A program made the position numbers and the translations under genes. The notes below the pieces were generated by a model that searched no databases, was not told the DNA's origin, and saw nothing but the letters and a program-made list of their open reading frames with translations. Shown one piece after another: positions 1-42,477 of a stretch of DNA of 42,477 nt. Source of the DNA: an uncultured Pseudomonadota bacterium (GTDB lineage Bacteria > Myxococcota_A > UBA796 > SXON01); contig CAJBVW010000056.1 of the NCBI GenBank assembly GCA_903959175.1, forward strand, positions 1 through 42,477, written 5' to 3'. Numbering within the stretch: the first letter of the stretch is position 1; each line of letters opens with the position of its first letter.

Positions 1-1
1 C

Positions 2-1318
2 CCCGTCCCCTTCGTCACCGTACAGCTCCCCGTGTTCGACGAGCGCGACGTGGTGGAGCGGCTGGTGGACGCCGTCGCCGGCCTCGACTGGCCCGCCGAC
101 CGCCTCCAGATCCAGCTCCTCGACGACTCCACGGACGACACGGCGGCGCGCGCCGCCCCGGCCCTCGCCCGCGCGCGGGCCCGCGGTATCGACGCGAGCT
201 GTCTCCACCGCGACGATCGCGTGGGCTGGAAGGCCGGCGCGCTGGCCGCGGGTCTCCATTCCGCGCGCGGCGAGCTGGTCGCGGTGTTCGACGCCGACTT
301 CGTCCCCGCGCCCGACTTCCTGCGTCGGCTCGTGCCCGCGTTCGCCGATCCCGGCGTCGGCATGGTGCAGGCGCGCTGGGGCCACCTCAACGCCGACGCC
401 TCCGCGCTCACCGCGGCGCAGGCCACCCTGCTCGACGGCCACTTCGTCATCGAGCACACCGCGCGCAACCGCAGCGGCCGGTGGTTCAACTTCAACGGCA
501 CCGCCGGCGTGTGGCGGCGCGCGTGCATCGCCGCCGCCGGCGGCTGGCAGCACGACACCCTCACGGAGGACCTCGACCTCTCCTACCGCGCCCAGCTCGG
601 CGGCTGGCGCTTCGTGTACGTACTCGACCATGTCGTCCCGGCCGAGGTCCCCGAGTCCCTGGCGGCCTTCCGCGGCCAGCAGCACCGATGGGCCAAGGGC
701 TCGGTCGAGGTCGCGCGCAAGCTCAGCGCCCGGATCTGGCGGGCGGCGGACATTCCGGTGGCGACGCGCATCGAGGCCTCCTTCCACCTCTGGGCGAACT
801 TCGCGTGGCCGGTCGCGCTGGCGTTGGCCCTGGTCTTCCCGCCGCTCGTCCTCCTCGGGGGCGCGGGCACGGCCAGCGCCTGGGTGTACCTCCCGGTCTT
901 CCTCGTCTCCACTGGCGCGAACCTCCTCTTCTACGCGGTGGCGGCCCCCCGCCGGCTCGCGGCCCTCCCGGCGGCCACGCTCCTCGGGATCGGCATGGCG
1001 GTCAATCAGACGTTCGCGGTGGTCGAGGCCCTGGTCGGGCACCGCACCGCGTTCGTCCGTACGCCGAAAACCGGCGGTGGCCCAGGAAGTTACGGAAGCT
1101 CGGCGTCCGCGCCCGTCCCCTTCGAGCTCGCCCTCGCCGCCCTCCACCTCGGCACCGCGGGGTGGGCCGCGTCCGAGGGCGTGTGGGGGAGCCTCCCGTT
1201 CCTCCTCCTCTTCGGCGGGGGTTTCGCGTGGACGGGCCTCGCCGGGCTGAGGGACATCCTCCGCCGCGCCCCGTTGCCCCTCGTCAGCCCGGTCGAAGCA
1301 CCGGTCATCGGAAAGTAG
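2..1318 (+). CDS. Family 2 glycosyltransferase, membrane-bound, cellulose synthase/CslA-like (5' end outside window)
   Basis: The reading frame is open from the first bases of the window (it begins PVPFVTVQLPVFDERD), so the true start lies upstream. Visible GT2 hallmarks in order: the DDSTDDT nucleotide-sugar loop, the DADF metal-binding aspartates, the TEDLDLSYRAQLGGW acceptor-site region and the QQHRWAKG (QxxRW) motif. After these come several hydrophobic segments in the C-terminal third. This is the layout of processive or mannosyltransferase-like GT2 enzymes that build a beta-glycan at the inner membrane from a nucleotide sugar. The stop codon touches the start of the next gene, so the two are probably co-transcribed. 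Substrate and product are not deducible; glucomannan-type synthases are the closest family by memory. Confidence 0.85.
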   Translation, partial: PVPFVTVQLPVFDERDVVERLVDAVAGLDWPADRLQIQLLDDSTDDTAARAAPALARARARGIDASCLHRDDRVGWKAGALAAGLHSARGELVAVFDADFVPAPDFLRRLVPAFADPGVGMVQARWGHLNADASALTAAQATLLDGHFVIEHTARNRSGRWFNFNGTAGVWRRACIAAAGGWQHDTLTEDLDLSYRAQLGGWRFVYVLDHVVPAEVPESLAAFRGQQHRWAKGSVEVARKLSARIWRAADIPVATRIEASFHLWANFAWPVALALALVFPPLVLLGGAGTASAWVYLPVFLVSTGANLLFYAVAAPRRLAALPAATLLGIGMAVNQTFAVVEALVGHRTAFVRTPKTGGGPGSYGSSASAPVPFELALAALHLGTAGWAASEGVWGSLPFLLLFGGGFAWTGLAGLRDILRRAPLPLVSPVEAPVIGK

Positions 1319-2866
1319 ATGGACATCTCGCGCGGGGTCTCCGAGGGCTACAAGATCTGGATCGCGCTAGGCGGCGTATCCCTGGCGTTGGCCTGGCGTT
1401 TCCTGCCAGCCAGGGCCGCGCGCGGCCTGCTCGTCGTGCTCACCGTGATCGCGGGGCTCAACTACGCGCGTTGGGGCCCCAAGGTCCCCTTCGAGCAGGT
1501 CGACACCTACGACCTCCTCCACTACTACGTCAACGCCCGCTACTTCGACGAGCTCGGCTACTACGACCTCTACCCCTGCTTGATCCTCGCGGATCACGAG
1601 GCGAACGGCCCGTACTACGACGAGGGCAGCAAGTACATGGCGCAGGACGACGCCGGCCACGCCATGCGCCCCATCGAGCACGGTCTCGCGCGCGGGCAGG
1701 TGGTCAAGGCCGAGAAGTTCACGCCGGAGTCCTGGGTGCAGTTCCGCAAGGACGCGACGTACATCCAGCGGAACATCAAGGGCCTGAACGACGAGCTCTG
1801 GCGGCAGCTCCTCCAGGACCACGGCTTCAACGGCACGACCGTCTGGACCATGATCGCCCGGCCGATCGCGTCGCTTGCGCCGGTCGAGTCCGTCAAGTGG
1901 CTCTGCCAGATCGACATCGTGCTGCTGACCGGCGGCCTCGCCGCGATCGGATGGGCCTACGGCTGGCCCGCGGCGGCGTGGGGCGCGTTCTTCCTGTTCG
2001 TCAGCTACTCCGGGCGGTGGCCGACCTATTCCTGGGCGTTCCTCCGATACGATTACATCGCGGCCCTCCTCGGCGGCATGGCGCTCCTCAAGCGCGGGTA
2101 CCCCTTCTGGGCCGGCGTGATGACCGCGTGGTCGGCGACCCTGCGGCTCTTCCCCGCGATGTGGATGTACGGCCCTGGCGCGAAGGGCCTCTTCGGCCTC
2201 CTCCACCCCAAGCGCGGAGAGCGCGTCTTCCATCGCCAGCTACTCGTGATGCTCGGCGGCTTCCTCGTCGGCGTGGCGGTGCTCCAGGGCGCCGCGATCG
2301 CCACCCTCGGCATGGAGCCCGTCCGCACCCACTTCGAGAACATGGAGGACCACAACAGCTCCGAGCAGCTCTCCTCGCGTCGCATCGGCCTCGCGTTGGC
2401 CATCCCCTTCGAGGGGGATCTGCTGCCCAAGGCCATCACCAAGGCGATGAAGAAGGAGGTCGAGGACCAGAAGCCCCTCCGCTTCGGCATCGCGGCCGTG
2501 GTGCTCCTCGTCCTCGGCTGGGGCCTGCGCCGCGCCCGCGACGACGAGGCCTACGCCTTCGGGTTCCTCCCGTTCTTCCTGCTCACGACGGCCAGCTACT
2601 ACTACTACGTCGCGCGCATCACGCTCATCGTGCTGCACGCCTCCGACCTCCGGAAACCGAAGCACGCCTTCGGCCTCGGCTGGCTCCTTGGGCTCGAGGC
2701 GTTCTGCAACTGGTCGGAGACCGTGCACGCCGAGCACCGCGTATTCCTCGTCGGCTACCTCGCGTGGGGGCTCGCGGCCTACTCTGTCGTGATGGCGCTC
2801 TGGTACGTCTGGGACGCGCGCGCGGCCGGGGCGCAGGGCCCCGTCGTCGAGGCGTCGGCGGCGTGA
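1319..2866 (+). CDS. Polytopic membrane protein, possible GT-C-type glycosyltransferase
   Basis: A 515-residue protein with roughly ten hydrophobic segments. An N-terminal pair of segments is followed by a long aromatic- and charge-rich loop (about residues 60-180) containing VDTYDLLHYYVNARYFDELGY. Acidic residues in the first large extracytoplasmic loop and the many-helix layout are typical of lipid-phosphate-sugar-dependent GT-C enzymes. No family motif is certain, so the function is inferred. It starts immediately after the stop codon of the GT2 gene (TAGATG junction) and overlaps the next gene by four bases, so the three form one operon. Together with the GT2 gene it may make or decorate an envelope polysaccharide. 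Confidence 0.7.
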   Translation: MDISRGVSEGYKIWIALGGVSLALAWRFLPARAARGLLVVLTVIAGLNYARWGPKVPFEQVDTYDLLHYYVNARYFDELGYYDLYPCLILADHEANGPYYDEGSKYMAQDDAGHAMRPIEHGLARGQVVKAEKFTPESWVQFRKDATYIQRNIKGLNDELWRQLLQDHGFNGTTVWTMIARPIASLAPVESVKWLCQIDIVLLTGGLAAIGWAYGWPAAAWGAFFLFVSYSGRWPTYSWAFLRYDYIAALLGGMALLKRGYPFWAGVMTAWSATLRLFPAMWMYGPGAKGLFGLLHPKRGERVFHRQLLVMLGGFLVGVAVLQGAAIATLGMEPVRTHFENMEDHNSSEQLSSRRIGLALAIPFEGDLLPKAITKAMKKEVEDQKPLRFGIAAVVLLVLGWGLRRARDDEAYAFGFLPFFLLTTASYYYYVARITLIVLHASDLRKPKHAFGLGWLLGLEAFCNWSETVHAEHRVFLVGYLAWGLAAYSVVMALWYVWDARAAGAQGPVVEASAA

Positions 2867-3378
2867 TCCCCCTCTCTACGCGCCTGGCCGCCGTACGCAC
2901 CCGGGGCGACATCAAGGGCTTCGCCGAGGCCGTGGAGCGCGACGACCCCCTGCGGGCCGAGCTCGTCGCGTTCGTGACCGCCCGCGGCGTGGAGGTCGAG
3001 CCGGAGATGTCGGTCAAGCGCCTCGTACGCGCCGCGCTCGGCCGCTCGGACGACGCGCAGGTGCGCAAGAATCCCATCCACCGCGACGAAGCGTTCACCT
3101 GCGCCCACTGCGGCGCCGCGGTCCCGCCGGGCGGGGCGCCGGTGCGCGACCACTGCCCGCGCTGCCTCCGCGGCCTCCACGTCGACGTGATCCCGGGAGA
3201 CCGCGCCGCCGGCTGCGGGGGCGTGCTCGACCCGGTGGGCTTCGAGCGCCGCCCCGAAGTGGTCATCCAGTACCGCTGCCGGCGCTGCATCCACACGTTC
3301 CAGGTGCGCGCGCATCCCGACGACAAGGTGCCGCCCTCGCTCGATCCCCGCGAGCTCCCGGGGCCTCAGGGCGCGTAG
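2863..3378 (+). CDS. RNHCP domain zinc-ribbon protein
   Basis: This 171-residue protein starts at a GTG that overlaps the upstream stop codon (GTGA). The N-terminal 60 residues are helical and charged. From about residue 65 it shows the RNHCP-domain pattern: RKNPIHRDEAFTCAHCG, then VRDHCPRCLRGLHVDVIPGDRAAGCGG, then YRCRRC. Six or more cysteines arranged as CxxC pairs imply one or two zinc ribbons. The biochemical role of the family is not established. The gene runs convergently into the LarA-like gene, and the two coding regions overlap by 13 bases at their 3' ends. The domain call is confident, the function unknown. Confidence 0.8.
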   Translation: MIPLSTRLAAVRTRGDIKGFAEAVERDDPLRAELVAFVTARGVEVEPEMSVKRLVRAALGRSDDAQVRKNPIHRDEAFTCAHCGAAVPPGGAPVRDHCPRCLRGLHVDVIPGDRAAGCGGVLDPVGFERRPEVVIQYRCRRCIHTFQVRAHPDDKVPPSLDPRELPGPQGA

Positions 3379-4418
3379 CGCGGCAACCGGGCGAACGGGT
3401 CGGTGACGACCAGGCTGTCCGCAGGCGCGAGCGCTTCCGCCGCCTCCGACGTGGCGTCGATGCCGCACGCGCGGAGGGGGGCGGGATCGCGCACGCCGGT
3501 GACCACGAGCGGGTGGCGCCGCAGCGTGGCGGCGATCATGACCGCGCGCTGGGTGCCGCCGCCCACGGGTGCGTCCCCGTCGAGGAGCGCGCCCCACGGA
3601 GCCCGGCCCGCCGCGAGCACGGCCGCGAACGCCCGCTCTCCGTCGCCCTCGCCCATGCCCTCGGGGCACGCGGCGTCGAGGTAGAGCGTGGCGCCGGCGA
3701 CGAGCGGCGGGTCGTCCGAGAGGCCGAGGTAGGTCGCGGCGCGGCTCGCCTGGTAGAAGTTCACCGCCTTCTTTGTCGGAACGCGCAGGATCGCGGCGGG
3801 GTGGCGGCGCGGCACGTCCAACCAGCAGTCCAGCGAAGCGGCGGCGCGCGCGAGCGTGGCGCGGGGCTCGCCGGCGAACCACCGCCCCCCAGCGAGCAGC
3901 AGCACCCAGCGGCACCCGGCGGCCTCGCCGAGCCCGTCGATCGCGGCGCGGAAGGGGTTCCCCTCGAGGCGACCGAGGCGCACGCCGGGCGCGGTGACCC
4001 GGTCGCGATGGTGCAGGGCGTCGATGGTCGCGCGCGCGCCGAGCCCGACGGCGACGGCCTTGTGGCCCCCCGAGAACCCGGCGTACTGATGCAGCTCGAC
4101 GATGCCGACGCCGAGCAGCACGTCGGCGTCGGCCACGGCGCGCGAGATGCCGCCGGGGATCCCGTCCACGATCGCGGTGGGGACGGTGTCGTCGGGGTCG
4201 TGCTGGTGGAGCGGGAAGGGGCTGCCGGGCAGCTCGTCGGCCCGCATCGCGCGGTGGAGCCCGAGGCCGACCACCGCACGCACGTCCCCGGCGACCCAGG
4301 GACGCAACGCGTGGAGGGCCGCGTTCACGTCGAGCGGCCGCGTGCCGTCGGGGACCGCGATGCGGACGCGCCCGCCGGACGGGGGAGGGGAGGCCAGGAG
4401 CGCGTCGGCGAGCGTCAT
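3366..4418 (-). CDS. LarA-like (DUF2088) nickel-pincer racemase family protein
   Basis: A 350-residue protein related to LarA, the lactate racemase that uses a nickel-pincer nucleotide cofactor. Visible motifs are PDGTRP at residues 23-28, GLGLHR at 51-56, and HQYAGFSGGHKAV around 110-122. His110, Lys120 and His136 are spaced 10 and 16 residues apart. This equals the spacing of His174, Lys184 and His200 in the Lactobacillus enzyme, where the lysine carries the cofactor and the last histidine binds nickel. That favours a working nickel-pincer enzyme. The protein is shorter than typical LarA (about 420 residues). No larB, larC or larE cofactor genes are in the window. The substrate could be a hydroxyacid other than lactate. 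It follows the GT-C gene by 30 bases on the same strand. Confidence 0.75.
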   Translation of the reverse strand: MTLADALLASPPPSGGRVRIAVPDGTRPLDVNAALHALRPWVAGDVRAVVGLGLHRAMRADELPGSPFPLHQHDPDDTVPTAIVDGIPGGISRAVADADVLLGVGIVELHQYAGFSGGHKAVAVGLGARATIDALHHRDRVTAPGVRLGRLEGNPFRAAIDGLGEAAGCRWVLLLAGGRWFAGEPRATLARAAASLDCWLDVPRRHPAAILRVPTKKAVNFYQASRAATYLGLSDDPPLVAGATLYLDAACPEGMGEGDGERAFAAVLAAGRAPWGALLDGDAPVGGGTQRAVMIAATLRRHPLVVTGVRDPAPLRACGIDATSEAAEALAPADSLVVTDPFARLPRYAP

Positions 4419-4448
4419 GGCGCAGGCCTATCGTGGGCGCGGCGGCGC

Positions 4449-5639
4449 CTACAGGGCGGCGGGGCCCGGCCGCGTGAGGCGGGCCCACCCTTCAGCGAGA
4501 AGCGCGAGGTAGAACGGAGTGTATACGAGGATACGCGTCCCCACCCACTCGGTCCACGCGGAGGTGGCGGGATCGTAGGTGGAGAGCACGACGTACGCTC
4601 CGGGCGCGGTGACCGCGAGCACGATCCAGGCGCGCGACCCGTTCAGCAGCGCGGCGGCGAGCGGCCACGCCACGTACCAGGGGTGGACGGTCGGCGAGAG
4701 GATCACGAACGCGCCCGTGGTCCAGAGCGCGACGCGCGCGCGGTCTCGACTTCGGAGCAGGATCCCGGCGACGACCGCGGCCCCGACGACCTGGAGGGCC
4801 GTGCGCGCCCCGGGCCCCGCTACGGCCTCCGCGAGGGGGTGGAGCGACCCGTTGAACGCCCAGGATGCGCGGTAGGTCTCGAAGCCGTCCACGCGGACGA
4901 AGGGGAGGGTGACCGCGAGGGTCAGGAGCCCCCAGAAGGGCCAGCGGCGCGGCCGGTCGAGGACGAGGAGCACCCCGGGGAGCAGCTTCACCATCGCGCC
5001 GGCCCACGCCCAGGCGCCCGCGGCGAGGGGGCGGCGGCTCACGACGGCCGCGACGAGGCAGGCGACGCCGATGCCCTCGAGGTGCCCGCTCACCGCGGCC
5101 TCCAACGCGGGGAGCGGGAGGAGCGCCCACAACCAGCCCGCGGTGGGGCGCTCCCGCGCGAGCATCCATGCGGTCCCGACGTCGCAGGCGCTGGCCAGCA
5201 GCCGCCACGCGAGCACGCCCCCGCCCGAGAGGAGCACGAAGAGCAGCTGCGCGATCGGCGGGTAGATACTGGGGACGTGGCGGTGGTTGACGTTCGCCCA
5301 CACCGCGTCCCGCAGCGCGGCGAGCTCCGGCGCGTCCGGCGCCGAGACGAAGGGGTTGTGGCCCGCCCGCCACACCTCGCCCTCCCACACGTAGCGCCAC
5401 ACGTCGTCCGAGAGCGTCGGCGTCACCAGGAGGAGCGGCAGGCGCACGAGCACCGCCGCGATGACGACGCGCGCAGGGGAGGGGAGGTCCGGCGCGGTGA
5501 GCGCCACGATCCCTCCCCACGCGAGCACGATGGCGACGAACGGGAGGGCGTGCGCCCGCGGATCCCCGAGGGTGGCGACGGCGAGTGCGCCGAGGAGCGC
5601 GGCGGCGAGGGCGGCTGCTGGGACGGGACGCCCGTACAC
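4449..5639 (-). CDS. GT-C (GT87/DUF2029-like) polyprenol-phosphate-sugar glycosyltransferase
   Basis: This 396-residue polytopic membrane protein has about ten hydrophobic helices. The stretch SDDVWRYVWEGEVWRAGHNPF (split around residues 78-98) holds an Asp-Asp pair in the first external loop, followed by HRHVPSIYPPIAQL. This is the hallmark of bacterial mannosyltransferase-like GT-C enzymes that use a polyprenyl-phosphate sugar on the outer face of the inner membrane. The start is a GTG with a GGAG Shine-Dalgarno about five bases upstream. It heads a two-gene minus-strand unit with the LarA-like gene and is divergent from pal. The donor and acceptor sugars cannot be read from sequence. Confidence 0.75.
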   Translation of the reverse strand: MYGRPVPAAALAAALLGALAVATLGDPRAHALPFVAIVLAWGGIVALTAPDLPSPARVVIAAVLVRLPLLLVTPTLSDDVWRYVWEGEVWRAGHNPFVSAPDAPELAALRDAVWANVNHRHVPSIYPPIAQLLFVLLSGGGVLAWRLLASACDVGTAWMLARERPTAGWLWALLPLPALEAAVSGHLEGIGVACLVAAVVSRRPLAAGAWAWAGAMVKLLPGVLLVLDRPRRWPFWGLLTLAVTLPFVRVDGFETYRASWAFNGSLHPLAEAVAGPGARTALQVVGAAVVAGILLRSRDRARVALWTTGAFVILSPTVHPWYVAWPLAAALLNGSRAWIVLAVTAPGAYVVLSTYDPATSAWTEWVGTRILVYTPFYLALLAEGWARLTRPGPAAL

Positions 5640-5812
5640 GAGGCTCCGGGGGAGGGGGGCGCCCGGACGGGGGCCTCTGGGTCGGTAACCATCGGCGCCG
5701 GCTTCGGCCCGCGGGATGCGACGCCGTCGACGCGTCCGGCGGCGAGTCGTCCCGGGTGGCCACCGTTGACAGCGACCGGACGAGGCTCTAAAGAGCGCGC
5801 CTCGGGTAGTCC

Positions 5813-6544
5813 ATGTCTGTTGGTCGAAGCGCGCTCCTCGCCTCGCTGCTCCTGCTCCCGCTCGTCTTCGGCGGCTGCGTGCCGAAGAAGCCGCTGGACG
5901 ACACCGACACTCCCACCGATATGAACCCGCCGAGCGTCCGCCTCCAGGTGGCTGCGATCGACCCGGCCCAGGCGCCGGCGGATCGTGCGCTGGACGCGGA
6001 GATCTTCGGCAGCGGCTTCGAGAGCGGCGCCAAGGTCAGCTTCAGCGGCGCCGCCGCCACGACCGTCCGCTTCGTCGACGAGAACTCGCTCCGGGTCGGC
6101 GTCCCCGCGATGCCCATCGGCAGCTACGACGTGATCGTCACCAACCCGGACGGCACCAAGGCCACCTTGCGGAAGGGCCTCACGCTCACGGAAGGTGCGG
6201 CTTCCACCGCGGGTTGTGCCTCGGTGACCCTGGCTTTTGACCTCGACAGCTCCGTGCTCGCGTCCAGCACTCGCGCCGAGCTCGACCGCCTTGCCCCCTG
6301 CCTGCGCGAGGGCACCGCCACCGTGCGGATCGAGGGCCACTGCGACGAGCGCGGCACCACCGAGTACAACATCGCGCTCGGGCAGCGTCGCGCTGACGCC
6401 GTCCAGCGTTACCTCGTGGGCCTCGGGGTGACGCCCGCACGCCTGCGCACGGTCTCCTACGGGGAGGAGCGCCTGATCGACCGGTCCGGCACCGAGTCCG
6501 CCCACGCCAGGAACCGTCGCGTCGAGATCCTCGTCCGGGAGTGA
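5813..6544 (+). CDS. pal: Peptidoglycan-associated lipoprotein (Pal) with an extra IPT/TIG domain
   Basis: A 243-residue lipoprotein with a type II signal peptide and lipobox FGGC (Cys22). Residues about 37-122 form an immunoglobulin-like IPT/TIG module (IFGSGFESGAKVSFSG, VIVTNPDG). Residues about 135-243 are an OmpA C-terminal peptidoglycan-binding domain with GHCDERGTTEYNIALGQRRA and SYGEERL, plus NRRVEI at the end. Pal anchors the outer membrane to peptidoglycan as part of Tol-Pal. Classical Pal lacks the Ig-like insert, which makes this form longer. It overlaps the CpoB-type gene by four bases, the usual pal-cpoB order; tolQRAB are not visible upstream in this window. Confidence 0.88.
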   Translation: MSVGRSALLASLLLLPLVFGGCVPKKPLDDTDTPTDMNPPSVRLQVAAIDPAQAPADRALDAEIFGSGFESGAKVSFSGAAATTVRFVDENSLRVGVPAMPIGSYDVIVTNPDGTKATLRKGLTLTEGAASTAGCASVTLAFDLDSSVLASSTRAELDRLAPCLREGTATVRIEGHCDERGTTEYNIALGQRRADAVQRYLVGLGVTPARLRTVSYGEERLIDRSGTESAHARNRRVEILVRE

Positions 6545-7398
6545 CCGTGTTCCTCGCCCCCCTTCTCCTCGCCTGCGTGCTCGACCGCACCGGGCAGTCG
6601 GCCACCGACACGATGCGGCGGGAGCTCGCCGATCACGGGCGCCGCGTCCGTGAGCTCGAGGTCGTCTCCGAGGACATGTCGCGTCGCGTCGGCCAGATGG
6701 AAGAGGTCACGCGCGCCCGCGGCCAGGAGGAGATCCTCAAGATGGAGACGATGGAGCAGCTCCGTCAGGAGGTCGCGCGGATCCGCGGCGACTTCGAGGT
6801 GCTCCAGCACGAGTACGGCACCTACGAGCAGGCCGGCATCGGCTACCAGCAGGACTCCGACTACCGGATGTCCTACGTCGAGTCCCGCATCGGCCAGCTC
6901 GAGAAGTCGCTCGGCGTGAAGGTGCCCCCGCCGCCCGCGCGGGATCCCTCGACCGGCGGCATCGTCGCCCCCCCGACGACCCCCACCGGCCCCACCGGCC
7001 CCACCACCGACCCCGAGCCTCCCGTCGCGTCCACGCCGGAGGAAGTGTTCGCCCTCATCGGCAAGAACCTCGAGGACGGCAACGGCGGCGTGGCGCGGGC
7101 GATCGCCAAGCGCTTCATCCAGGACAACCCCACCAGCGACCGCGTCGCCGAGGCCCACTACCGCGTGGCCGAGTCCTGGCAGAACGAGGCCGACTACAAG
7201 GCGGCCGCCGCCGCGTTCCTCGTCGTGTCCGACAAGTACCCGCAGAGCACCTGGGCTCCGTGGTCCGTCCTCCGCATCGGGGAGTGCTTCGCGGCCCTCG
7301 GCGACAAGGACAACGCGAAGCTGTTCTGGACGGACGTGATCCAGCGCTATCCCAAGAGCAAAGCCGCGAAGGAAGCCAAGACCCAGCTCGGGAAGTAG
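6541..7398 (+). CDS. cpoB: CpoB/YbgF-type Tol-Pal system TPR protein
   Basis: This 285-residue protein begins at a GTG overlapping the pal stop codon (GTGA). A very short hydrophobic leader ends in LLLAC, so Cys12 may be lipidated, unlike soluble periplasmic CpoB of E. coli. Residues about 20-130 are a predicted coiled coil (repeated RELEV, RRVGQMEE, LRQEVARIRGD). A Pro/Thr linker at about 135-165 follows, and then TPR-like repeats (FALIGKNLEDGNGGVARAIAKRF, AHYRVAESWQNEADYKAAAAAF, VLRIGECFAALGDKDNAKLFW). CpoB coordinates Tol-Pal with septal peptidoglycan synthesis. The coiled coil, linker and TPR order matches the family. A strong terminator lies about 130 bases downstream. Confidence 0.85.
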   Translation: MTVFLAPLLLACVLDRTGQSATDTMRRELADHGRRVRELEVVSEDMSRRVGQMEEVTRARGQEEILKMETMEQLRQEVARIRGDFEVLQHEYGTYEQAGIGYQQDSDYRMSYVESRIGQLEKSLGVKVPPPPARDPSTGGIVAPPTTPTGPTGPTTDPEPPVASTPEEVFALIGKNLEDGNGGVARAIAKRFIQDNPTSDRVAEAHYRVAESWQNEADYKAAAAAFLVVSDKYPQSTWAPWSVLRIGECFAALGDKDNAKLFWTDVIQRYPKSKAAKEAKTQLGK

Positions 7399-7527
7399 GC
7401 GGCCGGGTTCGGTTTTGGGGAACCGACCGGGCGGGCGGAATGCGCCTGAAGTCGGTCACGGACGGTCACCCCGCTTGCGCCGGGGACGCCGGACGATTAT
7501 CCGGGTCTCCCAACCTCCCTTCCCATG

Positions 7528-7555
7528 GAGCGTCCCCCCGGGCGCTCTTTTTTTT
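7528..7555 (+). terminator. Intrinsic terminator (or leader attenuator) between cpoB and rimP
   Basis: GAGCGTCC (7528-7535) pairs with GGGCGCTC (7540-7547) around a CCCC loop, with one G-U pair, and is followed at once by eight T residues. This is the clearest rho-independent terminator in the window. It ends the pal-cpoB transcript, but it sits only 50 bases before the rimP start with no obvious promoter in between, so it could also act as an attenuator in a rimP leader. Confidence 0.85.
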
Positions 7556-7604
7556 GCCTGCCGTCGGCTCCTCTCGGCACACTTCACCCCCTCGGCCCGT
7601 CTCC

Positions 7605-8134
7605 ATGTCGCAGCTCCGCACCGTCATCGACACGCTCCGCGCCCTGATCGAACCCGTGGCCGAACGCCAGGGCTGCGACCTCGTGGCGATCGAGCTCGTG
7701 GGCGGGCTCGCTGGCAAGCGGGTGCTCCGCGTCTCCATCGACAAGGTCGGGGGCGCGACGATCTCGGACTGTACGAAGGTCTCGCGGGCGCTCTCGCCGG
7801 TGCTCGACGCCGACGACCTCATCCCGAGCGCCTACGACCTCGAGGTGTCCACGCCGGGGATGGAGCGTCCGCTCCAGCGCGAGAAGGACTTCGCGTACTT
7901 CGCCGGATGCGAGGCGCGGATCAAGCTGTACGGGATGGATGGACGTCGCCGGCTCAAGGTGCGCCTGCTCGGCGCGTCCGATGGGCAGGTACGCGTGAAC
8001 GTCGAGGGCGAGGGGGAGCGCATCCTCCCGCTCGACGACATCGAGCGCGCCAATCTCGTCCTGGATTTGGACCAGTTCGCCCGCCTTGGGCAGGGCCTGC
8101 ATCCCGTTGAATCCGATGCCGAAGGAGAAACGCC

Positions 8135-8138
<4 letters not shown>
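7605..8138 (+). CDS. rimP: Ribosome maturation factor RimP
   Basis: A 177-residue protein. The start was placed at the ATG giving MSQLRTVIDTLRALIEPVAE, because the open frame upstream runs through the terminator and is unrelated to the family. The N-terminal domain shows CDLVAIELVGG and LRVSIDKVGGATISDC; the centre shows the family signature LEVSTPGMERPLQREKDF; the C-terminal SH3-like barrel has ARIKLYG and the end DIERANLVLDLD. RimP binds and matures the 30S subunit. The stop overlaps the nusA start (ATGA), and the rimP-nusA order is conserved across bacteria. The length matches the family (about 150-180). Confidence 0.93.
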
Positions 8139-9419
<1,281 letters not shown>

Positions 9420-9436
<17 letters not shown>

Positions 9437-10028
9437 GCGTCCCAAGCGCCCTCCTCCCCCGCCGGGGGAGGGGCCGGTGCGTACCTGCGTGGTGACCCGC
9501 GAGTCGGGCCCCCCGGAGGCGCTCGTGCGCGTCCTCGTCGGCCCGGATGGGCGGATCGAGGTCGATTACGGTGCGCGCCTGGGTGGGCGCGGCGCGTGGC
9601 TCATGCCGCGCAAGGACGTGATCGCGACCGCCGAGGCGAAGCCCGGCCTGCTCGCGCGCATGCTCCACGTCGAGACCTGCGACACCGCCGGGCTCCTCGA
9701 CCGGGTGCGCGCCGCGAACGAACGAACGGCGGGCGAGCTCCTCTCGCTCGCCGCGCGCTCCGGTGCCCTCGCGAGCGGAGGCGATCAGGCCACCGCCGCG
9801 GTGCGCGCAGGAGAGGTCGTCGGGCTCGCCGTCGCGAGCGATGCATCCCCCTCCAGCGTCGACGCCGTGCGCGGCGATCGCGATCTTCCGATCTGGACTC
9901 TCCCCTGGGATCGCGAAGCCCTCGGGCGTCGGATCGGTAAGGGTCCTCGTGCGATCGTGGGTTTACGCGGGGCGGCGGTGACGCGCGCGCTCGCGGAGCA
10001 GTTGCGGAGGATGCAGGACCTGCGTTAG
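9420..10028 (+). CDS. ylxR: YlxR (DUF448) RNA-binding protein with C-terminal L7Ae-like domain
   Basis: This 202-residue protein starts at a GTG inside the end of nusA. After a basic/proline-rich leader, residues about 20-85 show the YlxR pattern: RTCVVTRES, ALVRVLVGPDGRIEVDYGARLGGRGAWL. The remainder (about 95-202; LSLAARSGALASGG, GKGPRAIVGLRGAAVTRAL) resembles a ribosomal L7Ae-like RNA-binding fold, which in Firmicutes is a separate gene (ylxQ). The position between nusA and infB is diagnostic. YlxR has been connected with RNase P modulation in Firmicutes; whether that holds here is unknown. Confidence 0.85.
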
Positions 10029-10181
10029 GGGGCCCGGCGAGGACCGGCCGCGGCGTCGGGCCCTTTCGAGCGAGGCGGAGCGCGCGCCCCGTCGCCGCGA
10101 TGGGTCGGGGCTTTTCTCCGGCTGAACCGGGATGCGTGCGTATCCTCTGCGGGTTGCGAGCCCGTTCCTACAAGGTACTGA

Positions 10182-13037
10182 ATGTCGACGAAAGATCTGA
10201 TGGATCGCCTCGAGAGAACCGGCCCCGGCGCTAAGCCGGCGCAGCGGGCCCCTGAGCCGCAGCAGAAGGCCGCTGACCCGAAGGCGAGCGAGACGCGGGT
10301 GGGTCAGGGTGTCGTGCGTCGCAGGACGCAGACCCCCGAACCGCCCCCTCCGCCGGTGCGCGCACCCGGCACCGTCATTCGTCGGCCGGGTCCCGCGCGT
10401 GAAGAGCCGGCGCCGCGTGCAGCGGCCCCTGCCCCGACGTCGGCACCGGTGCGCCCGGCGGTCGTGGCCCCGGCCCCGCAGGCCGCCGCGCCCTCCTCCT
10501 CTGCGCGCCCCTCGGCGCCGAGCGGCCTCCCGCCGCGCGGTACGCCGGTCCCGCTGCCGAACCGGAACCCGGTCGCTCCGGCCGCCGTCGAGCCCGAAGT
10601 GGCGGCGCCGCAGGCCCAGGTTGTCGAGGCGCCCGTCGCCGAGATGGTCGAGGCCGCCCCGCCCGAGCGTTCCGCTCCGGTCGCCGCCCAGGTCGTGCAC
10701 GTCGAGGCGGCTCCCGAGCCGGCCGTCGTCCACGCCACGGTGGAAGGCGCGCCGGTCGAAGCGCGCGTCGAGCCCACCGCTCCGGTGGAGCCGGCCGCCG
10801 CGGAAGTCGCCCCGGCGCCCGTCGAGCCCCCTCCCCGCGCCGAGCCCACGCTCGAGCGCGCGGTCATCATCGACCGCCCGGGTGGCTACGGTCGCCTCCC
10901 GTCCGCCGCGCCCGTGGGTACGGCGGCCGCACGCGCCGCGATGGGTCGCCTTCCGGACACCCCCATCCTCCCCGGGCTCGGCCGCGCGGTCGTGTCGTTG
11001 CCCGCGGGCTACGACCCCACCGACCCGACCGGCGCTCGTCGCCGCGCCCGTGAGCAGGCAGCCGCCGGTACCCGCAGCTGGGGTCCCGGCGCGGATCGCC
11101 GTCCCGGCGCTCCCGGTCCCGGCCGCGTCGATGCGGGCGCTCCGGCTCCCGCCTCCGACGATCGCCGCCCCAAGAAGGGTCCGAACGCCCGGCGCAGCGA
11201 GCACGTTCCGATGCCGGACTCCCGCTCCCGCAAGCCGAAGGGCCGCGGTGGCAAGGACATGCGCTCGGTTCGCCCGGTGCAGACCGTCAAGCACCGCGTC
11301 CGCATCGAAGGCGAGATCACCGTCGCCAACCTCGCCCACGAGATGGGCGTCAAGGCGGCCGAGCTCATCAAGCTCCTCATGTCGATGGGCCAGCCCGCGA
11401 CCGTGAACCAGACGATCGACTTCGACACCGCCTCCCTCCTCGCGTCGGAGCTCGGGCACGAAGTCGTCAACATCGCGTTCAACGAGTCCGAGCACCTCTT
11501 CGACGAAGAGGAAGAGGGCTCCGATCTGCCGAACCGTGCGCCGGTCGTCACGATCATGGGCCACGTCGACCACGGCAAGACCACCCTCCTCGACACCATC
11601 CGCAAGGCCAAGGTCGCGGCGGGCGAGGCCGGCGGCATCACCCAGCACATCGGCGCCTACACCGTGAAGCGTGGGGACAGCCCCATCACCTTCATCGACA
11701 CCCCGGGCCACGCCGCGTTCAGCGCGATGCGCGCCCGCGGCGCCAAGGCCACGGACATCATCATCCTCGTCGTCGCCGCCGACGACGGCGTGATGCCCCA
11801 GACGATCGAGGCCATCAGCCACGCCAAGGCCTCTGGCGTCCCGATCATGGTCGCGGTCAACAAGATGGACAAGCCGGGCGTCCAGCCCGAGCGCGTCACC
11901 CGTCAGCTCATGGAGCACGGGCTCGTCTCCGAAGAGTACGGCGGCGACACGATCTTCGTGCCGGTGTCCGCGCTCAAGGGCACGGGCGTCAACGACCTCC
12001 TCGACAACATCCTCGTCGTCGCCGAAGTCGCGGACCTCCGCGCGAACCCCGATCGTCATGCCGAGGGCGTGGTGCTCGAGTCTCGCCTCGAGGTCGGCCG
12101 CGGCGCCGTCGCCTCGCTCCTCGTCCAGACGGGTACGCTCAAGCAGGGCGACACCATCGTCATCGGCTCGACCTGGGGCCGCGTGCGCTCCATGTCGGAC
12201 GATCGCGGGCAGAAGCTCAAGGAAGCGGGTCCCTCCACGCCGGTCGAGATCTTCGGCCTGCAGGACGTTCCGAACGCGGGCGACGAGTTCGCCGTCGTCG
12301 AGACCGAGAAGGATGCGCGCGCCCTCGTCGAGCACCGTAGCGCGCTCAAGAGCGCGCACGTTGCCAACAACCAGCGCGCTCGCCTCACGCTCGAGGATCT
12401 CTACAAGAACGGTGGCGAGGCCCCCGAGGTCCTCAAGATCGTCCTCAAGGCCGACGTGAGCGGTTCGCTCGAAGCGCTCAAGGGCGCGCTCGAGGGGCTG
12501 GTGGTCGCCGGTACGACGCTGAAGATCCTCCACTCTGCGATCGGCCCGGTCAACGAGTCTGACGTGAACCTCGCGGCTCCGGACAGCGGGCTCATCATCG
12601 CGTTCGACGTGAAGTCCGACGTGAAGGCGCGCCAGGCGGCCGACCAGTACGGCGTCGAGATCAAGAAGTTCGAGATCATCTACAACGTGATCGACGACAT
12701 CAAGGCCCGCATGCAGGGCCTCCTCGCGCCGATCTACGAAGAGCAGAAGGTCGGCGAAGCCGAGGTCCGCGCCCTCTTCAAGATCCCGAAGCTCGGCGTC
12801 ATCGCCGGCTGCATGGTCCTGGACGGCAAGGTCAACCGTGGCGCCGCCGCCAAGGTGTTCCGCAACGGGAAGCAGATCGCCGAGGGTAAGGTCACGAGCC
12901 TCAAGCGCTTCAAGGAAGACGTGCGCGAAGTCGAGAAGGGCTTCGAGTGCGGTATCGGCGTCGACGGCGCGAACGACATCCAGGAAGGCGACAAGATCGC
13001 CCTCTACACGCGGGTCGAGGTCGCCCGCCCGGTCTAG
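10182..13037 (+). CDS. infB: Translation initiation factor IF-2
   Basis: A 951-residue IF-2. The first roughly 300 residues are a long Ala/Pro/Val/Glu-rich low-complexity region. An IF2_N-type helical unit lies at about 370-430 ([22 protein letters not shown]). The GTPase domain has G1 GHVDHGKT (460-467), G3 DTPGH (from about 506) and G4 NKMD (from about 560). The C-terminal domains that bind fMet-tRNA end with EFECGIGV-type sequence ([19 protein letters not shown]). IF-2 places initiator tRNA on the 30S subunit and promotes subunit joining. A 153-base gap separates it from ylxR; I see no clear terminator or promoter there. ylxP follows after three bases. Confidence 0.96.
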
Positions 13038-13040
13038 CCC

Positions 13041-13379
13041 ATGATGATGTACCTCCCGGCGCCCGACGAGTCGCTGCTGGTTGGGGTGCTTCGCCTGGTG
13101 CTCCGCATCCCCGGCAGTCGGTCCCTCAAGGACCGGCGCCGGGTCGTTGCGTCTCTGCGCGACCGGGTGACCGTGCGTCACCGGGCCGCGTTCGCGGAGG
13201 TCGGTCACCTCGAGGCGCACGACGCCGCGGTGGTGGCGATCACCGTGGTCGGGAACGAGGCGCGGCAGCTCCGCGCGCGGCTGGACACCATCCGCTCCGA
13301 CATCGAGCTCACGGCCGAGGCGCACGTCTCCAGCGTGAACGTCTGGATCCTCCCCATGAACGGGCACGACGCCTCTTGA
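13041..13379 (+). CDS. ylxP: YlxP-like DUF503 protein
   Basis: A 112-residue DUF503 protein. The family core is clear: LLVGVLRLVLRIPGSRSLKDRRRVV, then FAEVGHLEAHDAAVVAITVVGNEA and the C-terminal strand ending SSVNVWIL. It lies three bases after infB, where ylxP sits in the Bacillus nusA-ylxR-ylxQ-infB-ylxP-rbfA cluster. The function is poorly known; a ribosome-biogenesis role is suggested by neighbours only. The usual next genes rbfA and truB are absent here; a SPOR-domain gene follows. Confidence 0.88.
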   Translation: MMMYLPAPDESLLVGVLRLVLRIPGSRSLKDRRRVVASLRDRVTVRHRAAFAEVGHLEAHDAAVVAITVVGNEARQLRARLDTIRSDIELTAEAHVSSVNVWILPMNGHDAS

Positions 13380-13417
13380 CCCGTCCAGGCTTGACCGCGA
13401 CTGGTTAGAAGAGGTGG

Positions 13418-14104
13418 ATGCAGGACACGCGCCCGCGGGCCAACAACCAGCTTCCCCTGACCCGCAATCACCTCTACGCGCTCGGGGTGCTGTCGCTGTC
13501 GATGGCGTTCCTGGCGTACTTCGTGGGGTACCAGACCGGGCGTGGCAAGGTGGTCGCGCCGCCGCCTCCCCCGGTCGCGAAGTTCGTGCCCGACGAGGTC
13601 GCCCGGGGCGATCTCGAGGTCCTCCTGGCGGGCGTGGAGCACGCGACCGCGGGCAGCGCGCCGATGGGGTTTCCGGCCGAACTGCCCCGGGCCGACGAGA
13701 AGGTCGAGCCGCCCGTCGCGGTGGAGGGGGCCGTGCCCGGTGACCCGCCCGTCGTCGCGGCGCCGCCGCCCCCGCCGAACCCGTTCCCCTCCGAGGCGCG
13801 CCCCGGCGCCGTCGCGCTCACGGGGAGCACGGCCGCCGTGCCCGCGGCCTCCGCGGACATCCCCACCTCGGGCTGGGCCATCCAGGTCGGCGAGCTCGGG
13901 GTGGAGGCGGACGCCGACCGCTACGTGGAGACCCTCCGTGCCGCCGAACTATCGGCGTACAAGGTGGTCGCGCTCGTTGACGGGGCCTGGGTCTGGCGCG
14001 TGCGTGTCGGTGGCTACTCCAGCAAGGAGGGCGCCGCGGCGAGCGTCGCGGGCGTCGCGAGCAAGGCGGGCGCCGCCGAGGCCTCGGTCATCCGCGCGCC
14101 CTGA
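13418..14104 (+). CDS. SPOR-domain membrane protein
   Basis: A 228-residue bitopic protein. A single transmembrane helix lies at about residues 19-41 (LYALGVLSLSMAFLAYFVGY) after a basic N-terminus. A long Pro/Ala-rich linker covers about 45-145. A C-terminal SPOR domain spans about 150-226 (GWAIQVGELGVEADADRYVETLRAAELSAY, VWRVRVGGYSSKEGA; shown in pieces). SPOR domains bind denuded septal glycan, so a cell-division or envelope role at the septum is likely. An AGAGGTGG Shine-Dalgarno precedes the ATG. The gene follows ylxP by 38 bases and is probably read through from infB. Confidence 0.85.
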   Translation: MQDTRPRANNQLPLTRNHLYALGVLSLSMAFLAYFVGYQTGRGKVVAPPPPPVAKFVPDEVARGDLEVLLAGVEHATAGSAPMGFPAELPRADEKVEPPVAVEGAVPGDPPVVAAPPPPPNPFPSEARPGAVALTGSTAAVPAASADIPTSGWAIQVGELGVEADADRYVETLRAAELSAYKVVALVDGAWVWRVRVGGYSSKEGAAASVAGVASKAGAAEASVIRAP

Positions 14105-14137
14105 GTTGCCTTTCCCCGGCGGAAACCGGTGCCCGGC

Positions 14138-14166
14138 TTGACAGGAGAGCCTCGTCAGCGGATCCT
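14138..14166 (+). promoter_or_regulatory. Possible sigma-70-type promoter before the LysM gene
   Basis: A perfect TTGACA (14138-14143) is followed after 17 bases by GATCCT (14161-14166), a weak -10 match. It lies 24 bases before the LysM start, whose own Shine-Dalgarno is AGGAG. Only the -35 is convincing. Confidence 0.35.
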
Positions 14167-14189
14167 TGCGCGGCTGCAGGAGCACGTAG

Positions 14190-15245
14190 ATGCTGGTCGG
14201 GTGGTTGAGCCTGTCGATGTCGGTCGCGATGGCCCAGGAAGGGACCACCAGCATGGGGGGCGCCCCAGGCGCGCCGGACTTCTACGTGATCCAGAACGGG
14301 GACACGCTGTGGGACATCTCCACGCGGTTCCTCGGTGACGCTTACGTGTGGCCGGAGCTCTGGTCGGTGAACGAGTACATCACCAACCCGCACTGGATCT
14401 ACCCGGGGAACAAGATCTACTTCCGCCTCGGGGACGCGCTGAACCCGCCCTCCGCCGGGCTGGACGACAAGGGCGCGCAGGCCGACGGCTACACGCCGCC
14501 CAAGGCCGTGGAGTCCTCGTCCGAGGCCGCGTGCGACTTCCCGAGCCTGTACGAGCGGCGGTACGAGGGCGTGAAGCTCTCCGCGCCCGGCGTGCTCGCG
14601 GACGACGACACGCTTGAGATCCGCGGCAAGGTTTACGGCTCGGAGGTGGTCGGGCGCGAGATCGGCGAGGGCGCCATCGTGTACCTCGACCTCTCGGACG
14701 ACTCCGACGTCGAGTGCGGAAGCTTGCTCGCCCTGTACCGCCGGCAGCCCGGCAAGGTCCGCGGCGACGACGGCCCCGTCGGTCATGTCTACCGCGTGCT
14801 GGGCGTGGCCCAGGTGCTCCGGGTGGACGACGACATCGCCACCGCGACGATCCGGGACGTCTGGTCGGAGATCGAGCGCGGCGACCTCGTCGGCACGCCG
14901 GTCGACGTGGACCTCCAGGTCGACGTCGCCTCGCCCCAGGGCGACGTGGACGCCAAGATCATCGCGCGCCTCACGACCGAGCAGCGCCTCGCCTCCACGG
15001 GCGAGACCGTGTTCCTCAACCGCGGCACGGATGACGGCGTTGATGTCGGCTCTTCGCTGTTCATGGTCGAGCGGCGCGACGGTATGCACCCCGACGCCAA
15101 GGACGATCCCCGCCTCCCCGAGCGCGTTGTCGGTCGCGTGGTGATCGTGCGCGCGGACGCCGAGGTCGCCACAGCCGTCGTGGTGGACGCGTCGCGGGAC
15201 GTTCAGGTCGGACAGCGCCTCGTGATGACCCCGAACGCCGAGTAG
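14190..15245 (+). CDS. LysM peptidoglycan-binding secreted protein
   Basis: A 351-residue exported protein with signal peptide MLVGWLSLSMSVAMAQ. One LysM domain lies at about 30-76 (FYVIQNGDTLWDISTRFLGD, WPELWSVNEYITNPHWIYPGNKI). The remaining 270 residues are acidic and probably beta-rich (EIGEGAIVYLDLSDDSDV; VFLNRGTDDGVDVGSSLFMVER, split). They resemble the unnamed C-terminal region common in deltaproteobacterial LysM proteins. The likely role is binding peptidoglycan in the periplasm; no catalytic residues are seen. An AGGAG site lies nine bases upstream. The neighbours (SPOR protein, dprA) give no further clue. Confidence 0.82.
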   Translation: MLVGWLSLSMSVAMAQEGTTSMGGAPGAPDFYVIQNGDTLWDISTRFLGDAYVWPELWSVNEYITNPHWIYPGNKIYFRLGDALNPPSAGLDDKGAQADGYTPPKAVESSSEAACDFPSLYERRYEGVKLSAPGVLADDDTLEIRGKVYGSEVVGREIGEGAIVYLDLSDDSDVECGSLLALYRRQPGKVRGDDGPVGHVYRVLGVAQVLRVDDDIATATIRDVWSEIERGDLVGTPVDVDLQVDVASPQGDVDAKIIARLTTEQRLASTGETVFLNRGTDDGVDVGSSLFMVERRDGMHPDAKDDPRLPERVVGRVVIVRADAEVATAVVVDASRDVQVGQRLVMTPNAE

Positions 15246-15319
15246 CGGCTTGTCCTGCTCCGCGCGGTGACTACACCTGCGCGGACCCCGGCCGCACCTC
15301 CCGCAAGGGAGTCGAGGTC

Positions 15320-16387
15320 ATGACATCGTTGGAAACTCCGTGGCCCGGGCTGGCAGCACTCTCCGTGCGGTTGGACCTTTGGCCGGTTGTGCGCGCCTGG
15401 GCCGAGCGCCCGCGCGTCTCGCTGTTCGGGGCGGGGGGCGCGCTCGGCGCGAGCGCGCTCTACGGGGAGCTGCGCTCCGCGGGGCTGTCCGAGCGGGACG
15501 CCGAGCGCGTGCTGGGGGCCGCGGCGTGGCGCACGGCGCGCCCCGGCGTGCGCTTCGTACACGCGGGGGACCTCGAGTGGCCCTCGTCGCTCGTGGACCT
15601 CCCCTGCGGGCCGGTGGCGCTCGCGGTCGAGGGGGACGCCGCGCTCCTCGCGCGCGTGACCGTCGGCATCGTGGGGGCACGCGCGTGCACCGCGTATGGC
15701 CGCGAGTGGGCCGCGCGCCTCTCCGGGGCCGTGGTGGCCGCCGGAGGGGTGGTCGTCTCGGGGCTGGCCGCGGGCATCGACCTCGCGGCGCACGGCGCGG
15801 CGGGGGGCGCTACCGTGGCCGTGCTCGGGCAGGGGCTGGACGCCCCCATGCCCGCCTGGCAACAGAGAGCGCGCGACCGGCTGCTCGCGGAGGGCGGGTG
15901 CGTGGTGTCCGAGCTGCCGCCGGAGGGCCGCGCGACGCCGTTCACCTTCCCGATCCGCAACCGCATCATCGCGGGGCTCGTCCGGGCGGTGGCGGTCGTC
16001 GAGGCGGGGGAGAGGAGCGGGGCGCGGAACACGGCGTCCCACGCGCTGCGCTACGGGCGCGACGTCATGGCGCTGCCGGGCCCGCTCGGGGCCCCGGCGT
16101 CGGTCGGTTGCCTCGATCTCATCGAGCAGGGCGCCACCGTCATCCGGGGCCCGCACACGCTGCTCGAGGTGGCAGGGCTCGCGGGCAGCACTTCGGCGGC
16201 GCCTCCAGGGGCCGGCGTGCCCGTCGATCCGCTGCTGGCCGCGCTCGCCGCGGCGGTCACCCCCGAGGACCTGGCCTCGCGGACGGGCCTCGCGTTCCCG
16301 GACGTGATGGCGCGGCTGGGAATGCTGGAATTGACGGGGCGGGTGATCCGGTTACCGGGGCGCCGCTACAGGGTCCGCACCGAATGA
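15320..16387 (+). CDS. dprA: DNA processing protein DprA/Smf
   Basis: A 355-residue DprA. The Rossmann-like core is clear: VTVGIVGARACTAYG, VVSGLAAGIDLAAHGAA, VAVLGQGLD, then FTFPIRNRIIAGLVRAVAVVEAG and SGARNTASHALRYGRDVMALPGP. The C-terminal 60 residues form the winged-helix DprA_C region (LASRTGLAFPDVMARLGMLELTG). The N-terminal 95 residues hold the SAM-like part. DprA loads RecA on incoming single-stranded DNA in natural transformation. A GGGAGTCGAGG Shine-Dalgarno region precedes the ATG. The stop overlaps the next start (ATGA), so it is coupled to the smg-like gene. Confidence 0.93.
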   Translation: MTSLETPWPGLAALSVRLDLWPVVRAWAERPRVSLFGAGGALGASALYGELRSAGLSERDAERVLGAAAWRTARPGVRFVHAGDLEWPSSLVDLPCGPVALAVEGDAALLARVTVGIVGARACTAYGREWAARLSGAVVAAGGVVVSGLAAGIDLAAHGAAGGATVAVLGQGLDAPMPAWQQRARDRLLAEGGCVVSELPPEGRATPFTFPIRNRIIAGLVRAVAVVEAGERSGARNTASHALRYGRDVMALPGPLGAPASVGCLDLIEQGATVIRGPHTLLEVAGLAGSTSAAPPGAGVPVDPLLAALAAAVTPEDLASRTGLAFPDVMARLGMLELTGRVIRLPGRRYRVRTE

Positions 16388-16647
16388 GTCGCTCCCCGAT
16401 CCAACACCTCGAGCTCGAACCCCGCGCGGGGGACTTCCTCGAGATGCTCCGCGACCTCGGCCACCTGGACGAGCCCGCGGTCGAACGGCTCACCGAGAAG
16501 CTCGTCGCGCAGCCGCGCGCGGGCCGCGTCGTCACCTATGAGGAGCTCCGCCGAGCCGCGGCGATCCTCCTGTTCGACGCGGAGTCCGGCATGCGCTCGG
16601 ACTCCAAGGAGCTCCTCACCCAGGAGTGGGCGCGGCTCTTCAGCTGA
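16384..16647 (+). CDS. Short Smg/DUF494-like protein
   Basis: An 87-residue protein translated from an ATG overlapping the dprA stop. Its centre (LGHLDEPAVERLTEKLVA, then VTYEELRRAAAILLFDAE) resembles the C-terminal half of Smg (DUF494). Smg is about 155 residues and is encoded just after dprA/smf in many proteobacteria. The position supports the call, but the protein lacks the N-terminal half of the family, so it is either a shortened Smg or an unrelated helical protein. Function is unknown in either case. Confidence 0.55.
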   Translation: MSRSPIQHLELEPRAGDFLEMLRDLGHLDEPAVERLTEKLVAQPRAGRVVTYEELRRAAAILLFDAESGMRSDSKELLTQEWARLFS

Positions 16648-16665
16648 CGGAGCGGGCCCGCTCCG
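16648..16665. terminator. Palindrome between convergent genes, possible terminator
   Basis: CGGAGCGGGCCCGCTCCG is an 18-base perfect palindrome directly after the smg-like stop and before the 3' end of the convergent HTH-repeat gene. It could form a hairpin in either transcript, but there is no T tract, so a terminator role is only plausible. Confidence 0.45.
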
Positions 16666-16696
16666 CGCCATCGCGCCGGGGCGGGCTGTACCCAGC

Positions 16697-17413
16697 TCAG
16701 GCGGGCAGGAGCTCGGCCACGCGCTGGATGGCGCGGATGGTGCCGTCTGGGTGGCGGGAGGAGACGCGCGTCGCCGCGAGCGCAGCGGCAGCGGCGATGT
16801 CCTCCGCGATGATGGCGTAGCTCTGTGGACCCTGAGCGGTCTCGACCATCACGAGGAAGGCGGTGGCGACTGCGGCCACGGATGCCACTCCCGTCGGCGC
16901 GTCGACTTCGGCGGGGCGAGGCTTCTTCGCGGAGCGTGGCGTGGCGGCCGGCGCTGCGACCACCGGCTCAAGGACCACTGGCTTGGGGGCGACGACAGCG
17001 ACGGGCTTGAGGGGCGGCGCGGCGGTGCGGGCTTCGGGCGGCGCCTCGTCCGCCTGCCAAGCCGGCGCGATCTGGCGGCGCTGACGGTAGGTGCGGACGT
17101 TCTCGGCGGTGACGCCGGCGAGCTTCGCGATCTCGGCGTCCGAGACGTGGCCGAGGCGGCCGAGGTAGGGGTCGAGCGCCGAGCGACGCCCGCGGAAGGA
17201 GCGGCTGGCGGCCGGTTCGGCCTCCGCCTTCACGGCCGGAGGTGTGCCCTTGTGGCCCTGGTAGGCCGGGATGCCCAGCTTCTTCCGGTAGTTGACTACC
17301 AGGGTACGGGACACCTGGGCGAGGTCCGCGATCTTCTGATCCGGGACCTTCCCGAGGCGGTTCCGGTAGGCAGCGAGGACGGATTTCTCAGGCACATCAA
17401 CCTCTGGCGGCAC
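16697..17413 (-). CDS. Protein with two helix-turn-helix-like repeats (putative DNA-binding)
   Basis: A 238-residue protein starting at a GTG with an AAGGA site upstream. Two related units lie at about residues 11-52 (AYRNRLGKVPDQKIADLAQV, SRTLVVNYRKKLGIPAY) and 78-119 (DPYLGRLGHVSDAEIAKLAG, VTAENVRTYRQRRQIAPAW). Each reads as helix, Asp-x-x-Ile-Ala-x-Leu-Ala, turn, recognition helix ending Y-R-x-x-x-x-I. This is the pattern of simple homeodomain-like HTH units. A Pro/Ala linker follows. Residues about 175-238 form a predicted alpha/beta domain with hydrophobic AVATAFLVMVE and no recognised family. A DNA-binding regulator is likely. Its own upstream region is unusually AT-rich and holds a large inverted repeat about 190 bases away. 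Confidence 0.6.
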   Translation of the reverse strand: MPPEVDVPEKSVLAAYRNRLGKVPDQKIADLAQVSRTLVVNYRKKLGIPAYQGHKGTPPAVKAEAEPAASRSFRGRRSALDPYLGRLGHVSDAEIAKLAGVTAENVRTYRQRRQIAPAWQADEAPPEARTAAPPLKPVAVVAPKPVVLEPVVAAPAATPRSAKKPRPAEVDAPTGVASVAAVATAFLVMVETAQGPQSYAIIAEDIAAAAALAATRVSSRHPDGTIRAIQRVAELLPA

Positions 17414-17600
17414 AGTACCCTATCCTTGTTTTGTTGTTCCACAAAAAGCGTCGTTATCGGGTGCACTTTGCAGAACCTAAAATCAAGTGTTCAAAGAGTG
17501 ATACTAAATACTTTCGATGGCCTCTCTTGCGCCCGGTGCGTGGGACTCTCGTTTGCGCCATGCTGCCTCGGGTAGCGATACATCCCCTCGTTTTCGAGGC

Positions 17601-17634
17601 CGTAGTGGTGTCCAATGTATTGGATACCACTACG
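17601..17634. repeat. Near-perfect 16-bp inverted repeat in an intergenic region
   Basis: Left arm CGTAGTGGTGTCCAAT (17601-17616) and right arm ATTGGATACCACTACG (17619-17634) are reverse complements except for one base, around a GT centre. It lies in the 358-base gap between the HTH-repeat gene and the lipoprotein gene. The first 110 bases of that gap (about 17414-17525) are clearly more AT-rich than the surroundings; apart from this repeat and the terminator at 17715-17750 I see nothing else in the gap. There is no T tract, so a protein-binding operator or element end is likelier than a terminator. Confidence 0.7.
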
Positions 17635-17714
17635 TCAAAGGCAGTAGGGGCGCCGGCCCAGACGGGCGTGGCTCACTGTCAGCGTCGGTGCCGCGGGCCT
17701 GACCCAGATGAACG

Positions 17715-17750
17715 CGAAACGCCCGCTGCCGGGGGGCAGCGGGCGTTTCG
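17715..17750. terminator. Long GC-rich terminator hairpin downstream of the 17772-19214 gene
   Basis: CGAAACGCCCGCTGCC (17715-17730) and GGCAGCGGGCGTTTCG (17735-17750) form a perfect 16-bp stem around GGGG. It sits 22 bases past the stop codon of the minus-strand lipoprotein gene. The AAA/TTT near the stem base gives short U runs in both orientations, so it may work bidirectionally. Confidence 0.75.
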
Positions 17751-17771
17751 GTGGCTCGCGGCGAACCGAGC

Positions 17772-19214
17772 TTAGAGCGTGGTGACCGTGCCGTCCGGCC
17801 AGTCGATCTCGGCGAACGGCTCGTACAGGCCCTCGGAATTCACGTTGCGGGTTTCGGTCCAGGCGAGGATGCCGCCGACGTAGATGTTCATCGTGACGTC
17901 GTTGTTCCCGTTGTAGGCTGAGCCCGGGTAGTCGTGAACGTAGGCCGTGAACACGCCGTCCTCGGGGTCGTCGATGTTGATGTTCTCGGGGCCGGTGCCG
18001 GGGATGTCGTCGATGTCGAGGACGGGGTCGTCGTCGGCGTCACCGCGGACGCCCCAATCGAGGGAAGACCAGCTGGAGGCCGAACAGTTGCCGTAGTAGC
18101 AATCGTTGTTGCTCATCAGCTCGCCGCTCGGGCTCGATCCGGTGGGGCGGACGAGGTGGAGGTCCATGTCGTCGCCGCCGTGAACCCAGTAGATCTCGAT
18201 CCAGAGGTCGCCGCTCGGGATGGCCTCGAGGGTCGCGGTGCAGGGCTCGGAGCGGTCACCGAGCTCGTTGGTGACGACGAGCTCGGCCTCGTAGGTGCCG
18301 ACGAGGTCGGGGACGAAGCCGCTGCGGTTGGCGGTGCCGGCGGGCATGCGCGCGGAGGAGCCGCTCGGCTTCGTCACGAGGGTCCAAGCGTAGTTGGTGA
18401 TCGCGAGGCCCGAGGGATCGTAGGAGGCGCTTCCAACCCAGGTGGCATCCTCGTGGATGGCCTCGACGGGGTTCGGCGTCGCCTCGCAGACGGCGATGGG
18501 GAGGTCACCCGCGCCAGAGCCGTTGAGGGTGGCGGTCTCGTCGCCGTCGGGGTCGTTGCTGCTCACCACGAGCTGGTCGCTGTAGACCGAGCTGTTGTCG
18601 GGCAGGAAGGTGACGGTGACGGTACGCTCGTCGCCCGGCTCGATGACGAGGGGGAGGTCGTCGGAGAGGGAGTAGGTGAACACGGACTCGGAGAGGCTCA
18701 GGGAGCTGACCTCGAGCGTCGCGCCGCCGGTGTTGCGGAGGGCGAAGTCCTGGGTGGCGGACTCGCCGAGCGCGATGTACCCGAAGTTGTGCTCGGAGGG
18801 GGAGATCTCGAGGTCGGGCACGAGCCCGCCGCCGTTGAGTGTCACGATGTGGGGGGAGTCCGCGTCATCGCTCACGACGGAGGCCTCGCCGAAGTCCTCG
18901 GCGCCGGTGGCGGTGTAGGTGACCACCACGTCCATCGACTCGCCGACCTCGAGCCGGCCCGCGCTGAAGCTGGTCACGGCGAACTCGGCGCCGTCGATCC
19001 GGACCTCGGTCACGGAGGCGGTCACGTCCCCGATGCTGGTGATGGTGAAGGCCTGCGCGATCTCCTCGCCCGCCTCACCGGTGCCGAAGTACAGCTCGGT
19101 CGGATCAACCTCGATCTGCGGCCCACCGTCATCGACCGGCTCGTACTTGTTGAGGTCGTAGTCGGGGGTGCACGCGAGGGCGAACAGCGGAAAGAGAAGG
19201 ATCGACTTACGCAT
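17772..19214 (-). CDS. Large lipoprotein with ASH-type, PKD-like and YfaP-like domains
   Basis: A 480-residue lipoprotein. The start was set at the ATG giving MRKSILLFPLFALACTPDYD (lipobox ALAC, Cys15), which has GGAGG six bases upstream; the open frame extends further but without a signal. Two ASH/choice-of-anchor-D modules follow (IEVDPTELYFGTGEAGE, FTITSIGDVTASVTEV; then LEISPSEHNFGYIALGES, FALRNTGGATLEVSSL). Next is a PKD-like Ig unit (CEATPNPVEAIHEDATWVG). The C-terminal 140 residues resemble YfaP/DUF2135 (IYWVHGGDDMDLHLVRPTG, VFTAYVHDY). Such proteins are common on the surface of myxobacteria-like cells. The acidic C-terminus may bind calcium. No enzyme motif is seen. Confidence 0.75.
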   Translation of the reverse strand: MRKSILLFPLFALACTPDYDLNKYEPVDDGGPQIEVDPTELYFGTGEAGEEIAQAFTITSIGDVTASVTEVRIDGAEFAVTSFSAGRLEVGESMDVVVTYTATGAEDFGEASVVSDDADSPHIVTLNGGGLVPDLEISPSEHNFGYIALGESATQDFALRNTGGATLEVSSLSLSESVFTYSLSDDLPLVIEPGDERTVTVTFLPDNSSVYSDQLVVSSNDPDGDETATLNGSGAGDLPIAVCEATPNPVEAIHEDATWVGSASYDPSGLAITNYAWTLVTKPSGSSARMPAGTANRSGFVPDLVGTYEAELVVTNELGDRSEPCTATLEAIPSGDLWIEIYWVHGGDDMDLHLVRPTGSSPSGELMSNNDCYYGNCSASSWSSLDWGVRGDADDDPVLDIDDIPGTGPENINIDDPEDGVFTAYVHDYPGSAYNGNNDVTMNIYVGGILAWTETRNVNSEGLYEPFAEIDWPDGTVTTL

Positions 19215-19340
19215 CCATGCCTCCGGAGCGGAGCGCGGGGAAGGGGCCCCGTGCGGCGCGCAGCGTAGCATGAGATGGGCCGGGCGGGTTGCGGAATCAA
19301 GCCCCTGGACCCCCTTTTTGCGGTGGGACAGCGGTGCCCC

Positions 19341-19362
19341 GGTGGGGCGCGCGCACCCCACC
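19341..19362 (-). terminator. Possible terminator hairpin after the 19383-20024 gene
   Basis: GGTGGGG (19341-19347) pairs with CCCCACC (19356-19362) around an eight-base CGCGCGCA loop, 20 bases beyond the stop codon of the minus-strand lipoprotein. No T tract follows, so this is tentative. Confidence 0.4.
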
Positions 19363-19382
19363 CCGCGCCCCCCGGCGTGGGC

Positions 19383-20024
19383 TCACCGGGTGTAGACGAG
19401 GTCCGCCGTGTAGGACTCGGTGGTCAGCACCACGAGACCGAAGCCGTCCGCGAACTGGAGCTCCCAGGCGTCGAGCGGGCCGTCTCCCTCGAGGACGAAC
19501 GCGACCGTCTGCGGGAAGAGGCCGAAGTAGGTAGGTACGTCCGTGGCGCGCCGCGCCGTGACCGTCCAACCGTTGGTCTGCTTGGCGGCGCCGTCCGCGA
19601 GCACGGAGCCCGTCACCCAGAGCGGGACAGCGGGTTCGATCTCGTCCAACGCCCCCTCTTCGTCCTCGAAGCCGCAGATGGCGAGGCCCAGGCCGTCCTC
19701 GAAGAGCACCGCTCCCACGGGGGCCGCGCCGTCCCACGAGGCGCCGAGGCGGAGCTCCATCCGCCAGTCCCCGCACGCCCCGCCGCGCTCGTAGCGGGTG
19801 AGGAGGAGCGCGTCCGGGTCGAGCGCGGAGGCCTGCTCGGGATCGGCGTACGCCTCCGCGGTGAGGTGCCGATAGGCGAGGAAGCTACCGTCTTCCACGG
19901 GGAACAGCCCGGAGGTGTCGATCCCGGCACCCCCCGCGCCGCCGCCGGGGCCGCAGGCGGCGAGCAGGACGGCGCCGAACATGAGAGGCGGGAGGCGGAA
20001 GGGAGGCAGGCGGGCACCGTGCAT
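19383..20024 (-). CDS. Lipoprotein of unknown function
   Basis: A 213-residue lipoprotein from the ATG giving MHGARLPPFRLPPLMFGAVL; the lipobox is LAAC (Cys24). A later ATG (MFGAVLLAAC) at 19982 is an alternative start that keeps the lipobox but loses the basic n-region. The mature part begins Gly/Ala-rich and continues with a beta-rich domain (GSFLAYRHLTAEAYADPEQA, WRMELRLGASWDG, AICGFEDEEG, WELQFADGFGLVVL). I do not recognise the family. It is divergent from the von Willebrand A lipoprotein gene, sharing a short upstream region that contains GTAGTGGTATC (20029-20039). Confidence 0.65.
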   Translation of the reverse strand: MHGARLPPFRLPPLMFGAVLLAACGPGGGAGGAGIDTSGLFPVEDGSFLAYRHLTAEAYADPEQASALDPDALLLTRYERGGACGDWRMELRLGASWDGAAPVGAVLFEDGLGLAICGFEDEEGALDEIEPAVPLWVTGSVLADGAAKQTNGWTVTARRATDVPTYFGLFPQTVAFVLEGDGPLDAWELQFADGFGLVVLTTESYTADLVYTR

Positions 20025-20058
20025 CCCCGTAGTGGTATCATGCGGCCGGAGGTGGCGA

Positions 20059-21018
20059 GTGCCCCCGCGGTTCCCGGCCAAGATGCACCTGCTCCTTCTC
20101 CCGCTGGCGGTCCTGACGGTCGCGTGCTCCGACTACGACGTCGCGCGCAACGTGAGCGAGGACGTGTTCGTTCAGGAGGATGGCAACCTCACGGTCGACC
20201 TTCTCTGGGTCATGGACGACTCCGGCACCATGTCGGAGGAGCAGGCGAACGTGGTCGCCAACCTCGGCTCCTTCGTGACCGTCCTCGACGGTTTCGGGGC
20301 CGATTGGCAAGTGGGCGTCACCACCACGAACGTCGACGCCGAGGCCGGCGCCCTGGTCGCTCCGGTGCTCGCGGCGGGCGCGGACGACGTGACGATCGCC
20401 TTCGCGGACGCTGTCGACGTGGGGACCACCGGGAGTCGGGACGAGCAGGGTCTGCTCGCGCTCGAACTCGCGACCAGCGAGCCGCTCCTCAGCGGCGACA
20501 ACGCAGGGCTCGTGCGCGGGGACGCCGACCTCGCGGTGGTGATCCTCTCGGACGAGGACGACCACTCCCCCGGAGAGGTCGGCGCCTACCAGGATCACCT
20601 GGTCGGGCTCAAGGGCCAGGGGAACGTGCGCGTCTCCGCCGTCGTCGGGGAGCTCCCCGCGGGGTGCGCGTCTCCCTACGCCGCCGCCGATCCGGGCGAG
20701 CGCTACCTGAGCCTCGCGAACGTCTCGGGGGGCCTCGTCGACTCGATCTGTCGCGACGACTTCTCCGAGACGATGAAGCAGCTGGCGCTCAACGCCCTCG
20801 GGCTGGTCGACACCTTCGCGCTCTCGCAGGTCCCGGAGCCCGCGAGCCTCGAGGTCCGGCGGAGCGGCGTGCTGCTGTACCAGCGCGACGAGAACGGCTG
20901 GCGCTACGACGCCGGGAAGAACGCGATCGTGCTCGACGGCTACGCGGTCCCGGGCCCGGGGGAGGGCCTCGAGGTCCGCTACTACGCGTGGCAGGGCAAC
21001 ATCGAGGAGGTCGAGTGA
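20059..21018 (+). CDS. von Willebrand factor A-like lipoprotein
   Basis: A 319-residue lipoprotein. The GTG at 20059 was chosen because GGAGG sits six bases upstream and it supplies a basic n-region (VPPRFPAKMHLLLLPLAVLT, then VAC; Cys23). The ATG at 20083 is the alternative. A vWA fold follows: the VDLLWVMDDSGTMSEEQ stretch carries a MIDAS-like Asp53-x-Ser55-x-Thr57. Further on are WQVGVTTTNVD and LAVVILSDEDDHSPGEV, the usual later strands. The last 70 residues (LEVRRSGVLLYQRDENGWRY) look like an extra beta domain. The role is probably surface adhesion or a metal-dependent protein contact. The stop overlaps the start of the MopE-like gene by one base, so the two are coupled. Confidence 0.75.
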   Translation: MPPRFPAKMHLLLLPLAVLTVACSDYDVARNVSEDVFVQEDGNLTVDLLWVMDDSGTMSEEQANVVANLGSFVTVLDGFGADWQVGVTTTNVDAEAGALVAPVLAAGADDVTIAFADAVDVGTTGSRDEQGLLALELATSEPLLSGDNAGLVRGDADLAVVILSDEDDHSPGEVGAYQDHLVGLKGQGNVRVSAVVGELPAGCASPYAAADPGERYLSLANVSGGLVDSICRDDFSETMKQLALNALGLVDTFALSQVPEPASLEVRRSGVLLYQRDENGWRYDAGKNAIVLDGYAVPGPGEGLEVRYYAWQGNIEEVE

Positions 21019-22136
21019 TGCGGGTCCTGATCCTGTCGGCGCTCCTTGGGTGTGGCAACGACATCGGCGTGACCAAACAGGCGCAGTGCGACGGCCTCGT
21101 CCAGCAGCAGGAAGCGACGGTCGACGCCCCTTTCGATGTCGATGGGGACGGCGCCTTCGACGGGACGAACCCCGATTGTCAGGCCACCTATGCCGCCGCG
21201 GACCTCGACTGTGACGACGCAGACGCCGCCATCCATCCCGGTGCGGCCGAGCTCGCGTGCTCGGGCGTGGACGAGGATTGCGACGCCTCGACGCCCGACG
21301 GCGCAGACGTCGATGCGGACGGCTACACCGCCTGCGAGGACTGCGCGGACTCGGTCGCCACGGTGAACCCCGGCGCCCTCGAGATCGCCTGCAACGACAC
21401 GGACGACGACTGTGACGAGGCGACCGTCGACGGCGCCGATGTCGACGGTGACGGGTACACCGCCTGTGACGACTGCGCCGACGCGTTGTTCGACATCAAC
21501 CCGGGCATCGTCGAGGTGGCGTGTAACGGCACGGACGACGACTGCGACCCCGCCACCCCGGACGGGGGTGACATCGACATCGACGGCGACGGCAACTCCG
21601 CCTGCACCGACTGTGACGACTCCGACGCCTCCGTCGGCGGGGACTCCACGGTCGACCGCGACGCCGACGGATGGAACGAGTGCGACGACTGCGACGACAC
21701 GCAGTCCGCCGCCTTCCCGGGCGGGACCGAGGTGTGCGACACCCCGCTCGACGAGGACTGCGACGGCGAGGTCGACGACGGCTGTGTGTCCGACTACACC
21801 GGCACCTGGGAGCTGGACGACACCATCGCCTACTCCTGCACCTTCGGTGTGGTGACGATCGACTTCGACCGCGTGTTGATCGAGGATTCGGCGCCCGACG
21901 TGAGCGTGGACGCCCTCGGGAGCGGCGCCCAGCCGGGCACGATGGACGGCACCTTCTCGACGGCGACGACCTTCTCCACCGAGCAGATCGTCCGCGGGAG
22001 CTGCACCGAGGTGTACGCGTTCAGCGCGACCTTCACCTCGGCCAACACCTTCGACGGCACCTTCACCGCCGACTTCGTGGGGAGCGGGTGCTTCGATTGC
22101 ACCGACCAGACATGGACCTTCACGGGGTCGCGCTGA
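21018..22136 (+). CDS. MopE-like Asp/Cys-rich repeat lipoprotein (putative metal-binding motif)
   Basis: A 372-residue protein with leader MRVLILSALLGC (possible lipid Cys12). From about residue 38 to 255 it carries four or five repeats of the type D-C-D-D-x-D-x-x-I/V-x-P-G-A-x-E-x-A-C-x-x-x-D-x-D-C-D, for example DLDCDDADAAIHPGAAELAC and DTDDDCDEATVDGADVDGDG. This is the putative metal-binding motif known from MopE and many myxobacterial surface proteins; calcium or copper binding is the usual proposal. The C-terminal 110 residues form a separate beta domain (YTGTWELDDTIAYSCTFG). Regular spacing of repeats and paired cysteines suggests disulfides. It is co-translated with the vWA lipoprotein. 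Confidence 0.8.
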   Translation: MRVLILSALLGCGNDIGVTKQAQCDGLVQQQEATVDAPFDVDGDGAFDGTNPDCQATYAAADLDCDDADAAIHPGAAELACSGVDEDCDASTPDGADVDADGYTACEDCADSVATVNPGALEIACNDTDDDCDEATVDGADVDGDGYTACDDCADALFDINPGIVEVACNGTDDDCDPATPDGGDIDIDGDGNSACTDCDDSDASVGGDSTVDRDADGWNECDDCDDTQSAAFPGGTEVCDTPLDEDCDGEVDDGCVSDYTGTWELDDTIAYSCTFGVVTIDFDRVLIEDSAPDVSVDALGSGAQPGTMDGTFSTATTFSTEQIVRGSCTEVYAFSATFTSANTFDGTFTADFVGSGCFDCTDQTWTFTGSR

Positions 22137-22137
22137 C

Positions 22138-22452
22138 ATGCGCCAGGTGACCGTCGAGGAGGCGCGGGAGATGCTCCAGGGCGACAACCCGCCGCAGCTC
22201 GTGGACTGCCGCCAGCCCTGGGAGCACGACCACTGCCGCATCGCCGGCGACGTGCTGATGCCACTCGGCGACCTGCTGGACAACGTCGGGGACCTCGACC
22301 GCGCGCGCCCGGTGTTGGTCTACTGTCACGCCGGCGTGCGCTCCATCAACGCCGCGGTGATGCTCGAGCACGAGGGCTTCGAGACGATGAGCATGCGCGG
22401 CGGGATCGAGGCGTGGAGCCTGCGCATCGACCCCACCGTCCCGCGGTACTGA
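22138..22452 (+). CDS. Single-domain rhodanese (sulfurtransferase)
   Basis: A 104-residue rhodanese domain. The active-site loop is YCHAGVRS with catalytic Cys63, preceded by PQLVDCRQPWEHDHCRIAG (the conserved LVDVR-ExxxGHI region in a Cys/His variant) and followed by HEGFETMSMRGGIEAW. These small rhodaneses carry a persulfide sulfur in the cytoplasm. There is no signal peptide. It starts one base after the MopE-like gene stops and may be transcribed with it, although the roles look unrelated. Confidence 0.85.
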   Translation: MRQVTVEEAREMLQGDNPPQLVDCRQPWEHDHCRIAGDVLMPLGDLLDNVGDLDRARPVLVYCHAGVRSINAAVMLEHEGFETMSMRGGIEAWSLRIDPTVPRY

Positions 22453-22462
22453 CGGCGTCCGC

Positions 22463-22783
22463 GTGACCGACGGCGCGCTGGAGGAGGCCGTGCTGCGCGC
22501 GTTGCGGCCGGTCGGCGTGCGGGAGCGTGCGCGCGTCACGTTGGGTGGAGGGTACACGCCGATGCAAGTCTGGGAGCGCCTGGACGAGGTTACACGGGCC
22601 GCGATCCGCCCGAGTGACGCGGAGCCCATCGTCAGCGCGAGGCACGCGATGGAGCGTGTACAGCAGGTGCTGCAGGCCCTCGTGGGGGCGGGGAGGGCGC
22701 GTCATCGGCGGGTGGGGATGAGCGTCATGATCAACACGAAGGGACCCCGTGACGTGCTCGTCGACGTGTTCCGCGCACGATAG
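22463..22783 (+). CDS. Small protein of unknown function
   Basis: A 106-residue protein from a GTG start. It is mostly helical, with the sequence VTLGGGYTPMQVWERLDEVT and then HAMERVQQVLQALVGAGRARHRR, which could be a winged-helix-like arrangement ending in a basic strand (VGMSVMINTKGPRDVLVDVF). I do not recognise a family. It follows the rhodanese by ten bases, in the same direction, so it may share its transcript. Only a weak ribosome-binding site is visible. Codon use matches the neighbours, which supports a real gene. Confidence 0.5.
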   Translation: MTDGALEEAVLRALRPVGVRERARVTLGGGYTPMQVWERLDEVTRAAIRPSDAEPIVSARHAMERVQQVLQALVGAGRARHRRVGMSVMINTKGPRDVLVDVFRAR

Positions 22784-22831
22784 GCCTTGTCCGGGCCAAC
22801 AGCCGTGTAATGCTGTGCGTCCGGAGTATCG

Positions 22832-23074
22832 ATGAACCCACTCGCCGAGCCGGAGGCGGTCGCTCTGCTGTTGAAGCACACGTCCGGCTTCGTCCACGTC
22901 TACACCGACGGCTCGTCGGTTTGGTCGCCTGACCCTCCGAATGCAAGCGTGTATTGGGACCCCGGGGATGTGCCGGAGTCCGTCGCCTGTCAACGGCGCA
23001 CGTATCAGCAGGCGCGGGTGGCGTTCTCGCTCGCGCTCAAGCGGCTGCGCGCGCGGGGCCTCCAACTCGGTTGA
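22832..23074 (+). CDS. Small protein of unknown function
   Basis: An 80-residue protein with no recognised family. It reads MNPLAEPEAVALLLKHTSGF, then an aromatic stretch (VHVYTDGSSVW), then a C-terminal basic helix (QQARVAFSLALKRLRARGLQ). A CGGAG ribosome-binding site lies five bases before the ATG. Its 3' end is 10 bases from the convergent START-like gene. Confidence 0.5.
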   Translation: MNPLAEPEAVALLLKHTSGFVHVYTDGSSVWSPDPPNASVYWDPGDVPESVACQRRTYQQARVAFSLALKRLRARGLQLG

Positions 23075-23084
23075 GGCCGCGGCG

Positions 23085-23801
23085 TCAGCGGAAGCAGGGG
23101 ATCGGCGCGCCGTCCGCGCCGGGTTGTGGCGTACAACCAGCCCCGTAGCGCCGCCGTACGTTCGTCGCGTTGCGCTCCACGCCCTCGAAGAGGGAGGTCA
23201 TGGAGGAGCGGGTGTAGCTGTCCACCGCGCCGTCGGGGATGGCGCCCCCGAGGGTCGCGCGTGCCTGGTAGACCGCCAGCGTGTCGCCCGTGTCGAGGGG
23301 CACCAGGAGCCAGCCGCCCTCGTTCACGGAGACGGTCTCCGCGGCGTCGAAGCGCTCGGCGTCGGTGCGGGCGCGGGCGTCGTCGAGGAGGTCGGTGCGG
23401 AGCGTCCAGGTGCGCTCCCACACGCCCGAGGCGGCGAGGCGCGCGTTGTTGGTCAGGCCGATGACCCAGTGGCGATCGTTGAGCGGCCAGGGGAGATCCA
23501 GGCGTTGGTAGAGCCGCTTGGGAGAGGCCCAGGCGCCCTGCAAGGCGACCTCGGTGAGGCTCTCGATCTCCGCGGAGAGGCGGTCGTCCGTGAGGGAGAG
23601 CCAGGCCTCCTCCCGCGTCGCGTCGAGGACGCCGACGCCGAGGACGGTGGCGGTGTCGCCAGCGATCGTGCGCCGCGCGACCTTGCCTGCGGCCACCTCC
23701 TCCCAGACCCGCGCGTCGAGGGGTGGGGGAGGGAAGGCGGCCTGCGTGGAGATGGCGGGGGCGACGGCGGCCCACACGGCGGCGAGTGTGGTTGCGGTCA
23801 C
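23085..23801 (-). CDS. Exported START/SRPBCC-like domain protein
   Basis: A 238-residue protein. The chosen start is a GTG with the purine-rich GAGGGAGGGG upstream, giving the signal peptide VTATTLAAVWAAVAPAISTQ; the open frame extends upstream without such a signal. The body fits a START/SRPBCC helix-grip fold: KVARRTIAGDTATVLGVGVL, LYQRLDLPWPLNDRHWVIGL, NEGGWLLVPLDTGD, VYQARATLGGAIPDGAVDS, then a last long helix. Such domains bind hydrophobic ligands or lipids. The C-terminus has two cysteines that could form a disulfide in the periplasm. Family assignment is by pattern and moderately sure; the ligand is unknown. Confidence 0.6.
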   Translation of the reverse strand: MTATTLAAVWAAVAPAISTQAAFPPPPLDARVWEEVAAGKVARRTIAGDTATVLGVGVLDATREEAWLSLTDDRLSAEIESLTEVALQGAWASPKRLYQRLDLPWPLNDRHWVIGLTNNARLAASGVWERTWTLRTDLLDDARARTDAERFDAAETVSVNEGGWLLVPLDTGDTLAVYQARATLGGAIPDGAVDSYTRSSMTSLFEGVERNATNVRRRYGAGCTPQPGADGAPIPCFR

Positions 23802-23867
23802 GATGGAATCCCCTCCCTCTTCGGACCCTATCCCTAGCACGATCGCCGGGCGCGGGCCGGAACGAAG

Positions 23868-23905
23868 GGGGCCCCGCCGGCCGTCGAAGCGGCGAGCGGG
23901 GCCCC
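23868..23905 (-). terminator. Terminator hairpin downstream of the VCBS repeat lipoprotein gene
   Basis: GGGGCCCCGC (23868-23877) pairs with GCGGGGCCCC (23896-23905), a perfect 10-bp stem with an 18-base loop, starting 19 bases past the stop codon. Read on the minus strand it is followed by CTTCGTTCC, a weak T-rich tail. Confidence 0.6.
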
Positions 23906-23923
23906 GGGTCCGTCGGTCGGGCG

Positions 23924-26908
23924 CTACTCCCGATCGCCCTGGTCGTAGCCCTCTTCCCCGCGGCCGGGGAGGGGAGTGCGCTTGCCGGCGAGGTCGAAGG
24001 CGTAGGTGTCGAACGTCGTCGCGATCACGACGCCCTCTTCCCCCCGCGCCCACGACGCGCCCTGCACACCCGCGACGAGCTCGTCGAGCCGCGCCTGCCC
24101 GACCACCTCGCCGGAGTCGAGGTCGAACGCCACGGCGTGGGTGTCGAAGTAGGCGAAGTCGTAGCCGGTCACCACGAGGTAGCCGGGCTGGCCCTCCGTC
24201 CCCTTCACGTAGGCGAGCGGCCCGCCCACGAGGCCCTGCTGGCCGTGCCCTTCGTCCTTCTTGCCCTCGCCCGCCATCGGGCGCCGGTCGGCCTGGCCCT
24301 CCATCGCGGCGTCCTGCAGCTTCGCCTCGAAGAGCGAGTCGCCGTTCTGACCGTCCATCACCATGACCTCGCCGTCGGTGGTGGTGAACGCGAGGTCCAT
24401 CTTCCCGTCGCCGTTGATGTCGGCGAGCTTCTGCCCGAAGAGCGAGCCGGCGAACGCGCCGAACGGCGAGTCCTCCATGCCGGGCAGCTGGGGCGCCTCC
24501 TTGCCCCGCAGGTCCGCCCGCCAGCGCTCCTTCCCGTCCTGCGCGGCGAGCACGGTCACGTGGCCGTCCTTGTCGTCGCTGCGCCCGCCGTAGGCGACGC
24601 CGTCGTCGATGATCTCGAGCCACGCCGAGTCGTCGGTGTCGGACGTGATGTCCCAGGTGAGGTTGCCCTCGCCGTCGAGCAGCGCGACGTGGAACGGGCC
24701 GTCCCGGCCGAGGTCGCCGTACGCGATCTCGTCGGAGCCGTCGCCGTCGATGTCGCCCACCGCGATCTGCGCGATGTCGCAGCTCGAGACCTCCGTGTTC
24801 CAGAGCGCGTTGCCGTCGCGGTCGTAGGCCATGACGCCGCACTGCTCGCCGGCGCTCGGCTCCAGGGTGCCGCGCTCCTCGCGGTTCGGGTCGCGGTTCT
24901 CCAGGCCGCGCGCCTCGTCGAGGCGGAACGTGAAGTCCGCGACCACGATCTCCTTGGCGCCGTCGCCGTCCAGGTCGGCGAGCTTCGCGCGCGCCAGGCC
25001 GTTCTGGGTGGTGGTCGCGAAGAGCTTGTTGCCGTCGGCGTCGTAGGCTTCGAGGATGCCGGCGTCCGCGCCGCGCCACGCGTACCCGCTCACGACGAAG
25101 TAGCCGGGGTTGTCACCCTCGGGGCCCGCGATCGCGATGCCGGTGATCGTCGCCGCACCGGCGCTGTCGAGCTCCGCGTCGAACATGCGCTCGCCGTTGC
25201 CGCCGGTCACCACGAGGTGCCCGAACACGTCGCCGGTGATGATCTCGTCCTTGCCGTCGCCGTCGAGGTCACCCGTCGCCATGTCGTGGTTCATGCTGCC
25301 GGCCGCCCAGGTGCCGATCATGCGCCCCGTGTCCGGCGCGACCCCGGTCACGACCGCGTCGCCGCCGGCGATGTAGAGGCGGGGCTCCGCGTCGGGGCCC
25401 TGGCCCTCGATCCTGGCGTAGCCGCGCGCGGGGATGCGCCCCCCGGCGCGCCAGAGCTCCTCGGGGCCGTTCGCGCCGATCCGCCACGCGACGGTGGGGG
25501 CGACACCGGGCTCGTCGCCGGCGTAGCCGAGGCCGGTGAGCAGCTCCTTCGCGCCGTCGCCGTCGAGGTCCATCGCCTCGACCGTGTAGGCGCGCGCGCC
25601 GAGCGGGGCGTTCCAGAGCGCCTCCCCCTTCGCGGAGTAGCCGTAGAGCGTGGACCCCTGGTCGTCGTGGGCGTTGACGAGGAGGTCGTTCTTCTCGTCG
25701 GCGTTCATGTCCACCGCGCGCACCGTGTCGATGCGGCCATCGACGGAGATCTCGGCGGTGACGTTGCCCGTGTCGTCGAGCAGCGTCAGGCCCTTCTCCG
25801 TGGTGAGGACGATCTCGTCCTGGCGGTCGCCGTCGAGGTCCGCGAAGAGCGCCGTCGTGATGTTGGCGTCCACGTTGGCCTCGAAGAGCTTGTCGCCGCC
25901 GGCGCCGTAGGCCGCGATGTTGCCGCCGGCCTCGCTGGGGTCGGCGTCCTTCGCGTCGCTCGAGGCCTTGGTCTCCTTCGACTCCTCGCCGATGGCGTCC
26001 TTCATGCCGTCGTGCATGGCGGCGAGCGCGTTCATCTCGTCGGGGCAGATGTCGCCCTTCTCGGCGGCGGCCCCCTCGATCAGCAGGAGCTCCCGGCCCC
26101 GCGTCGCGTCGAGGTTGCCGTACGCGACGATCGACGGGGTGAAGTCGACGTCCGCCTCCCACACCGGCTTGCCGTCCTTGCCGGAGTAGGCGGTCTTCCC
26201 GCCGCTCGGGAAGTAGTCCACGACGCCGTCCCGATCGGCGTCGAAGAGGGCGAGCTCGCACGCGTTGCCCTCGCTGCCGAGGTCCTGCGTGTAGAGGAGC
26301 TCGCCGGTCTTCGCGTCGAGCTGGTGGACCCGATCGGCGCTGTCGAGGACGAACACCACGCCCTCGGCCGCCCGCATGTCGCGGACGTGCACGCCGAAGA
26401 ACTGCAGGCGCGCCCCCGCCTCGTCGGCCTTGTCCTTGCCCTGGTCCTTGTCCTTGCCCTGGTCCTCCGCGAGGGGCGGCCGGCCGTAGCCCTGGCGCTC
26501 ACCCGGCTTCTCGCTCGTCGGCATCGCCTTTGCGGGCGGCAGATCGTAGGTCCAGAGCGGCTTTTCGTCCGCTCCCACCGCGACGACGGACTGGCCGCCG
26601 TAGAGGAGCTCGTCCGTGCCGTCGCCGTTCAGGTCGGCGCCCTTGAAGGACCAGGCGGCGCCGTACCCCTTGTCGACGAAGCGGGGGACGAAGGCGCCTT
26701 CCGCCTGGATCGTCTCGAGCCTCGGGTCGATCGCGCCGGGCTCGCGTCCGGTTCCCTCTCCCGCCTCACCACGCCCCGCTCCGATCGGGCCAGCCGCCGC
26801 GCTCGGGCTCGCCCAGGGCAAGTCGTTCCCGCAGGCGGTCAGGCCCCCGAGCAGCAGAAGCCATCCCCACCGCGGGGTCGGTTGGCACCTCGTGGACATC
26901 CTACGCAT
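23924..26908 (-). CDS. Large VCBS/FG-GAP repeat lipoprotein
   Basis: A 994-residue lipoprotein. The start ATG has GGAGGA about six bases upstream; the leader ends WLLLLGGLTAC (Cys26). The mature protein is built almost wholly of FG-GAP/VCBS-type units carrying calcium-loop motifs of the form D-x-D-G-D-G-x-D-E-I. Examples are DLNGDGTDELLYGG, DLDGDGKDEIITGD, DIDGDGSDEIAYGD and DINGDGKMDLAFTT. Between them are PQQ/WD-like strands (WTYDLPPA, WRADLRGKEA), suggesting a beta-propeller on the outer surface that binds calcium. A lysine/aspartate-rich insert (EDQGKDKDQGKDKADEAG) lies near residue 150. No catalytic motif is seen. It is a single-gene unit with its own terminator. Confidence 0.8.
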   Translation of the reverse strand: MRRMSTRCQPTPRWGWLLLLGGLTACGNDLPWASPSAAAGPIGAGRGEAGEGTGREPGAIDPRLETIQAEGAFVPRFVDKGYGAAWSFKGADLNGDGTDELLYGGQSVVAVGADEKPLWTYDLPPAKAMPTSEKPGERQGYGRPPLAEDQGKDKDQGKDKADEAGARLQFFGVHVRDMRAAEGVVFVLDSADRVHQLDAKTGELLYTQDLGSEGNACELALFDADRDGVVDYFPSGGKTAYSGKDGKPVWEADVDFTPSIVAYGNLDATRGRELLLIEGAAAEKGDICPDEMNALAAMHDGMKDAIGEESKETKASSDAKDADPSEAGGNIAAYGAGGDKLFEANVDANITTALFADLDGDRQDEIVLTTEKGLTLLDDTGNVTAEISVDGRIDTVRAVDMNADEKNDLLVNAHDDQGSTLYGYSAKGEALWNAPLGARAYTVEAMDLDGDGAKELLTGLGYAGDEPGVAPTVAWRIGANGPEELWRAGGRIPARGYARIEGQGPDAEPRLYIAGGDAVVTGVAPDTGRMIGTWAAGSMNHDMATGDLDGDGKDEIITGDVFGHLVVTGGNGERMFDAELDSAGAATITGIAIAGPEGDNPGYFVVSGYAWRGADAGILEAYDADGNKLFATTTQNGLARAKLADLDGDGAKEIVVADFTFRLDEARGLENRDPNREERGTLEPSAGEQCGVMAYDRDGNALWNTEVSSCDIAQIAVGDIDGDGSDEIAYGDLGRDGPFHVALLDGEGNLTWDITSDTDDSAWLEIIDDGVAYGGRSDDKDGHVTVLAAQDGKERWRADLRGKEAPQLPGMEDSPFGAFAGSLFGQKLADINGDGKMDLAFTTTDGEVMVMDGQNGDSLFEAKLQDAAMEGQADRRPMAGEGKKDEGHGQQGLVGGPLAYVKGTEGQPGYLVVTGYDFAYFDTHAVAFDLDSGEVVGQARLDELVAGVQGASWARGEEGVVIATTFDTYAFDLAGKRTPLPGRGEEGYDQGDRE

Positions 26909-27101
26909 CGCGTTCCTCCCATCAGGACCCCTTCGACCCTCGGGGTGGATGGACGATTCCGAGCGTTTCGACTGGTGGATCTCCCTGGCGACGGAGGCGC
27001 GGCGGCCCTGCGTACGGCTTTACAAGGCCGTGCCCGGTCGATAAAGGCCCGGCCCCGCGTACACGCCGGTTCCGCCTGTTGGCGCCCGGCCCCGGAGCAG
27101 C

Positions 27102-29648
27102 ATGGCGACCCTGACCCTCCCCGAGATCCCCAAGGACTACGACGCCCCCGCCATCGAGGCGCGTTGCCGCACCCTCTGGGAGGAGAGCGGGATCTACCGC
27201 TACGATCCCGACGCCCCCGGAGAGGTCTTCTCGGTCGACACCCCGCCGCCCTACGTCAGCGCGGCGCACCTGCACGTCGGCCACGCGATGTCGTACACGC
27301 AGGCCGAGATCATCATCCGCTACCAGCGCATGAAGGGCCGCAAGGTCTTCTACCCGATGGGGTTCGACGACAACGGGCTCCCGACCGAGCGGTACGTCGA
27401 GAAGACGTACAACATCAACAAGCGCCTCACCACGCGCGCCGACTTCCGCAAGCTCTGCCTGGAGGAGACCCGCAAGGGCGCCGCCCAGTACGAGGAGCTC
27501 TGGCGCGGGCTCGGCCTGTCGGTGGACTGGACGCTCCGCTACTCGACGATCGACGATCACTGCCGCAAGACCGCGCAGAAGTCCTTCCTCGACCTGTTCA
27601 AGAAGGGGCGCGTCTACCGCTCCAACGAGCCGGTGTTGTGGGACGTGTACTACGAGACCGCCCTCGCCCAGGCCGACCTCGACTCGATGGCGCGCAAGGG
27701 CAAGCTGCACGACGTCGCCTTCACCGCCAAGGCCGACGGCGCCGAGCTCGTCATCTCGACGACCCGTCCCGAGCTCATCCCGGCGTGCGTGGCGCTCTAC
27801 CACCACCCCGAGGACGCCCGGTACACTCACCTGAAGGGCACCACCGCGATCGTGCCGCTCTTCGGGCACGAGGTCCCCATCCTCCCGGACGAGACGGTCG
27901 ACCCCGCCTTCGGCACCGGCCTGATGATGGTCTGCACCTTCGGTGACGGCGAGGACGTGCGCAAGTGGAAGCGCGACAAGCTCGCCACCCGCCTCGTCAT
28001 CGGCGCGGACGGCAAGATGTTGCCCGCGGCCGGGCCCTTCGCGGGCCTCACCGCCGAGCTCGCCCGCAACGCGATCGTGGTCGCCCTGGTCGAGGGCGGC
28101 TTCCACCGCAAGTCGATCACGGTCGAGCAGAACGTGTCGATCGCGGAGCGCTCCGGCGTGCCGGTCGAGTTCAACATGGCGCCCCAGTGGTTCATCCGCG
28201 TGCTCGACATCAAGCCGCAGATGCTCGCCCGCAGCGCGGAGATCAACTGGAACCCGCCGTGGATGAAGGTGCGCCTGGATCACTGGATCGAGGGGCTCAA
28301 GTACGACTGGAACATCTCGCGCCAGCGCTTCTACGGCGTGCCGTTCCCGCTCTGGTACTGCGTGGGCTGCGGCGAGCCGACCCTCGCGGACGAGGCCTCC
28401 CTCCCCGTCGATCCCGTCGAGGACGCCTGCCCGATCGCCGCGTGCGCCCACTGCGGCGGCACCGAGTTCCGCGGCGAGTCCGACGTGATGGACACCTGGA
28501 TGACGTCGTCCCTGACGCCGCTCATCAACGCGAACTGGGCGGAGTCCCCCGGCCGGAAGGGCGGGATGGAGCTCCACCCGATGACCGTGCGCGTGCAGGC
28601 GTTCGAGATCATCCGGACCTGGCTGTTCTACACGCTCATCAAGAGCGACGCCCACCTCGACACCCTTCCCTGGAAGGACGTCATGATCTCCGGGTGGGGC
28701 CTCAACGAGAACGGCAAGAAGATCAGCAAGTCGGACCTCGAGAAGTACACCGACAAGGACGGCTACAACCGCTACGAGCCGTTCGGCGTGATCAACAAGT
28801 TCGGGGCGGACGCGCTGCGCTACTGGGCGGCGGGCAGCCACCTCGGCCACGACATGCGCTTCAATGAGAAGGACGTGAAGGACGGCCGCAAGCTGGCGGT
28901 CAAGCTCTGGAACGCCGCGCGCTTCGTGCTCATGCAGATCGAGGGCTTCGATCCCGAGGCGACGCGCCCGACCTTCTCGGAGCGCCAGCCCGAGGATCGG
29001 TGGTTGCTCACCGAGCTGAACAAGATCGTCCCCGTCGTGTCCGAGGGCTTCGAGACCTACAACTACGCGGTCGCCCGCGAGTCGGTGGACCGCTTCTTCT
29101 GGGCCACGTTCTGCGACGACTACCTCGAGATGGTGAAGCACCGCTTCTGGAAGCCGGAGCTCTACACCGAGGCGGCCCGCGTGTCCGCGCGCGCCACGCT
29201 CTGGGAGGCGCTCCGCGTCATCCTGGGGTTGTACGCGCCCTTCGTGCCGTTCACCACGGAGGACCTCTACCAGGCCATCTACCGGCCGGTCGAGGGTACC
29301 GTCTCGTTGCACGTCACGAAGTTCCCGGAGTTCGACGCCGAACGTACGGCCGAGGTGCCCGAGATGCTCGTCGTCGGCGGCATCCTCCGCGCGGTGCGCC
29401 AGCTCCGCACCGAGGCGCGCCTCTCGCAGACGCGCGCGCTCGAGGCCGTCGTGGTCGATCTCTCGGCGGCGTCCGACACGCTCAAGGCGACGGTCGCGGC
29501 GATGAAGGCCTCGATCCAGGCGGTGTCTCGCGCGGGTGAGGTCCGGATCGACGCCGCGACCTACGCCACCGAGGTCGAGGGGCTCACCGTCGGGATCGTC
29601 GCGGGCGAGCTGCCCGAGAAGACGCCGGCGCCGGCGCCGACCGCGTAG
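27102..29648 (+). CDS. valS: Valyl-tRNA synthetase, archaeal-type
   Basis: An 848-residue class I aminoacyl-tRNA synthetase. The HIGH-type motif is HVGH (58-61) after TPPPYVSAAHL, and the KMSKS-type motif is KISKS (540-544). The stretch FYPMGFDDNGLPTER matches the archaeal form of ValRS, where typical bacterial enzymes have TDHAGIAT. The editing domain is present (ISTTRPELIPACVALYHHPE, PAFGTGLMMVCTFGDG). A zinc ribbon (CVGCGE, CAHCGG) lies at about 424-457. The anticodon-binding region follows (FLYAPFVPFTTEDLYQ-like GLYAPFVPFTTEDLY). It charges tRNA-Val in the cytoplasm and hydrolyses mischarged Thr-tRNA. It is shorter than E. coli ValRS (951). A terminator follows immediately; the 193-base upstream gap shows only weak promoter-like elements. 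Confidence 0.87.
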   Translation: MATLTLPEIPKDYDAPAIEARCRTLWEESGIYRYDPDAPGEVFSVDTPPPYVSAAHLHVGHAMSYTQAEIIIRYQRMKGRKVFYPMGFDDNGLPTERYVEKTYNINKRLTTRADFRKLCLEETRKGAAQYEELWRGLGLSVDWTLRYSTIDDHCRKTAQKSFLDLFKKGRVYRSNEPVLWDVYYETALAQADLDSMARKGKLHDVAFTAKADGAELVISTTRPELIPACVALYHHPEDARYTHLKGTTAIVPLFGHEVPILPDETVDPAFGTGLMMVCTFGDGEDVRKWKRDKLATRLVIGADGKMLPAAGPFAGLTAELARNAIVVALVEGGFHRKSITVEQNVSIAERSGVPVEFNMAPQWFIRVLDIKPQMLARSAEINWNPPWMKVRLDHWIEGLKYDWNISRQRFYGVPFPLWYCVGCGEPTLADEASLPVDPVEDACPIAACAHCGGTEFRGESDVMDTWMTSSLTPLINANWAESPGRKGGMELHPMTVRVQAFEIIRTWLFYTLIKSDAHLDTLPWKDVMISGWGLNENGKKISKSDLEKYTDKDGYNRYEPFGVINKFGADALRYWAAGSHLGHDMRFNEKDVKDGRKLAVKLWNAARFVLMQIEGFDPEATRPTFSERQPEDRWLLTELNKIVPVVSEGFETYNYAVARESVDRFFWATFCDDYLEMVKHRFWKPELYTEAARVSARATLWEALRVILGLYAPFVPFTTEDLYQAIYRPVEGTVSLHVTKFPEFDAERTAEVPEMLVVGGILRAVRQLRTEARLSQTRALEAVVVDLSAASDTLKATVAAMKASIQAVSRAGEVRIDAATYATEVEGLTVGIVAGELPEKTPAPAPTA

Positions 29649-29655
29649 TGGGGGA

Positions 29656-29681
29656 GGGGCCCTCCCTCGTGAGAGGGCCCC
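29656..29681 (+). terminator. Terminator after valS
   Basis: GGGGCCCTC (29656-29664) pairs with GAGGGCCCC (29673-29681) around an eight-base loop, seven bases past the valS stop, followed by GCTTGTGTT as a weak U-rich tail. Confidence 0.7.
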
Positions 29682-29716
29682 GCTTGTGTTGGGGCATGCG
29701 CCCCGAGTGTGTTGGG

Positions 29717-30379
29717 TCAGGTCCGCCCGATGTAGATGGTGTGGCGCGGCCCCTTGCCCTCGGCGCGCGCGCGGACGCGGTGCGATTCGGTGCGGAAGCC
29801 GGCCTTGTGCAGGCGCTTCTCGAACTCGGGCGCCTCGTAGGCGGACCACACGGCGAGGACGCCGCCGCGTCGCAAGGCCATGCGTGCACGCTGGAGGCCC
29901 TTGACGGTGTAGATGGCGTCGTTGTCGGGCTGGGTGAAGGCGTCGGGGCCGTTGTCGACGTCGAGGAGGATGCTGTCCCAACTGTTCGGTGTGGTGCGGA
30001 GGACCTCGCGCACGTCTTCCACGCGGAGGATGGCGCGGGGGTCCTCCAGGGGGTGGCCGGCGAGGGGGCCGAGCGGGCCGCGGTTCCACTCGACCACGGC
30101 GGGCACGAGCTCGGAGACGGTGACGCGGCCGCCCGGGGGCAGCACGCCGAGGGCGGCGCGGAGGGTGAAGCCCATGCCGAGGCCGCCGACGAGGATCGTT
30201 GCGTCCGGACGGTCAGCGGGGCGTGCGAGGGCCGCCATCGCCTCTTCCGAGCCGTGCATGCGGCTGGACATGAGGTCCTTCCCGCCGGCGCGGATGACGA
30301 GCTCGTCCCCGCGTCGGTCGAGGGTGAGCGGCGTGCCGTCCGGGGTGGCGGACGTGTCGAGGGTGACCCAGGGCAGCAT
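29717..30379 (-). CDS. Spermidine-synthase-like SAM-fold protein
   Basis: A 220-residue Rossmann-fold protein. The nucleotide/SAM-binding loop is ILVGGLGMGFTLRAAL (about 61-76), then VTVSELVPAVVEWNRGPLGP with the acidic residue after strand 2, VRVEDVREVLR-type motif III (ILRVEDVREVLR), and LLDVDNGPDAF. This is the layout of spermidine synthases. The catalytic Asp motif of true synthases (usually DSTDP) is replaced by DVDNGPD, and the N-terminal beta-domain is reduced. Aminopropyl transfer to putrescine is therefore doubtful; a methyltransferase-like or degenerate role is as likely. It is convergent to valS. Confidence 0.65.
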   Translation of the reverse strand: MLPWVTLDTSATPDGTPLTLDRRGDELVIRAGGKDLMSSRMHGSEEAMAALARPADRPDATILVGGLGMGFTLRAALGVLPPGGRVTVSELVPAVVEWNRGPLGPLAGHPLEDPRAILRVEDVREVLRTTPNSWDSILLDVDNGPDAFTQPDNDAIYTVKGLQRARMALRRGGVLAVWSAYEAPEFEKRLHKAGFRTESHRVRARAEGKGPRHTIYIGRT

Positions 30380-30472
30380 GCGGATCCGGCGAGGCGCCCA
30401 TCGTAGTCGCTCGCCCCCACGCGCGCCCGCGGTCGGACTGCGGGCCCCGACGGTGCCGGGGCCCGCGTCCTC

Positions 30473-30694
30473 TCACTCCTTGTCTCGGTCCCCGCCGCTC
30501 TCGGCGCGTTTGCCGGCCTCGATGAGCTCGCGTACACGTTGGCCGCCCTTGTGGCCGATCTCCGCGTACCCCTGGGAGCCGAGCTCCTCCCTGCGCTTCT
30601 CACCGCCCATCCGCCCGGCTTCCCGGACCGTCATCGAGCCACGATCTTCGTCGCTCTTGGGCGCGGTTGCCCCCTTGTCTTGATCCTTGGCCAT
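30473..30694 (-). CDS. Short KGG-repeat (stress-induced) protein
   Basis: A 73-residue hydrophilic protein. It contains MTVREAGRMGGEKRREEL, then GSQGYAEIGHKGGQRVRELI. The G-x-x-G-G-E and I-G-x-K-G-G units are the KGG/Con-10 motif of stress-induced, probably intrinsically disordered bacterial proteins, often linked to general stress or desiccation. There are no hydrophobic segments. The next minus-strand gene upstream is a longer paralogue with the same N- and C-terminal modules, so this one looks like the same protein with the middle repeats missing. Confidence 0.8.
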   Translation of the reverse strand: MAKDQDKGATAPKSDEDRGSMTVREAGRMGGEKRREELGSQGYAEIGHKGGQRVRELIEAGKRAESGGDRDKE

Positions 30695-30748
30695 GCGTTC
30701 CTCCGTGTGTTGGCCCGGCTCGCAGGAGGGCGAGCCGGCGTCGGGCGC

Positions 30749-31138
30749 TCAGCGTTCGTCTTCGCCGCTTCCGCCCTTCTTCCGTCCCTCGGCTTCCTTG
30801 CCCTCTTCGATCAGCTCCTTGACGCGTTGTCCGCCCTTGTGGCCGATCTGCGCGTAGCCCTCCGAGCCGAGCTGCTCCTTGCGCGCCTCGCCGCCCATGC
30901 GGCCGATCTCCGCGTAGCCCGCGTGTCCGAGCTGCTCCTTGCGGGTCTCCCCGCCCTTCTTCCCGATCTCCGAGAAGAATTCGGAGCCGCGTTCCCGCGC
31001 GACGGTCTCCCCGCCCTTGCGCCCGATCTCGGCGTAGCCCTCCGAGCCGAGCTCCTCGCGGCGCTTCTCCCCGCCGAGGCGTCCGGCCTCGCGCACCGTC
31101 ATGTCCCCGGTGCTCCGTCCCTTCTTGTCCGTTGGCAT
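30749..31138 (-). CDS. KGG-repeat (stress-induced) protein with five repeats
   Basis: A 129-residue hydrophilic protein. The start ATG has GGAGGAG just upstream. After MTVREAGRLGGEKRREEL come about five units of roughly 21 residues, such as GSEGYAEIGRKGGETV, GSEFFSEIGKKGGETRKEQL, GHAGYAEIGRMGGEARKEQL and GSEGYAQIGHKGGQRVKELI. The KGG motif belongs to stress-induced disordered proteins. The C-terminus is highly charged. It is the upstream gene of a tandem pair with the shorter paralogue (54-base gap), a likely duplication. Confidence 0.82.
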   Translation of the reverse strand: MPTDKKGRSTGDMTVREAGRLGGEKRREELGSEGYAEIGRKGGETVARERGSEFFSEIGKKGGETRKEQLGHAGYAEIGRMGGEARKEQLGSEGYAQIGHKGGQRVKELIEEGKEAEGRKKGGSGEDER

Positions 31139-31300
31139 TGCTCCTCCCCTCCGGCCAGCCATCCAGCGGCACGGCCTCTCCGTACCTTGGGTAGTCATGA
31201 CCCGGACGTGTTCAACGTGGACGCCAGCCGTGCGACACACCTCGTGACGAACGCGCGGTTTGCTGCCGGGCGCCGCGTGGCCACCGGCCCGGCTACACTC

Positions 31301-31810
31301 GTGGCGGAGGTGCCGTTGTTGCTCGCCCCCTTCCTGCTGCTGTCCGCCGCCTGCACGTCGCCGGGGGAGGGCGCCGACTCGGCCGCCTCCGACTCGGGTG
31401 ACACCGACTCGACCGACACCGACGCGCTGTCCGGGCCCTCCGGCGCCGCGCGCCTCGAGCCCAGCTGTGCCCCGGACGACGGCCGCGCGGTGCGCCTCAT
31501 CGTCGGGATGGAGGAGCCGGGGTGCGACGGGGCGTTCTCGTCGGTCGCGCACGTCCGCATCACCCTGTGGGAGGGCGTCGGCTGGCCGCTCGCCGAGGGC
31601 ACCTACCCCTTCGACTCGGGCTCGGGGACGGCCTGGTACGCGCGCGAGGCCGGGGATCCCGAGGAGTCGGGCCGGAGCGGGACGGTGACCGTCAGCGCCA
31701 CCTCGGACGGCACGACGGCCGGGACCTACAGCGTCGACCTCGGGGGGGGCGAGGTCGTGGAGGGCACGTTCGAGGCCGTGACGTGCGAGACGGGGGAGGT
31801 CTGCGGGTGA
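31301..31810 (+). CDS. Small lipoprotein of unknown function
   Basis: A 169-residue lipoprotein. The start is a GTG giving VAEVPLLLAPFLLLSAACTS with lipobox SAAC; a second GTG at 31310 is an equally possible start. The mature N-terminus is a Ser/Thr/Asp-rich linker (DSAASDSGDTDSTDTDAL), followed by a beta-rich domain of about 115 residues (RLEPSCAPDDGRAVRLIVG, VAHVRITLWEGVGWPLAEG, YSVDLGGGEVVEGTFEAV) with four cysteines. No family recognised. It is similar in style to the other lipoproteins of the window. The tmRNA gene follows 126 bases downstream. Confidence 0.6.
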   Translation: MAEVPLLLAPFLLLSAACTSPGEGADSAASDSGDTDSTDTDALSGPSGAARLEPSCAPDDGRAVRLIVGMEEPGCDGAFSSVAHVRITLWEGVGWPLAEGTYPFDSGSGTAWYAREAGDPEESGRSGTVTVSATSDGTTAGTYSVDLGGGEVVEGTFEAVTCETGEVCG

Positions 31811-31861
31811 GGGAGCGGAACCTGAGGAGCCACGGCCCCGGCGCGATCCGGGCCATCCCCC

Positions 31862-31890
31862 TTGACGAATGGCCCCCCGGTGAGCATGCT
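31862..31890 (+). promoter_or_regulatory. Likely sigma-70-type promoter of the tmRNA gene
   Basis: TTGACG (31862-31867) and CATGCT (31885-31890) are separated by 17 bases. Transcription would start near 31897, about 40 bases before the mature 5' end of the tmRNA, which fits processing of a precursor by RNase P. Confidence 0.55.
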
Positions 31891-31936
31891 GGGGGTGGAT
31901 TCGGCGTCGTGGCTTCCGCGGCGCTCCTTCCCTACC

Positions 31937-32305
31937 GGGGGCGTACCGGTTTCGACGGGGTTCTGAATAGCCGAAGGGCGTGGCAAGGTGCGGGTCGCCT
32001 CTATCGATCCAAATGTAAGCTGCCAACAACAGCAACCACTTCAGCGAGGCCCTCGCGGCTTAGTTGAGGTCCCAGAGGCATAGCGACCACTGGGTGTCCG
32101 GATGAGCGTGATCGAACTCTTCTGGGCATATTTCAGATCCGCAGCAGACCCGGGGCCGAGCACCCGCCGGGCGAGCGAAGACTCAACAGGGGGCTCTGAC
32201 GGTGATCAAAGATCACGACACTCGCCGATGAGCTTTCGGCAGGCCACGTATCTCTGACTCTTGAAGGGGCTTCGGACGCGGGTTCGACTCCCGCCGCCTC
32301 CACCA
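31937..32305 (+). ncRNA. ssrA: tmRNA (trans-translation RNA)
   Basis: The 5' end GGGGGCG pairs with CGCCTCC before the terminal ACCA (7-bp acceptor stem with one G-U pair). GTACCGGTTTCGACGGGG is the usual tmRNA 5' sequence. The 3' part holds the T-arm (GCGGGTTCGACTCCCGC) and ends ACCA at 32302-32305, followed by a T6 run. The tag frame begins at GCC 32022 and reads ANNSNHFSEALAA to the TAG at 32061-32063; the ALAA end is the normal degradation signal. tmRNA with SmpB rescues stalled ribosomes. The length (369 nt) is normal. The 3' end serves as the attachment site for the neighbouring island. Confidence 0.95.
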
Positions 32306-33582
32306 TTTTTTCGGAAAGCGTCCAACGAAAGGACCTTTCCAGCGACCCGGTGTCCAGCAGGGACACGCGGGGGACACGCGGGATCGCGGCGCGGCCTCGG
32401 AGCATATCCGAGGTCGCGACGCTCCTCGTCGTCCATCATGATGAGGCGCATCGGGCCCGTGGTCTGGTCGTCGCCGTCGAAGCGCACGTCAGCGGGGGCG
32501 GCGGCCGGGCGACTCACCGCCGGGATGTGCTCCACGGCGGCCTTGAGCGGCAGCGCGTCCGGGTCGATGTAGACCCCGCGCAGGCCGAGGCTGTGGCCGA
32601 CGAGGAACTCGACGGCGTCCGAGTCGGCGCCGGCGCGCTTGAGCTCGGAGACGAAGCCCTTGCGGAAGGCGTGGTGGGGGCGGCCCTCCCAGGCTTCCTT
32701 GCGGACGCCGGAGCGCTCCCAGCCACGCTCGAGGTCGCGGGCCCGGGCCATGCGCTCGCGCGCCTTGGCGCGTTTGGAGGTGATCATCCACTCGTCCTCG
32801 CGCTCCCAGTCGCGGAGGATCGCGACGAGGTGCGGGGAGATCGGCACGATGCGGCCCCGCTGTTCCTGGCGGCTCTTGCCCAGCTCGCCGCGGATGGTGA
32901 GGCGGCCCCGGCCGAGGTCGACGTCGGCCCATCGGAGGCCCATGGCCTGCTGGCAGCGGAGCCCGGTGAAGCGCAGGACAATCGCGAGGCGCTGGTGCCA
33001 CCCGTCGAGCGCGCCGATGACCGTGTCCATCTCGGCCCAGGTCGGTGCGACGGTGGGGCTGGCGGCCTCGCGGGCCATGCGAAGGGTGCGCGGGGCGGGG
33101 ATCTCGGCGCCGGACTCGTCGTTGTCGTACATCCACTTCCACGCGAGCTGGCCGACCTCGACGATCTTCCGGCGAGTGGCGTCCGAGCGGTCGCGCCCAT
33201 GGAGCCCGCCGTGCTTGAGGTCGCCGTACCAGTCCGAGAGCATGCGGCGGGTGAGAATGGACGGAGGCAACGGCGCGCCTTTGCCGTGGACTTTGTCCAG
33301 GTAGCGCAGCCAGAGGTCGAGCCCGAGCGCGTAGCGGACGGCGGTCCCGGGACGGAGCACGCGCGCGCACTCCTCGGCGTAGTCCTTCAGGAGCGTTCGG
33401 ATATCCGTTTGCGGACGAGCGTCGCGAGGCTCCCATCGCCGTCCGAGGGCGAAGGCGTCTTCGACCTCGCGGATGAGCGCTTGGGCGGCGGCCTTGGTGG
33501 GGCACTGCCGGCTCCGCGCCTTGCCATCGGGATCACGCCAGCGCACACGCCACTCGCCGTTTCGTTTGTCGAGGCTCGCCAT
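32206..33582 (-). CDS. Tyrosine recombinase (site-specific integrase)
   Basis: A 458-residue integrase from the ATG giving MASLDKRNGEWRVRW; the frame stays open upstream but that stretch has no family resemblance. The N-terminal arm-binding part (about 1-55) is followed by a core-binding helical domain (about 58-175). The catalytic domain has Arg209 (FTGLRCQQAMGLRW), His304-x-x-Arg307 (HHAFRKG), His330 (LVGHS) and the nucleophile Tyr338 (GVYIDP). It cuts and joins att DNA through a phosphotyrosine link. The last 33 codons lie within the antisense of the tmRNA 3' end (from GGGGSRTRVRSPF on), so the C-terminal tail is made from the attachment site itself. Its end may differ in the excised circle. 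Confidence 0.9.
   Translation of the reverse strand: MASLDKRNGEWRVRWRDPDGKARSRQCPTKAAAQALIREVEDAFALGRRWEPRDARPQTDIRTLLKDYAEECARVLRPGTAVRYALGLDLWLRYLDKVHGKGAPLPPSILTRRMLSDWYGDLKHGGLHGRDRSDATRRKIVEVGQLAWKWMYDNDESGAEIPAPRTLRMAREAASPTVAPTWAEMDTVIGALDGWHQRLAIVLRFTGLRCQQAMGLRWADVDLGRGRLTIRGELGKSRQEQRGRIVPISPHLVAILRDWEREDEWMITSKRAKARERMARARDLERGWERSGVRKEAWEGRPHHAFRKGFVSELKRAGADSDAVEFLVGHSLGLRGVYIDPDALPLKAAVEHIPAVSRPAAAPADVRFDGDDQTTGPMRLIMMDDEERRDLGYAPRPRRDPACPPRVPAGHRVAGKVLSLDAFRKNGGGGGSRTRVRSPFKSQRYVACRKLIGECRDL
32274..32305 (+). other. Probable integration site (att) at the tmRNA 3' end
   Basis: The 3' end of tmRNA genes is a common target of tyrosine recombinases. Here the recombinase gene lies immediately beyond the CCA end and points towards it. 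The intact 3' end of the RNA would be restored by the element. No second copy of the T-arm/acceptor sequence was noticed in the rest of the window, so the other att site is expected to the right of it. Exact crossover bases cannot be set. Confidence 0.6.
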
Positions 33583-33827
33583 CGGTTCAGCTCCATCCAC
33601 CAGGGGTCCAGCTTCTCGGCCAGCCAGCGGTAGTCCGGGCGGCCGGCGTTCCCCACGTTGATCCACGGGGACGCGATGTGGTCGGGGTTCTCCGCCATGC
33701 GGGCGCGGAGGGTCTTGGGGTCGACGCGCAGGTGCGCGAGCACCTCCCGGTGCCGGAGCCATGTTGACGTAATGTGCGCGGCCTGGGGGGCTGGCGGGAC
33801 GTCGTGGCGGCGGGCGGGGAGGGACAT
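33387..33827 (-). CDS. Small HTH (excisionase-like) protein overlapping the integrase start
   Basis: A 146-residue frame. Residues about 18-85 look like a real MerR/excisionase-like HTH (STWLRHREVLAHLRVDPKTL, RARMAENPDHIASPWINVG, then YRWLAEKLDPWWMELNRW). The last 60 residues (Pro/Arg/Ser-rich) are read out of frame with the integrase over 196 bases and look like a by-product. The ATG lies five bases after the stop of the coiled-coil gene, so translation could be coupled. Functionally it may direct recombination or bind island DNA. Either the protein really has this tail, or a frameshift joins it to the integrase; sequence alone does not settle this. Confidence 0.5.
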   Translation of the reverse strand: MSLPARRHDVPPAPQAAHITSTWLRHREVLAHLRVDPKTLRARMAENPDHIASPWINVGNAGRPDYRWLAEKLDPWWMELNRWRASTNETASGVCAGVIPMARRGAGSAPPRPPPKRSSARSKTPSPSDGDGSLATLVRKRISERS

Positions 33828-33832
33828 GAGGG

Positions 33833-34588
33833 CTACGCGGTAAAGCGACTGGCGGCGGCGAGGATCTCCGCCGCGCCCTCGTTCAGCTCGAGGTTCTCGC
33901 GGCGGAGACGACGAACGGCGTTGAGAAGCTCCGCGTTCTCGGCGCGGAGTCGCGTGGCCTCGGTCTCTACTTCCTTCGCGCGCCGGCCCTTGGAGCGGGC
34001 GGCCTCCTCCGCGGACCTGGCGTCGCGCTGGGCGTCACGCACGGCGGTCTGGGCGGTGCCGAGCATCGCCGAGAGCTCGGCGATGCGGGACTGGAGCAGG
34101 GCGACGGTGGTGCTCGCGGAGGCGCAGGTGGGACACGGGGCGGCGTAGGTCGGCGTCGCGACCGGCCGCTCGCGCCGAACCGGGACGCCGTGCGGGCGCG
34201 CCTTGGTGATCGTGGCCGGGCCCTGGACCACGAGCTGTTTGCTCGGGGCCGCGCTCGCCGCCTCCTCGTCGTCGTCGTCCTTCCAACCGGACGTCTCGTC
34301 GGCGGGCGCGTCGGCCTCGGGCCACACGCGCGTCGTGATGCCGCGGATCGGCGCTCGATCAACGTTCCACAGACGGATCCGCAGCCGAACGTCGGAGCCG
34401 GCACCGAGGGCGCCGACCGCGACGCCATCGAGCCACTCGCGCGCGTCCAAGGCGTCGTCGATCGGCTGGCTGCCGATCTGGGCCTCCTTCCGGTCCCCGC
34501 CCACCCGCGCGACCGTGAGGTAGGCGCCTTCGAGGTTCACGCCCTCGACGATCAGCTCGGTGATCGGGGTCTCATCTTGCCATCGCAT
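33833..34588 (-). CDS. Unknown protein with zinc-knuckle-like CxxC and C-terminal coiled coil
   Basis: A 251-residue protein starting at an ATG with GGAG seven bases upstream. The N-terminal 90 residues form a predicted beta domain (ITELIVEGVNLEGAYLTVAR, DVRLRIRLWNVDRAPIRG). A charged linker follows (WKDDDDEEAASAAP). CPTC at about 152-155 is a single CxxC. The rest (about 158-245) is a long coiled coil (VALLQSRIAELSAMLG, RSAEEAARSKGRRAKEVE, LRAENAELLNAVRRLRREN). No family recognised. It is divergent from the XRE gene across 93 bases and precedes the HTH/integrase genes on the same strand, so it may share their transcript. Confidence 0.6.
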   Translation of the reverse strand: MRWQDETPITELIVEGVNLEGAYLTVARVGGDRKEAQIGSQPIDDALDAREWLDGVAVGALGAGSDVRLRIRLWNVDRAPIRGITTRVWPEADAPADETSGWKDDDDEEAASAAPSKQLVVQGPATITKARPHGVPVRRERPVATPTYAAPCPTCASASTTVALLQSRIAELSAMLGTAQTAVRDAQRDARSAEEAARSKGRRAKEVETEATRLRAENAELLNAVRRLRRENLELNEGAAEILAAASRFTA

Positions 34589-34681
34589 CGGAAGCTCCTT
34601 GCCGAATGGGCGTGGGCCCTTCCGACGAGGTATCTTTCCTCATGCTTCCGCTCGTGTCAACCCTAATAGGGCGCAAAACTC

Positions 34682-35155
34682 ATGGATAGGTCTGCCTCGC
34701 GTCGTCGCGGTCCCCGGATGGTTCCTGCCAAGGGCCTGGAATTCCGGGAAGAATCCGTGGTCCTCATGCATCGGCTGTACGGACGCATGATCGCGACCAT
34801 CCGCACGAGCCTGGACGCCTCCCAGCAGCAGCTTGCCGAGGCCACGCACATGCCCCCCTCGACCATCAGCAAGCTGGAGAACGGGAGCATCATCGTCGGC
34901 ATCTACCACCTCGACGCGCTGGCGGGAGCGTTCAACCAGCTCGGAACCGAGGTGCTCGGCGCCGATCCGGCGTGGCGCGGGTGGGAGCTCCACGAGCTCG
35001 CCGACGAGATCAGCCTCTCCATGGAGAAGGAGGGCTACGTGACGATGTGGTCCTCTCCCGACGACGCCGGCAAGGAGATGGTCCCGGACCGGAAGCTCGG
35101 GGCGCTGGTGCGGGCGCACTGGCCGGAGGGGGCGCGGAAGAGGATTGGGTGGTGA
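34682..35155 (+). CDS. XRE-family transcriptional regulator
   Basis: A 157-residue protein. An HTH_3/XRE domain covers about residues 29-88 (YGRMIATIRTSLDASQQQLA, EATHMPPSTISKLENGSI, YHLDALAGAFNQLG). The remaining 65 residues (WRGWELHELADEISLSMEKE, GYVTMWSSPDDAGKEMV) are unassigned. Internal ATGs at residues 13 and 29 are possible starts; no strong ribosome-binding site decides. Transcribed divergently from the coiled-coil gene, it probably controls the island's integrase-side genes or itself, as island repressors often do. Confidence 0.75.
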   Translation: MDRSASRRRGPRMVPAKGLEFREESVVLMHRLYGRMIATIRTSLDASQQQLAEATHMPPSTISKLENGSIIVGIYHLDALAGAFNQLGTEVLGADPAWRGWELHELADEISLSMEKEGYVTMWSSPDDAGKEMVPDRKLGALVRAHWPEGARKRIGW

Positions 35156-35170
35156 GCGGGGACTACGGCT

Positions 35171-35270
35171 CCGCGCGGATCCGCGCGGATCCGCGCGATC
35201 TGCGGAGGTGCGGAGGGGCGCGGAGGGGTGCGGAGCGGCGCGGAGGAGTGCGGAGCGGCGCGTATGAGCG
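35171..35270. repeat. GC-rich short-repeat tract downstream of the XRE gene
   Basis: The tract begins with the 18-base palindrome CCGCGCGGATCCGCGCGG (35171-35188). It continues with imperfect repeats of GCGGAGG/GCGGAGC-type units (TGCGGAGCGGCGCGGAGG and near copies) to about 35270. It lies between convergent gene ends. It could act as a terminator region; no coding capacity is credible. Confidence 0.6.
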
Positions 35271-35363
35271 CGGTACGGTGCGGTGGGATCGGCCGAGCGG
35301 ACGCGACTGCGATTGCCTGCGTGCTCATCAGCCGAGAGGCGCCGAGCGCCCCCCAGAGTGCGT

Positions 35364-35618
35364 CTACCCCTTGGCCTTCCGAGCTGCGTACACCTTGTCG
35401 AGGTGCGCCTCGAGGTCGATCCGCTTCACCGGGCGTCGGCCGGGGTACGCCAGCGCGTCGGCCTTGAGCGTCGCGATGCTCGTCGGGTTGTTCGCGTAGC
35501 CGCGCGTGGTGATGTAGTGGTGCACGAAGCTCGATACCTCGTGCGGCTCGGTGAGCGCGACCCACTGCTGGTCGATGGGTCCGCGGATGCTGGAGTTGTC
35601 GTTGTCGGGCCAGGGCAT
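35364..35618 (-). CDS. 84-residue protein of unknown function, behind a sigma-54 promoter
   Basis: The protein reads MPWPDNDNSSIRGPIDQQWV, then ALTEPHEVSSFVHHYITTRG, then YANNPTSIATLKADALAYPG and a basic C-terminal helix (VKRIDLEAHLDKVYAARKAK). It is soluble, with a central helical pair and a positively charged tail. I recognise no family. A GAGG ribosome-binding site lies about seven bases upstream. It is preceded by a near-consensus sigma-54 promoter and by a pair of sites shared with the restriction operon, so it is probably co-activated with it. Possible roles include a small effector or an anti-restriction/modulator protein, but none is supported by motif. Confidence 0.65.
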   Translation of the reverse strand: MPWPDNDNSSIRGPIDQQWVALTEPHEVSSFVHHYITTRGYANNPTSIATLKADALAYPGRRPVKRIDLEAHLDKVYAARKAKG

Positions 35619-35670
35619 GGTTGCCTCGCTGATGGTGAAGTTGAGCCGGGATGGTCTCGGCCCTCACTTC

Positions 35671-35686
35671 AGCACAGCCCGTGCCA
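35671..35686 (-). promoter_or_regulatory. Sigma-54 (-24/-12) promoter before the 84-residue gene
   Basis: Read on the minus strand: TGGCACG-GGCT-GTGCT. The -24 element is perfect (TGGCACG); the -12 element has GTGCT against TTGCT. GG and GC are separated by exactly ten bases, the required spacing. Transcription would begin near 35659, about 40 bases before the ATG at 35618. Confidence 0.75.
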
Positions 35687-35726
35687 GCCAAAAATACTGG
35701 TTCTACCTTTCACCACACCATCGTTC

Positions 35727-35760
35727 GCAGAAGACGCTTCACATGTGCAGACTACTCTGC
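35727..35760 (-). promoter_or_regulatory. Pair of putative activator (enhancer) sites for the 84-residue gene promoter
   Basis: GCAGACTACTCTGC (35747-35760) is a perfect GCAG-N6-CTGC inverted repeat. GCAGAAGACGCTTC (35727-35740), exactly 20 bases away, is the same motif with one mismatch (CTTC for CTGC). They lie about 40-90 bases upstream of the -24 element, partly in the 3' end of the activator gene. The same motif occurs twice at 37273-37306. Confidence 0.65.
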
Positions 35761-37263
35761 GTCGGCCGAGTCGATCCCCAACTGCCGCATCCAGTCCGTC
35801 ACCGACTGCCGGCCGATCCCGATCAGCTCCCCCGCCTCGACTTTTCGCCCGCGCGTCTGCCGCAGCGCACGAACCAGGTAGTGCCGTCGCACATCGTCCA
35901 CGAGCTCCTTGACCTGGAGGCCGTCGCCCAGGGGCCGCTCGAGGATGCCGTCGCCGCTCGCCTTTGGTACGGACAGGAGCTCCACGTCGTCCGCCTCGAT
36001 GGTGGTCCCAGTGGACCAGATGGTGGCGCGCACGAGCGTGTTCTGGAGCTCGCGGACGTTCCCGGGCCAGTCGTGCTCGGTCAGCTTCTTCCTCGCGCCG
36101 TTCGACAAGCGACGGCGCTGGTACCCCGGTCGCCCCGCGGCCTTCTCGTTGATCTGCTCCAGCAGCGTGTCGATCATCACCTGGAGGTCAGCCTTCCGTT
36201 CCCGAAGCGCTGGAATCCGCAGGATCGCCACAGCCAGGCGGTAGTAGAGGTCCTCGCGGAACGTGCCGTCCGCGACCATCCGAGCGAGGTCCCGGTGCGT
36301 GGCGGCGACGACCCGCACATCGACCCGGCGCGTGGTCTGAGCGCCAACGGGCTGCACCTCCCCTCGCTCCAGCACCCGAAGCAGCTTCGACTGCGCGCTC
36401 AAGGGCAGCTCGCCGATCTCGTCCAAGAACAGGGTGGACCCATTGGCCGCCTCGAACGCGCCGACATGGTCCTTGTCCGCACCGGTGAAGGCCCCTCTCA
36501 TGTGGCCGAACAGCGTAGACTCGACCAGGTCCTTTGGAATGGCGCCGCAGTTCCTTAGGTGCAGGGTCTTGCCGGCACGAGGGCTGGCGTCATGCATCCC
36601 TCGAGCGAACAGCTCTTTCCCTGTGCCAGACTCCCCGAAGATCAGGACCGGCACCTCCCGCTCGGCCACCCGTCCCGCCCGCGTGATCAGCGCCTCCATC
36701 GCCTTCGACCGGTAGACGATGTCCCCGAACGCCCCGCTGGCCCTGCCGGCACCGAGGTCGGCCAACACGCGGTCGGAGGCGCGCAATGCGTCGGGAAGGA
36801 ACTCCGTGAACACGTCGAAGGGCACGGTGGCCTCGACGACGCCCGCCTCGACGGAGGAGTTCGTGAGTCGCGCGCGATGCGGCCCTCGCCCAGCGAGGAT
36901 CCAGACCGCAGTCATCGCCGGGGTGCCGGAGCTCAGGTTGAACGTCGGCTCGGTCTCCTCGGTGAGCGTCTCCTCCAGGACCTTCCTCACGCCCGCGTAG
37001 ATCTGGCCGAAGTGCATGGGCTGGTCGAGGGGCACATCGCGGCAGTCGACTGAGACGCCCGCCCGCTCTCGGAGCCAAGTCACGTAGGCGTCCAGACTGG
37101 CCGCGTCGAACAGATCGCTCCCCGCCTTGGGGTCGCGAAGCAGTACCGCGCCACGCAGGTCGAGCCGCGCATCGAGTAGGGTCGCCGCCAGGGCGCCGGT
37201 CTGACCGGCGCGCGCCAGCTTGATGTCCGCGGCGCCGATCCAGCTGTAGAGGACGTTGCTCAT
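35752..37263 (-). CDS. CARF-domain sigma-54 activator (RtcR-like bEBP)
   Basis: A 503-residue bacterial enhancer-binding protein. Residues 1-160 form a CARF-like sensor: [11 protein letters not shown] at the first strand, and [18 protein letters not shown] (108-125) corresponding to the ligand-contact strand and loop seen in RtcR (ITTGT in E. coli). The AAA+ sigma-54 domain (about 175-430) has Walker A GESGTGKE (210-217), the sigma-54 contact loop GAFTGA (257-262), Walker [10 protein letters not shown] (277-285) and [12 protein letters not shown] (399-410). A Fis-type HTH covers about 455-495. CARF proteins sense cyclic nucleotides or RNA ends. No rtcA/rtcB RNA-repair genes are adjacent; instead sigma-54 promoters flank it on both sides, before hsdR and before the 84-residue gene. 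The GAFTGA loop indicates a genuine activator. Confidence 0.88.
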
Positions 37264-37272
37264 ACGGGCTCC

Positions 37273-37306
37273 GCAGAGAATACTGCCATAGGGCAGAGCA
37301 AGCTGC
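37273..37306. promoter_or_regulatory. Pair of putative activator (enhancer) sites between the CARF activator and hsdR
   Basis: GCAGAGAATACTGC (37273-37286) and GCAGAGCAAGCTGC (37293-37306) are two perfect GCAG-N6-CTGC inverted repeats, starts exactly 20 bases apart, two helical turns. They lie about 90-120 bases before the hsdR sigma-54 promoter, a typical enhancer distance, and 10-43 bases from the activator's own ATG. Confidence 0.7.
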
Positions 37307-37333
37307 CTCTATCGGGCGCGAGAAACACGTCAA
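37306..37333 (-). promoter_or_regulatory. Possible sigma-70-type promoter of the CARF activator gene
   Basis: On the minus strand: TTGACG (37333-37328), 16 bases, TAGAGG (37311-37306). Transcription would start near 37299, inside the second enhancer-like site, so binding there could repress the activator's own synthesis. Confidence 0.4.
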
Positions 37334-37394
37334 GAACCGCGGACCTAGGAAGGATGACTGGTTGGACCGCACCTTTCCACGCAGCGTTCAGCGC

Positions 37395-37410
37395 TGGCAC
37401 GGATCCTGCT
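37395..37410 (+). promoter_or_regulatory. Sigma-54 (-24/-12) promoter before hsdR
   Basis: TGGCACG-GATC-CTGCT matches TGGCACG-N4-TTGCT at all but one base. GG (37396-37397) and GC (37408-37409) are ten bases apart as required. Predicted start near 37421, giving a leader of about 160 bases before the hsdR ATG. Confidence 0.85.
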
Positions 37411-37422
37411 AACGGTGGGCGA

Positions 37423-37453
37423 GCGCCGAACGTCCTCAGGGCCGGCTCGGCGC
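37423..37453 (+). other. 5' leader hairpin of the hsdR transcript
   Basis: GCGCCGA (37423-37429) pairs with TCGGCGC (37447-37453) at the very 5' end of the predicted sigma-54 transcript. It may protect the mRNA end or hold a regulatory structure. Apart from this, the 318-base gap between the activator and hsdR holds the promoters and paired sites described separately. Confidence 0.45.
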
Positions 37454-37581
37454 CGCCCCCCCACCCGCTCCCGTCCCCTCGCGCCAACCTCTCCGAGTTC
37501 ACGATGCCCTCCCCCCTCAACCCGCAGCCAGCCACAACCCGGTACACTCCGCCGGGCGCAGCCGTGCCGCCGAGGTGCATC

Positions 37582-40500
37582 ATGAATTCGCTCAACTTCG
37601 AGTTCCTGCGCCCACGGCGCCCCGCGATGGCGGACCTTGGCGGCTTTGCCGAACGCTACGCCTGGTCCGACCCCCCGTCGTCCCTCCTGAAGCTGCGCTC
37701 GCTGCTCGAGGAGATGGTCGCGTGCATCTACGCGGAGCAGCGCCTGCCGCAGCCCGAGCGCGCCGGCCTGAACGATCTGTTGCTCGAAGCTGTGTTCGAG
37801 GACCTCGTGCCCAAGGTCGTGCGCGAGAAGATGCACGCCCTCCGCCTCCGGGGGAACAAGGCCGCGCACGGGGAGGCAGTGCGGCGGGAGACGATCGAGC
37901 CGCTGCTGCGCCACGCACACGACGTCGCCTCGTGGTTCTTCATCACCATCGATGGCGGCCGACTTCCCGCGGTCGGCACCTTCGCGGTTCCGCCGTTGGT
38001 CCCGCCCGACGAGCAGACCAAGGGCGAGCTCAAGCGTGAGAAGAAGGCCCTGGCCGAGGAGCTGGCCCGGCAAGAAGCGCGTCTTCGGCAGGTCCTCGTC
38101 GAGCTGGAACAGGAGCGCGCGAAGCACGACTCGGAGAGCCGCGCCGCCAAAGAAGCCCTCTCCGAGCTCAAGGCGAGCGGCGAACGCGCAGCGGCCGACC
38201 TCAAGTTCAGCGAGGCCGAGACCCGGCGGTTCCTGATCGACACCGCCCTGGTGGACGCCGGTTGGAGCGTTGGCGCAAAGGGTGTCGACACCGACCAGGT
38301 CGGCCAGGAGGTGCTGCTCCACGGGATCCCGAACAACGCTACCGGTGATGGCTACGCCGACTACGTGCTCTGGGGCGCCGACGGCCTCCCTCTCGCGGTC
38401 GTGGAGGCCAAGAAGACCGCCAAGAGCGCCGAGCAGGGGCGCACCCAGTCGTGGACCTACGCCAACGCGCTCGAGCGGAAACACGGGCGGCGACCTGTGA
38501 TGTTCTACACCAACGGGATGGACATCTGGATCTGGGACGACGGTGCGCCCAGCGCGGGCTCACCGCCAACCCCGAGGAAGATCTACGGCTTCTACTCGAA
38601 GGACAGCTTGGAGTACCTCCTGTTTCAGCGCAGCAACAAGGAGCAGCTGGAGCTCGTCGAGCCGAACAAGGACATTGCAGGCCGGATGTACCAGATCGAG
38701 GCGATCAAGCGGGTGACCGAGCGTTTCAGCGAGGGGCACCGAAGGGCCCTCGTTGCCCAGGCTACGGGGACGGGCAAGACCCGCGTAGCGGTGTCGCTCT
38801 GCGACGTGCTCACCCGCGCGAAGTGGGCGAAGCGGATCCTGTTCTTGTGCGACCGCCGCGAGCTGCGCAAGCAGGCCGACGGGGTCTTCAAAGAGTTCCT
38901 GCCGGGCGAGCCGCGCATGATGGTCTCGTCGGCGACGTCGGCGGACCGCGACAAGCGCGTGTACCTCGCGACCTACCCGGCCATGATGCAGTGCTTCGAG
39001 AGCTTCGACGTTGGCTTCTTCGACCTCATCATCGCCGACGAGTCCCACCGGAGCATCTACAACAAGTACCGCGACCTGTTTCGGTACTTCGACGCCCTCC
39101 AGGTCGGCCTCACCGCCACCCCGGTGCGCCTCCTCGACCGCAACACCTACAGCCTCTTCGGCTGCGAGGACAAGGACCCGACCTTCAACTACACGCTGGA
39201 CGAGGCCATCAAGAACGACCCACCCTACCTGGTGCCCCCGAGGGTGGTGAAGGTCACGACGAAGTTCCAGCGCGATGGCATCCACTACAGCAAGATGACG
39301 GACGACCAAAAGCAACAGCTCGAGGCGCAGGCCGCGGACGCCGCCAACTTCGAGCATGAAGCGTCGGATCTCGACAACCGCATCTTCAACAAGGACACGA
39401 CCCGCGCCATCCTGCGGAACCTGATGGAGAACGGCATTCGGGACGCCCAGGGGAGCCTGCCCGGGAAGACCATCATCTTCGCACGGAGCCACAAGCACGC
39501 GGTCCACATGGGGGAGGTCTTCACCGAGCTCTACCCGAAGTACGGCGGGCACTTCTGCCGGGTGATCGACAACTACGATCCCAAGGCCGAGCAGCTCATC
39601 GGCGACTTCAAGGATCCGGGCAACCCGCTGCGCATCGCCATCAGCGTGGACATGCTCGACACCGGCATCGACGTGCCCGAGGTGGTCAACCTCGTCTTCG
39701 CGAAGCCCATCCAGTCGTACGTGAAGTTCTGGCAGATGATCGGGCGCGGCACCCGCTTGTGCCGCGACCTGTTCGGGCCGGGCAAGGACAAGACCGAGTT
39801 CCTGATCTTCGACCACTGGGGCAACTTCGACTACTTCGACGAGGAGTACGTGGAGGTGCAGCCTCCGCGCGAGGTCTCGCTCATGGAGCGGGTGTTCGTC
39901 GCCCGGGTGACCGTAGCGGCGACGGCCCTGGAGAAGATGGAGGAGGAGGTCTTCCAGCTCGTGATCGGGCTCATTGCTGCGGACATTCGCACCCTCCAGA
40001 CCTCCCGAGCGATCGACGTGCGGGATCGCTGGCGCGACCTCCAGACCCTCGGCGCCCAGGCGACGTTGGAGCAGTTCGCCGCCGCCACCCGCGCGGCGCT
40101 GATCGACACCGTCGGCCCCCTCATGCGCTGGGCGGACATCCGCGACGATGAGGACGCCTACCGGTTCGACCTGCTCGTGGCCGAGCTCCAGACCGAGCTG
40201 CTTCGTGCCTCCGGCCGGTTTGCCGACTTGAAGGGCCGACTGCTGAGCGAGGTGGACGCCCTCCAGAAGAACCTCAACCCGGTGAAGGCCAAGGCCGAGA
40301 CGATCAAGCGCGTGCACACGACGGAGTTCTGGGCGGGCGTCACCGCACTCGCGCTCGATGAGGTTCGGGCCGAGCTCCGAAGTATCATGAAGCACAAGGT
40401 GCGCGTGCGGCCGCCCGGACTGGACCCGCGTACTATCGACGTGAAGGACGGTGGCGAGGAGCGCCACCACCACGTTCCGACGTTCGAAGGGCAGGAGCTG

Positions 40501-40995
40501 ATCGCCTACCGGCAGCGCGTCGAGGGCGTGCTCAAGGAGCACTTCCAGGACAATCCCATCCTTGCGCGCATCCGGGGGGGCGAAGGGGTCTCCGACGCGG
40601 ACCTGGAAGCCCTCTCGCGGATGGTGCTCCACATCGACCCGCAGATCGATCTGAAGCACCTCCCGGTCCAGATCAACACCAAGGGCGACCTGCATCGCGC
40701 CCTCCGAAGCATCGTCGGCCTCGACGCGGGCGCGGTGGACCGGGCCTTCACGGCGTTCACGCACAACCACCTGGAGCTGACCTCGACGCAGTACCGGTTC
40801 CTGGCCATGCTCAAGGCTCACATCTGCGCGAACGGCGGGCTGGAGATCGAGCGGCTGTACGAGCCGCCGTTCACCACGCTGGACCCCAACGGCATCGACG
40901 GCATCTTCAAGGACGACGAGGCGGTCATCACCGAGCTGCTCGACATCGTCATCCGCTTCAACCTCCCCAATGTTTCCACCGGAACAGCATCATGA
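37582..40995 (+). CDS. hsdR: Type I restriction enzyme subunit R (HsdR) with N-terminal DUF4145/HEPN-like domain
   Basis: A 1137-residue protein. The ATG giving [16 protein letters not shown] was chosen for its GAGGTG site; an earlier in-frame ATG (37504) lacks one. Residues about 15-122 resemble DUF4145 ([20 protein letters not shown], then [14 protein letters not shown]), a HEPN-like helical unit with Arg90-x5-His96. A coiled coil follows at about 145-215. The nuclease domain has D260 and E275-x-K277 (VVEAKK). The SF2 motor has Walker A TGTGKT (395-400), DESH (486-489), TATPV and [16 protein letters not shown]. The end matches the EcoEI-type C-terminal domain. HsdR translocates and cuts unmodified DNA. 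The stop overlaps the hsdM start (ATGA). Confidence 0.9.
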
Positions 40996-42477
40996 TCACC
41001 GGCCCCCTCAAGAACGATATCGACAAGCTCTGGGAGGCGTTCTGGACGGGCGGGATCACCAACCCGTTGACCGTCATCGAGCAGATCTCCTTCCTCATGT
41101 TCCTGCGTCTGTTGGACATCAACGAGACACGGAACGAGAAGCAGGCTCGCCGCACGGGCAAGGCCGCGAAGTCGGTGTTCGGTCCCAGCGAGCAAGACCT
41201 GCGCTGGTCACACTTCAAGCAGCTCAGCGCGGAGGCGAAGCTTCCGCTCGTCCGCGATCGGGTGTTCAAACACCTGCGCGAGCTGGGCACCACCGAGCGG
41301 CAGGGTGGGCTGTTCGACGACGCACGCCGCTCCACTTGGCAGGAGTACATGGCGGACGCGCAGATGATGATCCAGCGCCCGAGCCTGCTGAGCCAGGCGA
41401 TCGACATGGTGGACGCCCTGCCGCTCGACCGCGGTGACACCAAGGGCGACCTTTACGAATACGTGCTGAGCCAGCTTAAAACCGCCGGGATCAATGGGCA
41501 GTTTCGGACGCCGCGGCACGTGATTCGGTTGATGGTCGAGCTGTTGGCCCCCAGGCCGGACGAGACCATCGCCGACCCCGCTTGCGGCACGTCCGGCTTT
41601 CTCGTGGGCGCGATGCAGTATCTGTTGGAGAAGCACACGTCTGTCGAGTCGCGGGTGGACCTCGGAGCGGACGAGCACGGGAATCCCCAATACATCTACG
41701 GTGGGGACGGGCTGGAGCCCTACCGGGACCACATCCAGAACCGGATGTTCCACGGCTTCGACTTCGACGTGACGATGCTGCGTATCGCGGCGATGAACCT
41801 GATGCTCCACGGGGTCGAGAACCCCGAGATCCACTACCGGGATACTCTGTCGAACTCGTTCCCGGAGAAGTTCCCTCAGTACGCGGAGGACTACTTCGAC
41901 GTGATCCTCGCCAATCCGCCCTTCAAGGGGAGCCTGGACTACGCTGACGTGCACGGGTCGCTGCTCCGGAAGGTCAAGACGAAGAAGACCGAGCTGCTGT
42001 TCATCGCCCTCATCCTCCGGATGCTGAAGAAGGGTGGGCGGAGCGCCACCATCGTTCCTGACGGCGTGCTGTTCGGCTCGTCCACCGCCCATGTTGCGCT
42101 CCGGCAACACCTGATCGACGAGAATCAGCTCGAGGCGGTGATCTCGTTGCCATCCGGGGTCTTCAAGCCCTACGCTGGGGTCTCCACGGCGATCCTCGTG
42201 TTCTCCAAGGGGGGAAGGACGGAGAACGTCTTCTTCTACGATGTCCAGCGCGATGGGTATTCCCTGGACGACAAACGCACGCCCGCAAGCGAGCGCACGG
42301 GACCGCTCGGGCCGTTGAAGGACAACGACCTGCCCGCCGTGGTGGCGGCTTGGGCTGGACGTGACGCAAGCACGCTCACAGATCGCGCGGCGCCTTGCTT
42401 CATGGTGCCGCGAGCGGACATCGAGGGGAACAAGTACGACCTGTCGATCAATCGGTACAAGAGAGTGGTGCGCGTGG
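40992..42477 (+). CDS. hsdM: Type I modification subunit M (HsdM), 3' end outside window
   Basis: The frame is open from the ATG overlapping the hsdR stop to the end of the window (495 codons), so the gene is incomplete. It begins [20 protein letters not shown] with the HsdM N-terminal helical domain ([20 protein letters not shown]). The methyltransferase has motif [10 protein letters not shown] (195-203), [18 protein letters not shown] before it, and motif IV NPPF (308-311), typical of N6-adenine methyltransferases. It protects host DNA and forms the core enzyme with HsdS, which is expected just downstream. The gene order R-M and the overlap show one operon under the sigma-54 promoter, unusual because modification normally has to be made before or along with restriction. 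Confidence 0.9.

Follow-up and report, generated by a model that had tools for sequence, protein, structure and literature searches.

A tyrosine integrase gene that reads through its own predicted attachment site into ssrA in a bacterial defence island

In attP sites of the lambda type, arm-type sites lie on both sides of the core, and in elements of the SSV type integration splits the integrase in two. A further arrangement has been described for Mx8, where attP lies inside int and integration swaps a 112-residue C-terminus for 13 residues, yielding a less active product (PMC4701971); a review passage ascribes to this integrated product a changed specificity and the action of a molecular switch (PMC6070905). 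According to the account in PMC4701971, the arrangement occurs in very few integrative elements, and streptococcal ICEs integrated at rumA likewise carry att in the integrase gene, which has another C-terminus when excised. In mycobacteriophage BPs attP is located in the repressor gene, and integration swaps the C-terminus and switches the fate of the protein, as outlined in PMC4557955. For the Islander islands, the text of PMC4383910 describes a target restored at one end, a displaced 3' fragment at the other, tandem islands, and an enrichment of tmRNA as target above any tRNA type; its authors treat integrases extending across attP as an exception and name Mx8 and SSV.

The locus reported here has an int/attP anatomy that, judged from the DNA, is of the Mx8 kind, and it belongs to another integrase clade. 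The window, i.e. the whole stretch of 42,477 nucleotides that was analysed, corresponds to positions 1-42477 of a contig of 121.7 kb (C56). Its attachment target is the tmRNA gene ssrA (31937-32305, plus strand; ARAGORN, and Rfam RF00023 with 95 bits), which is intact at the left junction (attL). Two right-hand copies of the ssrA 3' end were found beyond the window on the same contig: C56:65664-65689 is identical in 26 of 26 bases to window 32287-32312, and C56:96859-96881 in 23 of 23 bases to window 32283-32305. Two islands lie in tandem between these sites, E1 (C56:32306-65682, 33.4 kb), with int at its left end and its left part in the window (32306-42477), and E2 (C56:65683-96881, 31.2 kb). 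The att core comprises 19 bp, ACTCCCGCCGCCTCCACCA (32287-32305, plus strand), that recur at the right end of E1, and 26 bp, up to 32312, are common with the E1/E2 junction. E1 has the intact tDNA on its left and a 3' fragment of that gene on its right, which makes it a tDNA-targeting island, and it resembles the Islander islands in the restored target, the displaced 3' fragment, the choice of tmRNA and the tandem arrangement. The integrase of E2 is a different one (C56:65718-66857, 379 aa) and ends about 35 bp before its att copy; upstream of this gene lies an HTH_17-like gene, and E2 also contains several ORFs of 850-1770 aa. The tag peptide that ARAGORN reports for ssrA (window 32022-32063), EVPEA and a stop, looks wrong, as the sequence gives ANNSNHFSEALAA and a stop, a normal-looking tmRNA tag.

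The genes of E1 (window 35752-42477, and on C56 to 65410) include an RtcR-PspF2 CARF regulator, type I restriction-modification subunits, an AAA ATPase, a helicase, and Wadjet-like JetA and JetC together with a weak JetD match; this content was read from Pfam scans of 15 of 22 picked ORFs and PADLOC scans of 9. No virion families were detected among the 15 of 22 ORFs scanned with Pfam, which yielded defence genes instead, and E1 is a defence island. On the other side of ssrA, a repetitive minus-strand ORF with KGG-type repeats (30749-31172; GYAEIGRKGGE...) presumably resembles the stress-induced KGG proteins.

The int gene (32206-33582, minus strand) encodes a tyrosine integrase of 458 aa in the integrated state. 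Its start was set to the ATG at 33582 from homologues (MASxxKRN); the listed ORF begins at 33762. The product matches Pfam Phage_integrase (PF00589, E 3e-14) and shows the R..HxxR..GH..Y pattern of tyrosine recombinases, with R209, H304, R307, H330 and Y338 invariant or almost so in 22 relatives and the catalytic tyrosine (codon 32569-32571, minus strand) invariant among the 22 aligned. Another 120 residues follow Y338, the last of them read from ssrA. The original prediction had placed about 100 bases of this frame in the antisense of ssrA, and this is confirmed: the TGA (32206-32208) lies inside antisense ssrA beyond the att core, and the overlap is exactly 100 bp (32206-32305). The codons past the core (32206-32286, minus strand) are those for which sequence from the right end of the element substitutes in the predicted circle. 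Unlike in SSV-type elements, every catalytic residue stays upstream of att. A short ORF that overlaps the int start (33387-33827, minus strand; no Pfam match) is placed like uoi of Mx8, where an excisionase gene overlaps the start of int, and by this analogy we would guess that it is an excisionase gene.

Between the tyrosine codon and the core, the int frame contains putative arm-type sites of the P' arm, GTGTCC-N5-GTGTCC (32361-32377, minus strand). The starts of the two hexamers are separated by 11 bp, the second lies exactly 65 bp away from where the acceptor stem begins, and a third copy is inverted (32350-32355, GTGTCC on the plus strand). Across 79.6 kb of contig sequence there are two such pairs, at 32361 and 65530, i.e. 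at both ends of E1. We infer that these repeats are arm-type integrase sites; the E1 attP would then be laid out like a lambda-type attP, with repeat pairs flanking the core on both sides. The frame of int passes the repeats, passes the core and stops beyond. As read from the sequence, the P' arm and the core of the element's attP both fall within the int ORF, the crossover itself being placed there by inference.

A search of 377 phylum genomes found the left pair with its core in 11, and all 11 have a gap of 59 (57-61 allowed); a reversed control pattern matched 2 of the 377. The left pattern misses G223, which has a different core sequence, and the C19 copy of G289, in which the first hexamer is altered. 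In two of the 11 genomes, at L026/L101 and L102, the left module is present but non-coding, the integrase ending 8 nt before the repeats. Since the module is present where the integrase has already stopped, it is a conserved DNA element. Seven right ends, drawn from six genomes, were aligned (E1, G208, G189, G193, two in G034, and G030); in each, the right-arm pair begins 132 or 133 bp away from the core. The right-arm search matched 8 of 377 genomes, and two matches without a tDNA-like core (G289 C85 and G224) were omitted from the alignment. The predicted attP of the family thus has pairs at -76/-65 and about +132/+143. The two right-end att copies of G034 (C3:1137-1282 and 3727-3872; L109 and L116) are 2.6 kb apart and have similar arms; no integrase of the read-through clade was found in that genome.

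The same left geometry is found in Mx8. In AF396866 the Mx8 int has a tRNA-like core at 6446 and, at -76 and -65 relative to the acceptor start, GTGACA repeats, a pair that is unique in the 49.5 kb read, while a degenerate pair lies at +125/+136. Thus, in both systems direct repeats 11 bp apart lie at -76/-65 inside the frame, whereas the right pair is at 132/143 in the E1 family and at the degenerate 125/136 in Mx8. As far as the published description of Mx8 cited above goes, the two also share an attP in the int frame and an integration event that gives int a new 3' end. They differ in the target (tmRNA, tRNA-Leu or tRNA-Ser in the E1 family, a tRNA in Mx8), in the native tail (about 20 residues in E1, 112 in Mx8), in the arm hexamer (GTGTCC versus GTGACA) and in the defence genes of E1. 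The proteins are not close homologues: BLASTP gave no significant match between Mx8 Int and the E1 integrase, and hhalign a probability of 67.6% with E 5e-5. By these comparisons the two integrases are only distantly related, and their likeness would lie in the way of working, not in descent.

The rumA-integrated ICEs use serine recombinases and a protein-coding target, whereas E1 has a tyrosine integrase and an RNA gene target. In BPs attP lies in the repressor and in E1 in int, so that E1 is not an immunity system of the BPs type. The viral form of the BPs protein carries, in the account cited above, an ssrA-like degradation tag; neither form of the E1 tail resembles one, and a degradation tag at either tail (endings EGGE and CRDL) was considered and found unsupported. 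A literature search over open-licence papers with narrow wording returned no report of this exact arrangement, and we do not claim its absence from print.

We then considered how far the overlap is shared by related integrases. Relatives of int were sought in 282 phylum genomes (matches at 1e-20 in 22, the own genome counted), 63 order genomes (11 at 1e-60) and 71 class genomes (13 at 1e-60), groups that overlap, and a further scan of genome contigs gave 6 loci. Ten distinct clade members are in frame through the place of the core (window, L020, L080, L082, L083, L021, L022, L024, L025 and L100); three of them are damaged genes (L080, L083, L100), and L022, nearly the same as L050, runs off its contig. 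Their targets are tmRNA (window, L020, L080, L100), tRNA-Leu (L024) and tRNA-Ser (L025), the rest having no adjoining RNA gene. Close homologues (60-96% identity) have no stop codon before att and read through it as the E1 gene does. In L021 and L105 (G223:C306) a clade integrase is accompanied by intact arm repeats, but the core place reads GGACTCGCAGGG (for L021, GGACTCGC), a sequence other than the usual core, with protein genes beyond and no RNA gene nearby, and the element perhaps has another target. No int relative above 33% identity was found in phage and plasmid collections and none by protein in IMG/VR, where two matches to the repeat pattern were dismissed as chance (other gap lengths, no RNA gene).

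Because a survey of 30 PF00589 loci gave one tDNA-facing gene (the motif used there missed the clade itself), the base rate was taken from the collected loci, which were gathered mostly as relatives of the E1 integrase. Among 11 distinct integrase ORFs facing a tDNA, four read through (window, L013, L024, L025), all of one clade, and the other seven, all outside the clade, stop 39-123 nt short. Taken alone, the overlap of int with ssrA is not beyond chance. Of the antisense frames that enter a tDNA from its 3' end, 109 of 117 stay open for 30 nt, 85 of 117 for 60 nt and 26 of 39 for 90 nt, i.e. most of them, and the 154 nt preceding att are open in 32% of dinucleotide shuffles. These values would suit a frame that happens to reach ssrA without a stop in G+C-rich DNA and is of no consequence. 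The clade pattern exceeds chance: 10 of 10 members are open through the core place with the frame kept across six tail lengths, against 0 of 7 tDNA-facing integrases outside the clade, and we consider such an idle run-on very unlikely and already disfavoured. In a tree of 22 integrases built from columns without the tail, the seven read-through rows are monophyletic (100/98), L026, which stops, is their sister (89/83), and one change of state accounts for read-through. In this sister lineage (L026, L102) the integrase stops before att, and read-through seems to have arisen once, as an extension over an older arm-site module.

To see what integration does to the protein, the island ends were joined in silico. 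For E1, the tail after GGGGGS changes from RTRVRSPFKSQRYVACRKLIGECRDL (458 aa) to VPGDREVRPPGPGSEEEGGE (452 aa), and with the ends of E1+E2 joined it becomes RRRLRGQPKPRLSRRSAP (450 aa). Likewise, G208, of the same genus, has an ssrA element with a 95-96% identical integrase and attR at C175:106293-106311, in which the tail is RTRVRSPF when integrated versus VPGDREDAGSSGVVEEEGGDSEGDGEG when joined; this gene is frameshifted upstream. In G289, a 77% identical integrase belongs to the second element of a tandem array, and its frame crosses the core into the end of the neighbouring element. Another element with a 383-aa integrase (plus strand) lies between ssrA and the clade element at L082 (G289:C120), an array that reflects repeated use of one site. 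That the int tail would change with each integration or excision is well supported by these junctions. The earlier proposal that the last codons are exchanged therefore stands, as the tail is altered in the predicted circle; that the two forms would act as a switch for excision is a further proposal.

Ahead of att, the tail shows signs of constraint as protein. The tyrosine-to-second-repeat distance takes six values (205, 196, 193, 175, 169 and 145), all 1 modulo 3, which is what translation of the stretch ahead of the repeats would predict. The clade-specific segment RFDG...PMRLIMMDD (32428-32484, minus strand) appears weakly to moderately constrained as protein, and a motif FDG..P.R.ITL recurs in the extension before att. 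Ka/Ks in the catalytic part is 0.15-0.36 for intact genes and 0 over 67 codons of L080, compared to 0.53 and 0.92 in two comparisons of the L083 remnant; it is 0.25-0.74 between the tyrosine and the repeats, with 0.28-1.13 for the stretch past Tyr+17, and 0.30-1.28 from the repeats to the core. The pairs are few, overlapping and not independent, with one saturated pair and one without synonymous change left out, and the tail conservation that these ratios indicate is weak. Based on Ka/Ks, the frame kept over six tail lengths and the recurring motif, some of the extension probably functions at the protein level.

In a selected switch, circular and integrated forms would differ in activity or direction, and excision would be held down until needed. 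The post-core tails vary in length and sequence between relatives and are unconserved, ranging from 8 residues (G208) to 142 (L025) when integrated and from 9 to 27 in the circle, and tandem arrays such as L082 take their tail from whichever neighbour adjoins. AlphaFold2 models residues 1-358 mostly with confidence and gives 360-458 a pLDDT under 50, so that the post-core tails are predicted to be disordered. The precedent of Mx8, with a less active integrated product (PMC4701971) that the review passage calls a molecular switch (PMC6070905), speaks for a switch, as do the shared left-arm geometry and the frame and motif kept before att. A difference in charge also points this way: all six read-through genes that adjoin an RNA gene have integrated tails with a net positive charge, +2 to +7 (for L024, L025 and L100 the first 26 residues alone were counted), and circle tails are net -3 to -9 in E1, G208, G189 and G193, i.e. 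acidic in four of six right ends with G030 set aside. Against this, the circle tails of the two G034 right ends carry almost no net charge, and purine content, again with G030 set aside, is 0.70-0.81 in the circle tails and still 0.66-0.80 in the arms past the stop. As the purine richness continues past the stop, the acidity needs no selection at the protein level. A hand count of codon-position differences in the right arm gave no excess at third positions, and the acidic tails were rejected as a case of protein-level conservation. Taken together, we regard a selected switch as rather unlikely. Highly improbable, in our estimate, is its more specific form, a charge swap in non-phage islands in which an acidic circle tail from the right arm would give way to a basic tail from host antisense tmRNA or tRNA; if it were true, a host RNA gene would supply the last residues of the enzyme holding the island and alter its DNA affinity or direction.

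Control might also act on RNA. A strong intrinsic terminator (C56:96888-96921, L012:8188-8221; 15-bp stem with 10 G-C pairs, T run) begins 7 bp past the distal att copy; it is the probable ssrA terminator and lies about 64.6 kb away from that gene. No intrinsic terminator was found on the plus strand in 32250-33600. Integration would part ssrA from its terminator and place int antisense downstream, such that ssrA read-through opposes int expression only in the integrated state and the protein tail is incidental. The missing terminator and the one beyond the distal att copy agree with this, but ssrA transcription may nonetheless end at CCATTTTTT, which follows the T-arm hairpin at the junction, and the corresponding scan of G208 found no terminator by its criteria; we think RNA-level control unlikely.

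The reading that we prefer, and hold to be probable as a whole, is that int lies over its own attP, that read-through has arisen once and that the tail swap is a tolerated by-product. E1 is a tDNA-targeting island whose int overlies the P' arm and core of its attP; the integrase would bind the GTGTCC repeats, recombination would take place inside the 19-bp core, and each integration or excision would exchange the last 20-27 residues. The exchanged tail is most likely tolerated and should alter activity no more than modestly, since it lacks conservation and probably also structure, whereas the DNA beneath it is conserved as attP. A regulatory role for the exchange is possible, with an RNA-level effect as a further possibility, and the evidence favours the by-product.

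The arrangement of Mx8 thus recurs in a separate integrase clade, in at least one island with defence genes and at three RNA targets, and an older arm-site module probably served as its base. Since the sister lineage with a stop before the arms serves as a natural control, the question whether C-terminal exchange regulates excision becomes testable in this family.

What the first reader, a model, noticed from the sequence alone, without database searches (positions are those of the whole stretch)
37395..37410. Near-consensus sigma-54 promoter in front of a restriction operon
TGGCACG-GATC-CTGCT has the exact ten-base GG-GC spacing and one deviation from consensus. Sigma-54 promoters cannot fire without an ATP-driven activator, so restriction and methylation would be off until induced. 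Switching on restriction and modification together on an unmodified chromosome raises the question of self-damage, which the small gene or a delay might solve.
Basis: partly seen in the sequence, partly recalled or inferred. Interest (0 to 1): 0.8.

Follow-up and report, generated by a model that had tools for sequence, protein, structure and literature searches.

The report
Infection-sensor switch for DNA-cutting defence operon
A bacterial DNA restriction (anti-virus) operon carries a real "locked" sigma-54 promoter next to the gene for its own activator, a sensor protein related to CRISPR signalling receptors; the same arrangement recurs in dozens of bacteria, so this restriction system is probably switched on by a danger signal instead of being always on.

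Summary
The site is real and at the stated place: TGGCACG-GATC-CTGCT, ten bases between GG and GC, one deviation, predicted start 37421. By sequence alone it is unremarkable: with one mismatch the pattern occurs 50 times in the genome, no more than its reversed control. The divergent gene (35752-37263, -) encodes a complete sigma-54 activator with a CARF sensor domain (PADLOC RtcR_PspF2, E 1.9e-167; predicted fold matches Csm6 and Card1). Two tandem palindromes (GCAGN6CTGC, 20 bp apart) lie about 100 bp upstream of the site; the genome's only other copy of that pair with at most one mismatch precedes a second sigma-54 site at the other end of the activator gene. An orthologous locus keeps the site at the same distance (133 vs 132 bp). 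In 66 of 84 relatives a sigma-54 site lies next to the activator's stop codon facing the next gene (reverse-strand control 1 of 84); in 40 of 75 that gene is hsdR. hsdR homologues without the activator nearly all lack the site. CARF activators of restriction operons were predicted in 2014, so this is a strong new member plus promoter-level evidence. Whether methylation is also off before induction remains untested.

The parts
37395..37410 (+). sigma-54 -24/-12 promoter of the hsdRMS operon, TGGCACG-GATC-CTGCT, predicted +1 at 37421
   Evidence: ortholog G292 keeps CGGCACGCTTCGTGCT at 133 bp from the activator start (132 bp here); family-wide sites
35752..37263 (-). CARF-AAA+-HTH sigma-54 activator (bEBP), 503 aa, RtcR_PspF2 family
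   Evidence: PADLOC PDLC01995 E 1.9e-167, full length; Sigma54_activat E 2.1e-66; GAFTGA loop and Walker motifs present; residues 1-170 fold as CARF
37273..37306 (.). two tandem palindromes GCAGN6CTGC spaced 20 bp, candidate enhancer (UAS) of the hsdR promoter, centred at -141 and -121 from +1
   Evidence: only exact match of the pair in the 7.2-Mb genome; one perfect and one degenerate copy at the same place in G292
35671..35686 (-). second sigma-54 site TGGCACGGGCTGTGCT, 66 bp past the activator's stop codon, facing an 84-aa gene
   Evidence: same side as the family's tandem sites
35727..35760 (.). second tandem palindrome pair (1 mismatch), candidate UAS of the second site, centred at -94 and -74 from its +1
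   Evidence: the only match with one mismatch in the genome
35364..35618 (-). 84-aa gene behind the second sigma-54 site, function unknown
   Evidence: one homologue at 38% identity in G243, not beside an activator
37582..40995 (+). hsdR, type I restriction subunit (DUF4145, HSDR_N, ResIII, EcoEI_R_C)
40992..42477 (+). hsdM, type I N6-adenine methylase (continues to 42578 outside the window), overlaps hsdR by 4 nt
37526..37581 (+). element just before hsdR, conserved in the ortholog (ACCCGGTACACTCCGCCGGGC; -10-like TACACT 37543-37548): possible second promoter, N-terminal extension of hsdR or RNA element
   Evidence: one exact copy in the genome; no sigma-70 site by the tool's consensus

Best explanation
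The site is a functional sigma-54 promoter that drives hsdR-hsdM-hsdS, and perhaps the further defence genes downstream, under the divergent CARF-AAA-HTH activator. Proposed steps: (1) the activator sits on the tandem palindromes upstream of the promoter [inferred]; (2) its CARF domain holds the AAA+ motor inactive [inferred from RtcR]; (3) a danger signal made during phage infection or stress relieves this through the CARF domain, most likely an RNA end or nucleotide second messenger [inferred]; (4) the activator oligomer contacts sigma-54 through its GAFTGA loop and opens the waiting promoter [motif shown, act inferred]; (5) restriction, modification and specificity subunits are made together [gene order shown], with unmodified host sites probably spared by ordinary type I safeguards such as ClpXP restriction alleviation [established for EcoKI, not tested here]. 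A second, similarly built promoter at the other end of the activator gene co-induces a small gene [inferred].
For: Adjacent complete CARF-bEBP; CARF fold (pLDDT 90; Foldseek top hits Csm6, Can2, Cam1, Card1, ring nucleases, E down to 4.6e-7). Sigma-54 itself is encoded. Tandem palindrome pair unique in the genome, and its only 1-mismatch match precedes the second site. Ortholog with activator 71% and HsdR 76% identical keeps divergent layout, palindromes and a -24/-12 site at 133 bp. In 66 of 84 relatives from many phyla (64 of 82 without two duplicates) a site lies from -25 to +44 (once +102) of the activator's stop codon; reverse-strand control 1 of 84, random windows 1.8%, Fisher 2e-28; divergent sites 24 of 95 against 0. 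hsdR is the first gene downstream in 40 of 75. Control from the hsdR side: all 5 hits with an adjacent activator (window included) carry a site; of the other 17 only one does, in a genome with such an activator on another contig. Named examples: Azotobacter pAcX50d and a Pseudomonas luteola plasmid.
Against: No transcript, binding or expression data exist here. The motif alone is not above chance. The activator's HTH differs from the family's, so its target cannot be transferred from relatives. The palindrome pair nearest the activator start could be its own operator; the family's different palindrome also lies just before the activator start and not near the downstream promoter. G292 lacks the second promoter. 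The sigma-54 weight matrix was an approximation from memory of the published consensus.
Confidence: 0.85

Rival explanations
1. The sigma-54 promoter is real but is a booster: a weaker constitutive promoter close to hsdR (around the TACACT at 37543-37548) or inside hsdR keeps a basal level, so the chromosome is always methylated and induction only raises restriction.
For: The stretch just before hsdR is the best conserved part of the intergenic region in the ortholog and contains a -10-like TACACT. A constitutive methylase would avoid self-damage. The window's hsdR 3' end scores high for a sigma-70-like site relative to the rest of the gene (rank 0.92).
Against: No sigma-70 consensus match in 37200-37700 and no -35 at the right distance; across 26 loci there is no enrichment of sigma-70-like sites before hsdM (p 0.90, a weak test). 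In most relatives the site lies right next to the activator's stop codon with hsdR close behind, leaving little room for another promoter. The conserved stretch could be coding: ATG 37504 is in frame and kept in the ortholog.
Confidence: 0.35
2. Chance match: the 16-mer is not a promoter and hsdR is read from something else.
For: The pattern is no more frequent than its reversed control in window or genome.
Against: Adjacent activator, ortholog conservation, unique palindrome pair, family-wide placement, absence of sites at nearly all hsdR homologues lacking the activator.
Confidence: 0.04
3. The palindromes before the activator are its own autoregulatory operator, and the activator acts on the hsdR promoter from elsewhere or from solution.
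For: In relatives a different palindrome (CACAAGANNTCTTGTG-like) is enriched just upstream of the activator start and not next to the downstream promoter.
Against: In the window a second copy of the pair lies before the second sigma-54 site, at the far end of the activator gene.
Confidence: 0.15

Closest known systems
RtcR-like CARF-AAA-HTH activators linked to R-M systems (Makarova et al. 2014, PMC4012209; PADLOC RtcR_PspF2)
   Same: Same domain order, full-length profile match, adjacent type I R-M operon; the paper predicted sigma-54 activation of DNA restriction by a phage-induced ligand.
   Different: The passages read state an association and a prediction and show no promoter. Here the gene is divergent, with an altered HTH, its own palindrome pair and a second promoter.
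RtcR and the rtcBA RNA-repair operon (PMC7790460, PMC9650030)
   Same: CARF-AAA-HTH activator, UAS and -24/-12 promoter; the CARF domain represses until relieved.
   Different: Here restriction genes and not rtcBA are the neighbours; misses the NCBIfam RtcR equivalog cut-off (308 of 650 bits); signal unknown.
RtcR-associated CoCoNuT superoperons (PMC11090510)
   Same: RtcR-like gene at the head of long same-strand runs of defence genes that can include HsdRMS.
   Different: No CoCoNuT was recognised in the genes annotated here; the activator is divergent.
EcoKI and other type I R-M systems with ClpXP restriction alleviation (PMC4231737)
   Same: HsdR, HsdM and HsdS subunits; same self-damage problem.
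   Different: EcoKI self-damage is limited by proteolysis of HsdR; here transcription of the whole operon appears switched.

Membership tests
sigma-54 (-24/-12) promoter | GG and GC with 10 bases between, in TGGCACG-N4-TTGCW context | tested here: met
sigma-54 (-24/-12) promoter | rpoN in the genome and a bEBP that could act on it | tested here: met
sigma-54 (-24/-12) promoter | upstream activator-binding sites | tested here: inconclusive
   unique tandem palindrome pair in the right place; binding not tested
sigma-54 (-24/-12) promoter | RpoN- and activator-dependent transcription from +1 | not testable with these tools
   needs cells
RtcR_PspF2 CARF-AAA-HTH activators | full-length profile match and CARF fold | tested here: met
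RtcR_PspF2 CARF-AAA-HTH activators | GAFTGA loop and Walker motifs | tested here: met
RtcR proper (RNA repair) | RtcR equivalog score and rtcBA neighbours | tested here: not met
   308 of 650 bits; the neighbours are hsdRMS
Type I restriction-modification | HsdR, HsdM and HsdS in one operon | tested here: met
Type I restriction-modification | site-specific methylation and ATP-dependent cutting | not testable with these tools
   needs methylome and assay

The most novel reading that the evidence does not exclude
A widespread class of type I R-M systems is wholly silent, methylase included, so the host chromosome is unmodified until a CARF-bEBP senses infection. Restriction would then strike phage and host alike for a time: conditional autoimmunity or abortive infection, unlike an always-on barrier.
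Probability: 0.25. Interest if true: 0.88.

Novelty: new member of a known kind. Interest (0 to 1): 0.6.

Why it matters
Restriction-modification is usually described as a constitutive barrier. Here, and in dozens of unrelated bacteria, a type I operon sits behind a promoter type that cannot fire without an ATP-driven activator, and the activator carries a receptor domain of the CRISPR signalling kind. That turns a 2014 prediction into a concrete, testable promoter with a predicted start base, predicted binding sites and a predicted inducer class. It also poses a direct question: is the host genome methylated before induction, and if not, how does the cell survive switching the enzyme on?

Tried and rejected
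Motif counts alone: not informative. Sigma-70 promoter before hsdR: none by consensus. Internal promoter before hsdM: no enrichment in 26 loci. The element before hsdR as a repeated genomic motif: one exact copy only. The family palindrome as the window's UAS: absent from the window. The 84-aa gene as a known protein: no Pfam or PHROGs hit, and its homologue is not beside an activator. Several L033-L050 regions were taken with too little sequence on the hsdR side because a divergent layout was assumed; the larger set covered this. Four duplicate loci (L074, L075, L093, L096 equal L033, L036, L035, L037) were skipped, but one search was run before they were recognised; two of them (L074, L096) count twice among its 66 of 84.

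Full report
OBSERVATION. The 16-mer at 37395-37410 (+) is as described. Predicted +1 is 37421; hsdR most likely starts at ATG 37582, where homologues start. The pattern by itself is not rarer than chance in window or genome, so the claim has to rest on context.

ACTIVATOR NEXT DOOR. The divergent gene 35752-37263 (-) is a 503-aa protein: Sigma54_activat, GAFTGA and Walker motifs, full-length match to PADLOC RtcR_PspF2--CARF_AAA_HTH (E 1.9e-167). A model of residues 1-170 (pLDDT 90) matches CARF proteins in the PDB: Csm6, Cam1, Can2, Card1 and ring nucleases. The genome encodes sigma-54. On the 121.7-kb contig the only two matches with up to one mismatch flank this gene, each facing away from it.

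PALINDROMES. Two GCAGN6CTGC palindromes, 20 bp apart, lie between the activator start and the site, centred 141 and 121 bp before +1. In the whole genome the pair has one exact match (this) and one with a single mismatch: 35727-35760, at the 3' end of the activator gene, before the second sigma-54 site 35686-35671 (-). That second site faces an 84-aa gene of unknown function.

ORTHOLOG. In a genome of the same family (G292) the activator (71% identity) and HsdR (76%) are again divergent; a site CGGCACGCTTCGTGCT (two mismatches, GG and GC kept) lies 133 bp from the activator start (132 here), with one perfect and one degenerate palindrome at 20-bp spacing. The distance from site to hsdR differs by 33 bp, so the conserved spacing is towards the activator and palindromes.

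FAMILY. A profile scan of 84,980 species genomes gave 312 relatives of the CARF domain; 80 were kept, from many phyla. With 18 regions from the same phylum, 84 could be tested downstream: 66 have a sigma-54 site from 25 bp before to 44 bp after the activator's stop codon (one at 102), often directly abutting it, against 1 of 84 on the reverse strand and 1.8% of random windows (Fisher 2e-28). Two of these loci are duplicates, recognised later (64 of 82 without them). A divergent site occurs in 24 of 95 against 0 in the control. The first gene downstream is hsdR in 40 of 75; others tested include SNF2 helicases with a NOV_C domain, AAA_15 ATPases and an N6-methylase, but also proteins without such domains. 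In a separate search from the hsdR side, all five hits with an adjacent activator (the window included) have a site, one of them weak; of the other 17 hits one does, and that genome has such an activator on another contig. Some of those 17 are fragments, partial matches with an extrapolated start, or have short upstream regions, so the negative count is approximate. Annotated examples: Azotobacter chroococcum pAcX50d and a Pseudomonas luteola plasmid.

METHYLASE. hsdM is downstream of hsdR on the same strand in all 35 loci where both are seen, within 120 nt in 28. A simple scan gave no sign of a sigma-70 promoter before hsdM (p 0.90, weak test). In the window and its ortholog the stretch before hsdR is conserved and holds a -10-like TACACT; it may be a basal promoter or an N-terminal extension. 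So co-transcription is well supported and silence of the methylase is not shown.

MECHANISM AND PRIOR ART. Makarova et al. (PMC4012209) predicted that RtcR-like CARF-AAA-HTH proteins linked to R-M systems are sigma-54 activators sensing a phage-induced ligand; the CoCoNuT study (PMC11090510) reports RtcR homologues at the head of superoperons that can include HsdRMS. In RtcR the CARF domain represses until relieved; tRNA fragments with cyclic phosphate bind it (PMC7790460), though in E. coli they did not suffice in vitro and RtcAB were needed (PMC9650030). The ligand here is unknown. What this work adds is promoter-level evidence across the family and in this locus. In the papers found by six searches I saw no such promoter survey; most subscription journals are not in that library.

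SETTING. An integrase gene (32206-33762 -) sits at the tmRNA gene (31937-32305 +), and 22 bp of the tmRNA end recur at contig position 96859-96880, which suggests a 64.6-kb element. Beyond hsdS it carries AAA_15, Zac-like, Wadjet-like and Druantia/DISARM-like genes.

Noticed in passing
window 31937-32305 and contig C56:96859-96880: tmRNA gene beside an integrase gene; 22 bp of the tmRNA end recur 64.6 kb away, suggesting an integrated element that carries the whole defence cluster.
   Followed up: partly
L141 and L142 (contig C56:59000-98000): Further defence-like genes in the same element: JetC-like (Wadjet), DruE-like, DpdE/DrmD-like helicase, Eco57I- and DrmMI-like methylases, Schlafen AlbA_2, a second integrase.
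   Followed up: partly
window 35364-35618 (-): 84-aa gene behind the second sigma-54 site; a 38% homologue in G243 (L140:1650-1886) without an activator nearby.
   Followed up: partly
L009:6664-6679 (contig C232:10663-10678): The identical 16-mer TGGCACGGATCCTGCT lies between genes, about 28 bp before an ATG: another likely sigma-54 promoter.
   Followed up: partly
L162, about 128 bp before the hsdR start: hsdR homologue with a sigma-54 site (TGGCACGCCTCGTGCA) but no activator in the adjacent 1.5 kb; its genome G157 has a CARF activator on another contig, so action in trans is possible.
   Followed up: partly
L129, L079, L044 after the activator stop: Downstream sites with a good TGGCACG but a weak -12 element (GA instead of GC); several other loci end in TTGAA.
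   Followed up: no
L036:4207-4836 (same as L075): Activator reading frame broken after 209 aa in front of an hsdR 66% identical to the window's; sequencing error or decay not resolved.
   Followed up: no
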